The notes under the pieces were generated by a model that made no database searches, was not told the DNA's origin, and saw only the letters and a list, made by a program, of their open reading frames with translations. Positions 1-39,804 of a stretch of 39,804 nt of DNA are shown piece by piece. Source of the DNA: a virus; the IMG/VR virus record IMGVR_UViG_3300037234_000251, positions 1-39,804 of that record; one strand, given 5' to 3'. The position numbers were made by a program, and so were the translations under genes. Numbering within the stretch: position 1 is the first letter of the stretch; every line of letters starts with the position of its first letter.

Positions 1-21
1 CCACACGAAGGAGGCATACTC

Positions 22-333
22 GTGAAAAATAAAATACAAGAATACGATGAGTTTTTACGGTCGGTGTTATTCAAGGGCGTAGATGATGTGGATGAGCTTG
101 AGCACTACGGGGATTATAGGCTGGGGCTTACGAGTGATGAGATTAATGATTACCTACGCATCCGAAGCTGTAAAGTGGGAAATGCGCTTAAAGCGTTACG
201 CAAATTGTTTAATAAGGTGGCGGGGTGCAATACTTGCGCAATCACGCACAGCGGCAAGGTGCTGATGTATCGCGACGATGTGTTGCGCTTCACCAATGCT
301 GTACTGCGAGGAACGCCGACATTTTTCGATTAA
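22..333 (+). CDS. Small protein, possible winged-helix fold
   Basis: This 103-residue protein starts at GTG 22, preceded by AAGGAGG at 8-14. I do not recognise the family. Residues about 36-66 (GLTSDEINDYLRI, then KVGNALKALRKLF) read like the helix-turn-helix half of a winged-helix domain, which would fit a small transcription regulator; this is an inference from pattern only. It is the first gene of a compact plus-strand cluster and is followed after 9 bases by the next gene. If the contig is circular it follows directly on the metalloprotein gene at 39461-39796. Confidence 0.7.
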   Translation: MKNKIQEYDEFLRSVLFKGVDDVDELEHYGDYRLGLTSDEINDYLRIRSCKVGNALKALRKLFNKVAGCNTCAITHSGKVLMYRDDVLRFTNAVLRGTPTFFD

Positions 334-342
334 GGAGCGGAC

Positions 343-702
343 ATGGAGAAGAAAATAAATAACGAGTTTCATCCGTTACGGTTTACCATACTTGAGCCTA
401 AAATTGAAGAGGGGCGCATAGGGTATGAGGTGAATATGCGGGTGCGCGTTGAGACTAAGGAGCCCGGGTTGTCGTGGGGCAGTATGCTTGTTAAAACATC
501 CGTACAGCTTAGCTTCAAGCCTTCGTATACTTTAGTTCGTGCGATCGCGAAGGATGTGTGGATTAATATTAACTCCGTGTTCAATGAGGTTGCTATAACC
601 CGCGACATAATGCGGACATCGGAGAAAGGATTGCAGATGTCGGGAACGGTTACAGAATTAAAATATGAGGATTGGAGGTTTAGTCGTGAGCAAACTATTT
701 GA
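343..702 (+). CDS. Hypothetical phage protein, 119 aa
   Basis: Starts at ATG 343 with AAGGAG seven bases upstream. The protein is soluble, of mixed charge, with no signal peptide or membrane segment, and its alternating polar/hydrophobic pattern suggests a beta-rich fold. Its end overlaps the next gene by 17 bases, so the two are likely translationally coupled. Family not recognised. Confidence 0.7.
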   Translation: MEKKINNEFHPLRFTILEPKIEEGRIGYEVNMRVRVETKEPGLSWGSMLVKTSVQLSFKPSYTLVRAIAKDVWININSVFNEVAITRDIMRTSEKGLQMSGTVTELKYEDWRFSREQTI

Positions 703-919
703 TGAAACATTAGCAAGTCCTGAATTAATCAAGACATACGGGAGGGCTGTGCTGGGGTTGTTCCAACTTATGCACATATTAGAGGATTTGGGTGCAGACG
801 ATGAGGCTAGTTTCTGTATTATGGACGCCGCGGAAGTGCTTACAGATCAGCTACGCGAAGCACTTGATCGAAAAGACGAGGTTGCAGATTTACTCAGGAG
901 GCTACATGACAAGCGATGA
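686..919 (+). CDS. Hypothetical helical protein, 77 aa
   Basis: I chose GTG 686 because GGAGG at 674-678 sits 7 bases upstream; an in-frame ATG at 665 lacks a ribosome binding site. The product is acidic and almost entirely helical (LMHILEDLG, EVLTDQLREAL, VADLLRRLHDK), as in small helical-bundle phage proteins. It overlaps both neighbours. Function unknown. Confidence 0.65.
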   Translation: MSKLFDETLASPELIKTYGRAVLGLFQLMHILEDLGADDEASFCIMDAAEVLTDQLREALDRKDEVADLLRRLHDKR

Positions 920-1202
920 ACAATATTTGAAGTGGTTGATCCGATACGCTGTCCGTCGCGGATACAAGAATATGATCCTGCGGCGCATCTATAAGGCGTC
1001 TAATTTGAAGTATATCGTGTCGTGTGGCTATTATCAAGTCGTATTTGATGTGTTCTTCTCCCAGGCGTTGTGGGGGAATAAAGACCACTATGGAGGACGA
1101 TTTGAAGGATATTCATTCCCAGAATGGAAATGGCAAATGCGTAAAATGGCAACATGTGGGGATCCACTTGAGTATATAAAAACAACTATAAGGAGGCCGT
1201 AA
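906..1202 (+). CDS. Hypothetical basic protein, 98 aa
   Basis: ATG 906 is preceded by CAGGAGG and overlaps the end of the preceding gene; longer in-frame starts upstream run through that gene and are rejected. The product is rich in Tyr, Trp, Arg and Lys (WLIRYAVRRGYKNMILRRIY) and has a helical N-terminal half. No recognisable family. Its stop overlaps the next start (TAATG), a sign of an operon. Confidence 0.6.
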   Translation: MTSDEQYLKWLIRYAVRRGYKNMILRRIYKASNLKYIVSCGYYQVVFDVFFSQALWGNKDHYGGRFEGYSFPEWKWQMRKMATCGDPLEYIKTTIRRP

Positions 1203-1408
1203 TGGACAAAGAACGATGCCTGGGGTTTACAGTAACATTGAAGGTGTATCCAGATGGAAGAACGGACGAGCATAATTACCAGGTCGTTACTTTATCAGAG
1301 GATGCGTATGACATGCCGAGCGTGCTTGACGTTTTAGAACGCGCTATCCGCGCGGTGGGCTACGATCCCGCGGGGATGCTCGGCTTCATTGGTGAGGAGG
1401 AACAATGA
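1202..1408 (+). CDS. Hypothetical acidic protein, 68 aa
   Basis: Starts in a TAATG overlap with the previous stop, with GGAGG upstream. An N-terminal beta hairpin (GFTVTLKVYPDG) is followed by a helix (VLDVLERAIRAVG). Ends in an ATGA overlap with the next small gene. Function unknown; small adaptor-like phage proteins of this shape are common. Confidence 0.6.
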   Translation: MDKERCLGFTVTLKVYPDGRTDEHNYQVVTLSEDAYDMPSVLDVLERAIRAVGYDPAGMLGFIGEEEQ

Positions 1409-1503
1409 AACGGAAACAATCGCCGTGGTGTAAAATAATGAAGGTGCCAATCCTGTTGTTACTGTTCGGCGCGTTGGATCAGCGTGCGATGAGGGGGTTA
1501 TAA
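1405..1503 (+). CDS. Small membrane-anchored peptide, 32 aa
   Basis: Starts at ATG 1405 after GAGGAGG, in a 4-base ATGA overlap with the preceding gene, and ends in TAATG with the next. The sequence is MKRKQSPWCKIM followed by a short hydrophobic stretch (VPILLLLFGAL) and a basic tail, resembling a short membrane anchor. The perfect coupling on both sides supports real translation despite its size. The position just before a membrane protein and a lysin suggests, without proving, a role in lysis. Confidence 0.5.
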   Translation: MKRKQSPWCKIMKVPILLLLFGALDQRAMRGL

Positions 1504-1691
1504 TGGTTCATTGGGCGTGGGTAAAGGTTGATACTATCATACGCTTTAGTGTTCAGATCGACCTTCAGCAGATATATGATTGGTGGTTCGTACATAACGA
1601 CGCAATCATCGGTGTATGCTTATTGGTTGCATATATTAAATTCGTGCGGATACCATTAAACCGAAGGAGGGCGCGACGATGGAACAAATGA
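1503..1691 (+). CDS. One-helix membrane protein, holin-like by position
   Basis: 62 residues, starting in a TAATG overlap after GAGGGGG. One clear membrane segment spans about residues 33-48 (AIIGVCLLVAYIKFV), followed by a strongly basic tail (NRRRARRWNK). A short protein with one helix and a charged tail immediately upstream of a cell-wall hydrolase is the usual arrangement for holins or spanin-like lysis proteins, but no family motif confirms this. A second candidate holin lies at 14622-14933. Confidence 0.6.
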   Translation: MVHWAWVKVDTIIRFSVQIDLQQIYDWWFVHNDAIIGVCLLVAYIKFVRIPLNRRRARRWNK

Positions 1692-2164
1692 TTAAGCAGC
1701 TCTGGAAGCTGTGGAAGGATCACGACGATGCCGAGGGCACAAACCGCACCTGGTGTAATTATTTCGTAACCACGGTGTGTATGGAGATCGGATATTACGG
1801 GTTCAGCAGCGGGCACACCGACCTTAGTATGGTGAAGTGGCCCCTGACCGCGAACGCTATTCATAGGAAATTAAGCAATGACATCGGCAACTGGACAAAA
1901 GTACACACCCTGCACGCGGCGTACCTCGCATCTATGGGCAATTTTGTCATAGCTGCGCGGAGTGCGAAGGGACACGGGCATGTGGCGATTATTACGCCTG
2001 GGCAGCAAGTCGATAAGATGCCTTATAGCAGCAAATGGAGCAAGGCTGTGCCGACCTGCGCTAATATCGGAGGATCAAACTTCTGGGGGAAGGGCGTCAA
2101 CTGGGCGTTTCGCACCGAGCCGGATTATTATCTATACCATAAGGACGCAACACATGAAGAATAG
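1679..2164 (+). CDS. Putative endolysin, CHAP/NlpC-like cysteine peptidase
   Basis: 161 residues starting at ATG 1679 with AAGGAGGG at 1663-1670. The sequence carries the hallmarks of a papain-fold amidase/peptidase: a catalytic-type Cys26 in TWCNYFVTTV, a His in KGHGHVAII (residues 99-101), and a later polar position in SNFWGKGVNW. This order, Cys then His then Asn/Trp, is the order in CHAP and NlpC/P60 enzymes, which cut peptide stems or cross-links of peptidoglycan. There is no signal peptide, so export would need a holin, and small membrane proteins sit directly upstream. No separate wall-binding domain is visible. The family call rests on motif pattern only. Confidence 0.65.
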   Translation: MEQMIKQLWKLWKDHDDAEGTNRTWCNYFVTTVCMEIGYYGFSSGHTDLSMVKWPLTANAIHRKLSNDIGNWTKVHTLHAAYLASMGNFVIAARSAKGHGHVAIITPGQQVDKMPYSSKWSKAVPTCANIGGSNFWGKGVNWAFRTEPDYYLYHKDATHEE

Positions 2165-2399
2165 ATATTTTATAGCGAACGCTGATATTATGCTTGAGTA
2201 TTACGAGGAGTGCAAGCGACGCGGCATCCCTGCAACGGATGGCGCTGCTAAAGAGCGGCTGTTACTTGAGATAGGCAAGAAGTATAAAGACTTTAATTGC
2301 ATAGAAACAGACCGGACTAATGATGAGATTGTGCAAGACTTCGGCAAGCATTACAAAAAAATACTAAAGGTGGATACTAATGAAAACCCCAAACCTTGA
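2154..2399 (+). CDS. Hypothetical protein, 81 aa
   Basis: Starts at ATG 2154, overlapping the end of the endolysin gene by 11 bases; longer in-frame starts lie inside the endolysin and are rejected. The product is helical and charged (YYEECKRRGIP, KERLLLEIGKKYKDF), and its C-terminal part (DEIVQDFGKHYKKILK) also reads as a helix. It overlaps the next gene by 20 bases. Function unknown. Confidence 0.6.
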   Translation: MKNRYFIANADIMLEYYEECKRRGIPATDGAAKERLLLEIGKKYKDFNCIETDRTNDEIVQDFGKHYKKILKVDTNENPKP

Positions 2400-2628
2400 A
2401 ACATGGAACTTTCGGATGGTGTATGAGATGGAATCCGGACTTTACAGCGTGGCGGAGGTGTACTATGATAAGAAGGATAACCCCGTGGGATGGTGCGCAG
2501 CAGATCTTGAGCACTATGAAAACCCAAAGGAACTACTCATCGCCATGTCGCAGATGCGGCGCGATGTGGAGGGGTCGTCTTGTTTGGAGTACGACAACGC
2601 TGCCGATAAGTTTAAGGAGCGCACATGA
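2380..2628 (+). CDS. Hypothetical protein, 82 aa
   Basis: ATG 2380 is preceded by AAGGTGG. The N-terminal half is probably beta (FRMVYEMESGLYSVAEVYYD, then NPVGWCAAD) and the C-terminal half helical. This W-C pattern with two strands and a helix is common in small phage hypothetical proteins, but I cannot assign a function. It ends in an ATGA overlap with a zinc-finger peptide gene. Confidence 0.6.
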   Translation: MKTPNLETWNFRMVYEMESGLYSVAEVYYDKKDNPVGWCAADLEHYENPKELLIAMSQMRRDVEGSSCLEYDNAADKFKERT

Positions 2629-2768
2629 AACACATTTGCAAGCGCTGTAAGGGCACAGGAACGATATATATGAGCAGCAGGCCTTATGTGCTGCTGCCTC
2701 ATCCAGGCAAGTCATACCCGTGCCCCGCGTGCGGTGGCGCAGGTCTGAAAGACACGGAGGAGGATTAA
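2625..2768 (+). CDS. DnaJ-type zinc-finger peptide, 47 aa
   Basis: Starts in an ATGA overlap at 2625 after AAGGAG. The peptide has two copies of the CxxCxGxG zinc-binding motif of DnaJ central domains: CKRCKGTG near the N-terminus and CPACGGAG near residues 33-40. Together these can bind one zinc ion. Phages often encode such isolated finger peptides, with unknown roles. It ends in TAATG with the nuclease gene. Confidence 0.7.
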   Translation: MKHICKRCKGTGTIYMSSRPYVLLPHPGKSYPCPACGGAGLKDTEED

Positions 2769-3130
2769 TGTATAATTATAAAGCCGTTGTGATGCGTGTA
2801 GTTGACGGGGATACGCTTGATGTGCGCATAGACCTGGGGTTTAAGCTAACATTTGATACCAGAGTGCGTCTATATGGCATCAATACACCGGAAACGCGCA
2901 CCAGGAACAAGAAAGAGAAGGCCGCGGGGCTTGCGGCGAAGCAGTACGTAATCGACGCCCTGGCGCCTAATGACGATGAGATTCGACTTGATACCGCGAA
3001 GCAGGGCAAGTTCGGCAGGTATCTTGCGAAAGTTTGGATAATGAACAATGACAAAAAATCATACCGTTTGCTTAATACGCGGCTGCTTGACGCAGGCCAT
3101 GCGAAAGAATACTACGGAGGGAAACGATGA
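2768..3130 (+). CDS. Staphylococcal-nuclease-like (thermonuclease) endonuclease
   Basis: 120 residues; the start at 2768 is chosen because GGAGGA lies 6 bases upstream and it overlaps the previous stop. The SNase-fold OB core is plain: VVDGDTLDVRI near the N-terminus, RVRLYGINTPET around residues 32-43, and GKFGRYLAKVW around residues 80-90. The three catalytic residues of the family are present (Arg34, Glu42, Arg84), so it is likely an active calcium-dependent sugar-nonspecific nuclease. No signal peptide is present, unlike the secreted staphylococcal enzyme, so it probably acts inside the cell on host DNA or phage intermediates. Confidence 0.88.
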   Translation: MYNYKAVVMRVVDGDTLDVRIDLGFKLTFDTRVRLYGINTPETRTRNKKEKAAGLAAKQYVIDALAPNDDEIRLDTAKQGKFGRYLAKVWIMNNDKKSYRLLNTRLLDAGHAKEYYGGKR

Positions 3131-3615
3131 ATGAATCCGCCTTCAGCAGGGACTTACGCAAGAGCATTGAACAGCACTATCAACAGCGTGTATATGTACG
3201 CAAGATAGTAGCGGGACAGTTTTCAATGGTCGGTATACCTGATATTTTAGGATGTATACACGGCAGGTTCTTTGCTATTGAGTGCAAGCAGATCAAGTCT
3301 CGGCCGGCGAGGGAAACGAGTATTCTATGGAAGGACATATTCAAAGAGTCACAGATACAAAATTTACAGGCAATAAAGACCGCAGGAGGGCTGGCTTATG
3401 GGATTATACATTTGCCTTATCTGTCCCCCAGATTGGCTATGGTATTAACCCCTGAGTCGATAAAAGGGTTGCCTTGTCCTACCGTCAAGGACTTGGCAAC
3501 CCTTGTAGCCACACGCCGAAATATGTTTATCCACAAGAAACAAGGCTTGTGGGATGTAAGTGCTCTTATGCCTCACGATCCTTCAACAATAACCGTTCCG
3601 CAATCGGACTCTTGA
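3127..3615 (+). CDS. VRR-NUC / PD-(D/E)XK nuclease
   Basis: 162 residues, starting in an ATGA overlap with the thermonuclease gene. Residues about 36-56 hold the restriction-endonuclease-fold core: G-(IPDILGC)-(HGRFFAIECKQ), with an Asp on one strand and the E-x-K pair on the next, as in VRR-NUC and Holliday-junction-resolvase-like proteins. Such phage enzymes resolve branched DNA before packaging. The end overlaps, convergently, about 50 bases of the last gene of the opposite-strand tail operon, so no room remains for a classical terminator between them. Confidence 0.75.
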   Translation: MNESAFSRDLRKSIEQHYQQRVYVRKIVAGQFSMVGIPDILGCIHGRFFAIECKQIKSRPARETSILWKDIFKESQIQNLQAIKTAGGLAYGIIHLPYLSPRLAMVLTPESIKGLPCPTVKDLATLVATRRNMFIHKKQGLWDVSALMPHDPSTITVPQSDS

Positions 3616-4249
3616 GCGCGTAGGCCAGGAGATCAATCGGCGCGGTTTTATTCGCCTGACGATTGCTTACCTTCAACGATCTCACACACGATTCATAGGC
3701 CGATGCGTCAAAATCAGAGCAAAAGAAGTTTTTCTTGCTGGGGCGTAGCCACGCCACGCGTTTAGACAACTTATCAAACCACCCCATCCCATTAAAATCA
3801 CTCAAGAACGATCCATAGCCCCTGAAGTCATAGGTAAGTTCTTCTTCTATGGCCGCCTGGGCGAACTGATACAGCCCTTCCATCTCATCCGCCGTTATAG
3901 GATACCTTATAATCTCTATGCGACAGCTGGACTTTTTAGTGTACTCGGTGATGAGGCTCGCTGTTGTCCGCATCTCTGGGTCAACCAGGTACGCCTGCCG
4001 TGCGCTATGCTCAAAGAACATCGCGGCATGGAACGGCACCAGGTCGTATTTACCAAGCGACGCCTTGCGGTACCTACCATGCAGCTCTGTGAGCTTGTTA
4101 CCATAGTAAAATAGTATTATATCTCCCGTCCGCAGGTCATTTACTGCGATGCGCGGTATATCTGTGGGGACATGCTTGATCCCCTTCGTTTTGAACTTCT
4201 TCCAGCGGCGCTTGATTGCGCCGAGTACCAATCTATCCATTAGACTCAT
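3566..4249 (-). CDS. Permuted papain-fold (NlpC/P60-like, YiiX-type) protein
   Basis: 227 residues. Residues 39-48 (LRTGDIILFYYG) and VPFHAAMFFE with His74 come before FFCSDFDASAY with Cys177. His before Cys is the order of circularly permuted NlpC/P60 (YiiX/LRAT-like) enzymes, which cleave or transfer acyl or peptide groups. It is the last gene of the tail operon, just after a repeat fibre, so a virion-associated or lysis-related hydrolase is plausible but unproven. There is no signal peptide. It converges with the VRR-NUC gene and overlaps its end. Confidence 0.65.
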   Translation of the reverse strand: MSLMDRLVLGAIKRRWKKFKTKGIKHVPTDIPRIAVNDLRTGDIILFYYGNKLTELHGRYRKASLGKYDLVPFHAAMFFEHSARQAYLVDPEMRTTASLITEYTKKSSCRIEIIRYPITADEMEGLYQFAQAAIEEELTYDFRGYGSFLSDFNGMGWFDKLSKRVAWLRPSKKNFFCSDFDASAYESCVRSLKVSNRQANKTAPIDLLAYALKSPIAERLLLKDREA

Positions 4250-4260
4250 CGTGCCCTCCT

Positions 4261-5937
4261 CTATTGCTGTTCTAACATTTCAATTCTTGAAGTGTTAGAA
4301 GCGATCTCAAGTTCATATTGATCAATTATGTCTGACATACTTGACATCTCTAGTGCGTATGTATCAAGCAGTTCAAAGCATTCAACAACAAGACCACTTA
4401 GATCTACAACGATCTGTGCCTGATCTAGACTAGCATCATCACCTATCTTGAACTCTTTAGCCGCTTCTATAAGGTACACAACTAGCTGATTCAAGTCTGT
4501 ACCATCAGTGCCCATCTTCTCACCTTCAGACCATTTAAGAACTTCAGTTGATGTCGACTCTTCTACATCATAATCATCTCCGATATTCGCTATAATTGCA
4601 GAGGTCGTATCGCCTTCAATCTCATACTGAGTTTCTTCATACTGGTATGTTGCAGAGATCGTTGAATGTACTGTCGCGTATATATCCTCTGTTGCAATAG
4701 GTGCGGGTGTATAAACATCTGATGGATACGATGATTTATCTTCGATTGAGATATTGTACAATAAATCTTTTGCAGTAGTTTCTGTTTGTTCTGCTTCAAC
4801 CAATGAATGAGCAATAAGAGTTTTATAATGAACATCAGCCCAGTATGTTCCTGCAGCGCCTAAATCATATGTATTTGATGCCCAAGGCAGAAAATCTTTG
4901 CACTGAACATTCCCATTTGTTACTTGCATCATGGAAGTTCCACCCGCAACAAACTCTATGTTGTCCGCGCCCACTTCATATACATATGTATCACCGCCAC
5001 CATCAAGGTATAATTTACTACCTGCCTTAAACTTAAAAGTATCAGGTGAAATAATTTCAAGCATAGTATTATTACCACACACAAAAGCTATTTGGTCATT
5101 AGCCTGTTCATAAATATAGGTGTTACCACCAGAAGGATCTCCATCCAAAAATAATTTGTTTCCTGATCCAATTGAGACATTCGTCCCCGACTCAAAAGAC
5201 CACAACGTCTGATTTCGGAATGTTGAAACCCCAGCTTCCAGAAAAAGTATGTCAACCCCATTAACATAAAAATCTAGTTTATCAGAGGCGCTTTCATATA
5301 TATATGTATCACCACCACCATCAAGGTATAGTTTTTTACCTGCCGCAATCGCCACCTCTTCTGGGAAATAGTTCTGGGGCGTGCCTAGATCACCATAGGC
5401 GGTATACATGAGAACTCCACCACCATATAAGGATATACGGTCTGCGGCACTCTCGTAAATATATGTATCACTGCCTCCATCTAAGAATAATTTGCCCGTT
5501 GACTCAATCGTAACTCCTTGAGAGAAGGCCGTGAAGCGGGGAAATCCACCAGTATATAATTTCAAACGGTCATTGCTATCGGCCCAGATGTAATCATCAC
5601 TTTCAAAGTCCCCGTCAAACCCGAGTTTGTCCCCTACATCCATAAATGTCCCAGTCGTAATAGCGACAAATTCTTCAGTCTCAATACGTGGGCACACAAC
5701 AGTCCCTGATGCGTAGAAGATGACCTTCGGCGTCAAGGAGTCGAAGTCGGCGATGTGGGTACTGTCATATAATTTGAAGTCGCCACGGAAACGAATGTCG
5801 TTCGTGTTCGTGGTTGTATCCGGCACAATCTGATAATGCTCCAGATCGTAATAGTCCTCAGCGCAGGCGTTCCGTCCGCCCATCCCCAACCCAACAAGTA
5901 ACCCTGCAAGTACCCCAACAAGTAATAGTTTTTTCAT
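4261..5937 (-). CDS. Repeat tail-fibre-like protein with a Sec signal peptide
   Basis: 558 residues. The N-terminus is a textbook signal peptide: MKK, a hydrophobic core (LLLVGVLAGLLVGLGMGG) and an A-x-A-like site NACA before EDYY. About five imperfect repeats follow (residues about 80-370), each with a core such as KLYLDGGGDTYIYES followed by a strand-rich stretch, as in phage fibre shafts. SNTYDLGAAGTYWADVHY near residue 370 resembles the sequence before endosialidase-type chaperone domains. The C-terminal 170 residues are acidic and end in a helical coil, with no clear autoproteolytic chaperone motif. A signal peptide on a late-operon fibre is odd; it may be a surface-exposed protein rather than a virion part. 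Confidence 0.7.
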   Translation of the reverse strand: MKKLLLVGVLAGLLVGLGMGGRNACAEDYYDLEHYQIVPDTTTNTNDIRFRGDFKLYDSTHIADFDSLTPKVIFYASGTVVCPRIETEEFVAITTGTFMDVGDKLGFDGDFESDDYIWADSNDRLKLYTGGFPRFTAFSQGVTIESTGKLFLDGGSDTYIYESAADRISLYGGGVLMYTAYGDLGTPQNYFPEEVAIAAGKKLYLDGGGDTYIYESASDKLDFYVNGVDILFLEAGVSTFRNQTLWSFESGTNVSIGSGNKLFLDGDPSGGNTYIYEQANDQIAFVCGNNTMLEIISPDTFKFKAGSKLYLDGGGDTYVYEVGADNIEFVAGGTSMMQVTNGNVQCKDFLPWASNTYDLGAAGTYWADVHYKTLIAHSLVEAEQTETTAKDLLYNISIEDKSSYPSDVYTPAPIATEDIYATVHSTISATYQYEETQYEIEGDTTSAIIANIGDDYDVEESTSTEVLKWSEGEKMGTDGTDLNQLVVYLIEAAKEFKIGDDASLDQAQIVVDLSGLVVECFELLDTYALEMSSMSDIIDQYELEIASNTSRIEMLEQQ

Positions 5938-5951
5938 TTCGCGCCCTCTCC

Positions 5952-6524
5952 TTAATATTTTATTATAAATAATACCCCTAAATAAGCGGGCACAATGTCA
6001 AATGCTGTGCTTGTTCCGGTCGTTCCTGTAACTCCTCCGTGATCATGCGCTCCCGATGCGCTTGTGACCGCACTATCCGCGTTACCATACGCCGAATATC
6101 CCGGTGAAAATGTTCGCGCAGGATTTGTGCTTGGGACATTAGTTGTAATTGCTTCTGTATGTAAATGCTCGCCGTCTGGATCAATCGTATGATTATGCGA
6201 TGGCAGTTCAGCAACTCCCATAAGTTTTGTTCCGCCTCCAGTATTGCCCACGGAATATGAACTTCCAGCACCCACGGGGAAGCGATCAATTAATTGAGGC
6301 AACTGAAAAGTTGTTCCCCCACTGCCGAATGTGTATCCGATAACCGCGAACAGATCGGGGTATGCGGCCACGGGCACCACAGCCCCATAGCAACCAAGCC
6401 ATCCGATCGGGACGCTGCCGCCTGCGTGCATAATTATAGAGCCTGGCTGTGCCATATCACTGCGTAAATTATTGTATTGGCTGGCCCTGATGTCGTCGCC
6501 CCAGAACGCGTCTTGTGAAAACAT
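5952..6524 (-). CDS. Tail-collar domain adhesin, single module
   Basis: 190 residues, with AAGGAG before the start. The sequence has the phage tail collar (microcystin-dependent protein) signature: QPGSIIMHAGGSVPIGWLG, YPDLFAVIGYTFGSGGTTF, a LPQLIDRFPVGAG block and SHNHTIDPDGEHLH with His-rich turns, ending in PAYLGVLFIIKY. This domain forms trimeric fibre tips and receptor-contacting ends in phages. It lies directly after a longer protein made of two such modules, with which it also shares the N-terminal QYNNLR segment, so the pair looks like a duplication product. Confidence 0.85.
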   Translation of the reverse strand: MFSQDAFWGDDIRASQYNNLRSDMAQPGSIIMHAGGSVPIGWLGCYGAVVPVAAYPDLFAVIGYTFGSGGTTFQLPQLIDRFPVGAGSSYSVGNTGGGTKLMGVAELPSHNHTIDPDGEHLHTEAITTNVPSTNPARTFSPGYSAYGNADSAVTSASGAHDHGGVTGTTGTSTAFDIVPAYLGVLFIIKY

Positions 6525-6535
6525 ATCCCAACTCC

Positions 6536-7675
6536 TTAATATTTAATACAAAATGTAAGCCCTATATAACTTGGGAGCACATTAAATGCGGAGCCCGTGC
6601 CGATTGATCCCGTTGTGCCTCCATGTGTATGCGTGCCCACGGGGGCGGATCCTACTGTCACCTGGAACCCCGATGTGAAATTGCCATGAAAGCAGCATAA
6701 TGTAGATCCTGCGGGATACGAGCTGTTTGTGCGCGGAAAAGTATGCGAATGGGTCGGGGAATTAGGCATTGTGTGCGTATGCGCCGGAAGGTTAGCAGAC
6801 ACGATTGTTGCTGTTCCTCCTCCCGTAACGCCTAATGCTTTAGTTCCTGATTTACCAATGACGAAGCGATCTCGTAAATCCGGCATAGAAAATGACGCTC
6901 CTGCGCCTCCGTAAGTATAGCCAAATAAATCAAATAAATCTTCATAGGTTGTGGTGCTTACCGATTGCCCGTTGCATAATAAATAACCTGTCGGCGGTGC
7001 AGCATGTCCGTGCATAACCACCCCACCACTCGGCACGCGTGCACGGCGTAATTGATTATACTGCGTATCTAATACATCATCTAATGCAGCCACATCGGAG
7101 GATTGATTGCTGTTGCATATTATAAAATTAAGTGCGTAATAAGGCGCCTCAAGGGAAATGGGTGTCGCCGACCCAACAGTCACAAGCGTATGGGCATGCA
7201 CCTCAAGCACACTCATCTCCAGTGATCCGGTGTCTAACTGCGCGTATGTATTTGCGGGCAGTCTATTTATAGTTGGGGTAGTTGCTCCAGACTGAGACAA
7301 TGTATGGGAATGCGCTGCCTGCGTTGAAATTGTATGAGTATGACTTTTTATATTTGCCTCAACAAGAGTAGCCGATCCGCCTCCTGTACCACCCATCGAA
7401 TAAGAACTTCCTTGTCCTACGGGGTGTCTATCCTGCATATTCGGAAGATTAAACGAACTGCCTGATCCGCCAAATGTATAGCCGATAACCCCGAATAGCG
7501 CAGCATAGGTTGTGGTGTCCAACGACTGCCCTTGACACAGAAGCCAATCAGCAGGGATGTCAAAAGGATCAGCCGTAAACATAATAATACTGCCAAGGTG
7601 CATACGATCCTTTCGCAGATTGTTATATTGCGTGGCTAATAAATTATCGCCTGCAGCTACGGTACTGGAAATCAT
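6536..7675 (-). CDS. Tail-collar adhesin with two tandem modules
   Basis: 379 residues built from two copies of the same roughly 190-residue module. Each copy starts with a QYN-LR segment, then G-(SI/GV)-(IM/VM), a cysteine-containing LLCQGQS or LLCNGQS, a GYT-GG strand, a (N/D)-(MQ/LR)-DR turn and a His-rich loop, and ends in a PYY or PSYIGL strand. The first ends near residue 188 (LNFIICN) and the second near 379 (LTFCIKY). Each is a phage tail collar domain, likely the distal receptor-binding part of the tail fibre. Confidence 0.85.
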   Translation of the reverse strand: MISSTVAAGDNLLATQYNNLRKDRMHLGSIIMFTADPFDIPADWLLCQGQSLDTTTYAALFGVIGYTFGGSGSSFNLPNMQDRHPVGQGSSYSMGGTGGGSATLVEANIKSHTHTISTQAAHSHTLSQSGATTPTINRLPANTYAQLDTGSLEMSVLEVHAHTLVTVGSATPISLEAPYYALNFIICNSNQSSDVAALDDVLDTQYNQLRRARVPSGGVVMHGHAAPPTGYLLCNGQSVSTTTYEDLFDLFGYTYGGAGASFSMPDLRDRFVIGKSGTKALGVTGGGTATIVSANLPAHTHTMPNSPTHSHTFPRTNSSYPAGSTLCCFHGNFTSGFQVTVGSAPVGTHTHGGTTGSIGTGSAFNVLPSYIGLTFCIKY

Positions 7676-7677
7676 AA

Positions 7678-7998
7678 CTACCTCACCTGTTCAATATATG
7701 CCTGTAGGTCGCCCTTTGTTAATTCAAGAGCATTGCCAAACCAGGCGCGGCACTCTACTTCGTCAAAATCATCCATGTGCTTAATAAGAGTCTTAGCCTG
7801 GTGGCTAAAATCACATTTTAATGTTGTTCGTGCGGCACATGTCGTATTCCATCTCTTTTTTTCAGCAATGTACTGTAACACATTGTTACTCCCGATCTGT
7901 AGCACCAATGAATCCACCCACTTCTCAAACCCTTCCAAATCTAACTTTGGTACATGTGTCAAAAATTCTCTGGCCTCAACATTTAATTCGTATTTCAT
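7678..7998 (-). CDS. Hypothetical tail-operon protein, 106 aa
   Basis: Starts at 7998 after GGAGGGT and ends 2 bases before the two-module adhesin. The protein is helical and charged with several Trp and Cys residues (FEKWVDSLVLQIG, CRAWFGNALEL). No family is recognised. Its position between hub/baseplate and adhesin genes suggests a baseplate component or an adhesin chaperone. Confidence 0.6.
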   Translation of the reverse strand: MKYELNVEAREFLTHVPKLDLEGFEKWVDSLVLQIGSNNVLQYIAEKKRWNTTCAARTTLKCDFSHQAKTLIKHMDDFDEVECRAWFGNALELTKGDLQAYIEQVR

Positions 7999-8017
7999 AC
8001 TGACCCTCCTTCAAGTG

Positions 8018-8497
8018 TTATGCCCTGCTTACTGTAATCTCAATCGTTATGGTAAGCGTCTCCGAGCTTGTTTTTGTGAATGATGACGCGAAATCAGCAT
8101 ACTCCATAAGCGTACCCGAATCCAATGATGTCGTAGCATCCTCGCCAAACAGCGCGAACTTCGTAATCAGCGCGTTGGCCTCATTCGACGCAAAGAACGC
8201 CTCGATCGTCACCACATTGTCAATGTTCGTAGCCACCGCAACGGCCTTCCTCGCAACCTCATTCTCCATCTGAGTGTCCGAGGCGGATGGTGTGGCGGTT
8301 CCGTTCCCTACAGCACCATATGTTGACTTCCCCTCATTCGTCTTGCTACCAACACCGCCGAAGCGCCTTGCAACAGCAGTGAGCCCCACATCTGGTATTA
8401 TGTTATGATGCCACGCGCCGACCCACTTAATTGCCCCTGTTTGGGTATCGTGTAATGTAGGTCTGATCTTTCCTTGAATACTTAATCGTGTTTTCAT
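8018..8497 (-). CDS. Tail/baseplate protein, 159 aa
   Basis: I place the start at ATG 8497 (MKTRLSIQG), which follows the hub gene's stop by one base and has GGGG about 5 bases upstream; a longer in-frame start at 8554 lies inside the hub gene. A Gly/Ala-rich N-terminal half and a beta-rich C-terminal half (KFALFGEDATTS and SETLTITIEITVSR) resemble small phage distal-tail proteins. Function inferred from position only. Confidence 0.6.
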   Translation of the reverse strand: MKTRLSIQGKIRPTLHDTQTGAIKWVGAWHHNIIPDVGLTAVARRFGGVGSKTNEGKSTYGAVGNGTATPSASDTQMENEVARKAVAVATNIDNVVTIEAFFASNEANALITKFALFGEDATTSLDSGTLMEYADFASSFTKTSSETLTITIEITVSRA

Positions 8498-8498
8498 A

Positions 8499-10124
8499 TT
8501 ATCCCCATTGTGCTTTATTCCATTGCCCTTTATCCGGCGTCGTTCCTGCGTCATTGCTCCATTTATAAGGGTTCGTAGTTATATTGTGCGTTGCAGTGGT
8601 TGCTACCGCATGTGCAATCGACATATCTTCTGCGGGGGTTATCTTCAGCCGGTCTAAAATCTCATCTGTACGGGTAAACTCCGTGCGGCTATCCTTATGT
8701 AGTTGAATCAAATAGTCCGTCAGCCCCTTCAGCAAGGTGGCGAATGTTACCTCATAAGTGAACAGCCCTTGCCCGATTGAGGTCGCCACTACCTGTTGTA
8801 TTAAATACTCGCGATTAATATAACCGCGTGAAGGGATATTAATATTTATATATTGCCCTGATCTATACCCGAACTGAGTGGTTGAAAATGTTCCCTCAAC
8901 CAAAGGGTTGCTATACATGTTTAATTCCGCAAGTCCTCGATCCCGCGCCTGCGTCTTTGTTTCTATAGTGTCATCGACAATCAGCGGCCCCTCATACTTC
9001 CCGTCTCCGCCTTCAAACTCAGCCATCGCCTGGATACTCGCATCGTCCTCTTGAAGCGCCAGGATAGGTTTTTTATATTTATATGTAGCCCTGAGCTTAT
9101 GCCCGCTCGTCAGGATCGCAAGGTCAAGATTCTTAATAACCTTTTCCGATGAGTTGTAAACGAAGTCCCTGCCAGACTCATCTATGTTGTCTATACCTAA
9201 TGTTTTAGCTGCATACCCGCCACCGATATCCACATACACACTGATCGGGGCATACGCCTCGTATCGTAGGGGGAACGACTCCTGCGTTCCATCCGCAACG
9301 ATCTCCTGCGTAAACAACGCAGAAAACTCATAGCCGCCGCGCACCGTGATCGAGTTCTTTAATTCTGTTTTATTAACTGTGATCGACAAATCTTTATAAT
9401 CGCCGGACGATGCTGTTTCTGTTAGCTCATACGGGGCAGGATTCGTGGACTTCTCAAAGAAATGAACCTGGCGTTCATAGTCCACATACCAGTCATACCC
9501 TATTAAATCCGCTATCTGAGTAATACACTCCATCGGATATATGTAATTAAACTGAATGAACTCAACCTCACCACCATCCTGCACATACGCTGTCCCCAAT
9601 CCTATCGCGTAGGTATTCACCAAGTCGCGTATAATATCACCTGCCGTTTGATTCGAGTACGTTTCAACCACAAGGTGCTTATTAAGCTCGCTCGTGTAAT
9701 CCGTACAAGTAACTTCATACTGATACTTGCCAGGCGCGAGATGCATCTGTGGTACTTCGTCGATGCGTCCGGCGAACCGTATCACAGGGGTTGATGTCGG
9801 CGTTTCTTTGTAAAATACCGACACTTCCTGGCCCACAGATGGGCGATTAGTTCCTTCCGTGTCAATGAGCAAAAACGAACACGAGTCAACCTCGCGTGTT
9901 AGTATGTCCTCAATGACTAATGAATCCCGCATGATGAGATTCGTTACATCCTGCCCGTCAATCATCACGGTTGAGTTATGGTATGTGATGTCGTTTGCGG
10001 TGCTTCCCATCGCAGACCACAGCTGCCCCAGACGAATATAGGCCTGTCCCGTACTGGGCTTGATCCATATCTTACCTGTGGAGACATTCGTCGGTTGTTC
10101 TTCGCTTAAAATTGGCGCGTGCAT
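8499..10124 (-). CDS. Tail hub / baseplate protein, late-control-D-like
   Basis: 541 residues. The long middle region (VMIDGQDVTNLI, YKETPTSTPVIRFAGRIDE, YQYEVTCTDYTSELNKHLV, TAGDIIRDLVNTY) has the order and rhythm of phage tail-hub proteins of the late-control gene D / gp27 type, which form the ring joining tail tube and tip. The first about 40 residues (GKIWIKPSTGQAYIRLGQLW) are an add-on also found in the gene just upstream. The C-terminal about 60 residues are a linker that ends in a Trp-rich tail. Family call moderately firm from pattern and position after the tape measure. Confidence 0.65.
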   Translation of the reverse strand: MHAPILSEEQPTNVSTGKIWIKPSTGQAYIRLGQLWSAMGSTANDITYHNSTVMIDGQDVTNLIMRDSLVIEDILTREVDSCSFLLIDTEGTNRPSVGQEVSVFYKETPTSTPVIRFAGRIDEVPQMHLAPGKYQYEVTCTDYTSELNKHLVVETYSNQTAGDIIRDLVNTYAIGLGTAYVQDGGEVEFIQFNYIYPMECITQIADLIGYDWYVDYERQVHFFEKSTNPAPYELTETASSGDYKDLSITVNKTELKNSITVRGGYEFSALFTQEIVADGTQESFPLRYEAYAPISVYVDIGGGYAAKTLGIDNIDESGRDFVYNSSEKVIKNLDLAILTSGHKLRATYKYKKPILALQEDDASIQAMAEFEGGDGKYEGPLIVDDTIETKTQARDRGLAELNMYSNPLVEGTFSTTQFGYRSGQYININIPSRGYINREYLIQQVVATSIGQGLFTYEVTFATLLKGLTDYLIQLHKDSRTEFTRTDEILDRLKITPAEDMSIAHAVATTATHNITTNPYKWSNDAGTTPDKGQWNKAQWG

Positions 10125-10125
10125 A

Positions 10126-10428
10126 TTACGCTCCTATCAGTGGCACAAAATCAAATATATATAAATAGGCCGTCATGGTGCTCTCCTTAATCCATAACCA
10201 GCCAGGCTTTGCCGTTGTCGGCGTTGCCTCTTGTATAATTACATTAATATAATTGTCGTCGGGGGTTAATTCAGTAATGAAGCTGCCGCCTGATAAGAAT
10301 AGCGCCCACGAGTTCAGCCATATATAGCATTGGTAGGAAGAGCTTGCTATTGGCTTAATCCATATCTCACCCATGTACGGGCTTGACGGGGCTGTGCCGC
10401 TTAATGATATTTGACGGTAGTAAATCAT
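10126..10428 (-). CDS. Small tail protein with IWIKP module
   Basis: 100 residues, starting in a TAATG overlap with the tape-measure stop. The segments GEIWIKP (near residue 21) and GWLWIKESTMTAYLY (near residue 76) match GKIWIKPSTGQAYIRL at the N-terminus of the hub protein encoded immediately downstream, so this looks like two copies of a short Trp-rich beta module. Probably a tail-tip component; exact function unknown. Confidence 0.6.
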   Translation of the reverse strand: MIYYRQISLSGTAPSSPYMGEIWIKPIASSSYQCYIWLNSWALFLSGGSFITELTPDDNYINVIIQEATPTTAKPGWLWIKESTMTAYLYIFDFVPLIGA

Positions 10429-12350
10429 TACAGTTTCCTGTTTCGCTTGATCTTCTTTATTATCTCAGTTCCTATAATATCGCCCATCCGGCGCGCTTCG
10501 CCGCGTGTGGATATAGGAGGAACGGTTACATATATATTTCCGCCTGTTCCCATCCCACCCGCGCCCATTGCCTTACGCAACGCCGAGGATAACGCCTCGA
10601 TGGCGTTCGGACTCTTTAGGGGCAGCGCAAGCTCTGGGCCAGCCTCACCGAATATCGCAGGAGTCGCCGAGCTTACAAGACCACCCTGAGCGAACTTCTG
10701 TGCTTTAATCTTTGCCACCTGCATCATTCCCGCCGCGGTGGCTAATGCCGCGAGTATGGCACCCATCGGAAACCCACCAGTCGCCAGTGCTTTTGTAGCA
10801 CCCACAGCCGTATTTGCTATGGCCTGCGCTATCATCAAGGGCTTCATCTTGCTGCGTGCCTTGCGTTCCTCATTCGACGCGTGGCTGCGTAAATTGTCAA
10901 GGCGTGCGGAATGGCCTTTCTCTAACTCATCAAGCTGCCGATCGCGCTCGCCTTCGTCTTTCACATTCTTAACAATCTGTGCTTTGCGTGTTTCATACTG
11001 CTGATTCTCTGAATCGACGGATGTTTGCAAATTGTTTCGGATCTGCTGTGTCCTTAAATCTGTATAGTCGCTGTAAGTATCTGACACCGCGCCGACGAAC
11101 TCTTGCACCGCCACCGCATCCTCCGCCTGCTGATCGAGCTTCTCTTGCTTCTGTGTCTCTCGCTGTTCAGCCATAAACTCATTCATCGCAAGATGGAGCT
11201 CTTCAAAGTCGGTATACTTTTCGTCGTTCTGTTCTTTTTCCTTCTCTAAGTCCTCAGCCGCTATCTTCCGCTGCCGGTCTATTGCGTTTTTAACAATCGC
11301 GGTCTTGCGGTCTTGCGCACGCTTCGTAAACTTCACATCTAGTTTGTTAATCTTTTTAATTGTTTCTCCGTACTTGATAACAGAGTCCCCCATGTCAGAG
11401 AACGCATCACTCACCACCTTCTTTAATTCCTGTTGCGCCATTTTAGCCAGATTGAAATCGCCCGTAAACACACCTTTCAAAATCGCACCAAACGAGGCCA
11501 TAATCTGTCCGCCAATCTTAAAGGTGTTTACGATTGCTTGGCGCAGTAGATCAAAAAATCCGACAGCACCAACTACAATTTTAAGCACCCATTCAAGCGC
11601 ATTACCTATGCGCGCAACCCCGCCATCTAAATTATCGGCACTCGACAACCATTTGTCAAATGCTGGTACCAGTTGGTTTTTTATAACATCCGTTAATTCT
11701 GCAAATACGGGAATAACGAACTCTCCCACTTTCTCCCATAAATCCCCAACGGCATTGTTTAATTGTTTTATTTGCCCTTCAAATGTAAGCGCGTCTGCGG
11801 CCGCGGCACCTCCAAATATTTTTGATATATTCTGCACAGCCATGCGTGCCCGATCGGTAGAACCAGCGGCACCTTCCACCGTGATTCCGTAGCGTGTTAG
11901 CGCATTGGTCGAGCTTCCGACTGATTTAGCAACCAGATCGCCGGCGGCTTTTAAGTCCATACCTTTCGCTGCTGCCAGGTCGAGGGTGGCGCGTGTTAAA
12001 TCGTCAAGCTCTTGCCCTTCAATTCCGAAGTTCGTTAACATGCGCTGAACGCCCAGGATCATCTCATCCCCAAAGGTTGTCACCTTTTGGAGGGACGCGG
12101 CATACGCCAGATTGTGCTCCATCGCATCTTCAGTAAAAGTACCTGCTGTCACCATCGCCTGCGCCAGCGCGTTCGTAGCGGATTCTTGCACAGAGGCCGC
12201 TTTCGCGGCTTTAATCGCAACGCCGGTCAACGCCGCACCCATGATCAGGCCAGCCTTCGCTATCTTGTCGATAGACGCGCGGGCAGCCTTAAACCCCTTG
12301 CTGTCGAGCTTTGATCCTATAGTAACGAAAAACGATCCGAGTTCCGACAC
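10428..12350 (-). CDS. Tail tape measure protein
   Basis: 640 residues, the longest tail gene, directly after the chaperone/HNH region as in most siphoviruses. N-terminal helices (KAARASIDKIAKAG, ALTGVAIKAAKAAS) lead into an Ala/Gly-rich stretch with a membrane-like region near residues 250-300, then a long charged coil (residues about 350-520, for example EKEQNDEKY and RDRQLDELEKGHS). The end holds GGLVSSATPAIFGEAGPEL, a sequence typical of the C-terminus of tape measure proteins. At about 0.15 nm per residue the tail would be roughly 100 nm long (inference). Confidence 0.9.
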   Translation of the reverse strand: MSELGSFFVTIGSKLDSKGFKAARASIDKIAKAGLIMGAALTGVAIKAAKAASVQESATNALAQAMVTAGTFTEDAMEHNLAYAASLQKVTTFGDEMILGVQRMLTNFGIEGQELDDLTRATLDLAAAKGMDLKAAGDLVAKSVGSSTNALTRYGITVEGAAGSTDRARMAVQNISKIFGGAAAADALTFEGQIKQLNNAVGDLWEKVGEFVIPVFAELTDVIKNQLVPAFDKWLSSADNLDGGVARIGNALEWVLKIVVGAVGFFDLLRQAIVNTFKIGGQIMASFGAILKGVFTGDFNLAKMAQQELKKVVSDAFSDMGDSVIKYGETIKKINKLDVKFTKRAQDRKTAIVKNAIDRQRKIAAEDLEKEKEQNDEKYTDFEELHLAMNEFMAEQRETQKQEKLDQQAEDAVAVQEFVGAVSDTYSDYTDLRTQQIRNNLQTSVDSENQQYETRKAQIVKNVKDEGERDRQLDELEKGHSARLDNLRSHASNEERKARSKMKPLMIAQAIANTAVGATKALATGGFPMGAILAALATAAGMMQVAKIKAQKFAQGGLVSSATPAIFGEAGPELALPLKSPNAIEALSSALRKAMGAGGMGTGGNIYVTVPPISTRGEARRMGDIIGTEIIKKIKRNRKL

Positions 12351-12352
12351 GA

Positions 12353-12967
12353 TTATCTCCTTTTCCGGCGGCCCATATAATTATCTGTGCTTTTATGACA
12401 TTCTTCGCACAATGTTTGCCCATTCGTAATCTCAAAACGCAGTGTGGGGTAATGCGCAAATGACTTCAAATGGTGGGCGGTTAAATATACCTTAGCGGCT
12501 CCGCACATCTGACACGTATAATCATCACGTGCAAATACACTTTCTCGCCACAACTTATACGCAACCGAATAGTAGCCTGTTTTATAATGTTTGCTTCTGC
12601 CACCTTTCCAATTGTACGGCTTTTTCTTCTTGTGCGACACGCTCATTTTTAATCGGGTTGCAATTGAATGCTGCTTGCCGGTATTGCACATACACAATTT
12701 ATCACGGGTGTCCTGCGACACAACATGTCCACTCTGTGCCTTTGACATTTTTAATCTAGTTTCTTCAGAATGGCTGTGGCCAGACATAGAAAATGCTTGT
12801 CGCGTGTGCATCGTTCGCTTAGAACCAGCAGCTATTTTCTGTTTATGTGTTTCCGACAACGACTTTCCTAAATGAGCATCTCTGTTCTTCTGATTTGCGT
12901 CCGCAGTATGCTTCCTACCTTTCATATAAGGAACATGCCCCTTTTTGAATGTTCCTGCGTTATGCAT
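12353..12967 (-). CDS. HNH homing endonuclease with NUMOD3 repeats
   Basis: 204 residues. The N-terminal half holds several NUMOD3-type DNA-binding repeats (GRKHTADANQKNRD, GHSHSEETRLKMSKAQSG, GKQHSIATRLKMSVSH). The C-terminal half is an HNH nuclease with a CQMC pair at 152-155, AHHLKSF around 164-170, NGQTLCEECHK near 182-191, and a basic tail. This is the layout of free-standing phage homing endonucleases, which cut intron-less or endonuclease-less alleles at the same place. It sits exactly between the tail assembly chaperone and the tape measure, with 1-2 bases separating it from both neighbours. Confidence 0.88.
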   Translation of the reverse strand: MHNAGTFKKGHVPYMKGRKHTADANQKNRDAHLGKSLSETHKQKIAAGSKRTMHTRQAFSMSGHSHSEETRLKMSKAQSGHVVSQDTRDKLCMCNTGKQHSIATRLKMSVSHKKKKPYNWKGGRSKHYKTGYYSVAYKLWRESVFARDDYTCQMCGAAKVYLTAHHLKSFAHYPTLRFEITNGQTLCEECHKSTDNYMGRRKRR

Positions 12968-12968
12968 A

Positions 12969-13687
12969 TTATTTCCCTCTTATGACTTTTGTTTTATTTG
13001 CTTTACCGAACGGCAAACCAAGTCGCTCAAACTGCTCGATGGGGATACGAATATCCTCATCCTTGTCGTCTAATCTGTGTTCAAACTCTTTTCTAATCCT
13101 TTTTAATTCTTCTTTCCCAATGCCGTGTAAAGACATCTGGAACATCTGTTGCTCAAAATCTTGCTCAATGATTTCCTGGGTTACTGCATTAATCCAGTCA
13201 GGGGTATGGTTCAACACATCCTCCAGGGAATAATGCAACTTCTGCCCTATGAGGACGCAGGCGCTGATCAGCTGCCCTTCTTTTTGCTTGACTTTCCGAT
13301 CAGTTCCCCCAGGCTTTGAAAATTTCTTTTAATCCCCTCAATACCGTTCTGCTCTGCCACGACCTTAATGATCTCAACAGATGCTTCAAATGTTAGTTTT
13401 GTTTTTAAGTATTCTGGATTTTTCTCTGCTAGGATTATGCAGAACAAGGAAATAATGTCGTCCTCTTCTAACAACTCAAGAATCGACATAAAATCGTTGG
13501 CGTTTGAACTACTGTCCTTAGTGGCTTCTGCAAGTTGTTTCAATTTTGCCCTGCTTGATAATACAGATTTTCCCAGCAATTTCCCCATCTTAATAATTTG
13601 TATCAGTGTCAGTTTGTGGATCGTATAAGCACGATCGGCAACCATAACTGAAACGCTGTCCGGCGCTAGTATCTCCTGTTCATTCAT
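12969..13687 (-). CDS. GT-type tail assembly chaperone made by -1 frameshift
   Basis: The upstream gene (13687-13268) ends at TGA 13270-13268, but the -1 frame is open without a stop from before that point to 12971. It encodes an extension beginning EGQLISACVLIGQKLHYSLE and then a helical domain to residue about 235. The 0-frame reads AGC AAA AAG AAG at 13288-13277, so the likely slip heptamer is CAAAAAG at 13286-13280. This matches the G/GT arrangement of long-tailed phages, where the T part binds the tape measure. The lone T reading frame has only a TTG start and no clear ribosome site. The exact slip site is inferred. Confidence 0.7.
13268..13687 (-). CDS. Tail assembly chaperone, G-like
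   Basis: 139 residues, the 0-frame product before the frameshift. It is helical and charged (LIQIIKMGKLLGKSV, FMSILELLEEDDIISLF) and ends in a basic tail (LIGKSSKKKGS). Its position between the major tail protein and tape measure genes, and the open -1 extension, identify it as the G-type chaperone that holds the tape measure during tail assembly. The start has AGGAGG upstream. Confidence 0.75.
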   Translation of the reverse strand: MNEQEILAPDSVSVMVADRAYTIHKLTLIQIIKMGKLLGKSVLSSRAKLKQLAEATKDSSSNANDFMSILELLEEDDIISLFCIILAEKNPEYLKTKLTFEASVEIIKVVAEQNGIEGIKRNFQSLGELIGKSSKKKGS

Positions 13688-13703
13688 TATGCCCTCCTAA
13701 AGT

Positions 13704-13733
13704 TGGGGTGAGCGGAGGGCCCCACCCACCCCA
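13704..13733 (-). terminator. Hairpin after the major tail gene, likely attenuator
   Basis: Between the major tail protein stop and the next start, TGGGGTG (13733-13727 on the minus strand) can pair with CACCCCA (13710-13704), enclosing a GC-rich loop. Only a short T run follows, so it may lower downstream transcription rather than stop it, letting the major tail protein be made in excess. Confidence 0.45.
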
Positions 13734-13741
13734 TATATGTG

Positions 13742-14608
13742 TTACGCAGTTACTGACAATGTAGCCGTATAAGTTGAAGCCAGGTTGTTTCCAGCCTGAT
13801 CTTGAACGCCCGTTGAAACAATCGCAAGCAGCGTATCACTTGCAGTCCAAGTCGCGCTTGGAGTGAATGTGATAGTTTTCGCACCTGCGTTATAAACAAT
13901 GCTTCCTGCAACAAGACCTTCGCTTGCCACAGTCGTATTCATTATCTGGATAGTATCTCCATAGATAAGTGAATCTTCCTTCAGCGAATTCGCCTCGGTG
14001 AATGTAAGAACAATCGTGTCCGAGGTGTCCTTCGTCACCGTTCCAGCCGGCGAAGGGGTGGTCATCAACACAGTCGGCGGCGTTGAATCTGATCCGGTAT
14101 CTTCAATTGACGCCATCTGCTGATCCGATGTTTTCGCGGTGTCCTGCAATATCAGGAACTCGCACTCAACCATCGTTTTGTCGTCCTTCTTATACGAGTG
14201 CGTAGCTGCTGAAATACACACCGCTTTATGGAAGGTGTACTTCCGCGTGCCACCCGAAGGCGCAACCACATTCAAATAAATCGTCAAATGGTTTGTTGCA
14301 CACGATCCTCCAAAACTCAACACCCCACCCGCAATAGCGGATGAAGGATAATCAATAGCTTTGGCCAAGTTCTCTAATGTGGCCTCTGCCAGAGTCACCT
14401 TTAATGTTGCTCTTTCTGCCGTTTTTATTGCGTCAAGTACGCCGAGTTCCTGATCCACAGTTTTCTCGAAGTATTCTCTTGCGATCGCAAGCTCTACTCC
14501 GCCCTCTGTGTAACCCAGATCATCCGCCGCACCCTCTGCCGTGCCGTATGTGCCGATTTTCACCGACGCATCACACAGCCCAACTATGACATTACTTTGG
14601 GTACCCAT
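13742..14608 (-). CDS. Major tail protein with C-terminal Ig-like domain
   Basis: 288 residues. The first about 165 residues (VKIGTYGTAEGAADDLGYTEGGVEL, here split as VKIGTYGTAEG and LGYTEGGVEL, then RKYTFHKAVCISAATHS) match the beta-rich shape of tail-tube monomers. Residues about 175-288 form a bacterial Ig-like (SbsA/Big type) domain: TPPTVLMTTPSPAG, SDTIVLTFTEANS, KTITFTPSATW, AGNNLASTYTATL. Decorating Ig domains on tail tubes are known and are thought to touch host surface sugars. Position just before the chaperones supports the call. Confidence 0.8.
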   Translation of the reverse strand: MGTQSNVIVGLCDASVKIGTYGTAEGAADDLGYTEGGVELAIAREYFEKTVDQELGVLDAIKTAERATLKVTLAEATLENLAKAIDYPSSAIAGGVLSFGGSCATNHLTIYLNVVAPSGGTRKYTFHKAVCISAATHSYKKDDKTMVECEFLILQDTAKTSDQQMASIEDTGSDSTPPTVLMTTPSPAGTVTKDTSDTIVLTFTEANSLKEDSLIYGDTIQIMNTTVASEGLVAGSIVYNAGAKTITFTPSATWTASDTLLAIVSTGVQDQAGNNLASTYTATLSVTA

Positions 14609-14621
14609 CTTTTAGTCCTCC

Positions 14622-14933
14622 TTAGTGTGTTTTATAGCCGTTGATCCTCCCCAAAGACTTGACGACCTCGTTCAAGCCCTCGGTGATTTTCTCATGGTCT
14701 TTCATCTCCTGCAAGTGGTACTTCTTGGATTGTTTCCGTTGCGTCTTTAGTTCTTTATTGTACTCACCCAGTATCGCGCGTTGGGAATCTTCTCTTTTAA
14801 TCGCCTGATCCATAATCTTGTCTTGCGTGCGCTGAACATACCGCAAGACATAATATAACAAAAAGGCTACGAACGCAGCCATCGCTGCCCCGAAACCGTA
14901 TTGTTCTAAGACTGTTTTAATTGCTGCAAACAT
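14622..14933 (-). CDS. Holin-like membrane protein (BhlA-type layout)
   Basis: 103 residues with one membrane helix near residues 13-32 (GFGAAMAAFVAFLLYYVL), followed by a long charged coiled coil (residues 34-95). This short-helix-plus-coil shape is that of BhlA/UviB-type phage holin-like proteins. It sits inside the tail module, far from the endolysin at 1679, so a tail-associated membrane role is also possible. Confidence 0.6.
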   Translation of the reverse strand: MFAAIKTVLEQYGFGAAMAAFVAFLLYYVLRYVQRTQDKIMDQAIKREDSQRAILGEYNKELKTQRKQSKKYHLQEMKDHEKITEGLNEVVKSLGRINGYKTH

Positions 14934-14942
14934 ATTGACTCC

Positions 14943-15035
14943 TTACTTCTGTTTTTCCTTCAATTTTTTTAGTATCGCTGCGCGCGTCATATTTTTGGCC
15001 ACGACATTATGATTCTTTTGCTTGTTCTTTTTCAT
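14943..15035 (-). CDS. Basic micro-protein, 30 aa
   Basis: MKKNKQKNHN start at 15035, with GAGGAA 7 bases upstream and neighbours 2 and 9 bases away. The product is almost all Lys/Asn/Gln with a helical C-terminal half (AAILKKLKEKQK). Good spacing and ribosome site favour a real gene; possible RNA/DNA-binding peptide. Function unknown. Confidence 0.45.
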   Translation of the reverse strand: MKKNKQKNHNVVAKNMTRAAILKKLKEKQK

Positions 15036-15037
15036 AT

Positions 15038-15640
15038 TTATTTCCTCATCTTATAGCGCACAAGCACTGTTGGTGTCGCAGAACCGGCGCAATGATATGT
15101 TAACGTTAGATAAAGGCCACTTGGTATTAATGCAGCATCCTCACTAGACACCTCTCGATATTTCCGATCTGGATTAATATATTCTTTCTCTAAAAACTTT
15201 GTTATCGTAAATCCAGCACCATAGCCGAGCACATTATCCTCATCAGTTACAGAAAACTCTACATAATCACCATCGGTAACCGCGCCTATTACCTCGTACA
15301 TGCCCCCTGATAAATGGACATCCATAGAAAACGACTCAGAATATTCATTCGTTGTGTCAGCTTGCGTGGTATATTTGAAAGACTTATGATACAAATCTTG
15401 TTCAAATGTCCTAAACCCTCCTATTTTCACGGCACTATGAATTTGACCATTGGCATCTTCTTTATAATTATTTTCAAAATCAGACGCATCTGTTTTTAAC
15501 AAATATAAATGCCACAAAATATCATGCGCATCAGGGCAATAAAGCTCATACCCAACCGAATCTTCCGTGTACTGCATAGGCAATTGTTTATTGGCAACTA
15601 ATGTTTTGAACGCAGACCATGTCTTTATATTTAATAACAT
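15038..15640 (-). CDS. Putative virion structural protein, 200 aa
   Basis: I take ATG 15640 (MLLNIKTW), with GGAGG 6 bases upstream, rather than the longer start at 15664, which lies inside the preceding gene. The sequence is beta-rich (FRTFEQDLYHKSF, GMYEVIGAVTDGDYVEFSV, YLTLTYHCAGSATPTVLV), with an extended C-terminal strand pattern typical of phage neck, whisker or fibre components. No family recognised. It is part of a cassette inserted between tail-terminator and major tail genes. Confidence 0.6.
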   Translation of the reverse strand: MLLNIKTWSAFKTLVANKQLPMQYTEDSVGYELYCPDAHDILWHLYLLKTDASDFENNYKEDANGQIHSAVKIGGFRTFEQDLYHKSFKYTTQADTTNEYSESFSMDVHLSGGMYEVIGAVTDGDYVEFSVTDEDNVLGYGAGFTITKFLEKEYINPDRKYREVSSEDAALIPSGLYLTLTYHCAGSATPTVLVRYKMRK

Positions 15641-15641
15641 A

Positions 15642-16226
15642 TTATACCTCCGCCCATGACGCATTAAATTGAATCGGGTAGTCTTTCGAGCTAACCTGCA
15701 AGGTCATTAACATGGAGCGATTTTCGGGTAAATGTAGACTAAAATTTGCATTTACAATTGTTGTTTCATTATCATTTGCTAATAATGATTGATAATACGT
15801 CCCACGTGCCGAGATAGTTGGCTCGCGATATGCATTAAGATCAGATGCAACAGTGCTTCCTAATTTTCTATTCAAAATAGTTAGCGCGGTCCCGTTTGTA
15901 GTAATTATTGGATTATCGTATAATCTCCATATTGCCCCCACAGCTTTCCCATATCCTGTAGTTATAAATTTACTTAATAAAAATGTTTTACCACTACCAG
16001 GCGGATTAGTAATTAATAGGGTATCGTGCTCTAAAAGATCACCCGGTGTAGTATCATATTGCACTTGAAAATATTGATCGTTAGCTGTATAATCATATTC
16101 AGAAGCGGCTGTAATAGCAGCATCCACTTTCAGGCGTCTAGCAGCAGTCACCTCCGCGACAGTGTTGAAATCTGTCCCGACAATTTGAATCTGCTGCTCG
16201 ACCAATTCTTTATCTAAATCACCCAT
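15642..16226 (-). CDS. Putative virion structural protein, 194 aa
   Basis: A jelly-roll-like beta protein (TLLITNPPGSGKTFLLSK, IWRLYDNPIITTNG, RSMLMTLQVSSKDYPIQF). The NPPGSGKT sequence mimics a nucleotide-binding P-loop but lacks the leading Gly and any Walker B partner, and is followed by strands, so I do not call it an ATPase. Same shape and neighbourhood as the next gene; likely a neck/fibre attachment part. TAATG-type overlap with the gene upstream. Confidence 0.6.
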   Translation of the reverse strand: MGDLDKELVEQQIQIVGTDFNTVAEVTAARRLKVDAAITAASEYDYTANDQYFQVQYDTTPGDLLEHDTLLITNPPGSGKTFLLSKFITTGYGKAVGAIWRLYDNPIITTNGTALTILNRKLGSTVASDLNAYREPTISARGTYYQSLLANDNETTIVNANFSLHLPENRSMLMTLQVSSKDYPIQFNASWAEV

Positions 16227-16414
16227 TATTTCTTCCTCTTTTTAACACTGTTGTCTTTCTCTAATAATTCGATAATCTTATCCAACTTTTTAGCGACTTC
16301 TACAATATTGATGTTTACAACTTCCAAATACTTCGCTGCATACTTTCCCGCATTAAAAAATGTAAGCTCGATTCTCTTTGTTGCTTTGTCAGCTGCCTTT
16401 TTTAATCCAAACAT
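16226..16414 (-). CDS. Small coiled-coil protein, 62 aa
   Basis: Starts at 16414 with AGGAGGGC upstream, directly after a terminator hairpin. It is a single charged helix (NINIVEVAKKLDKIIELLEKD) with a Lys/Arg tail. Possibly an oligomerisation or scaffolding peptide for the neighbouring structural proteins. Confidence 0.55.
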   Translation of the reverse strand: MFGLKKAADKATKRIELTFFNAGKYAAKYLEVVNINIVEVAKKLDKIIELLEKDNSVKKRKK

Positions 16415-16424
16415 TGTGCCCTCC

Positions 16425-16466
16425 TAAAAATTGGGGAAGGAGATTAGCTATTACTCCCCTTCCCCA
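16425..16466 (-). terminator. Rho-independent terminator after the repeat fibre gene
   Basis: On the minus strand TGGGGAAGGGGAG (16466-16454) pairs, with one bulge, to CTCCTTCCCCA (16442-16432) across an 11-base loop, followed by AATTTTT (16431-16425). The stem and U run meet the rules for intrinsic terminators and lie just past the stop of the 461-residue fibre gene. The next gene must therefore be read through or have its own weak start point; none is obvious. Confidence 0.8.
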
Positions 16467-16474
16467 TAATCTAC

Positions 16475-17860
16475 TTACAGCTCATTTGCTAATATCGTAC
16501 TATGCACATCTTGTGCGCCAAACGCCCTATTGGTAATAACCACCAACACGGTTTGGGCAGCTGTCACTTCTATTTTTCCGTTAATATCGAACAGCCCTTG
16601 CTTATTCACCGCGGAAGTATATCCGACGTACCTCGTTGTTTCGGACGCGGCAACTCCTGCTTTAATTTCATACTTCAATGCTCCCGATCCAGACGCGTAG
16701 ATTTTATCTAGCGACCAGGTTTTTAATGCTGGAACCGTGTAAGTATGCGTGACGGATGCTCCAATTCCTAAAGCACTGGAAGTGGTATAGTCATCCTTTT
16801 CATTAGTGCTGATCGCATTAACCTGATACACAGGAACAGGGTTCGCAGTGGAAACATCCGTGTCTGACACCTGAAGATTCGCATTAACATTAAGATCGTC
16901 ATGCGTATCCTGAAGCACTTCTACGGAATCACTCGCCGATGTAAGATCACGAATATCAAGATTCGTAGCACTTACAGTCACGGCACCGTCTACGGTGATT
17001 GATCCTGCACCGTCATCGATGCTTACGGTGGTGCCAGCATCATCAATCGATATTACATTGCCACCATCTGCAATATTTACATCATTTGAAATGCCCGTCA
17101 ATGCGGTCACGGTTGCTATATTCCATGTTCCACTTTGCGTAGCAGCCACCGTTCCATCAACAGTAATGCTGTTTCCGCCGTCCGCAATATTCACATCATT
17201 TGTAATACCTGTTAAAGTAGTTACTGTTCCAATATTACCTATGGAGTTCGTGCCCGTAGGCAATGGGCCAATAACATCGACCTGCAAATCCCCCAGGCTG
17301 TCCGTGTGGAGAGTCTGAAGATTCGCACCATCAGAACCCATCACCACGGCACCAACATGCGCAGCCGAAGCCGCACCATCTGAATACTCAGTGCGTCCGG
17401 ACGATCCGCTTGCAATATCAACGCGAAGTATACCATCCGAGGTAACTATGGGAACATAGTTAGTGCCCGAACCGTCCTTCGCTGTGTTTGAATAAATCAA
17501 AACACTATCACTTGCATTGGTCAAATCTCGAATATCAAGATTAGCCGCGTCAACTGTGATACTGTTTCCACCGTCTGCAATATTCACATCATTTGTGATG
17601 CCTGTCAAGGTTGTAACGGTCGTGATGTTCCAGGTTCCGCTTTGTGTTGCGGCCACCGTTCCATCTACCGTAATTGACCCCCCGCCGTCGCTTATAGTAA
17701 CAGTATTTCCAACTGCCACCTCAAGCTGATTGCTAGCATTAACGCTAGCCGTTTCTGTGCCATCCGTAAGATACAAATATAACGCATTAGCGGCGATTAA
17801 CCCCCGCTCATTTGTTCCGTCATGTACCGTTATTGGCTGGCGATCATTATAATCTGCCAT
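16475..17860 (-). CDS. Repeat fibre-like protein, possible neck whisker
   Basis: 461 residues of low-complexity beta repeats. The block SITVDGTVAATQSGTWNI plus TGI-NDVNIADGG occurs twice (near residues 62 and 237), and NLDIRDLT-ASDSV occurs twice (near 108 and 310). A further run of VSIDD/ITVDG strands lies between. This is the look of elongated beta-helical fibres. The last about 105 residues (THTYTVPALKTWSLDKIYAS, ALKYEIKAG, KIEVTAAQTVLVVITN) form a separate globular head, resembling the C-terminal extension of the 271-residue protein encoded upstream. No collagen or chaperone motif. Location before the major tail gene suggests neck or head fibre rather than tail tip. Confidence 0.6.
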   Translation of the reverse strand: MADYNDRQPITVHDGTNERGLIAANALYLYLTDGTETASVNASNQLEVAVGNTVTISDGGGSITVDGTVAATQSGTWNITTVTTLTGITNDVNIADGGNSITVDAANLDIRDLTNASDSVLIYSNTAKDGSGTNYVPIVTSDGILRVDIASGSSGRTEYSDGAASAAHVGAVVMGSDGANLQTLHTDSLGDLQVDVIGPLPTGTNSIGNIGTVTTLTGITNDVNIADGGNSITVDGTVAATQSGTWNIATVTALTGISNDVNIADGGNVISIDDAGTTVSIDDGAGSITVDGAVTVSATNLDIRDLTSASDSVEVLQDTHDDLNVNANLQVSDTDVSTANPVPVYQVNAISTNEKDDYTTSSALGIGASVTHTYTVPALKTWSLDKIYASGSGALKYEIKAGVAASETTRYVGYTSAVNKQGLFDINGKIEVTAAQTVLVVITNRAFGAQDVHSTILANEL

Positions 17861-17881
17861 GTGTGTCTCCCCCTTATCTCT

Positions 17882-18145
17882 TTATTTAGAATTGTCGATA
17901 ATCTCTGCGTCCATAATCTTCGGATTAACCTTCCGCAAAGTTTCTCGTTTGTCCGTAATTTTTTTCCGTAATACATCCCTCTGCAACTCTATCTTCTTTA
18001 CCTCCGTGTGCTGCGTTTCAATATTTACTTCCAACTGTTTCAGTTGGGTAAGCATTTCCTGCAATATGATCATATCGTGCTTGATTTGTAACTCTGGACA
18101 AGCCGCCACCTTAGGATCAACCATTGAATATTCTAAATCAGCCAT
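17882..18145 (-). CDS. Coiled-coil protein, 87 aa
   Basis: Begins MADLEYSMVDPKVAACP, then a long heptad-rich helix from about residue 22 to 70 (MILQEMLTQLKQLEVNIETQ and KKIELQRDVLRKKI). The start has AGGAG upstream. Shape and position between the tail terminator and fibre genes suggest a trimerising stalk or adaptor. Family unknown. Confidence 0.6.
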   Translation of the reverse strand: MADLEYSMVDPKVAACPELQIKHDMIILQEMLTQLKQLEVNIETQHTEVKKIELQRDVLRKKITDKRETLRKVNPKIMDAEIIDNSK

Positions 18146-18159
18146 AATATTGCTCCTAA

Positions 18160-18975
18160 TTAATATTTATGTCCGTTCAGACATCCCTTAAACTCCGCCG
18201 CGACCGCGGTTACATTATGTCTGATTTTAATATCAATAATTGTGCCTATCGGCATACGCGCAGCAGGCTTAAACTGAAAGTTCATCGTCCTGTCCATATG
18301 CGCGGTGCGTGCGGGTACAGTTTCAACCGTGTTCACGAAAACACTAACCTCGCACGGCACATCCCCCGTGATTGTAATTTGATCCATCCACAGCTCTTTG
18401 TCCGTTACCGTGTATGTGCCTAATGTAACCCATGATCCGCTAGATACGGACGAAGCAATCATCGGCGAAAATATAGTCACACTCGGACGATCCGCAACGA
18501 AGAACGGATTGCCCTGATCTATGTACTCCCCTAATTTATCAATAATTTTAACAATCATTTCCATGTCCTGCACAGTAACCGGCGCGTACTTAAAATCCAC
18601 CGTGGCTGCGCTGAAGTAGTATCCAATATCCTGGTCAATAAAATCCGACCCTCCGATGTGTTTGCTCCAATAAAACCAATGCGTTGTGCTAGATATATAG
18701 TGCCGTATCTGATCCTGCTTGTCAAGTATATCTACTAACCGCGAGCGAACCTCATTAGATGTGATCCGAGTATCGGCCACACAATTAAAACTAAATGATC
18801 TCTCAAGCAGGTTCTCTTCTATTGTACCGTCGCTTATGGTATTGTATAATATATACGGGGCTTCAGCGCCTTGCGGTGCTTGCCCTGGATATACTTTGGA
18901 ATCCGACTCCGTTGACTGTAGCAACTGCTCCAGTCCAGGATCGGCTTCTATATAATTTATAAGGTCTTGTTCCAT
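18160..18975 (-). CDS. Tail-terminator-like (DUF3168) protein with C-terminal extension
   Basis: 271 residues. Residues 1-135 (INYIEADPGLEQLL, SKVYPGQAPQGAEAPYILYN, SFSFNCVADTRITS, VDFKYAP) match the preceding 133-residue protein at many positions and resemble the DUF3168 tail-completion family, which caps the tail tube at the neck. Residues about 150-271 are an added beta domain (VTLGTYTVTDKELWMDQI, CEVSVFVNTVETV, GTIIDIKIRHNV). Only this copy has the extension, so the duplicate seems to have gained a new domain, perhaps a neck whisker attachment. Confidence 0.65.
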   Translation of the reverse strand: MEQDLINYIEADPGLEQLLQSTESDSKVYPGQAPQGAEAPYILYNTISDGTIEENLLERSFSFNCVADTRITSNEVRSRLVDILDKQDQIRHYISSTTHWFYWSKHIGGSDFIDQDIGYYFSAATVDFKYAPVTVQDMEMIVKIIDKLGEYIDQGNPFFVADRPSVTIFSPMIASSVSSGSWVTLGTYTVTDKELWMDQITITGDVPCEVSVFVNTVETVPARTAHMDRTMNFQFKPAARMPIGTIIDIKIRHNVTAVAAEFKGCLNGHKY

Positions 18976-18977
18976 AA

Positions 18978-19379
18978 CTATTTTTTAGCATATTTGAAGT
19001 CAAACACGAGCTGTTTATGAAAGTAGTCCTGCTTCGGCTCTTTTAGATCCTCGCCATTACGATTTTTGCACCAATAAAAGTAATACCCCGTACTGGTAAC
19101 AAAATCCCTTATCTTATCCTGCTTATCTAGCAAGGTTACGAGCCTATCGCGTAATGCGCGAACAACCAAATACTCGTCACTCACGCAATCAAAGGACACC
19201 GTCACCTCTGACAAGTTCTCTTCAAATGTGCCGTCTCCATCTATGTCATAAGTTATATATGGAAGCGCTGTTTGTTGTGGTGCTTGATTCGGATATATTT
19301 TTGAATTACTACCCGACGCACCCAATAACGCATCAAGCGCTGTGTCTGCTTTCAAATATGTTAAAACATCTAAAATCAT
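18978..19379 (-). CDS. Tail completion/terminator protein, DUF3168-like
   Basis: 133 residues: LKADTALDALLGASG, SKIYPNQAPQQTALPYITYD and SFDCVSDEYLVVRALRDRL follow the DUF3168 pattern, with a terminal VFDFKYAKK strand. In siphoviruses this protein terminates tail-tube growth and joins the neck. Its start overlaps the stop of the gp10-like gene (ATGA). It has a longer paralogue immediately downstream. Confidence 0.75.
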   Translation of the reverse strand: MILDVLTYLKADTALDALLGASGSNSKIYPNQAPQQTALPYITYDIDGDGTFEENLSEVTVSFDCVSDEYLVVRALRDRLVTLLDKQDKIRDFVTSTGYYFYWCKNRNGEDLKEPKQDYFHKQLVFDFKYAKK

Positions 19380-19738
19380 TTTTTTAATCCTTTAATAGCT
19401 GCTGCCAACAACCCGATCATAAAGTCACGGCTTGTTTTCAGCGCCGGAAATAAATACGGCTGCGCCTTCTGCTTGCCCGTTCCGAACTCGACCGCGGGTG
19501 CATACTCCACATTCGTTCCAATCCGTCCCTGGTGCTTATTGTCTTGGCTTTTAACCTCATGCGTGATCGAACTTCTCAGCCGGCCAGTGTCCACAGGGCA
19601 TATTCTTTTTGCTTGCCTCTCGACATGCACAGAAGATTTCTCCACCACCTTGCGAAGCTCTTTATCTGCGCTTTTTTCCAATTCTTTTATTTTTTGTATT
19701 ATTTCTTTGTCACCGCGCAATGTTATTTTTAAGGTCAT
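19376..19738 (-). CDS. HK97 gp10-like head-tail joining protein
   Basis: 120 residues. The block RICPVDTGRLRSSITHEV, then GTNVEYAPAVEFGTG and QPYLFPALKTSRDFM, is the diagnostic pattern of the HK97 gp10 family. It begins with a charged helix (KEIIQKIKELEKSADKEL). ATGA overlap with the stopper gene upstream and with the DUF3168 gene downstream indicates co-translation of the neck proteins. Confidence 0.88.
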   Translation of the reverse strand: MTLKITLRGDKEIIQKIKELEKSADKELRKVVEKSSVHVERQAKRICPVDTGRLRSSITHEVKSQDNKHQGRIGTNVEYAPAVEFGTGKQKAQPYLFPALKTSRDFMIGLLAAAIKGLKK

Positions 19739-20076
19739 TCTACTTTCTCCAAATATAATTCTAAATGATCCAGCGCGCTATACCCATACACCTTCGATAT
19801 TAGTATAATCACGAACTTGTCGCCGTCCACATCAATGCGATGGTCTTTTGTATTAAAATCAGCGGGCGTTGCAGGCTCTCGCATAAACATTATGTGCGTA
19901 GCCAACTCATATATAGATTGCGGTGTGTCCGTAACACCGCCCTCAGTCGGATCAAGCCGGCACGGAAGCCCCGACACAACCGCAGACCAGCCCTCGATCA
20001 TCTGTCCCGCGTCGTCCTGTGTAGGAGTGTTCTGCTCTATCGAACAGGATTTTAATAAAAGGGCATCAAAGCTCAT
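19735..20076 (-). CDS. Head closure / stopper-like head-tail joining protein
   Basis: 113 residues with SIEQNTPTQDDAGQMIEGWS, PCRLDPTEGG and ADFNTKDHRIDVDGDKFVI. This is the pattern of phage head-tail joining (SPP1 gp16 / HK97 stopper) proteins, in which a short barrel closes the connector. Overlaps the preceding connector gene by 11 bases. Confidence 0.75.
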   Translation of the reverse strand: MSFDALLLKSCSIEQNTPTQDDAGQMIEGWSAVVSGLPCRLDPTEGGVTDTPQSIYELATHIMFMREPATPADFNTKDHRIDVDGDKFVIILISKVYGYSALDHLELYLEKVE

Positions 20077-20704
20077 GGTGTCTGTACCTCTTATAAGTGT
20101 CTAATACTCCGGCCACCTCTGGAGGTACCGGCAGGCCGGCCTTTGCTGCGGGGCTTGTTACGCTACTGCTTACATCGCTTGTCCCGCTATAATCAATCGA
20201 ATACCTACCCATTGTTTCTGAACCAACGCCTGATTTGCCGGTCTGATTCTTGGTTTGCTCAGCTATCTTGGAGCATGCCAATTTCAAATCATACGGTATA
20301 TCCGCTAATGCAAATCCGGCTTCGTAGGTTACTCTATAATATTGATGTATACTTGACCACACCGATCTTTTGTAAATATACCCCTCATCGAGGTATAGCA
20401 AGTAGTCGATGTGCTCATCGTAAGTGTCATAGGCCACATTATTATAAGTGTCCCAATCTTTCACAACCACAGATGCGGCAGTGACAGGCGCGTTCTTCAA
20501 ATACAAGATACGAGAGGAATTACCATCATAAATCTCCTCCGTATATGTCGCTTTAATAAAACTGCGTCCGCAATATTTTTCAATCACATCCGAAGCAACA
20601 TTAATCAACATATTTTTATAATCAGTGTCTGCAATAGTAACTCCCAAAAACAGCTCAAGCTCTTCAGCACTGATCAACGCGTTTGGTTTTAATGTGACCG
20701 CCAT
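20066..20704 (-). CDS. Head-tail connector, gp6-like adaptor
   Basis: 212 residues: N-terminal helix LISAEELELFLGVT, then MLINVASDVIEKYCGRSF and a strand-rich middle (ILYLKNAPVTAASVVVKD, YKRSVWSSIHQYYRVTYEAG), then a second helical bundle (PYDLKLACSKIAEQTKNQT). This is the DNA-packaging / gp6-like connector family that docks below the portal. Position right after the capsid genes supports it. Confidence 0.8.
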   Translation of the reverse strand: MAVTLKPNALISAEELELFLGVTIADTDYKNMLINVASDVIEKYCGRSFIKATYTEEIYDGNSSRILYLKNAPVTAASVVVKDWDTYNNVAYDTYDEHIDYLLYLDEGYIYKRSVWSSIHQYYRVTYEAGFALADIPYDLKLACSKIAEQTKNQTGKSGVGSETMGRYSIDYSGTSDVSSSVTSPAAKAGLPVPPEVAGVLDTYKRYRHHEL

Positions 20705-20713
20705 GTTACTCTC

Positions 20714-21061
20714 CTATTTCTTCTCTGATATATAAATCTTTGCCGTGCCTGTTGAGGTTACTGCGTACCATGTCGATTTGTAAACATAGTAGTTGTCCTC
20801 ATATGCGCCATAATTGCCGGACAATGGAATCGCGCCAACAGCTTCGTAAGTATCTTTAGTGGCAGGTGCAGACGTTAAATATACCGTCGATGTGCCTTCA
20901 TTTACGACATACACGCCCTTTCGTGCGGCATCCGCCGGAACAGCCACTACTCCGTTCGTATCAACATCCACAACATAGTTATCTAAATTGACTTGCGTTG
21001 CGAACAACGACGCGGCGCCTGCGATCAATGCAAAAACTGTTAAACATATAATTTTTTTCAT
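20714..21061 (-). CDS. Small exported protein in the capsid operon
   Basis: 115 residues starting MKKIICLTVFALIAGAASLF, with a predicted signal-peptidase cut after AASLFA and before TQVNLDNY. The mature part of about 94 residues is a small beta protein (GVYVVNEGTSTVYLTSA, NYYVYKSTWYAVTSTG, AKIYISEKK). A capsid-decoration role would fit the place and fold, but a Sec signal is unexpected for a virion protein assembled in the cytoplasm. Alternative: a surface or periplasmic protein carried in the head operon. It starts in an ATGA overlap with the gene upstream. Confidence 0.7.
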   Translation of the reverse strand: MKKIICLTVFALIAGAASLFATQVNLDNYVVDVDTNGVVAVPADAARKGVYVVNEGTSTVYLTSAPATKDTYEAVGAIPLSGNYGAYEDNYYVYKSTWYAVTSTGTAKIYISEKK

Positions 21062-21255
21062 GCCTTAACTCCTTTCGTTTTTACCTTTCTAGGTATCCAC
21101 ATCATTTTATCTATTATAGGAACTGACAAAGTTCTGATCAACCCCTGTGCCGCCAATCTGCTCGCCACATCTTTTTCCAACTCCAACTTGTCACCCTCAG
21201 TATATTTTGTTCCTGCGTAATGAAAATCTTTAGCTGCTGTAACCGTTACTTTCAT
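21058..21255 (-). CDS. Small capsid-operon protein, 65 aa
   Basis: MKVTVTAAKDFHYAGTKYTE then GDKLELEKDVASRLAAQGLI: a short beta hairpin followed by an Asp-Val-Ala helix. Small proteins of this design are frequent next to HK97-type major capsid genes and are often annotated as hypothetical. It has AAGGAGG upstream and overlaps the next gene by four bases. Confidence 0.65.
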   Translation of the reverse strand: MKVTVTAAKDFHYAGTKYTEGDKLELEKDVASRLAAQGLIRTLSVPIIDKMMWIPRKVKTKGVKA

Positions 21256-21267
21256 CGGCCCTCCTTC

Positions 21268-21305
21268 AAAAAACGGACGAGAGCCGGCCGCAAAAGGCGA
21301 CCAGC
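21268..21305 (-). terminator. Hairpin after the major capsid gene, weak terminator
   Basis: On the minus strand GCTGGTCGC (21305-21297) can pair, with two G-T wobbles, with GCGGCCGGC (21291-21283) around CTTTT. A TTTTTT run follows only after 9 more bases (21273-21268), so termination is likely partial. Located 16 bases after the capsid stop, it may set the capsid protein in excess of downstream products. Confidence 0.4.
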
Positions 21306-21320
21306 CCCCGCCCTGATATA

Positions 21321-22481
21321 TTACTTAATGCTTAATTTGGAAAACGCCTGTGGAAGCGCAACATCAAGAGACATTCTCTTTTTGAAGCGGAACCAAGTTT
21401 CATCTTCCATGAACGCACTCTGACTGTTCCCAATGTCCGATGCGCTGATTGAGGACTTCACCTCATACCCGCCACGATCTGACACGAAGAAATGCTTTTT
21501 GTAATTCCCGAACAGGATCGGAGTTTCGTCGTTTCCAGTTCCAAGATCCAAAGGAAGCTCATCCGATATCAAGTAAGGAACGCCCCATATGGATGCAGGA
21601 GTAGTCGCCGTCGGAGGCGCCCACAAGTAACGATCTTCCTGATCTTTAAGTTTCATAAGCAGCTTCAGCCCAGCGGTTGAAGTTACAAGTGTTGCGCCTG
21701 TGCGATACTTCGCGTTGAGGGACATGATCAAGTCGATTATGTCATCGCCCACCACATTAGCACCGGCCATTGCCACACTATTCACACCCGAGGCATACAA
21801 CACGCCCATGAAAGGGTCGCCCGCGCCGGTGTTACCTGCCAGAGCCACACGATCCTCTTCCCGCCCCATCGCTTCCGCGACAAGCCCCATGATGAACTGA
21901 TCAAGGCCTGCAGTGTTATCTTCTAGCAACTCATCGGTCATTTTAACAATGGCCGCGAGCTTTTTGGCAGTCTGCACGAGACGATCAAATGTCGGATTCG
22001 TCTCAGTTTTCGCCGCGCCTTCACCAGTCCAGGTGACGGTCACATCGGTAAGCTGCCGAGGCAGATTCCGAACATCCGTCGCCATAGGAAAGATTTTAGC
22101 GATCTGTCGAATTATGCTGTTGTCTTTCTCCAGCTTGATTATCTCATGTGAATACTCCTCAGGCACCGTATAACCACCGAGAGAATCCGTCCCCTCTACC
22201 ATCGTGGCCTTAATGTGCGCCCGAACATCCTCACTAACTGACTGCTCTTTCCCAGGCGTCACCGCCTTGAGATATTGGGCAAGACAAACCTTCTTGTCAC
22301 TTGGGTCTTTACTATTAATCGCCCAAGTCATTTTACGCGCAGGGGGATTAATCTTGTCCATCACCCTGTTAAAAAGCTCATCTGCTTCTTTCTTCTGTGC
22401 ATCACCAGAAACCTTAGCTGAAAGCGTCTCGCGAAGCTCGTCAACAGATTTCTGCAAACTTTCAAGTTCTTTTGAATCCAT
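21321..22481 (-). CDS. HK97-type major capsid protein
   Basis: 386 residues. Residues 1-40 are a charged coil (LESLQKSVDELRETL), the scaffolding delta domain usually cut off by the protease. A capsid core follows: SLGGYTVPEEYSHEIIKL, TEVTVTW-type strand TDVTVTWTGEG, KLAAIVKMTDELLED, FIMGLVAEAMGREEDRVAL and GAGDPFMGVLYASG, all typical of the Phage_capsid family. C-terminal region ends DETWFRFKKRMSLDVALP. The order protease-capsid and the nearby protease support maturation cleavage. AGGAGGACG lies upstream of the start. Confidence 0.93.
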   Translation of the reverse strand: MDSKELESLQKSVDELRETLSAKVSGDAQKKEADELFNRVMDKINPPARKMTWAINSKDPSDKKVCLAQYLKAVTPGKEQSVSEDVRAHIKATMVEGTDSLGGYTVPEEYSHEIIKLEKDNSIIRQIAKIFPMATDVRNLPRQLTDVTVTWTGEGAAKTETNPTFDRLVQTAKKLAAIVKMTDELLEDNTAGLDQFIMGLVAEAMGREEDRVALAGNTGAGDPFMGVLYASGVNSVAMAGANVVGDDIIDLIMSLNAKYRTGATLVTSTAGLKLLMKLKDQEDRYLWAPPTATTPASIWGVPYLISDELPLDLGTGNDETPILFGNYKKHFFVSDRGGYEVKSSISASDIGNSQSAFMEDETWFRFKKRMSLDVALPQAFSKLSIK

Positions 22482-22494
22482 CGTTGTCGTCCTC

Positions 22495-23379
22495 CTATTG
22501 TAGTTTTTTAATTATGGCCTTCAGGTCGTTGGCTATTTCACCAAATTTATTTGACCTGTCGGGTTCTTGCAATTCTTCCTCACTCTTTATTTTAGGTAGC
22601 TCTTCAATAACTGACTTTTCAACTTCCACACCGACTTCTTTTTGTTCCTCAGTAGCTGCATACAGCTCTTGAAGAACTACGATTGCGTTTTTAATTGCTG
22701 TTCTGTTCTTTTTGGATAATACGCGTCCCTCCTTTTTTTCAAGCTGTGCTTCAGCTATTTCTACATCTTTAACGATTGAGGTCGGCTCATCAACAAGCCC
22801 TTTCGCAATAGCTATCTGCAAAGCTTCTGGATTTGATGGTATAGGAACATCGGAATACTCAAGCATTGTCCATTTTGTATACCGCCTTCTTGCTCCACCG
22901 TATAATTTAGATTCTGCTTCGGTTAGCTCCTCAACTTCTAAAGGAACGAATCCGATTGACTCCGCCAAAGGGAATCCCTCTTTCCTATAATTAAACACGC
23001 GCTGCGCTTCTTCGTGTGATGCGTATATCGTTTTCGCAATTAAGCCCTTTGCATCCATCTTCACCCATTCGCATTTCCCAATCGGCAACTTTTTATAGTC
23101 ATGCCCGAACAATACAACAGGGTGCTTCATATAATCAGTAAGAACCGCACCTTCTGGCTCTACAATTTCCCCATCCCGATCAACCGCGGCTGTAGAAATG
23201 TAACTTATGACCGCCCGCTCGCCTTCTTTAATCTCAAGGTCGGTAGGTATCAGCCCCTTACGAATAAGCTGAACATCATCCTCTTTCATCCCGTGCTGCT
23301 CGGCTATAGCTTTCGCAGCGCCTGGGTTTATATCCTTCAATCTTAATTTCTGAGTTATTTTCATAATCTGCTCGTCCAT
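22495..23379 (-). CDS. HK97-family prohead protease with C-terminal scaffold
   Basis: 294 residues when started at ATG 23379 (MDEQIMKITQ), which has AGGAGG 7 bases upstream and forms a TAATG overlap with the portal stop; a longer start at 23421 lies inside the portal gene. The S78 serine-protease core is clear: AVISYISTAAVDRDGEI, His93 in VVLFGHDYKKLPIG, Ser141 in FPLAESIGFVP. The last about 90 residues form a charged helix-rich scaffold tail. It would cut the capsid delta domain and itself in the prohead. Confidence 0.88.
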   Translation of the reverse strand: MDEQIMKITQKLRLKDINPGAAKAIAEQHGMKEDDVQLIRKGLIPTDLEIKEGERAVISYISTAAVDRDGEIVEPEGAVLTDYMKHPVVLFGHDYKKLPIGKCEWVKMDAKGLIAKTIYASHEEAQRVFNYRKEGFPLAESIGFVPLEVEELTEAESKLYGGARRRYTKWTMLEYSDVPIPSNPEALQIAIAKGLVDEPTSIVKDVEIAEAQLEKKEGRVLSKKNRTAIKNAIVVLQELYAATEEQKEVGVEVEKSVIEELPKIKSEEELQEPDRSNKFGEIANDLKAIIKKLQ

Positions 23380-25589
23380 TATAAATCCTCCTGTGTTAAT
23401 CCGGCTTGCGTACACCTGCAATTAATAATTTCACCTGCGTCTCCAGTCGGATCACCAGGATTCATTAGTCCATTTGAAAACTTATCTTCCTTTTTCACAA
23501 CCTCGCCATCAATGGTGTGGGTATCCCGCACCAAACCATCCCGCGAGCTTATCCATTCTTTATGTGTCACAACTTCGGACTGCTTATACACCTCGGCCGC
23601 CCCCTGATTCGTGGCCGAGATGACTTCAGTTCGTGCGATCATTTCCGTGCGTGATCCTTTCGCTATATCAAACACGCCGGTGATTCGCTTTTCAACGGCG
23701 GGTATCCCTTCACCCTCTTTAATAGCTTCTTTAAGTGTTTTCCGCAGTGCTTCCTGCGTTGTAGTATTTACATCGTTTGCAAACTTAAATGATTTTTTAT
23801 CAATCCACTTGGCAACCTCTGGATTCTCTAAATCAAACGCTATGTCTAATCCAAGCTCTGCGATTTCTGTGGTTGCTTGCGTATTCATAGCCTCTTCGAT
23901 TCGCGGCGTAGCTAACTTTTTAGCATCCTTATTCTCATCCTTAATATTAAAAATTATCGAATCAATTTTATTATCGGACTGCTTATTATTCTTGAATCTA
24001 ACCTCCTGACACAACTCTTTCCATCCGATTCTTTCCAGATTGTTTAATACTGTTTTCTCCTGATCATTAAAAAACTTCGTAAGCGGCGGATACCATTTCT
24101 TTTCTAATTTCTCAGTGACGTCTTTATAAACGCCCCATTTTTTATCACGGAACTCTTTGCGAACCGCTGCGCGCTTTTCTTCCGCTGACAATTCCGGCTC
24201 CGCGGGAGTCTCGACGACTTCAACTTTCGTTTCCGGCGCAATCGGTTCTATTTCTAACTCAGGTTCTTTCTTGGTTACGGGCGGCTCTACGGTAGGCTCC
24301 GGCTCTTTAGGTGCTTTATCCTTCGGCGGCTCATCGTCCTTCGGCGGATCTGAAAACATAGGATTCACAAAATTAATATCCACCAAATTATTCATCTTGA
24401 GTAGCACATCACCACCATCAATCGGAGGCAGCCCACGCTCTAAGCGAACCTCGTTGATTGACATTATGCCAGATGCGATTAATATACGCTCCGTTTCCGC
24501 GCGTACCTTCTCATCCTCCTGCAATTCTTCAACATCACTGAAATCGAACTCCACTTTCAAATTGGGGTCATACACCTTAACCAAAAACTCATTGATCGTG
24601 CCTGCAATCTGTTTCAGCTTCGGCACCATCGTGTCCTTCCAAAATATTTCCCGCTGCTCCTGGGAATTAGCATAGTTCGCGTACTCGAATATCCCTACCA
24701 TCACGGGCGGAACACCAAACACGCCGAGTATATCTTCCCGCGTCATCTTCTTGCTCTGAATAAACTCCATATCCTTCTGGCTAAGTCCGATCGGCATCCA
24801 CTTCAAGCCTCCGTCAACCAGCCCCGACTTGTGTGCGTTCGCTGTGCCCTGGTGCATCGTGCGCCACATATGCGTGATCTGTTTCCGTTGCTCGTGCGTC
24901 AATGCATTGTCCGATGTTAGCATACCGCGCGGCTCTGCCGAGTTCTCAAAGAACTTTTTATTATAATTGTCACCGAGGTTCTGCGTCTCCACTGCCAAAC
25001 GCCCTGCGGACAGTGCCGACAACCCGTAATATTCATCTTGAGAATTAAAATATTTGAAATGAATGATTTGTTCCGGCGGAATTGAAATAGTTTTATCTTC
25101 TGATATTTTATAATTATATGCCTTGATACGATCAATTTTATCTGGTATAATTTCAACCTGGGAAGGACACAACGGGTATATCTCCGTCGGTTTTCCACGC
25201 ATAAACTTATCCAAGAACCAATATGAGTTCCCAGTAAGCTCTAAATGTGATAGGGTTGTTTCTCGCAGGTCTGCACCGGTCATGTGTGGGTTTACTTTGT
25301 CGAGCAAATCAAGAACCGGATGTTCCTGCACCGTCTCGTAACCAATCTTCCCGTTCTTCCGCACCTTTTTCATAACGACAAACGGAACGCCCGCGGCTTT
25401 CGTTGCAATCCTGCGAACACACGCGAACACCCATGTAGCGTCTGCATATTGCTCAAGGTATTTGGCATAATTCTCATGCCCGCCTGCGCCTAATGTGTAT
25501 CCGCTTGTCACTATGGGGTTTGCATACAACGAGGAGGGGGCTTTCTTGCTATAACCTAATTTTGAAAAGAATCTCTCGAAAAAACGCAT
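23379..25589 (-). CDS. Portal protein fused to a MuF-type minor head protein
   Basis: 736 residues. Residues 1-410 are an HK97-type portal: WVFACVRRIATKAAGVPF, GNSYWFLDKFMRG, YYGLSALSAGRLAVE, then ILGVFGVPPVMVGIFE and the clip/wing region. A Pro/Glu/Lys linker spans about 414-470. The C-terminal 260 residues match the Mu gpF / SPP1 gp7 minor head domain: KGSRTEMIARTEVISATNQG, HKEWISSRDGLVRDTH, and NCRCTQAG near the end. Portal and MuF genes are normally separate neighbours, so this is a fusion. It would give one minor-head domain per portal subunit. Confidence 0.88.
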   Translation of the reverse strand: MRFFERFFSKLGYSKKAPSSLYANPIVTSGYTLGAGGHENYAKYLEQYADATWVFACVRRIATKAAGVPFVVMKKVRKNGKIGYETVQEHPVLDLLDKVNPHMTGADLRETTLSHLELTGNSYWFLDKFMRGKPTEIYPLCPSQVEIIPDKIDRIKAYNYKISEDKTISIPPEQIIHFKYFNSQDEYYGLSALSAGRLAVETQNLGDNYNKKFFENSAEPRGMLTSDNALTHEQRKQITHMWRTMHQGTANAHKSGLVDGGLKWMPIGLSQKDMEFIQSKKMTREDILGVFGVPPVMVGIFEYANYANSQEQREIFWKDTMVPKLKQIAGTINEFLVKVYDPNLKVEFDFSDVEELQEDEKVRAETERILIASGIMSINEVRLERGLPPIDGGDVLLKMNNLVDINFVNPMFSDPPKDDEPPKDKAPKEPEPTVEPPVTKKEPELEIEPIAPETKVEVVETPAEPELSAEEKRAAVRKEFRDKKWGVYKDVTEKLEKKWYPPLTKFFNDQEKTVLNNLERIGWKELCQEVRFKNNKQSDNKIDSIIFNIKDENKDAKKLATPRIEEAMNTQATTEIAELGLDIAFDLENPEVAKWIDKKSFKFANDVNTTTQEALRKTLKEAIKEGEGIPAVEKRITGVFDIAKGSRTEMIARTEVISATNQGAAEVYKQSEVVTHKEWISSRDGLVRDTHTIDGEVVKKEDKFSNGLMNPGDPTGDAGEIINCRCTQAGLTQEDL

Positions 25590-25610
25590 CGTGCTCTCCT
25601 TGATCTGAGG

Positions 25611-25928
25611 CTATTCAACTTCAGTGATGTTTTCAATTACTTTAGGCGGGCGACCGTCAAAATAAAAACGGACAATACCTGGTTTATAGGCAGTGTTCGT
25701 TCTATAATTCATTTTATATATTTTAATATCTACGAAGTTTGACGATCCCGTGAGAGGTTCAATTGCGACAGACTCATATATCGGCAATATATGATCTGAT
25801 GGGGTTAAATCAATACGTACCGATTTCATCAAATGAGTAACACGCGGAGCCTCGACGACAAGCTGCGTTTTCTCACGCTCGATTTGTATTTCTTTTTGAA
25901 TTACGGCCCTCGCTTTTTTACGCATCAA
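25611..25928 (-). CDS. Hypothetical protein before the portal, 105 aa
   Basis: Starts at 25928 about 36 bases after a strong promoter -10 box. It starts MMRKKARAVIQ with a charged helix and then has a beta-rich body (MKSVRIDLTPSDHILPIYE, VDIKIYKMNYRTN, PGIVRFYFDGRPPKVI). First gene of the head transcript. Family not recognised; possible head or DNA-packaging accessory. Confidence 0.65.
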   Translation of the reverse strand: MMRKKARAVIQKEIQIEREKTQLVVEAPRVTHLMKSVRIDLTPSDHILPIYESVAIEPLTGSSNFVDIKIYKMNYRTNTAYKPGIVRFYFDGRPPKVIENITEVE

Positions 25929-25963
25929 ATGACTCTCATTGCAATGATTGTCTATCTTACTAC

Positions 25964-25992
25964 ATTATACCAAATTTAGCAAGGAAAGTCAA
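25964..25992 (-). promoter_or_regulatory. Strong sigma-70 promoter of the head operon
   Basis: Minus strand: TTGACT (25992-25987), a spacer of exactly 17 bases, and TATAAT (25969-25964). The first gene begins 36 bases downstream. It has a consensus -10 (TATAAT), unlike the TATACT boxes of the accessory promoters. It separates the packaging genes from the capsid genes, so head proteins can be made independently of terminase. Confidence 0.85.
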
Positions 25993-25998
25993 GCATTT

Positions 25999-26040
25999 AT
26001 TTTGTCAATATATGCCTTGACGCCCTCGCTATTTTGTCAA
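25999..26040 (-). repeat. Direct repeats TTGACAAAAT upstream of the head promoter
   Basis: TTGACAAAAT occurs on the minus strand at 26040-26031 and again at 26008-25999, 32 bases apart, close upstream of the head promoter. Neither has a well-spaced -10 box. They may be a regulator or second -35 element; the right copy also contains the stop of the zinc-ribbon gene. Confidence 0.45.
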
Positions 26041-26213
26041 CCTACAGCTTTACATTTCGGGCACAGCCAATCATGCCCTTTTTTCTTTTTCCCAAAGAAA
26101 TCACTTGTCAGCGTCAAGTGTCGCGGCTTGCTATCATACACCAGGCTCAATGCCGTAACCTCGCACTTATCACAGACAAGCGTTGCTCTAAATGAGGTGG
26201 TAATCTTAATCAT
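26037..26213 (-). CDS. Zinc-ribbon micro-protein after terL, 58 aa
   Basis: Starts at 26213 in an ATGA overlap with the terminase stop and ends at 26037. It contains CDKC near residue 14 and CPKC near residue 51, a zinc-ribbon pair on either side of a basic segment (GKKKKGHDW). Small zinc-ribbon proteins are common in phage packaging regions; a DNA or terminase-binding role is possible. Confidence 0.65.
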   Translation of the reverse strand: MIKITTSFRATLVCDKCEVTALSLVYDSKPRHLTLTSDFFGKKKKGHDWLCPKCKAVG

Positions 26214-27598
26214 AGTATGGATAGGCTCGGCCCCAGAGCAGGACGATTAAAATATTCAACCGCCTTCAGTGCCAATACAAGCGCATCTGGGAAATCTGGT
26301 GATTTCAGCCCTCGCCGCATCATCTCCTCTTTAGTTTCAATCTTAATACACCCCTTCCCGCGGGATAACACCGAATACTTGCGCCCTGGTAGCTGCGCGC
26401 ACAGCATCTCATGGTTCGGTATCTGTATCCCGTCATTCTCAAACAACTTCCTCAAGTTCCAGTGCATTTCAGCAGACAGGTTCGCAAAGTGCTCAGGATC
26501 CCCCGCAGCGCTACCATTGTTGATCCCCCGCACCTCTTGCCCATCCTCGCGTAATCTATCAACCACGCCCCCGCCAAGCCCTGAATCATCTATGCAGACG
26601 GCATGTGCGGGTATCTTGTGTCGATTCATCATCATTTTAACCTGTCCCGCTGTCTCCATCGTATCCTTCCCGCGGTAACTCTTGATCTCAGTAACCTTCC
26701 CGCCATGCACCACGCACAGCACCGTTTGAGCGCTTCCGAACCGCGCCACATCGACACCCAGCCCAATCGGCCCCTCAGCAGGCATCTCCGAGTTCCGCGC
26801 CCTATCCACCCACGCCATCGGGATCAGGACATCATCGCTCTCAGCGGGAAACTCAGCCAGCACCTTCGTAATATACAACGGGCTACGGTCGCCCCAGTCC
26901 GCCTTCCTATTCTCCATCCATTTCTTAGATACCAGCCCTGGAATCAAGTCTTTCCCCGACTGCACATTCGGCGTATCGAACGCGCTGATCTTGATCCGAT
27001 TCCAATGAGTCGCGTTACGGCATGCTTCGTAGTACCGCCCAGACGGCGAGGTCGGATTCCCCAACACCAATATACGACTCTTCTCATTCGACACCAATGA
27101 CACACCTACATCCCATAGTTTCGGGTTTATACCTTGTGCCTGATCCATTATAACCAATACATGTGGGCTGTGATACCCCTCGAACCGATACGCCTCCGCA
27201 TCTACATTAATCTGTGGCGATACCCCTATGACGAACCAATCCTTCGCAAGCTGCAACTCCGTGCCGAGTGGTCGCCCGCCCAACGGCAGCTTAGCCCGAT
27301 TGTACGCCGCGTGAATCTCAGCAAACAGAATCTTTTCAACCTGCGGCCATGATGACGAGGTACAAATTATCTTGCACGGACAGCGCGTATACAAGAACCA
27401 CAGCGCCACCTGTGCCGCAGTAAACGACTTCCCTGATCCGTAACATGATTGCACTACGGTCTGCATATTCTCATCAACCGACTTCATTATCTCCGTCTGT
27501 TTACCCCACGGCTTAGCACCGAGTATCTCGCGCGAGAACGCCGCCGGATTGTGCATATATTTATTTATAAAACTCCGTGCCACCTGGTCTTTGTCCAT
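26210..27598 (-). CDS. terL: Large terminase subunit
   Basis: 462 residues, the packaging motor. The Walker A motif is SCYGSGKS (51-58). The Walker B strand HVLVIMDQAQGI has Asp152 but Gln153 where the catalytic Glu is expected; codon CAG at 27142-27140 is clear. Motif III-like ILVLGNPTSPSGRYY follows at 176-190. The RNase-H-fold nuclease half has GLGVDVARFG (Asp283), VCIDDSGLGGGV (Asp337/338) and SPDFPDALVLAL (Asp438), so its three acidic metal ligands are present. The start has TAGGAG upstream and overlaps the 112-residue zinc protein gene. Confidence 0.9.
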   Translation of the reverse strand: MDKDQVARSFINKYMHNPAAFSREILGAKPWGKQTEIMKSVDENMQTVVQSCYGSGKSFTAAQVALWFLYTRCPCKIICTSSSWPQVEKILFAEIHAAYNRAKLPLGGRPLGTELQLAKDWFVIGVSPQINVDAEAYRFEGYHSPHVLVIMDQAQGINPKLWDVGVSLVSNEKSRILVLGNPTSPSGRYYEACRNATHWNRIKISAFDTPNVQSGKDLIPGLVSKKWMENRKADWGDRSPLYITKVLAEFPAESDDVLIPMAWVDRARNSEMPAEGPIGLGVDVARFGSAQTVLCVVHGGKVTEIKSYRGKDTMETAGQVKMMMNRHKIPAHAVCIDDSGLGGGVVDRLREDGQEVRGINNGSAAGDPEHFANLSAEMHWNLRKLFENDGIQIPNHEMLCAQLPGRKYSVLSRGKGCIKIETKEEMMRRGLKSPDFPDALVLALKAVEYFNRPALGPSLSIL

Positions 27599-27899
27599 TA
27601 TTAATACTCCTAAGTTTTTGATCCATATCCATACAGCCTTTCAAATATGCTTTATAGCACACAGCGCATAATCCACCATTACCGGCGACGGAATAACACA
27701 CATCACAATTAGAACAATGTGCAAGATCAAGCTCATTGACATCGTTTCTATCATCATTCATCGCGGCAAGTGACGGCCGCTTCGTCCCCTCAGCGATCAA
27801 CAAGACATCGCAGTCATCGTCGCTATACCCTAATGCGCAGCCACACTTGTCGCAATACTGAATCTTGTCCTGGTCGCCTGTCCATGTTGTTTCGCTCAT
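27561..27899 (-). CDS. Cysteine-rich zinc-binding protein, 112 aa
   Basis: I use ATG 27899 (MSETTW), whose GGGAGGG lies 27902-27908; a longer start at 27911 lies inside the ribosome site. It has CDKCGCALG near residue 20, CSNCDVCYSV near 70 and CAVCYKAYLKG near 85, so it likely binds two zinc ions in a ribbon or LIM-like fold. It overlaps the start of terL by 38 bases and the gene upstream by ATGA. Possibly a terminase partner or DNA-binding protein. Confidence 0.65.
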   Translation of the reverse strand: MSETTWTGDQDKIQYCDKCGCALGYSDDDCDVLLIAEGTKRPSLAAMNDDRNDVNELDLAHCSNCDVCYSVAGNGGLCAVCYKAYLKGCMDMDQKLRSINNGQRPGGTEFYK

Positions 27900-28063
27900 C
27901 TGCCCTCCCATTCCATGCTAAAGTGAAAATTAAATATAACGATGCCACACCCATGATGGGTCAATTTCGACCCCTCGGTAGTATACCACACAGAGAACAG
28001 TTCCGCATACATCGACCGCTTACAAGTAAGCACTCTCCAACTATTTGTAAAGTGCAGCTTCAT
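27896..28063 (-). CDS. Small protein, 55 aa
   Basis: Starts at ATG 28063 with GGAGGAAG upstream in an ATGA overlap, and ends in ATGA with the zinc protein. The sequence MKLHFTNSWRVLTCKRS then a beta-rich middle (SVWYTTEGSKLTHHG) and FNFHFSMEWEGR. Family unknown, but perfectly coupled overlaps on both sides support coding. Confidence 0.6.
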   Translation of the reverse strand: MKLHFTNSWRVLTCKRSMYAELFSVWYTTEGSKLTHHGCGIVIFNFHFSMEWEGR

Positions 28064-28194
28064 TTCTTCCTCCGTTTATTTCGTTTTATGATCGGCGCGC
28101 ACTTCTCACAGTAGAAACAATCCTCCAGCCCGAACGCCTCGGCGAAGGGGTCGATTAAACTCGGAAGGAGGGCGTTGCACTTTTTACATTTCAT
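28060..28194 (-). CDS. Zinc-ribbon micro-protein, 44 aa
   Basis: Starts at 28194 and ends in ATGA with the next gene. It has MKCKKCNALLP at the N-terminus and CFYCEKCAP near residue 30, forming a CxxC...CxxC ribbon, and a basic end (IIKRNKRRKK). The ribosome site AGGGA is weak; it overlaps the previous gene by 11 bases. Possibly nucleic-acid binding. Confidence 0.6.
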   Translation of the reverse strand: MKCKKCNALLPSLIDPFAEAFGLEDCFYCEKCAPIIKRNKRRKK

Positions 28195-28417
28195 ATTGTC
28201 CCTGAAATAATTCTGGCCAAACCTCACGGATATCTATGACCTGTTTAATATCAGATACATTTTTATTATACGGAACAACCTTATATGGGATATGGACATA
28301 TTCTAAATCCGAATGAGATCCGGTAACGATTTTATGTTCCTTCGTCACATAATAATGCTTCTCTCCGTTATTACAAACACTACAAGCAGTGCTATTCGAT
28401 ACGAATGCGTATAACAT
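28184..28417 (-). CDS. Hypothetical protein, 77 aa
   Basis: Start overlaps the neighbour's stop as TAATG. Has CSVC in the N-terminal part (TACSVCNNGEKHYY) and a beta-rich middle (HIPYKVVPYNKNVSD), ending in a helix (IREVWPELFQG). No family seen. Confidence 0.6.
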   Translation of the reverse strand: MLYAFVSNSTACSVCNNGEKHYYVTKEHKIVTGSHSDLEYVHIPYKVVPYNKNVSDIKQVIDIREVWPELFQGQYEM

Positions 28418-28638
28418 TAGCCCTCCTCCATTTTGTATTCAATCATTATGTCGTGCATCTCCCCGTCCATTATCCCATCCTCGAAGAACAGCATCATGTA
28501 CTGCCCGTCGGTGGATTTATACGAGTAGCTAAGCTGCGCGTGCGCCGGAACGCCCTTGACGCACTTTCCGCGGAATGTAAATCCTGCTTTGAACACGGAA
28601 TGTATGAGCTCAATATCTACCTTGACGCGGTATAGCAT
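28417..28638 (-). CDS. Hypothetical beta-rich protein, 73 aa
   Basis: MLYRVKVDIELIHSVFKAGF, FRGKCVKGVPAHAQLSYSYK and EDGIMDGEMHDIMIEYKMEE: mostly strands. Shares the MLY start and the layout of the gene downstream, so the two may be old duplicates. Function unknown. Confidence 0.55.
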   Translation of the reverse strand: MLYRVKVDIELIHSVFKAGFTFRGKCVKGVPAHAQLSYSYKSTDGQYMMLFFEDGIMDGEMHDIMIEYKMEEG

Positions 28639-28874
28639 TAGCCCCTCACATTAATATTAATCGCGACATTCGCCCCGCCTCCAAATATAGTAGCTAAATA
28701 TTGAGGCACTACATCATTCAAATTTACTATGTATATAATGCCGCCCCTATCATCAAAAATAATCAATTCCTTATCTACCACGCTATGGTGTAAAGGTGTC
28801 ATTACTTGCCTCCTATAATAGTTGTGTGCGTACGCGCCGCCTTGTCCACTCTGCACGGGCTCGTATGCGCTCAT
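28638..28874 (-). CDS. Hypothetical protein, 78 aa
   Basis: Starts at 28874, with AGGAGG about ten bases upstream and a TGA/ATG overlap. The N-terminal half is polar (YEPVQSGQGGAYAHNYYRR); the second half is beta-rich (ELIIFDDRGGIIYIVNLND), ending in a small helix and GGGANVAININVRG. Function unknown. Confidence 0.55.
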   Translation of the reverse strand: MSAYEPVQSGQGGAYAHNYYRRQVMTPLHHSVVDKELIIFDDRGGIIYIVNLNDVVPQYLATIFGGGANVAININVRG

Positions 28875-28984
28875 AGTTCATCATCCTCCTGGACTTTTTC
28901 CAGGTACTCGATAAACTTCTTGAGGCGCTCGATCTCGTCTTGAAGTTCCTTAATCCATACTTTACGATTGTCTGATTTCGTCAT
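28871..28984 (-). CDS. Coiled-coil micro-protein, 37 aa
   Basis: Starts at 28984 after AGGAGACCCA and ends in ATGA with the next gene. One charged helix (VWIKELQDEIERLKKFIEYL) with heptad spacing. Likely a dimerising peptide; role unknown. Confidence 0.6.
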   Translation of the reverse strand: MTKSDNRKVWIKELQDEIERLKKFIEYLEKVQEDDEL

Positions 28985-29087
28985 TGGGTCTCCTGGTCGC
29001 CCATTTTATATTACAGGCTGCGCATCCACATTGTGGTTTACGCATCGCTTTATATTTATCAGCGTATCCGCATTTGAGTTTCTTCAT
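28962..29087 (-). CDS. Cysteine-rich micro-protein, 41 aa
   Basis: MKKLKCGYADKYKAM, then KPQCGCAACNIKW and a short C-terminal tail. Four cysteines (C6, C20, C22, C25) fit one zinc site. Starts at 29087 with AGGAGA about 9 bases upstream, and overlaps the next gene by 23 bases in a different frame. Confidence 0.55.
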   Translation of the reverse strand: MKKLKCGYADKYKAMRKPQCGCAACNIKWATRRPNDEIRQS

Positions 29088-29497
29088 GGTCGTGTCTCCT
29101 GGTCGATTCGACAGTCAACTTGTAACATTTCGATTTTTCGTATATTGCAAAAATGGGCGTATATATAGAATCCCGACCCGATCGGTCTGTGATTTTAGAA
29201 ACCCCCCACCCCTATATAAAATGGGCGAGCAGGAGACAATTTCCCTCATTGCCTATAGGACATCGAGGTTATTTGTTTTCCGTGGTGGGAGATAACAAGT
29301 CTCCGCACCACAACCTTACTCGCATCCCCGCCGAGGAAGTTCGCTTGCTTCGAGCCACACGTAGTGGTATCATTGCAGAGGCGCCGCAGCAAGGGGTCTA
29401 TGCCCCGCCTGATCCCGCGCGCACATGCACCAGGTGTCAGGACTTACAGGACTTATGGATGGCCTTTTGATAGGCGAGTGGCCACGAACTCGCGTCG
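29088..29497. other. Gene-poor, hairpin-rich stretch, possible structured RNA or packaging site
   Basis: 410 bases without a convincing gene on either strand; only short frames with no good ribosome site are present. It looks richer in G and C than its AT-rich neighbours. The best hairpin pairs GTGGTGGGAGA (29282-29292) with TCTCCGCACCAC (29300-29311) around a 7-base loop with one bulged base. A second pairs GCGAGT (29474-29479) with ACTCGC (29488-29493), and a third pairs GGGG (29393-29396) with CCCC (29403-29406). No U run follows, so these are not ordinary terminators. It lies between small and large terminase genes, where pac or cos sites often sit. Confidence 0.4.
29282..29311. other. 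Strong stem-loop in gene-poor region
   Basis: Stem of about 11 base pairs between 29282-29292 and 29300-29311 with one bulged C and loop TAACAAG. It is by far the longest hairpin in this stretch. It could be an RNA structure on either strand. Confidence 0.6.
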
Positions 29498-29629
29498 CTA
29501 TTCCAAGTCATCAGCCAATAGGTTGTGTATATCTATATCCCTATCAGTATAATCATCTATGGATGTCTGCCTATAGTATCGCAGCAGTGCTTCTTTCTTT
29601 CGTCTCAGCTTCTCTTTGATTGTTACCAT
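29498..29629 (-). CDS. Small basic protein, 43 aa, possibly leaderless
   Basis: ATG 29629 lies only 6 bases beyond the -10 box of the promoter at 29636-29664, so the message would start at or near the start codon with no ribosome site. The product is a basic helix (MVTIKEKLRRKKEALLRYY) and an acidic tail (DRDIDIHNLLADDLE). There is an in-frame stop further upstream and no other start. If real, it is a leaderless gene; if not, the promoter serves the stretch downstream. Confidence 0.4.
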   Translation of the reverse strand: MVTIKEKLRRKKEALLRYYRQTSIDDYTDRDIDIHNLLADDLE

Positions 29630-29635
29630 GATATA

Positions 29636-29664
29636 AGTATAACCCCAAAAGTATTATTTGTCAA
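29636..29664 (-). promoter_or_regulatory. Accessory-type promoter, minus strand
   Basis: TTGACA (29664-29659), spacer of 17, TATACT (29641-29636). The whole element, starting CCCCTTGACAAAT and ending GGGGTTATACTTAT, closely matches the minus-strand promoter at 30010-30038 and the four plus-strand copies. Confidence 0.8.
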
Positions 29665-29687
29665 GGGGGTAAGGTATCCCCCGTCGA

Positions 29688-29789
29688 TTAAACTATGTGC
29701 TGCTTATGCGCCTCATGCAACAACACCAACCAAGTCACCAAGAAGATTAATGTTCCGCATGCTGTAAACAATAAAGAGTTGAGATACAT
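29688..29789 (-). CDS. One-helix membrane micro-protein, 33 aa
   Basis: MYLNSLLFTACGTLIFLVTW, then VLLHEAHKQH: one transmembrane segment (residues 4-25) and a short polar tail. Starts at 29789 with GAGAGG upstream, right after the stop of the gene before it. Possible membrane role such as superinfection exclusion or lysis; unproven. Confidence 0.55.
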   Translation of the reverse strand: MYLNSLLFTACGTLIFLVTWLVLLHEAHKQHIV

Positions 29790-29791
29790 GG

Positions 29792-29956
29792 CTACCTCTC
29801 TAACATAAATAAATCATTTATGTCGCGCTGCGTATAATTAATGAGTGCGTCCTGCTTATCAAAGGTTACATATACATTATCTCCATCAACGCCTTTCACA
29901 ACAGCCTTTAGTCCATTTTGATGCTGTAATCTTGAGCCCAACATGATGTTTTTCAT
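29792..29956 (-). CDS. Small protein, 54 aa
   Basis: I use ATG 29956 (MKNIMLGSRLQHQNG), with GGGAGG upstream; the longer start at 30022 would lie upstream of the promoter's -10 box. The sequence (GLKAVVKGVDGDNVYVTFDK) looks like a small SH3- or OB-like barrel. Function unknown. Confidence 0.65.
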   Translation of the reverse strand: MKNIMLGSRLQHQNGLKAVVKGVDGDNVYVTFDKQDALINYTQRDINDLFMLER

Positions 29957-30009
29957 GGCTGCCTCCCGTTCCCTTCTAACTGCGCGTGTTTTCAATTTGC
30001 TTCTACTAT

Positions 30010-30038
30010 AGTATAACCCCAAAAGGGAGATTTGTCAA
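30010..30038 (-). promoter_or_regulatory. Accessory-type promoter, minus strand, copy 2
   Basis: TTGACA (30038-30033), spacer of 17, TATACT (30015-30010). Preceded by CCCC and followed by ATAG, as in its sister at 29636-29664. Drives the small genes before the large terminase. Confidence 0.82.
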
Positions 30039-30067
30039 GGGGAAATATTGTCACAGTTTTGTTACAT

Positions 30068-30184
30068 CTAATTCTCCAGTGCCCGCATCAACTCGCCGCA
30101 TTGTGGGCATGTGTCTATGCTGCCGTGATCACCATCCGTATAGCTAATCGAATCGCAGCTGGGGCAATAGAATACTCTATTCAT
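30068..30184 (-). CDS. Zinc-ribbon micro-protein, 38 aa
   Basis: MNRVFYCPSCDSISY then DTCPQCGELMRALEN: a CxxC...CxxCG zinc ribbon of the rubredoxin/RNA-polymerase style. It overlaps the end of the small terminase gene by 8 bases and has GAGGCACCCA upstream. One of several zinc ribbons in the packaging operon. Confidence 0.65.
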   Translation of the reverse strand: MNRVFYCPSCDSISYTDGDHGSIDTCPQCGELMRALEN

Positions 30185-30548
30185 TGGGTGCCTCCTCAGT
30201 GGCGTCATCTAGTTCCTTCACCTCAGCGTCAATCACATCATCAGCCTTTTGTTTCTGGTCATTGGCTATAAGCGCGGCGAGATCCTGTAGCGTGAAGTTG
30301 CGGCTGTCTACCTCGGATAGATCCGGTACCATCTTCCGCATCAAGGCTATAAGCACAGCATCGTTCTTGTAACTCCTCATCACCGCGTGCTCAAGGATAT
30401 CAACGCCGTTCTCTTCCTTTAGCTTCTGTAACGCCTCTTTGAATATCTCAACCTCTGGCCGGCGTGGCCTACCTTTACAATTAATTGATTCTGGATGATC
30501 GCCGAATCCACCCTTGCCTGTGGGGTTGCGGGCTGCATCGTATCCCAT
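30177..30548 (-). CDS. Probable small terminase subunit, DUF5681-type
   Basis: 123 residues. The N-terminus (NPTGKGGFGDHPESINCKGR then PRRPEV) is the DUF5681 signature that is common beside phage terminase genes. The rest is helical: EALQKLKEENGVDILEHAV and NDAVLIALMRKMVP, followed by an acidic tail. Small terminases recognise packaging sites and load the large subunit. The gene is first in the packaging transcript, 140 bases downstream of a strong promoter, and is parted from terL by about 2.6 kb of small genes. The assignment is inferred from pattern and location. Confidence 0.6.
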   Translation of the reverse strand: MGYDAARNPTGKGGFGDHPESINCKGRPRRPEVEIFKEALQKLKEENGVDILEHAVMRSYKNDAVLIALMRKMVPDLSEVDSRNFTLQDLAALIANDQKQKADDVIDAEVKELDDATEEAPNE

Positions 30549-30685
30549 GATTCCTCCTTTCCGTGACGGTTGTCACAAAATAGCACCCAATAATGTGACA
30601 CCTGGGCGATTGGCCGCCTGGATTACTGGGCTAATTGTTTATTTAATTCGTTTCAAACTTGTTGTTGACTTGTTAGGTAAGTATG

Positions 30686-30714
30686 ATTATATCATATTTC
30701 TTACAGAATGTCAA
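30686..30714 (-). promoter_or_regulatory. Sigma-70 promoter of the packaging operon
   Basis: TTGACA (30714-30709), spacer of exactly 17, TATAAT (30691-30686) on the minus strand. Consensus in both boxes. It reads toward the small terminase gene. A weaker plus-strand candidate (TTGACT at 30665-30670, TATATC at 30688-30693, spacer 17) overlaps it face to face. Confidence 0.85.
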
Positions 30715-30820
30715 GTATTTTCCATTATTATGCCATCTGGTACACCAAACTACCTAAGCGTAATTAAGTGCGCTTATATCGAATCCTCGTGCGTTTCACA
30801 GTATATGATAATTGTACTAT

Positions 30821-30840
30821 ATTAGAAAGGCCATTCTAAT
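30821..30840. promoter_or_regulatory. Operator-like palindrome
   Basis: ATTAGAAAGGCCATTCTAAT: 7-base arms ATTAGAA and TTCTAAT around AGGCCA, with a GGCC centre. It is the size and symmetry of a dimeric regulator site. No repressor gene is recognised in the window, so the binder is unknown. Confidence 0.5.
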
Positions 30841-30941
30841 ACACATCTGACTATAATGTCCGATATCTGGCCGGTTTAACCCCAGATTCCAGCCATCCCT
30901 AAAATATATATATATCGGGGTAGCCATCTGTCTGAAATAAA

Positions 30942-31007
30942 AATCACTTTTTTCCTAATATACTATAGTTATAACTATAACTGTAATATACTACAAAAAA
31001 TGTGATT
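30942..31007. repeat. Nested inverted and direct repeats
   Basis: An outer inverted pair (AATCACTTTTTT at 30942-30953, AAAAAATGTGATT at 30995-31007) flanks a direct repeat TAATATACTA (30956-30965 and 30984-30993) and a perfect 16-base palindrome TATAGTTATAACTATA (30964-30979). Such layered symmetry usually marks binding of more than one protein or an initiation site. Confidence 0.6.
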
Positions 31008-31269
31008 ATTTTTTCAGCTAAAGCTACTTATCAATATATATATATTTTTCTATATACCCTTCCTTCCCTATTATAGTAACCGACCCAGCGACCCGGCCTC
31101 CAACAAACGAATATAACCCATCTATTCAAATTGTAGCACAGAATGCCCCGTTTCGCACCTAATCCATACCATACATCTCCTATATGATAAGTATGACATC
31201 CCCCGCGCATCCCCGCGGTGTATAATCCGACACTCATAGGTGTATCATAGCACACCGCAAAGAAAACCC

Positions 31270-31298
31270 TTGACAAAATCCAGTTCCGGGGGTATACT
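31270..31298 (+). promoter_or_regulatory. Accessory promoter cassette 1
   Basis: TTGACA (31270-31275), spacer of 17, TATACT (31293-31298). Followed by a 36-base leader with CCCAGGAGGCC before the first methyltransferase. Starts with the AACCC lead-in shared with the other cassettes. Confidence 0.85.
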
Positions 31299-31334
31299 TA
31301 ATCGAAGGCAATCAATTACCCAGGAGGCCAGGCA

Positions 31335-32315
31335 ATGAATCAACTAATCAACAAAGACTGCATCGAAGCCCTCAAACAAGTGCCAGACAAGTCAGTAAAC
31401 CTCATCGTAATTGATCCTCCTTATAACATCAACAAAGCAGCGTGGGACAGGATCGCAAACTATAACGAGTGGATGTTGTCGGTGTTCTTAGAGCTTCAGC
31501 GCGTGCTCGCGGACAACGGCAGCTTCTACTTTTTCCACAACGACTTCCTGCGGATCGTAGAGCTTCAGGCCTTACTATCTACACGAACGCGGTTCATATT
31601 CAAGCAGTTTATGGTTTGGAACAAGCGGTTTGATGGATACCATAATCAATTAAACGCTTTGGTACATTCGGATGATTTGCGGAATTACTCTAAGCAATGC
31701 GAATACTTCCTTTACTACACATTCCAAGACGAGACCGGATTGACAACCGTCATGCTTGACACCAACAACTTCTCGACGCTGCGGCGATACTTTAAGGAGT
31801 TGCAGGAATACATTGGCGTATCGAAAAAGGAAATATTGAGCAAAATCGGACAGTGTGCGGATCATTGTTTTAGATGGAAAAGCACACAATGGGATATACC
31901 TACACCTGAAACGTATCAGAAGTGCATTGACACTTATAATATCAATTGGTGGCCGGGGTTCCGCGCGTATGAATCATTACGCCAGGAGTATGAATCATTA
32001 CGCCAGGAGTATGAATCATTACGCCAGGAGTATGAATCATTACGGTACACATTCAACAATCAGAAAACGCACCACAGTGTTTGGAACTATGAGGTGGCGG
32101 ATAAACGCATCGGGCATATTACGCCGAAGCCCTTAGAATTAATTAAAAATATAATCAAGCATAGCAGCAACGAAGGCGACACGGTGTTGGATTGTTTCAT
32201 GGGTAGTGGAACGACTTGTCTTGCGGCACAGCAGCTCGGCCGTCAATATATCGGTATAGAACTGAACGAAAAGTATTTCCAGATCGCCACAAAAAGATTA
32301 CAAGAAAACCCTTGA
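31335..32315 (+). CDS. Beta-class DNA adenine methyltransferase
   Basis: 326 residues. The catalytic motif IV, IDPPYNINKAAW (DPPY at 27-30), comes before the SAM-binding motif FMGSGTTCLAAQQLGRQYIG near residues 284-304, which is the beta-class order (N6-adenine methylation is usual for DPPY, N4-cytosine also possible). HITPKPLELI is the typical segment before motif I. A run of the 7-residue unit YESLRQE, repeated three and a half times, sits at residues 212-237, between the target-recognition part and motif I. It is the first gene after the first accessory promoter and probably protects phage DNA from host restriction. Confidence 0.85.
   Translation: MNQLINKDCIEALKQVPDKSVNLIVIDPPYNINKAAWDRIANYNEWMLSVFLELQRVLADNGSFYFFHNDFLRIVELQALLSTRTRFIFKQFMVWNKRFDGYHNQLNALVHSDDLRNYSKQCEYFLYYTFQDETGLTTVMLDTNNFSTLRRYFKELQEYIGVSKKEILSKIGQCADHCFRWKSTQWDIPTPETYQKCIDTYNINWWPGFRAYESLRQEYESLRQEYESLRQEYESLRYTFNNQKTHHSVWNYEVADKRIGHITPKPLELIKNIIKHSSNEGDTVLDCFMGSGTTCLAAQQLGRQYIGIELNEKYFQIATKRLQENP
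31968..32044 (+). repeat. 21-bp tandem repeat within the methyltransferase gene
   Basis: Three identical 21-base units at 31968-31988, 31989-32009 and 32010-32030 and a 14-base partial copy to 32044, in frame with the gene, encoding YESLRQE each time. Perfect identity suggests recent expansion by slippage or recombination, and copy changes would keep the reading frame while altering the linker between target-recognition and cofactor parts. Confidence 0.9.
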
Positions 32316-32340
32316 CAAAACAACGAACAGGGGTTATACT
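32312..32340 (+). promoter_or_regulatory. Accessory promoter cassette 2
   Basis: TTGACA (32312-32317), spacer of 17, TATACT (32335-32340), with AACCC lead-in and TTATAG after it. It overlaps the end of the methyltransferase gene and has a short leader to the next start. Confidence 0.85.
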
Positions 32341-32372
32341 TATAGCGACACAATAAACGAGGAGGCGGGGCA

Positions 32373-32477
32373 ATGAATAAAGCAACATGGGCAACGACCC
32401 CGGATGGCAGCAGGATGCGAACGGATGTGGACAACATGTCCAGAATAATGTCCAAAAGGAGGCGAGGCAATGAATGA
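32373..32477 (+). CDS. Small basic protein, 34 aa
   Basis: ATG 32373 has GAGGAGGCGGGG upstream and lies about 30 bases after a promoter -10 box. Sequence MNKATWATTPDGSRMR then DNMSRIMSKRRRGNE: short with a basic end. It overlaps the following gene by 8 bases. Either a real micro-protein or an upstream leader peptide that couples translation. Confidence 0.5.
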   Translation: MNKATWATTPDGSRMRTDVDNMSRIMSKRRRGNE

Positions 32478-32817
32478 CCATTGTATAACAGAATATCCAA
32501 CTCTGAGACTGGCACAATTTTGGCCGTTTATTAAAGCGGGTAAAGGTTTTATTTGGAGTTCATATTGTAACAAGGTCGTTGCGGCATATTATGAGGTTGA
32601 TCCCCTCATAGCCGCACAAGAACGGCCCGATTACCATTCTAATTTTTATCTACAGGAGCGTATGCACCGCATTATAGGGGCGGGCCTGTTTATACCGGGT
32701 AAAAAATTAGTATTTTCGGAAACCAATTACTGCGAGATCAAAACCTTATCGGAATTTTTGTTTCTATTAAAAGACTACCAAAGATTCGATGATTTATTCT
32801 ATAGAAATTATGCTTGA
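32470..32817 (+). CDS. Hypothetical protein, 115 aa
   Basis: Starts at ATG 32470 with AGGAGGCG upstream. A compact mixed protein with many aromatic residues (QFWPFIKAGKGFIWSSYCN, SNFYLQERMHRIIGAGLFI) and a helical end (FLFLLKDYQRFDDLFYRN). No family recognised. Downstream of the second promoter cassette. Confidence 0.6.
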   Translation: MNDHCITEYPTLRLAQFWPFIKAGKGFIWSSYCNKVVAAYYEVDPLIAAQERPDYHSNFYLQERMHRIIGAGLFIPGKKLVFSETNYCEIKTLSEFLFLLKDYQRFDDLFYRNYA

Positions 32818-32841
32818 CACAATAAACAAGGAGACCCGGCG

Positions 32842-33288
32842 ATGCGAAAACAAAACGCAATAATAGTAGATCTCGACGGAACATTGTGTAATATAGATCA
32901 TCGCCAGCACCATATCAAGCGGGGTGACTGGGACGCCTTCTATGCGGGGATCCCGGACGATGTGCCGAACGAGTGGTGTGCTACTATATTATGGCTGTTG
33001 TTTTTTAGCGAGTTGGATCATAGAATCCTGATAGTATCGGGACGGCCGGAGCAGTATCGTATATTATCAATGCAGTGGTTAGAAAAGCAAGGCATACCAT
33101 ATGAGGATGTGTTCATGCGGAAGGCGCGGGACAATCGGCACGATGAGATTGTAAAGGAAGAAATCTACCACGAGCACATAGAACCACACTATAATGTGCT
33201 GTTCGTATTAGACGATCGCACGCGAGTGGTCGAAATGTGGCGGCGACTCGGCCTCGTGTGCTTGCAGTGCGCGAAGGGTAACTTCTAA
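32842..33288 (+). CDS. HAD-family polynucleotide 3'-phosphatase (PseT-like)
   Basis: 148 residues with the haloacid-dehalogenase signature: DLDGTLCN with nucleophile Asp10 and Asp12, then ILIVSGRPEQY near 65-73, a conserved basic residue in RKARDNRHDE, and VLDDRTRVVEMWRRLGL. It corresponds to the 3'-phosphatase half of T4 polynucleotide kinase, without the kinase half. Such enzymes remove 3'-phosphates from nicked DNA or RNA so ligation can follow, perhaps repairing host defence damage. No ligase is seen nearby. Confidence 0.78.
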   Translation: MRKQNAIIVDLDGTLCNIDHRQHHIKRGDWDAFYAGIPDDVPNEWCATILWLLFFSELDHRILIVSGRPEQYRILSMQWLEKQGIPYEDVFMRKARDNRHDEIVKEEIYHEHIEPHYNVLFVLDDRTRVVEMWRRLGLVCLQCAKGNF

Positions 33289-33605
33289 TGAATAAACTAT
33301 TAATAATACTACTCCTTATACCAAGCGTCGCGGCGGCGTACCGGCCGTATAACAGGCCACCACAACGGCCAAGCGATTCCATGCGGAACCTGTTCGACAA
33401 GGTGACGCGGGAGCCCCAAGCCACGGAACAGCAGCCTCAACCCACGAGGGCGAAGATTACGCCGGCCCCCATATCGCAGTTGTTGCGGACGCTTGAATTG
33501 CCGATCTACCGCGGAACATCGGCGACAATATTCGTGTACGATCAGTACGATGTGATTACAGGCGAGCACTGCACATACGGATTTCGCGTATTAATAAAAA
33601 TGTAA
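33288..33605 (+). CDS. Secreted or envelope small protein, 105 aa
   Basis: MNKLLIILLLIPSVAAA is a clear signal peptide with cleavage likely before YRPYNRPP. The mature part is Pro/Gln-rich and basic, then has a beta-rich end (SATIFVYDQYDVITGEHCTYG). TAATG overlap with the phosphatase gene. It may act at the cell envelope, for example to exclude superinfecting phage. Confidence 0.6.
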   Translation: MNKLLIILLLIPSVAAAYRPYNRPPQRPSDSMRNLFDKVTREPQATEQQPQPTRAKITPAPISQLLRTLELPIYRGTSATIFVYDQYDVITGEHCTYGFRVLIKM

Positions 33606-33618
33606 AGGAGACCAAGCA

Positions 33619-33789
33619 ATGAAGAATTACAAAGTGGAGTTTGAGCTGCGGCGAGTAGACGATGAAGAGAATTATTACCAGGACAGCGACGATTACAGTG
33701 TTGAGGATGTTAAGGATTGTTTGGATAATGATTGGGGTGGGTGCATTGAGTATGATATTAAAAAGATACGAGTCAAGCGAATAAAATAA
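33619..33789 (+). CDS. Small acidic protein, 56 aa
   Basis: ATG 33619 with AAGGAG upstream. MKNYKVEFELRRVDDEENYY then DYSVEDVKDCLDNDWGGCIE and an alternating end (YDIKKIRVKRIK): a small beta-alpha protein. Family unknown. Confidence 0.6.
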   Translation: MKNYKVEFELRRVDDEENYYQDSDDYSVEDVKDCLDNDWGGCIEYDIKKIRVKRIK

Positions 33790-33792
33790 CCC

Positions 33793-33821
33793 TTGACAAA
33801 TCACGAAACTCGATGTATACT
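33793..33821 (+). promoter_or_regulatory. Accessory promoter cassette 3
   Basis: TTGACA (33793-33798), spacer of 17, TATACT (33816-33821). The stretch AACCCTTGACAAATC with CTCGATGTATACTTA is almost identical to cassette 4 at 38166. Confidence 0.88.
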
Positions 33822-33856
33822 TATAACGACGGATAAAATAACAAGGAGGCCAGGAG

Positions 33857-34021
33857 ATGAAAACAGGAAGCATCTATTTTATCGACGGAACGCACTTAAA
33901 ACGTATCGACACGGCGGAATTAGAAATAAACGAGGGTGAGAAGTATGTGGCGATCCGCACGAAAGGAACGAGGAAGTTTATCCCGTTTAACAGTGTGAAG
34001 TACATCGAGATTGAAAACTAA
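33857..34021 (+). CDS. Small beta-rich protein, 54 aa
   Basis: ATG 33857 with AAGGAGGCCAGG upstream. GSIYFIDGTHLKRIDTAELE, EKYVAIRTKGTRKFIPF and NSVKYIEIEN: a five-strand small barrel design, as in Hfq/Sm-like or SH3-like peptides. Function unknown. Confidence 0.6.
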   Translation: MKTGSIYFIDGTHLKRIDTAELEINEGEKYVAIRTKGTRKFIPFNSVKYIEIEN

Positions 34022-34032
34022 GGAGGCGCCCC

Positions 34033-34290
34033 GTGAAAGATGAAACGATACGAATTAATAATGTAGAGTATGAGGATGACAAAGGGCAAGTATATAAGTG
34101 CGACGCGTCGATTGAATACTGGCACGAGGAGTATTTCGGCGTTCAGTACGAAGTTTGCTTGTCGAATGTAAGGCTGTCGCAAGGGCAAGACGGCCTCCCA
34201 GACGCGATCGCAGAGAAGCTCGAAATCCTGGCGTACAATAAAGCAGAGGACAACGCGAAGGATCGCGCGTATCATATGGGGTGGAGGTAA
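34033..34290 (+). CDS. Hypothetical protein, 85 aa, paralogue of 38224 gene
   Basis: GTG start at 34033 after AGGAGGCG. The segment DASIEYWHEEYFGVQYE resembles DATIDWHEEKNWGA in the product of the gene at 38224, and both then have a mixed-strand/helix end. Both genes are first or second after one of the near-identical promoter cassettes, suggesting duplication of a promoter-plus-gene unit. Confidence 0.6.
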   Translation: MKDETIRINNVEYEDDKGQVYKCDASIEYWHEEYFGVQYEVCLSNVRLSQGQDGLPDAIAEKLEILAYNKAEDNAKDRAYHMGWR

Positions 34291-34294
34291 CGCA

Positions 34295-34513
34295 ATGAAT
34301 AAACTCACGAACGATTGGGGCGAGGTCGTAATAGCGGAAGGTGCGCCAGGGTCGGTGGCCAGAGCGAAATGTTTATATCCGAAGTTGCTTAATAAGGTGC
34401 TTGCTCTGATCGCGGAAAATATCGACTATAAGATTGAAGGGATCACGATTGCTGAGGCGATTTTGGATGAGGCTAAGAACCGTATGTTTATAGAACGGAG
34501 GAAACCACAATGA
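34295..34513 (+). CDS. Hypothetical helical protein, 72 aa
   Basis: MNKLTNDWGEVVIAEGAPGS then LNKVLALIAENIDYKIEGI and a basic end. Mostly helical. Start at 34295 with GGAGG upstream. Family unknown. Confidence 0.6.
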   Translation: MNKLTNDWGEVVIAEGAPGSVARAKCLYPKLLNKVLALIAENIDYKIEGITIAEAILDEAKNRMFIERRKPQ

Positions 34514-34677
34514 ACCGCACCGGCATCGAGTACCTTATAATATTAGCAGCTGTGTGGGGCGTACTACTTATAAGTAGTATGGTTACGAACCATCACCACA
34601 ACAAGGCGCGCTACGAACGCGGCGTCATAATAACCCAGGCGACTATGTGGGAGTCGGCGATCAAGGAGGCGAGATGA
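34510..34677 (+). CDS. Small membrane protein, 55 aa
   Basis: ATGA overlap with the previous gene. One membrane helix (YLIILAAVWGVLLISSMV, residues 8-25) and a polar C-terminal helix (ERGVIITQATMWESAIKEAR). Small one-helix protein; role unknown. Confidence 0.55.
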   Translation: MNRTGIEYLIILAAVWGVLLISSMVTNHHHNKARYERGVIITQATMWESAIKEAR

Positions 34678-34871
34678 ACTACATTTTAAGGGACTGCCCG
34701 TTCTGTGGCAAGCACGAAGCGGAAATCATAAAAGAATTTGACCATGAGAGTGCGTACACCCGTTACATTGTCCGGTGCAGTTGGTGTTCAGCCAGAGGAG
34801 AGGAATGTGACAGTCGGGAGTGGGCAGCGAAAGTATGGAACAAACCAAGACATCACGAGGTGACGAAATGA
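34674..34871 (+). CDS. lar: Lar-like restriction alleviation protein
   Basis: 65 residues when started at ATG 34674. DCPFCGKHEAEI and CSWCSARGEECDSREWAAKV then WNK match the Lar family: two CxxC zinc knuckles and a final W-N tail. Lar-type proteins blunt type I restriction by raising modification activity. With three methyltransferases nearby this supports an anti-restriction block. ATGA overlap with the membrane protein gene upstream and the secreted zinc protein downstream. Confidence 0.75.
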   Translation: MNYILRDCPFCGKHEAEIIKEFDHESAYTRYIVRCSWCSARGEECDSREWAAKVWNKPRHHEVTK

Positions 34872-35110
34872 AAACAATTATCCTAATAATCATGCTGACA
34901 GCAGTAACAATCGCCGGAGCGTATTCCATGCGGTACTGTGACATCTGTAGCAACCAGATCAAGACGGACGAGCACATTTACCTTCAATCGCCGTCGCATA
35001 ATTATGGTGATATTTGCGACGAGTGTTATCGGTATCTCGATATCCGTATCGAGGAAGTGATAGAAGATATTCGCCGCGCGGATGCGATGATCCATACGGA
35101 GGCAAAATGA
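34868..35110 (+). CDS. Signal-anchored zinc-ribbon protein, 80 aa
   Basis: Started at ATG 34868 in an ATGA overlap with Lar. An N-terminal signal/anchor (MKTIILIIMLTAVTIAGAYS) is followed by CDICSNQI (near 25) and CDECYRYLDI (near 55), a zinc-ribbon pair, and a helix (IEEVIEDIRRADAMIH). Position between Lar and methylase genes suggests a role at the membrane in the same defence-evasion block. Confidence 0.55.
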   Translation: MKTIILIIMLTAVTIAGAYSMRYCDICSNQIKTDEHIYLQSPSHNYGDICDECYRYLDIRIEEVIEDIRRADAMIHTEAK

Positions 35111-35316
35111 AATACTTAACACATCACGCACTTGCATGCACAGAACAGAAACTTATGAAGGAACAAGACACATTGCGCAGGCTGCTCCGCGACTATAATG
35201 CGATTTATATGTATGAAGATTTGAGTGCCGCGCATGACAGTTTGTGTGATGCCTTAGATCATATAAGGTGTCTGCTGCGTCAGCCATATGAAGGAGAGAA
35301 TAATGATAATATATAG
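35107..35316 (+). CDS. Hypothetical helical protein, 69 aa
   Basis: Start 35107 (MKYLTHHALACTEQKLMKEQ) in an ATGA overlap; the longer frame start lies inside the previous gene. Helical throughout (LRRLLRDYNAIYMYEDLSAA, LCDALDHIRCLLRQPY). Function unknown. Confidence 0.55.
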   Translation: MKYLTHHALACTEQKLMKEQDTLRRLLRDYNAIYMYEDLSAAHDSLCDALDHIRCLLRQPYEGENNDNI

Positions 35317-35476
35317 AGTATTCTCAAAATGGATGGACGACCCGCGATTGCTTGAGGGTGCGTTCACAGATGAGCGCCGCGCAACAACGCTCGCCGAGCA
35401 GCTACAAGAGGAAAATAATCCAGGTTTATACCGCGTGTATATTAGCGCGGTGGAGGAGACATCATGCACAAAGTAA
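35303..35476 (+). CDS. Small protein, 57 aa
   Basis: ATG 35303 with AAGGAGAG upstream. MIIYRVFSKWMDDPRL, EGAFTDERRATTLAEQLQEE and LYRVYISAVEET: a beta-alpha-beta design. Overlaps the next methyltransferase start by 13 bases. Family unknown. Confidence 0.6.
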   Translation: MIIYRVFSKWMDDPRLLEGAFTDERRATTLAEQLQEENNPGLYRVYISAVEETSCTK

Positions 35477-36756
35477 TCAATGGTAACAGCATCGACAAGC
35501 TGAAAGCACTCGAAGCGGATTCCGTAGACACCATCATTACGGATCCACCCTATGGCCTGTCCTTCATGGGCAAGAAGTGGGATTATGATGTACCATCCGT
35601 AGACCTGTGGAAGGAAGCCCTAAGAGTGCTGAAGCCTGGTGGTACGGCACTTATATTTGCAGGCAGCAGGACACAGCACAGAATGGCCGTCAACGTAGAG
35701 GACGCCGGATTCATATTAAAGGATTGTATAATGTGGCTATATGGGAGTGGCTTCCCGAAGGCTACGGATATTAGCAAGCAGTTGGATAAGGGGCATGAGA
35801 GGGAAGTTATAGGCAAGAGCAAGGCGTATAGAGAAAATGCAAAGAGTCATAATATTGTAGCAAAACATGAGTACAGTGGTCAGGCATTTGAAACTACACC
35901 AGCAACCCCCGAAGCCAAACTCTGGGAAGGATGGAAGTCGCATGGCTTGAAACCAGCATATGAGCCAATACTTGTGGCTGTTAAACCAAACGACGGAACA
36001 TATGCCGAGAACGCATTGAAGCACGGAGTATCTGGTCTTAACATTGATGGTGGGAGAATACCAACCCACGATAAATTAGGCGGTGGAGGACAGACGCGAG
36101 ATACATTCATTGGAAAAGATGGCTGGGATCGTCCGTGGAGACATGACGAAGACAAACTAAAAGAAAAATTGATACGTGTGAACGAGTCTGTACGGATTGG
36201 TGAAGAAAAAGGCCGCTTCCCAGCCAACATAATCTTAGACGAGGAGGCGGGGCGTCTATTGGACGAACAGAGTGGGGAGAGCAAAAGTTCAGCGACACAA
36301 AGGAATAATTCCGCCAGTAAGAATATAGCCATGAGTGGAGATAATTTAGGGCATACATCTTATGGACATAACGACAAAGGCGACGCATCAAGATTCTTCT
36401 ATTGTGCAAAGGCAAGCAAGAAAGAACGCAACGCTGGGTGTGAGGGGATAGAAGAGAAAAACGGAGGCATGGTTCCTGAAAGGAAAGAAGCGAAGTTAAA
36501 CAGGAATGGTAAAAATCCAATTCTTAAAAACAATCATCCGACGGTCAAACCAATAGCATTGATGGAGTACCTATGCACATTGACCAAGACACCAACAGGC
36601 GGCACGGTGTTGGATCCATTCATGGGATCAGGAACCACAGGCGTCGCGGCGATCAATACACAACGCGATTTCATCGGAATCGAGTTGTCAGAGGAATATA
36701 TAAAAATTGCAGAGGCGAGGTTGAATCATGCGCAAACTAACAAAGCTACAGATTAA
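35464..36756 (+). CDS. Beta-class DNA methyltransferase 2
   Basis: 430 residues, longer than the first enzyme. TDPPYGLSFMGKKWDY holds motif IV (DPPY at 27-30), followed by the ALRVLKPGGTALIFAGSRT strand and WLYGSGFPKATD. The SAM-binding motif DPFMGSGTTGVAAI lies near residues 382-395, with the HPTVKPIALMEYLC segment before it. The long middle (residues about 120-360) is a variable target domain. Beta class. Part of the restriction-evasion block; substrate sequence unknown. Confidence 0.86.
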   Translation: MHKVINGNSIDKLKALEADSVDTIITDPPYGLSFMGKKWDYDVPSVDLWKEALRVLKPGGTALIFAGSRTQHRMAVNVEDAGFILKDCIMWLYGSGFPKATDISKQLDKGHEREVIGKSKAYRENAKSHNIVAKHEYSGQAFETTPATPEAKLWEGWKSHGLKPAYEPILVAVKPNDGTYAENALKHGVSGLNIDGGRIPTHDKLGGGGQTRDTFIGKDGWDRPWRHDEDKLKEKLIRVNESVRIGEEKGRFPANIILDEEAGRLLDEQSGESKSSATQRNNSASKNIAMSGDNLGHTSYGHNDKGDASRFFYCAKASKKERNAGCEGIEEKNGGMVPERKEAKLNRNGKNPILKNNHPTVKPIALMEYLCTLTKTPTGGTVLDPFMGSGTTGVAAINTQRDFIGIELSEEYIKIAEARLNHAQTNKATD

Positions 36757-36982
36757 ACATAGGCGCTGGTGTAAGATCCGATTCTGGATCATCATCGTTT
36801 GTTACACCTGGGACTGGGTCGCGAAGGCGTGGACTATCGCCGCCCCGTCGTTGATATATTATGGTGTGCTGACAGCCCATCAAGCCCTGTGCCTGACGCC
36901 GTGGTTCGCTACGGGGTTCATAGCTGATTATCTGGCGAAGGTATATCATTTGAAGAGTACCAAACTACGGAAAAGGAGCTGA
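36728..36982 (+). CDS. Membrane protein, 84 aa
   Basis: Overlaps the methyltransferase end by 29 bases in another frame. Two hydrophobic stretches (RFWIIIVCYTWDWVA, then SLIYYGVLTAHQALCLTPWF and FATGFIADYLA) framed by basic termini (KLQIKHRRWCK, STKLRKRS). Likely two membrane passes. Role unknown. Confidence 0.6.
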   Translation: MRKLTKLQIKHRRWCKIRFWIIIVCYTWDWVAKAWTIAAPSLIYYGVLTAHQALCLTPWFATGFIADYLAKVYHLKSTKLRKRS

Positions 36983-36984
36983 CC

Positions 36985-37161
36985 ATGACAAAGTATGAAC
37001 GCTTTCACCGTGCCGTTGCGTACCTGAAGAGTAAACATCCGGAACGATTCAAACTGCAAACAACGACATTCTCGTCGGTGAACTGGTTACAATGTATGGA
37101 GCGTTCCGTAGCCACGGGAACATGGTTCACAATCGACACATATTGGAGAGACAGCCGATGA
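36985..37161 (+). CDS. Small protein, 58 aa
   Basis: ATG 36985 with AAGGAGC upstream; ATGA overlap with the third methyltransferase. MTKYERFHRAVAYLKSKHPE, helical, then a polar end (ATGTWFTIDTYWRDSR). Function unknown. Confidence 0.6.
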   Translation: MTKYERFHRAVAYLKSKHPERFKLQTTTFSSVNWLQCMERSVATGTWFTIDTYWRDSR

Positions 37162-38156
37162 ACAAAATCCTTGTCGGAGGCGCACTCGAACAGCTCCACA
37201 CCTTGCCCGCGGAGTCCGTGGACATGTGCATCACATCCCCTCCGTATTGGGGGCTGCGGGATTATGGCGTTGCGGGACAGCTAGGCCTCGAGAAAGACTT
37301 CAACGAGTATATTGACAAGTTGTGTAGTATCTTCGACGAGGTTAAGCGCGTACTAAAACCCACGGGTACGTGCTGGGTGAATCTTGGTGATACTTACGCT
37401 GGGGGACAATCGGGAACTGGAGGGGACGGGAAAACCAGCACGTTGAACTGTAAAAGAAATACGGATAAAAGTTTTCATAAAGCTGATAAATCACATGCCC
37501 ATTTTGGCCATAAGATAAAATGGTCATTACCAACAAAATCTCTATGCCAAATCCCATCTCGCTTCGCGATCGAGATGTGCAATCGTGACTGGATACTCCG
37601 CAACGAAATCATATGGCATAAGCCGAACTGTATGCCGTCAAGCGCCAAAGATCGTTTCACCGTGGACTTTGAAAAACTATTTTTCTTCACTAAAAACAAA
37701 AAGTATTATTTCGAGCAGCAGTTTGAAGAAATGTGCATGGAGTCGCTGCGGCGTGAACGGCGCGGAAATCACAAAAATAAGTATTCGGACGACGAGCACT
37801 TCCCTGATGGCGTTCATGCAAACACCATGAGCCAGCCACGCGTGTTTCGCGGGTATGAGGGAATTGACGCGGAATACAACAGCAGGAAAGGTCGAAATAA
37901 ACGGTGTGTTTGGCGAGTAACAACGAAACCCTATAAAGAGGCGCACTTTGCGGTGTACCCAGAAGCGCTGATCGAGGCGCCCATAAACGGCGGCTGTCCA
38001 ACCAACGGCATCGTCCTCGACCCCTTCATCGGATCCGGCACAACCGCCGCGGTGGCCAAGCGACTCGGCCGCCAGTATATCGGGATTGAATTGAACCCTG
38101 ATTATGTTCCCTTGATCGAACGCAGACTCGAATCAGTGCAGATGTATTTATTATAA
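37158..38156 (+). CDS. Beta-class DNA methyltransferase 3, SPPY type
   Basis: 332 residues from ATG 37158, chosen for its ATGA overlap; longer starts lie inside the preceding gene. CITSPPYWGLRDYG holds the SPPY form of motif IV, which is typical of N4-cytosine methyltransferases. KPTGTCWVNLGDTYAGG follows, and DPFIGSGTTAAVAKRLGR lies near residues 291-308. The EIIWHKPNCMPSSAKDR segment is common in this family. Last methyltransferase of the three; then promoter cassette 4. Confidence 0.86.
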   Translation: MNKILVGGALEQLHTLPAESVDMCITSPPYWGLRDYGVAGQLGLEKDFNEYIDKLCSIFDEVKRVLKPTGTCWVNLGDTYAGGQSGTGGDGKTSTLNCKRNTDKSFHKADKSHAHFGHKIKWSLPTKSLCQIPSRFAIEMCNRDWILRNEIIWHKPNCMPSSAKDRFTVDFEKLFFFTKNKKYYFEQQFEEMCMESLRRERRGNHKNKYSDDEHFPDGVHANTMSQPRVFRGYEGIDAEYNSRKGRNKRCVWRVTTKPYKEAHFAVYPEALIEAPINGGCPTNGIVLDPFIGSGTTAAVAKRLGRQYIGIELNPDYVPLIERRLESVQMYLL

Positions 38157-38165
38157 AAATAACCC

Positions 38166-38194
38166 TTGACAAATCGACGAACTCGATGTATACT
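38166..38194 (+). promoter_or_regulatory. Accessory promoter cassette 4
   Basis: TTGACA (38166-38171), spacer of 17, TATACT (38189-38194). Nearly identical to cassette 3 over about 35 bases; leader has AAGGAGGAAGCC before the next gene. Confidence 0.88.
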
Positions 38195-38223
38195 TAGAGT
38201 GAAGATAAAACAAGGAGGAAGCC

Positions 38224-38511
38224 ATGATCACAAAAATCAGAGAAGTCCAAGCGGAAGTCGGGGACTACACCTACACGGTGGATGCTACGATTGACTGGCA
38301 TGAGGAAAAGAATTGGGGCGCGGATGCGGACGGTAACAGAGGCGTTACAAGGTTGTTCATTGATGATGTGATCCTGGAAGATTCCGAGCAGACCGATGAG
38401 AATGGCAAGGCAAGGATGATCGTCGTTGAGAAGCTCTCAGCGAAGGTTTACTGCACCTTAGAGCTGGCGGCGATGGACAGATTTGACGCGGGGGATGGCG
38501 ACCATGAATAA
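38224..38511 (+). CDS. Hypothetical protein, 95 aa, paralogue of 34033 gene
   Basis: Starts at 38224. VDATIDWHEEKNWGADADGN then TRLFIDDVILEDSEQTDENG and a helix (ARMIVVEKLSAKVYCTLELA). The DATIDWHEE block pairs with DASIEYWHEE in the protein at 34033-34290. Function unknown. Confidence 0.6.
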   Translation: MITKIREVQAEVGDYTYTVDATIDWHEEKNWGADADGNRGVTRLFIDDVILEDSEQTDENGKARMIVVEKLSAKVYCTLELAAMDRFDAGDGDHE

Positions 38512-38653
38512 AGCAACCGCGGTACTCATAATTTTAGGGGCGATAGTCACACTTGTAATCGTTATGGCGGTCGAGCAGGCCACGCATGAGTTTCGAGCGT
38601 TGCGGGACGGCCAGGCGGCGATTCTAATTGAAATCCATGACATGAGGAGGTAA
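38504..38653 (+). CDS. Single-helix membrane protein, 49 aa
   Basis: ATG 38504 overlaps the preceding gene. TAVLIILGAIVTLVIVMAVE is a clear membrane helix (residues 5-24), followed by a helical cytoplasmic part (EFRALRDGQAAILIEIHDMR). Function unknown. Confidence 0.6.
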   Translation: MNKATAVLIILGAIVTLVIVMAVEQATHEFRALRDGQAAILIEIHDMRR

Positions 38654-38654
38654 C

Positions 38655-38834
38655 ATGCGAAAACACACAGAGATTCAGTATTGTAGGCACTGCAAGGCGA
38701 ATACGGTTTTCACATGGAACTTGGATGTCGAAGGCGAGCAGGAGGCGCAGTGTAACATATGCGGAACGCCGCATTATAGAGTTATTGACGCTGATCTGCG
38801 TACCCGTATTATGGACGCGAGGGCAAATGTATGA
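38655..38834 (+). CDS. Zinc-ribbon protein, 59 aa
   Basis: ATG 38655 with AGGAGG upstream. CRHCKANTV near residue 10 and CNICGTPHYRV near residue 33 form a CxxC...CxxC zinc ribbon; helical C-terminus (LRTRIMDARANV). ATGA overlap with the next gene. Likely nucleic-acid or protein binding. Confidence 0.65.
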   Translation: MRKHTEIQYCRHCKANTVFTWNLDVEGEQEAQCNICGTPHYRVIDADLRTRIMDARANV

Positions 38835-39136
38835 TGACTAAATGGCGGGTTATTAAAGGATCGACTCTCGAACGGTATGATTACATCGGGATTGAGTTCG
38901 ACATGGACGAGGCAGCGATGAAAGGCGTCCGCGTATATAACAGGGACACCGGCGTGAGGAAGCGCACCACATCGCAGTTTGAAGTATTGGACGAAAACAA
39001 ATGGGAAGTGATAAGCAACGGTGACACGCATGGACTTATGAAAACATTTAATAATTACCGTCGAGCAAGAGGGAAGAACCCAGTCACGGAGCAGGATGTG
39101 CTGGCACTACTATATAGAATCGAGAGGTTGAAATGA
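38831..39136 (+). CDS. Hypothetical protein, 101 aa
   Basis: MMTKWRVIKGSTLERYDYIG then GIEFDMDEAAMKGVRVYN, QFEVLDENKWEVISNG and a basic C-terminal helix (VLALLYRIERLK). Start could be at 38831 or 38834. Beta-rich body with a helical end. Family unknown. Confidence 0.6.
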   Translation: MMTKWRVIKGSTLERYDYIGIEFDMDEAAMKGVRVYNRDTGVRKRTTSQFEVLDENKWEVISNGDTHGLMKTFNNYRRARGKNPVTEQDVLALLYRIERLK

Positions 39137-39285
39137 GACGACAAACGAAGCGAGACAAAGAGGGGTGCGAGTGGTTGTTTGCGCGCATGAAGGAGCTTGA
39201 TGTTGATCTGGTTGATTGTTTCAAAATCCTAACTAAACTCGGCCTCCGATTGTATCTCGTGCCGATGAAAGGAAAAAAGAAATGA
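39133..39285 (+). CDS. Small basic helical protein, 50 aa
   Basis: ATGA overlap start at 39133. MRRQTKRDKEGCEWLFARMK, VDLVDCFKILTKLGLRLYLV and a Lys-rich tail (KGKKK). Helical, basic, possibly nucleic-acid binding. Confidence 0.55.
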   Translation: MRRQTKRDKEGCEWLFARMKELDVDLVDCFKILTKLGLRLYLVPMKGKKK

Positions 39286-39464
39286 CATTATTTCAAACCT
39301 ACATGAAAGAGTATGCGGATCAGGCCATACTGGCCAGCGAGGTTGTAAGTGATAGTAAACCACGAGTAAAATCTGATGCTGCGCCTCATATTGAAATCCT
39401 GCGAACCATGTGCCAGCTTTGGCAGGACATATATCTCTATGAGTTGCGAAAGGCGGGATTATGA
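39282..39464 (+). CDS. Hypothetical protein, 60 aa
   Basis: ATGA overlap start at 39282. MTLFQTYMKEYADQAILASE then APHIEILRTMCQLWQDIYLY: helical bundle-like. Function unknown. Confidence 0.55.
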   Translation: MTLFQTYMKEYADQAILASEVVSDSKPRVKSDAAPHIEILRTMCQLWQDIYLYELRKAGL

Positions 39465-39796
39465 AAAAGAAACTTCCTACGAGGGTGAATATTTGTGGCC
39501 GGTCATTTCGTATATACTACCACAGGGATGAGGGCGGATGCGGAGGACATTTTGATTGTGGCGCTGGTATAATCAGGGTTAGCACAGACGGAGCACCCGA
39601 TGATTTGATATACCAGATTCTTGTGCATGAGGTTGTCGAGGCCATCTTGACGGAGCGGAATCTGAGGTTCGCTATAATGACGGGCGTGGACGCACATCAA
39701 AATATGGGGCTGCGGTTCGTGATGGATCACCAGCAGTTTGAGGACGCCGCGAAGGACATTGCAACGGCGTTCAAAAGCATCAAGGAGATATTGTAA
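39461..39796 (+). CDS. HExxE metalloprotein-like protein
   Basis: 111 residues starting in an ATGA overlap. LVHEVVEAILTERNLRF holds HEVVE (His then Glu, x-x-Glu), followed by DAHQNMGLRFVMDHQQFE, where the later Asp/His fit a third metal ligand. Small phage proteins with this HExxE pattern resemble metallopeptidases, but the substrate is unknown. It ends 8 bases before the window edge. Confidence 0.55.
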   Translation: MKKKLPTRVNICGRSFRIYYHRDEGGCGGHFDCGAGIIRVSTDGAPDDLIYQILVHEVVEAILTERNLRFAIMTGVDAHQNMGLRFVMDHQQFEDAAKDIATAFKSIKEIL

Positions 39797-39804
39797 CGGA
39801 ATTG

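Follow-up and report, generated by a model that had tools for sequence, protein, structure and literature searches.

Introduction

The glutamate that follows the Walker B aspartate is regarded as essential to packaging motors, and its replacement by glutamine is the standard change for blocking hydrolysis in P-loop ATPases. In T4 gp17, even an interchange of Asp and Glu within Walker B abolishes packaging (PMC3012670), and changing the Walker B Glu to Ala abolishes the ATPase of the large terminase subunit (TerL) of both HK97 (PMC9410871) and D6E (PMC5727402). The P-loop arginine is a cis residue required for ATPase in D6E, and R139 of the Thermus phage P74-26 TerL has been identified biochemically as a trans-arginine finger (PMC5727402). 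For lambda TerL, a proposal has the P-loop arginine toggling between two partners, the Walker B Glu and a lid Glu (PMC9410871). Among P-loop NTPases, the Walker B Asp has been argued to be the final proton trap, and Gln-containing sites have been discussed (PMC9599734).

The TerL described here is encoded in a 39,804-nucleotide stretch of viral DNA, the whole of which we call the window. Its domain order and fold are common to the TerLs of D6E, HK97, T4, and Sf6. However, it lacks both the Walker B Glu (E143 in D6E, E154 in HK97) and the P-loop arginine that D6E and HK97 need for ATPase or packaging, and it has Gln in place of the Glu of T4, whose Walker B is needed for packaging. The P74-26 TerL (4zni, 4znl) shares with it the ATPase fold, Walker A, the Walker B Asp, and a Q72-like Gln86, but reads ...ILDEAAM and has Arg at columns 53 and 140, where the window has Gln153, Tyr53, and Glu140. 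Direct homologues, 30-52% identical over the full length, are the TerLs of the phrog_2, vir525, and Arthrobacter phage Amigo types together with two sister sequences, L017 and L018; unlike the window, all of these have Glu at 153. A search of open-licence papers gave no account of a naturally occurring Gln-type TerL. What appears to be new is thus the natural Gln at the catalytic-Glu site, the TerL family itself being already known.

Results

The window encodes a TerL with Gln at the Walker B Glu position

The TerL ORF (27598..26210, minus strand) starts with ATG and specifies 462 amino acids with no internal stops. Its features and those of the surrounding genes are given below; Glu types and Gln types are TerLs with the respective residue at column 153, and group 1 is the Gln-type clade that contains the window.

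30177..30548, minus strand: probable small terminase, upstream of TerL; no family match, but L305, L306, and L308 of group 1 have a similar ORF at this position
26210..27598, minus strand: TerL, large terminase subunit, with N-terminal packaging ATPase and C-terminal RNase H-like nuclease
27449..27451, minus strand: Gln50; mostly Arg or Lys in Glu types, never Arg or Lys in Gln types
27425..27448, minus strand: Walker A SCYGSGKS, residues 51-58, with Lys57 and Ser58 retained
27440..27442, minus strand: Tyr53, in the P-loop arginine column (P74-26 R39, HK97 R56, T4 R162)
27179..27181, minus strand: Glu140, in the column of the P74-26 trans-arginine finger R139 (marked by 4zni versus the R139A mutant 4znj)
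27143..27145 (read 27145-27143), minus strand: Walker B Asp152, codon GAT, kept in 28/28 Gln-type and 300/310 Glu-type TerLs
27140..27142 (read 27142-27140), minus strand: Gln153, codon CAG, where Walker B would have its catalytic Glu
27053..27061, minus strand: Gly-Asn-Pro, residues 180-182, where strand 175-180 ends; Asn181 is kept in 28/28 Gln types
26750..26752 and 26588..26590, minus strand: Asp283 and Asp337, conserved nuclease acidic residues alongside Asp438
26285..26287, minus strand: Asp438, conserved nuclease acidic residue
23379..25589, minus strand: portal protein fused to a head-morphogenesis domain (phrog_2662, E 2e-141); a 44-51% identical neighbour is present in all group 1 loci
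22495..23421, minus strand: head maturation protease
21321..22481, minus strand: major head protein (phrog_10, E 2.3e-70)

The Walker B of the window TerL is HVLVIMDQAQGI. The ORF translation agrees with the original prediction that Asp152 is kept and that Gln153 is encoded by CAG at 27142-27140; the span given there, 27139-27143, clips the Asp codon.

The protein matched phrog_2 with an E value of 2.8e-33 and 503 phage records at E<1e-5, and its Pfam Terminase_6C score of 21.2 bits was slightly below the cut-off of 22.6. AlphaFold2 gave a confident two-domain model (mean pLDDT 93.9), whose best full-length match among solved structures was Sf6 TerL (Z 25 over 399 residues); the E217 nuclease matched with Z 24 and the P74-26 ATPase domain with Z 23 (2.4 A over 213-214 residues, VIA-align). 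Downstream of TerL, the portal/head-morphogenesis fusion, protease, and major head protein follow the normal head-gene order. Because homology, fold, and neighbourhood agree, we conclude that the Gln153 protein is a terminase large subunit and a member of a known family. Walker A Lys57 and Ser58 and Walker B Asp152 are all present. The catalytic Glu after this Asp is absent although the fold is of the ASCE type, so by descent the window TerL belongs to the ASCE division while lacking the E from which that division takes its name.

In the nuclease domain, the columns of Asp283, Asp337, and Asp438 are 99-100% acidic across the family, and all three residues are present in the window. Residue 290 (26729-26731), an Asp in ~94% of relatives, is Ala in the window; Ala or Ser is also found there in L305, L306, L307, and the Glu-type L018. 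Since L018 shares it, this change is a lineage feature independent of Gln153.

Gln at column 153 occurs in two sets of TerLs

The relatives collected by tblastn (28-52% identical; best 80 hits kept), which came from viral contigs, genomes, and phage records, had Glu at column 153 in 174/174 of the matches listed in which that column was aligned. Viral contigs were further scanned with a DNA pattern of the motif with Gln, a second pattern, and profiles. The first Gln-pattern scan returned four real TerLs with DQA, 49-61% identical to the window, a profile scan added L305 (62% identity), and the second pattern together with a profile scan revealed a second, distant Gln set (group 2). The Gln-type TerLs now comprise the window and at least 27 others. 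Group 1 (n=6) consists of the window and five metagenome contigs, L305, L306, L307, L308, and L309, which are 49-62% identical to it and come each from its own IMG/VR dataset; group 2 has 22 members. The idea that Gln153 is unique to the window was rejected, as the pattern and profile scans gave 27 other TerLs with Gln, and for the same reason the residue is a lineage trait, not a private change of the contig.

Alignment at column 153, which the original prediction had suggested as a check, upheld the Gln of the window. Across 338 TerLs this column was Glu in 310 and Gln in 28, with no other residue, a ratio that is not a population frequency because the Gln set was largely chosen by Gln patterns. 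About 100 of the Glu sequences had likewise been selected by a Glu pattern; without them, the counts are 201 Glu versus 28 Gln.

A pattern scan of ~1,100 bacterial or archaeal genomes from three phyla yielded no Gln-type prophages. Its sole match, L381, was a chance match, and the prophage TerLs found by profile all had Glu (7/7). With group 1 and group 2 queries, tblastn found no phage isolates above ~38% identity and, among the phages searched, no cultured phage with a Gln-type TerL; the 14 phage-record TerLs that we inspected were all Glu.

The two Gln groups are phylogenetically separate

In a 45-row tree from which the trait columns had been excluded, group 1 was monophyletic (support 99/96) and adjoined the Glu-type sisters L017 and L018 (100/100), nested inside Glu types, while group 2 formed a separate, distant clade (100/100). 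Two changes between Gln and Glu were needed in 100% of the bootstrap trees. A quick tree of 100 rows agreed with two separate Gln clades, and forcing the 45 rows into a single Gln clade cost 94 log-likelihood units (AU p=0.0001). These results show that Gln153 arose twice and is fixed in two separately evolved TerL clades. For group 1 only, the nesting inside Glu types also points to a direction, from Glu to Gln.

Residues of the ATP site that change together with Gln153

After 153, the well-filled columns that diverged most between Gln and Glu types were 140, 53, and 50 (one insertion column, nearly empty in Glu types, was set aside). Column 140, mostly Gln in Glu types, is Glu in 6/6 members of group 1 and Thr in 22/22 of group 2. 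Compared with the sisters L017 and L018, which have Q140/E153, group 1 shows a reciprocal exchange, Q140E/E153Q. Column 53 is His, Asn, or Gln in Glu types and Phe or Tyr in 27/28 Gln types, but it is only loosely tied to 153 because L017 and L018 already pair Tyr53 with Glu153. As for column 50, we considered and rejected the joint loss of an Arg50-Glu153 salt bridge: many Glu types also lack Arg50, which makes the association one-directional only. All but one of the Gln types (27/28), but none of the Glu types (0/310), combine Phe/Tyr53 and Glu/Thr140 with a residue other than Arg/Lys at 50.

In a HMMER alignment to P74-26 wild type and the R139A mutant (25 bits; a sequence alignment anchored by motifs), column 140 corresponds to R139 and column 53 to the P-loop arginine. 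Except for 50, the most divergent columns would thus be positions already known to shape TerL ATP chemistry. The window TerL has no Arg at the R139 column (Glu140). Arg175, where a D6E-type finger would be, is present in 24/28 Gln types.

Comparison of all columns found no acidic column in the ATPase domain that is new and common to all Gln types; Glu94 and Asp152 are invariant in Gln types, yet common in Glu types. A universal relocated acid was therefore rejected. The earlier suggestion that the catalytic carboxylate has moved fits group 1, with its Glu140, and fails for group 2; with Thr140 in the latter and no new acid common to all Gln types, relocation is possible for the window's clade but is not a general explanation.

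For that clade, the swap of Gln140/Glu153 could mean that the carboxylate was relocated in trans, with Glu140 of one subunit serving the ATP of the next, either as base or as the carboxylate that holds the water. The exchange is complete in group 1, against the Q140/E153 of its Glu-type sisters, and column 140 aligns with a proven trans finger. However, the Gln types of group 2 have Thr140, five Glu types combine Glu140 with Glu153, and HK97 K140, which aligns with the P74-26 finger, is dispensable (PMC9410871). In all, six Glu types pair Glu or Thr at 140 with Glu153, so that residue 140 is not necessarily a substitute for the base. We regard relocation in trans as unlikely. We are as doubtful of the wider proposal that packaging motors twice dropped the Walker B Glu and hydrolyse by a different chemistry, with the carboxylate of the window's clade moved from cis 153 to the neighbour-facing trans 140.

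Gln-type TerLs look functional

We lean toward a working packaging motor of ordinary TerL fold, with an ATP site remodelled around the Gln that stands where the catalytic Glu would be. The dN/dS ratio was ~0.07 in a Gln pair (dN 0.09, dS 1.3) versus ~0.09 in a Glu pair. Gln types have intact frames, even in the three genes where an intein comes directly after Lys57, and keep Lys57 (28/28), Ser/Thr58, Asp152, Asn181, Asp283, and Asp337. The Gln-type genes are under purifying selection and, with their motifs kept and the head genes in normal order, look functional. The presence of a second TerL in the same record was considered and rejected, as each of 12 Gln-type records has exactly one.

Alternatively, TerL could be catalytically dead or very slow, with ATP trapped by Gln153 and packaging driven by residual activity or by a different ATPase. 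This is what the E-to-Q change, the standard hydrolysis block, would lead one to expect, and E-to-A kills the D6E and HK97 ATPases. Moreover, ABC exporters retain degenerate ATP sites, a natural loss of the Walker B Glu kept by selection, as here (PMC7756269). In these exporters, however, each degenerate site is paired with one that hydrolyses, whereas the TerL ring is presumed to be homomeric and Gln would be present in every subunit. Furthermore, 12/12 Gln-type records have a single TerL-like gene, and the scan of window ORFs turned up no other packaging ATPase. The conserved full Walker A/Asp152/Asn181 set, strong purifying selection, and two-lineage origin also speak against an inactive enzyme, which we consider quite improbable.

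A single base separates CAG from GAG, and the window is a metagenome-derived virus record, which would favour an error in its sequence or decay of the gene or of a provirus. However, the sequence change that the original prediction had listed as an option is excluded by Gln in 22 group 2 sequences and in the five further members of group 1, each from a different IMG/VR dataset, and given the 462-codon open frame and the other near-invariant columns kept, error or decay is scarcely credible.

Discussion

If the Gln-type TerL is, as we favour, a working motor with a rebuilt ATP site, then it most likely still hydrolyses ATP, and it probably uses ATP in an unusual way. The side-chain amide of Gln153 might position the attacking water, like the catalytic Gln of Ras-type GTPases. 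No Glu base would then receive the proton; its route would instead run through the Mg shell and the Ser/Thr58-Asp152 pair, which all Gln types (28/28) keep intact. Such chemistry may be shared with the Ras-type (TRAFAC) GTPases, in which Gln holds the water and the Walker B Asp and Walker A Ser/Thr take the proton (PMC9599734), although these enzymes are related through the P-loop fold only and their Gln sits elsewhere in the sequence. With the charge of the Glu lost, the toggle partner of the P-loop arginine, as proposed in lambda TerL, would be gone, and this would account for Phe or Tyr, both non-basic, at 53. For the window's clade, a carboxylate may come in trans from Glu140, which probably faces the ATP of the neighbouring subunit. 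The earlier suggestion that the motor of this lineage works differently gains support, at the level of sequences, from the two origins and from the coupled changes at catalytic positions.

Two independent natural Gln lineages and a Glu-type sister (~52% identity) offer a ready test of whether the Glu serves as base, water holder, or switch. A comparison of the two types could also reveal in what way the Walker B Glu matters to the P-loop arginine and to the trans finger, and the Gln lineages could show whether the Asp-Ser/Thr pair alone suffices for proton transfer.

Additional observations

A different reciprocal swap was seen in Glu-type relatives, in which Walker A changes from GK[S/T] to GKD while the Walker B Asp becomes Ser/Thr ([ST]EA; columns 58 and 152). 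The loci are L032, L040, L064, L070, L125, L150, L155, and L157. Wherever the P-loop of a Ser/Thr152 sequence is readable, column 58 is Asp (8/8), and 17 further sequences have Asp at both 58 and 152. On a single 2.5 Mb Dehalococcoidia chromosome (OY282355.1, a MAG), there are eight TerL-family copies (L124-L130, L133), mostly with a GKD Walker A; these could represent either many related proviruses or a gene-transfer-like element.

Three group 2 Gln-type TerLs contain inteins (L331:2717-5389, L329:2396-5101, and L340:2672-5371, plus strand), located exactly between Walker A Lys57 and Thr58 (GVGK^C...VEHN^T) within one open frame of ~900 codons. A different intein-like tail, VYHWSGN, is present in L330 and in L090 (a Glu type with Thr152), which are probable cut-off cases.

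Elsewhere in the window, the 40 kb phage contig carries three DNA methyltransferase genes, all matching phrog_67 (31335-32315, 35464-36756, and 37092-38156, plus strand). In the tail module, an HNH endonuclease gene (12353-12967, minus strand) adjoins a tape-measure-like gene (10428-12350). Two neighbouring tail-collar/fibre genes (5952-6524 and 6536-7675, minus strand) match the same families, and the longer of them holds two such stretches; the pair is probably a tandem duplication.
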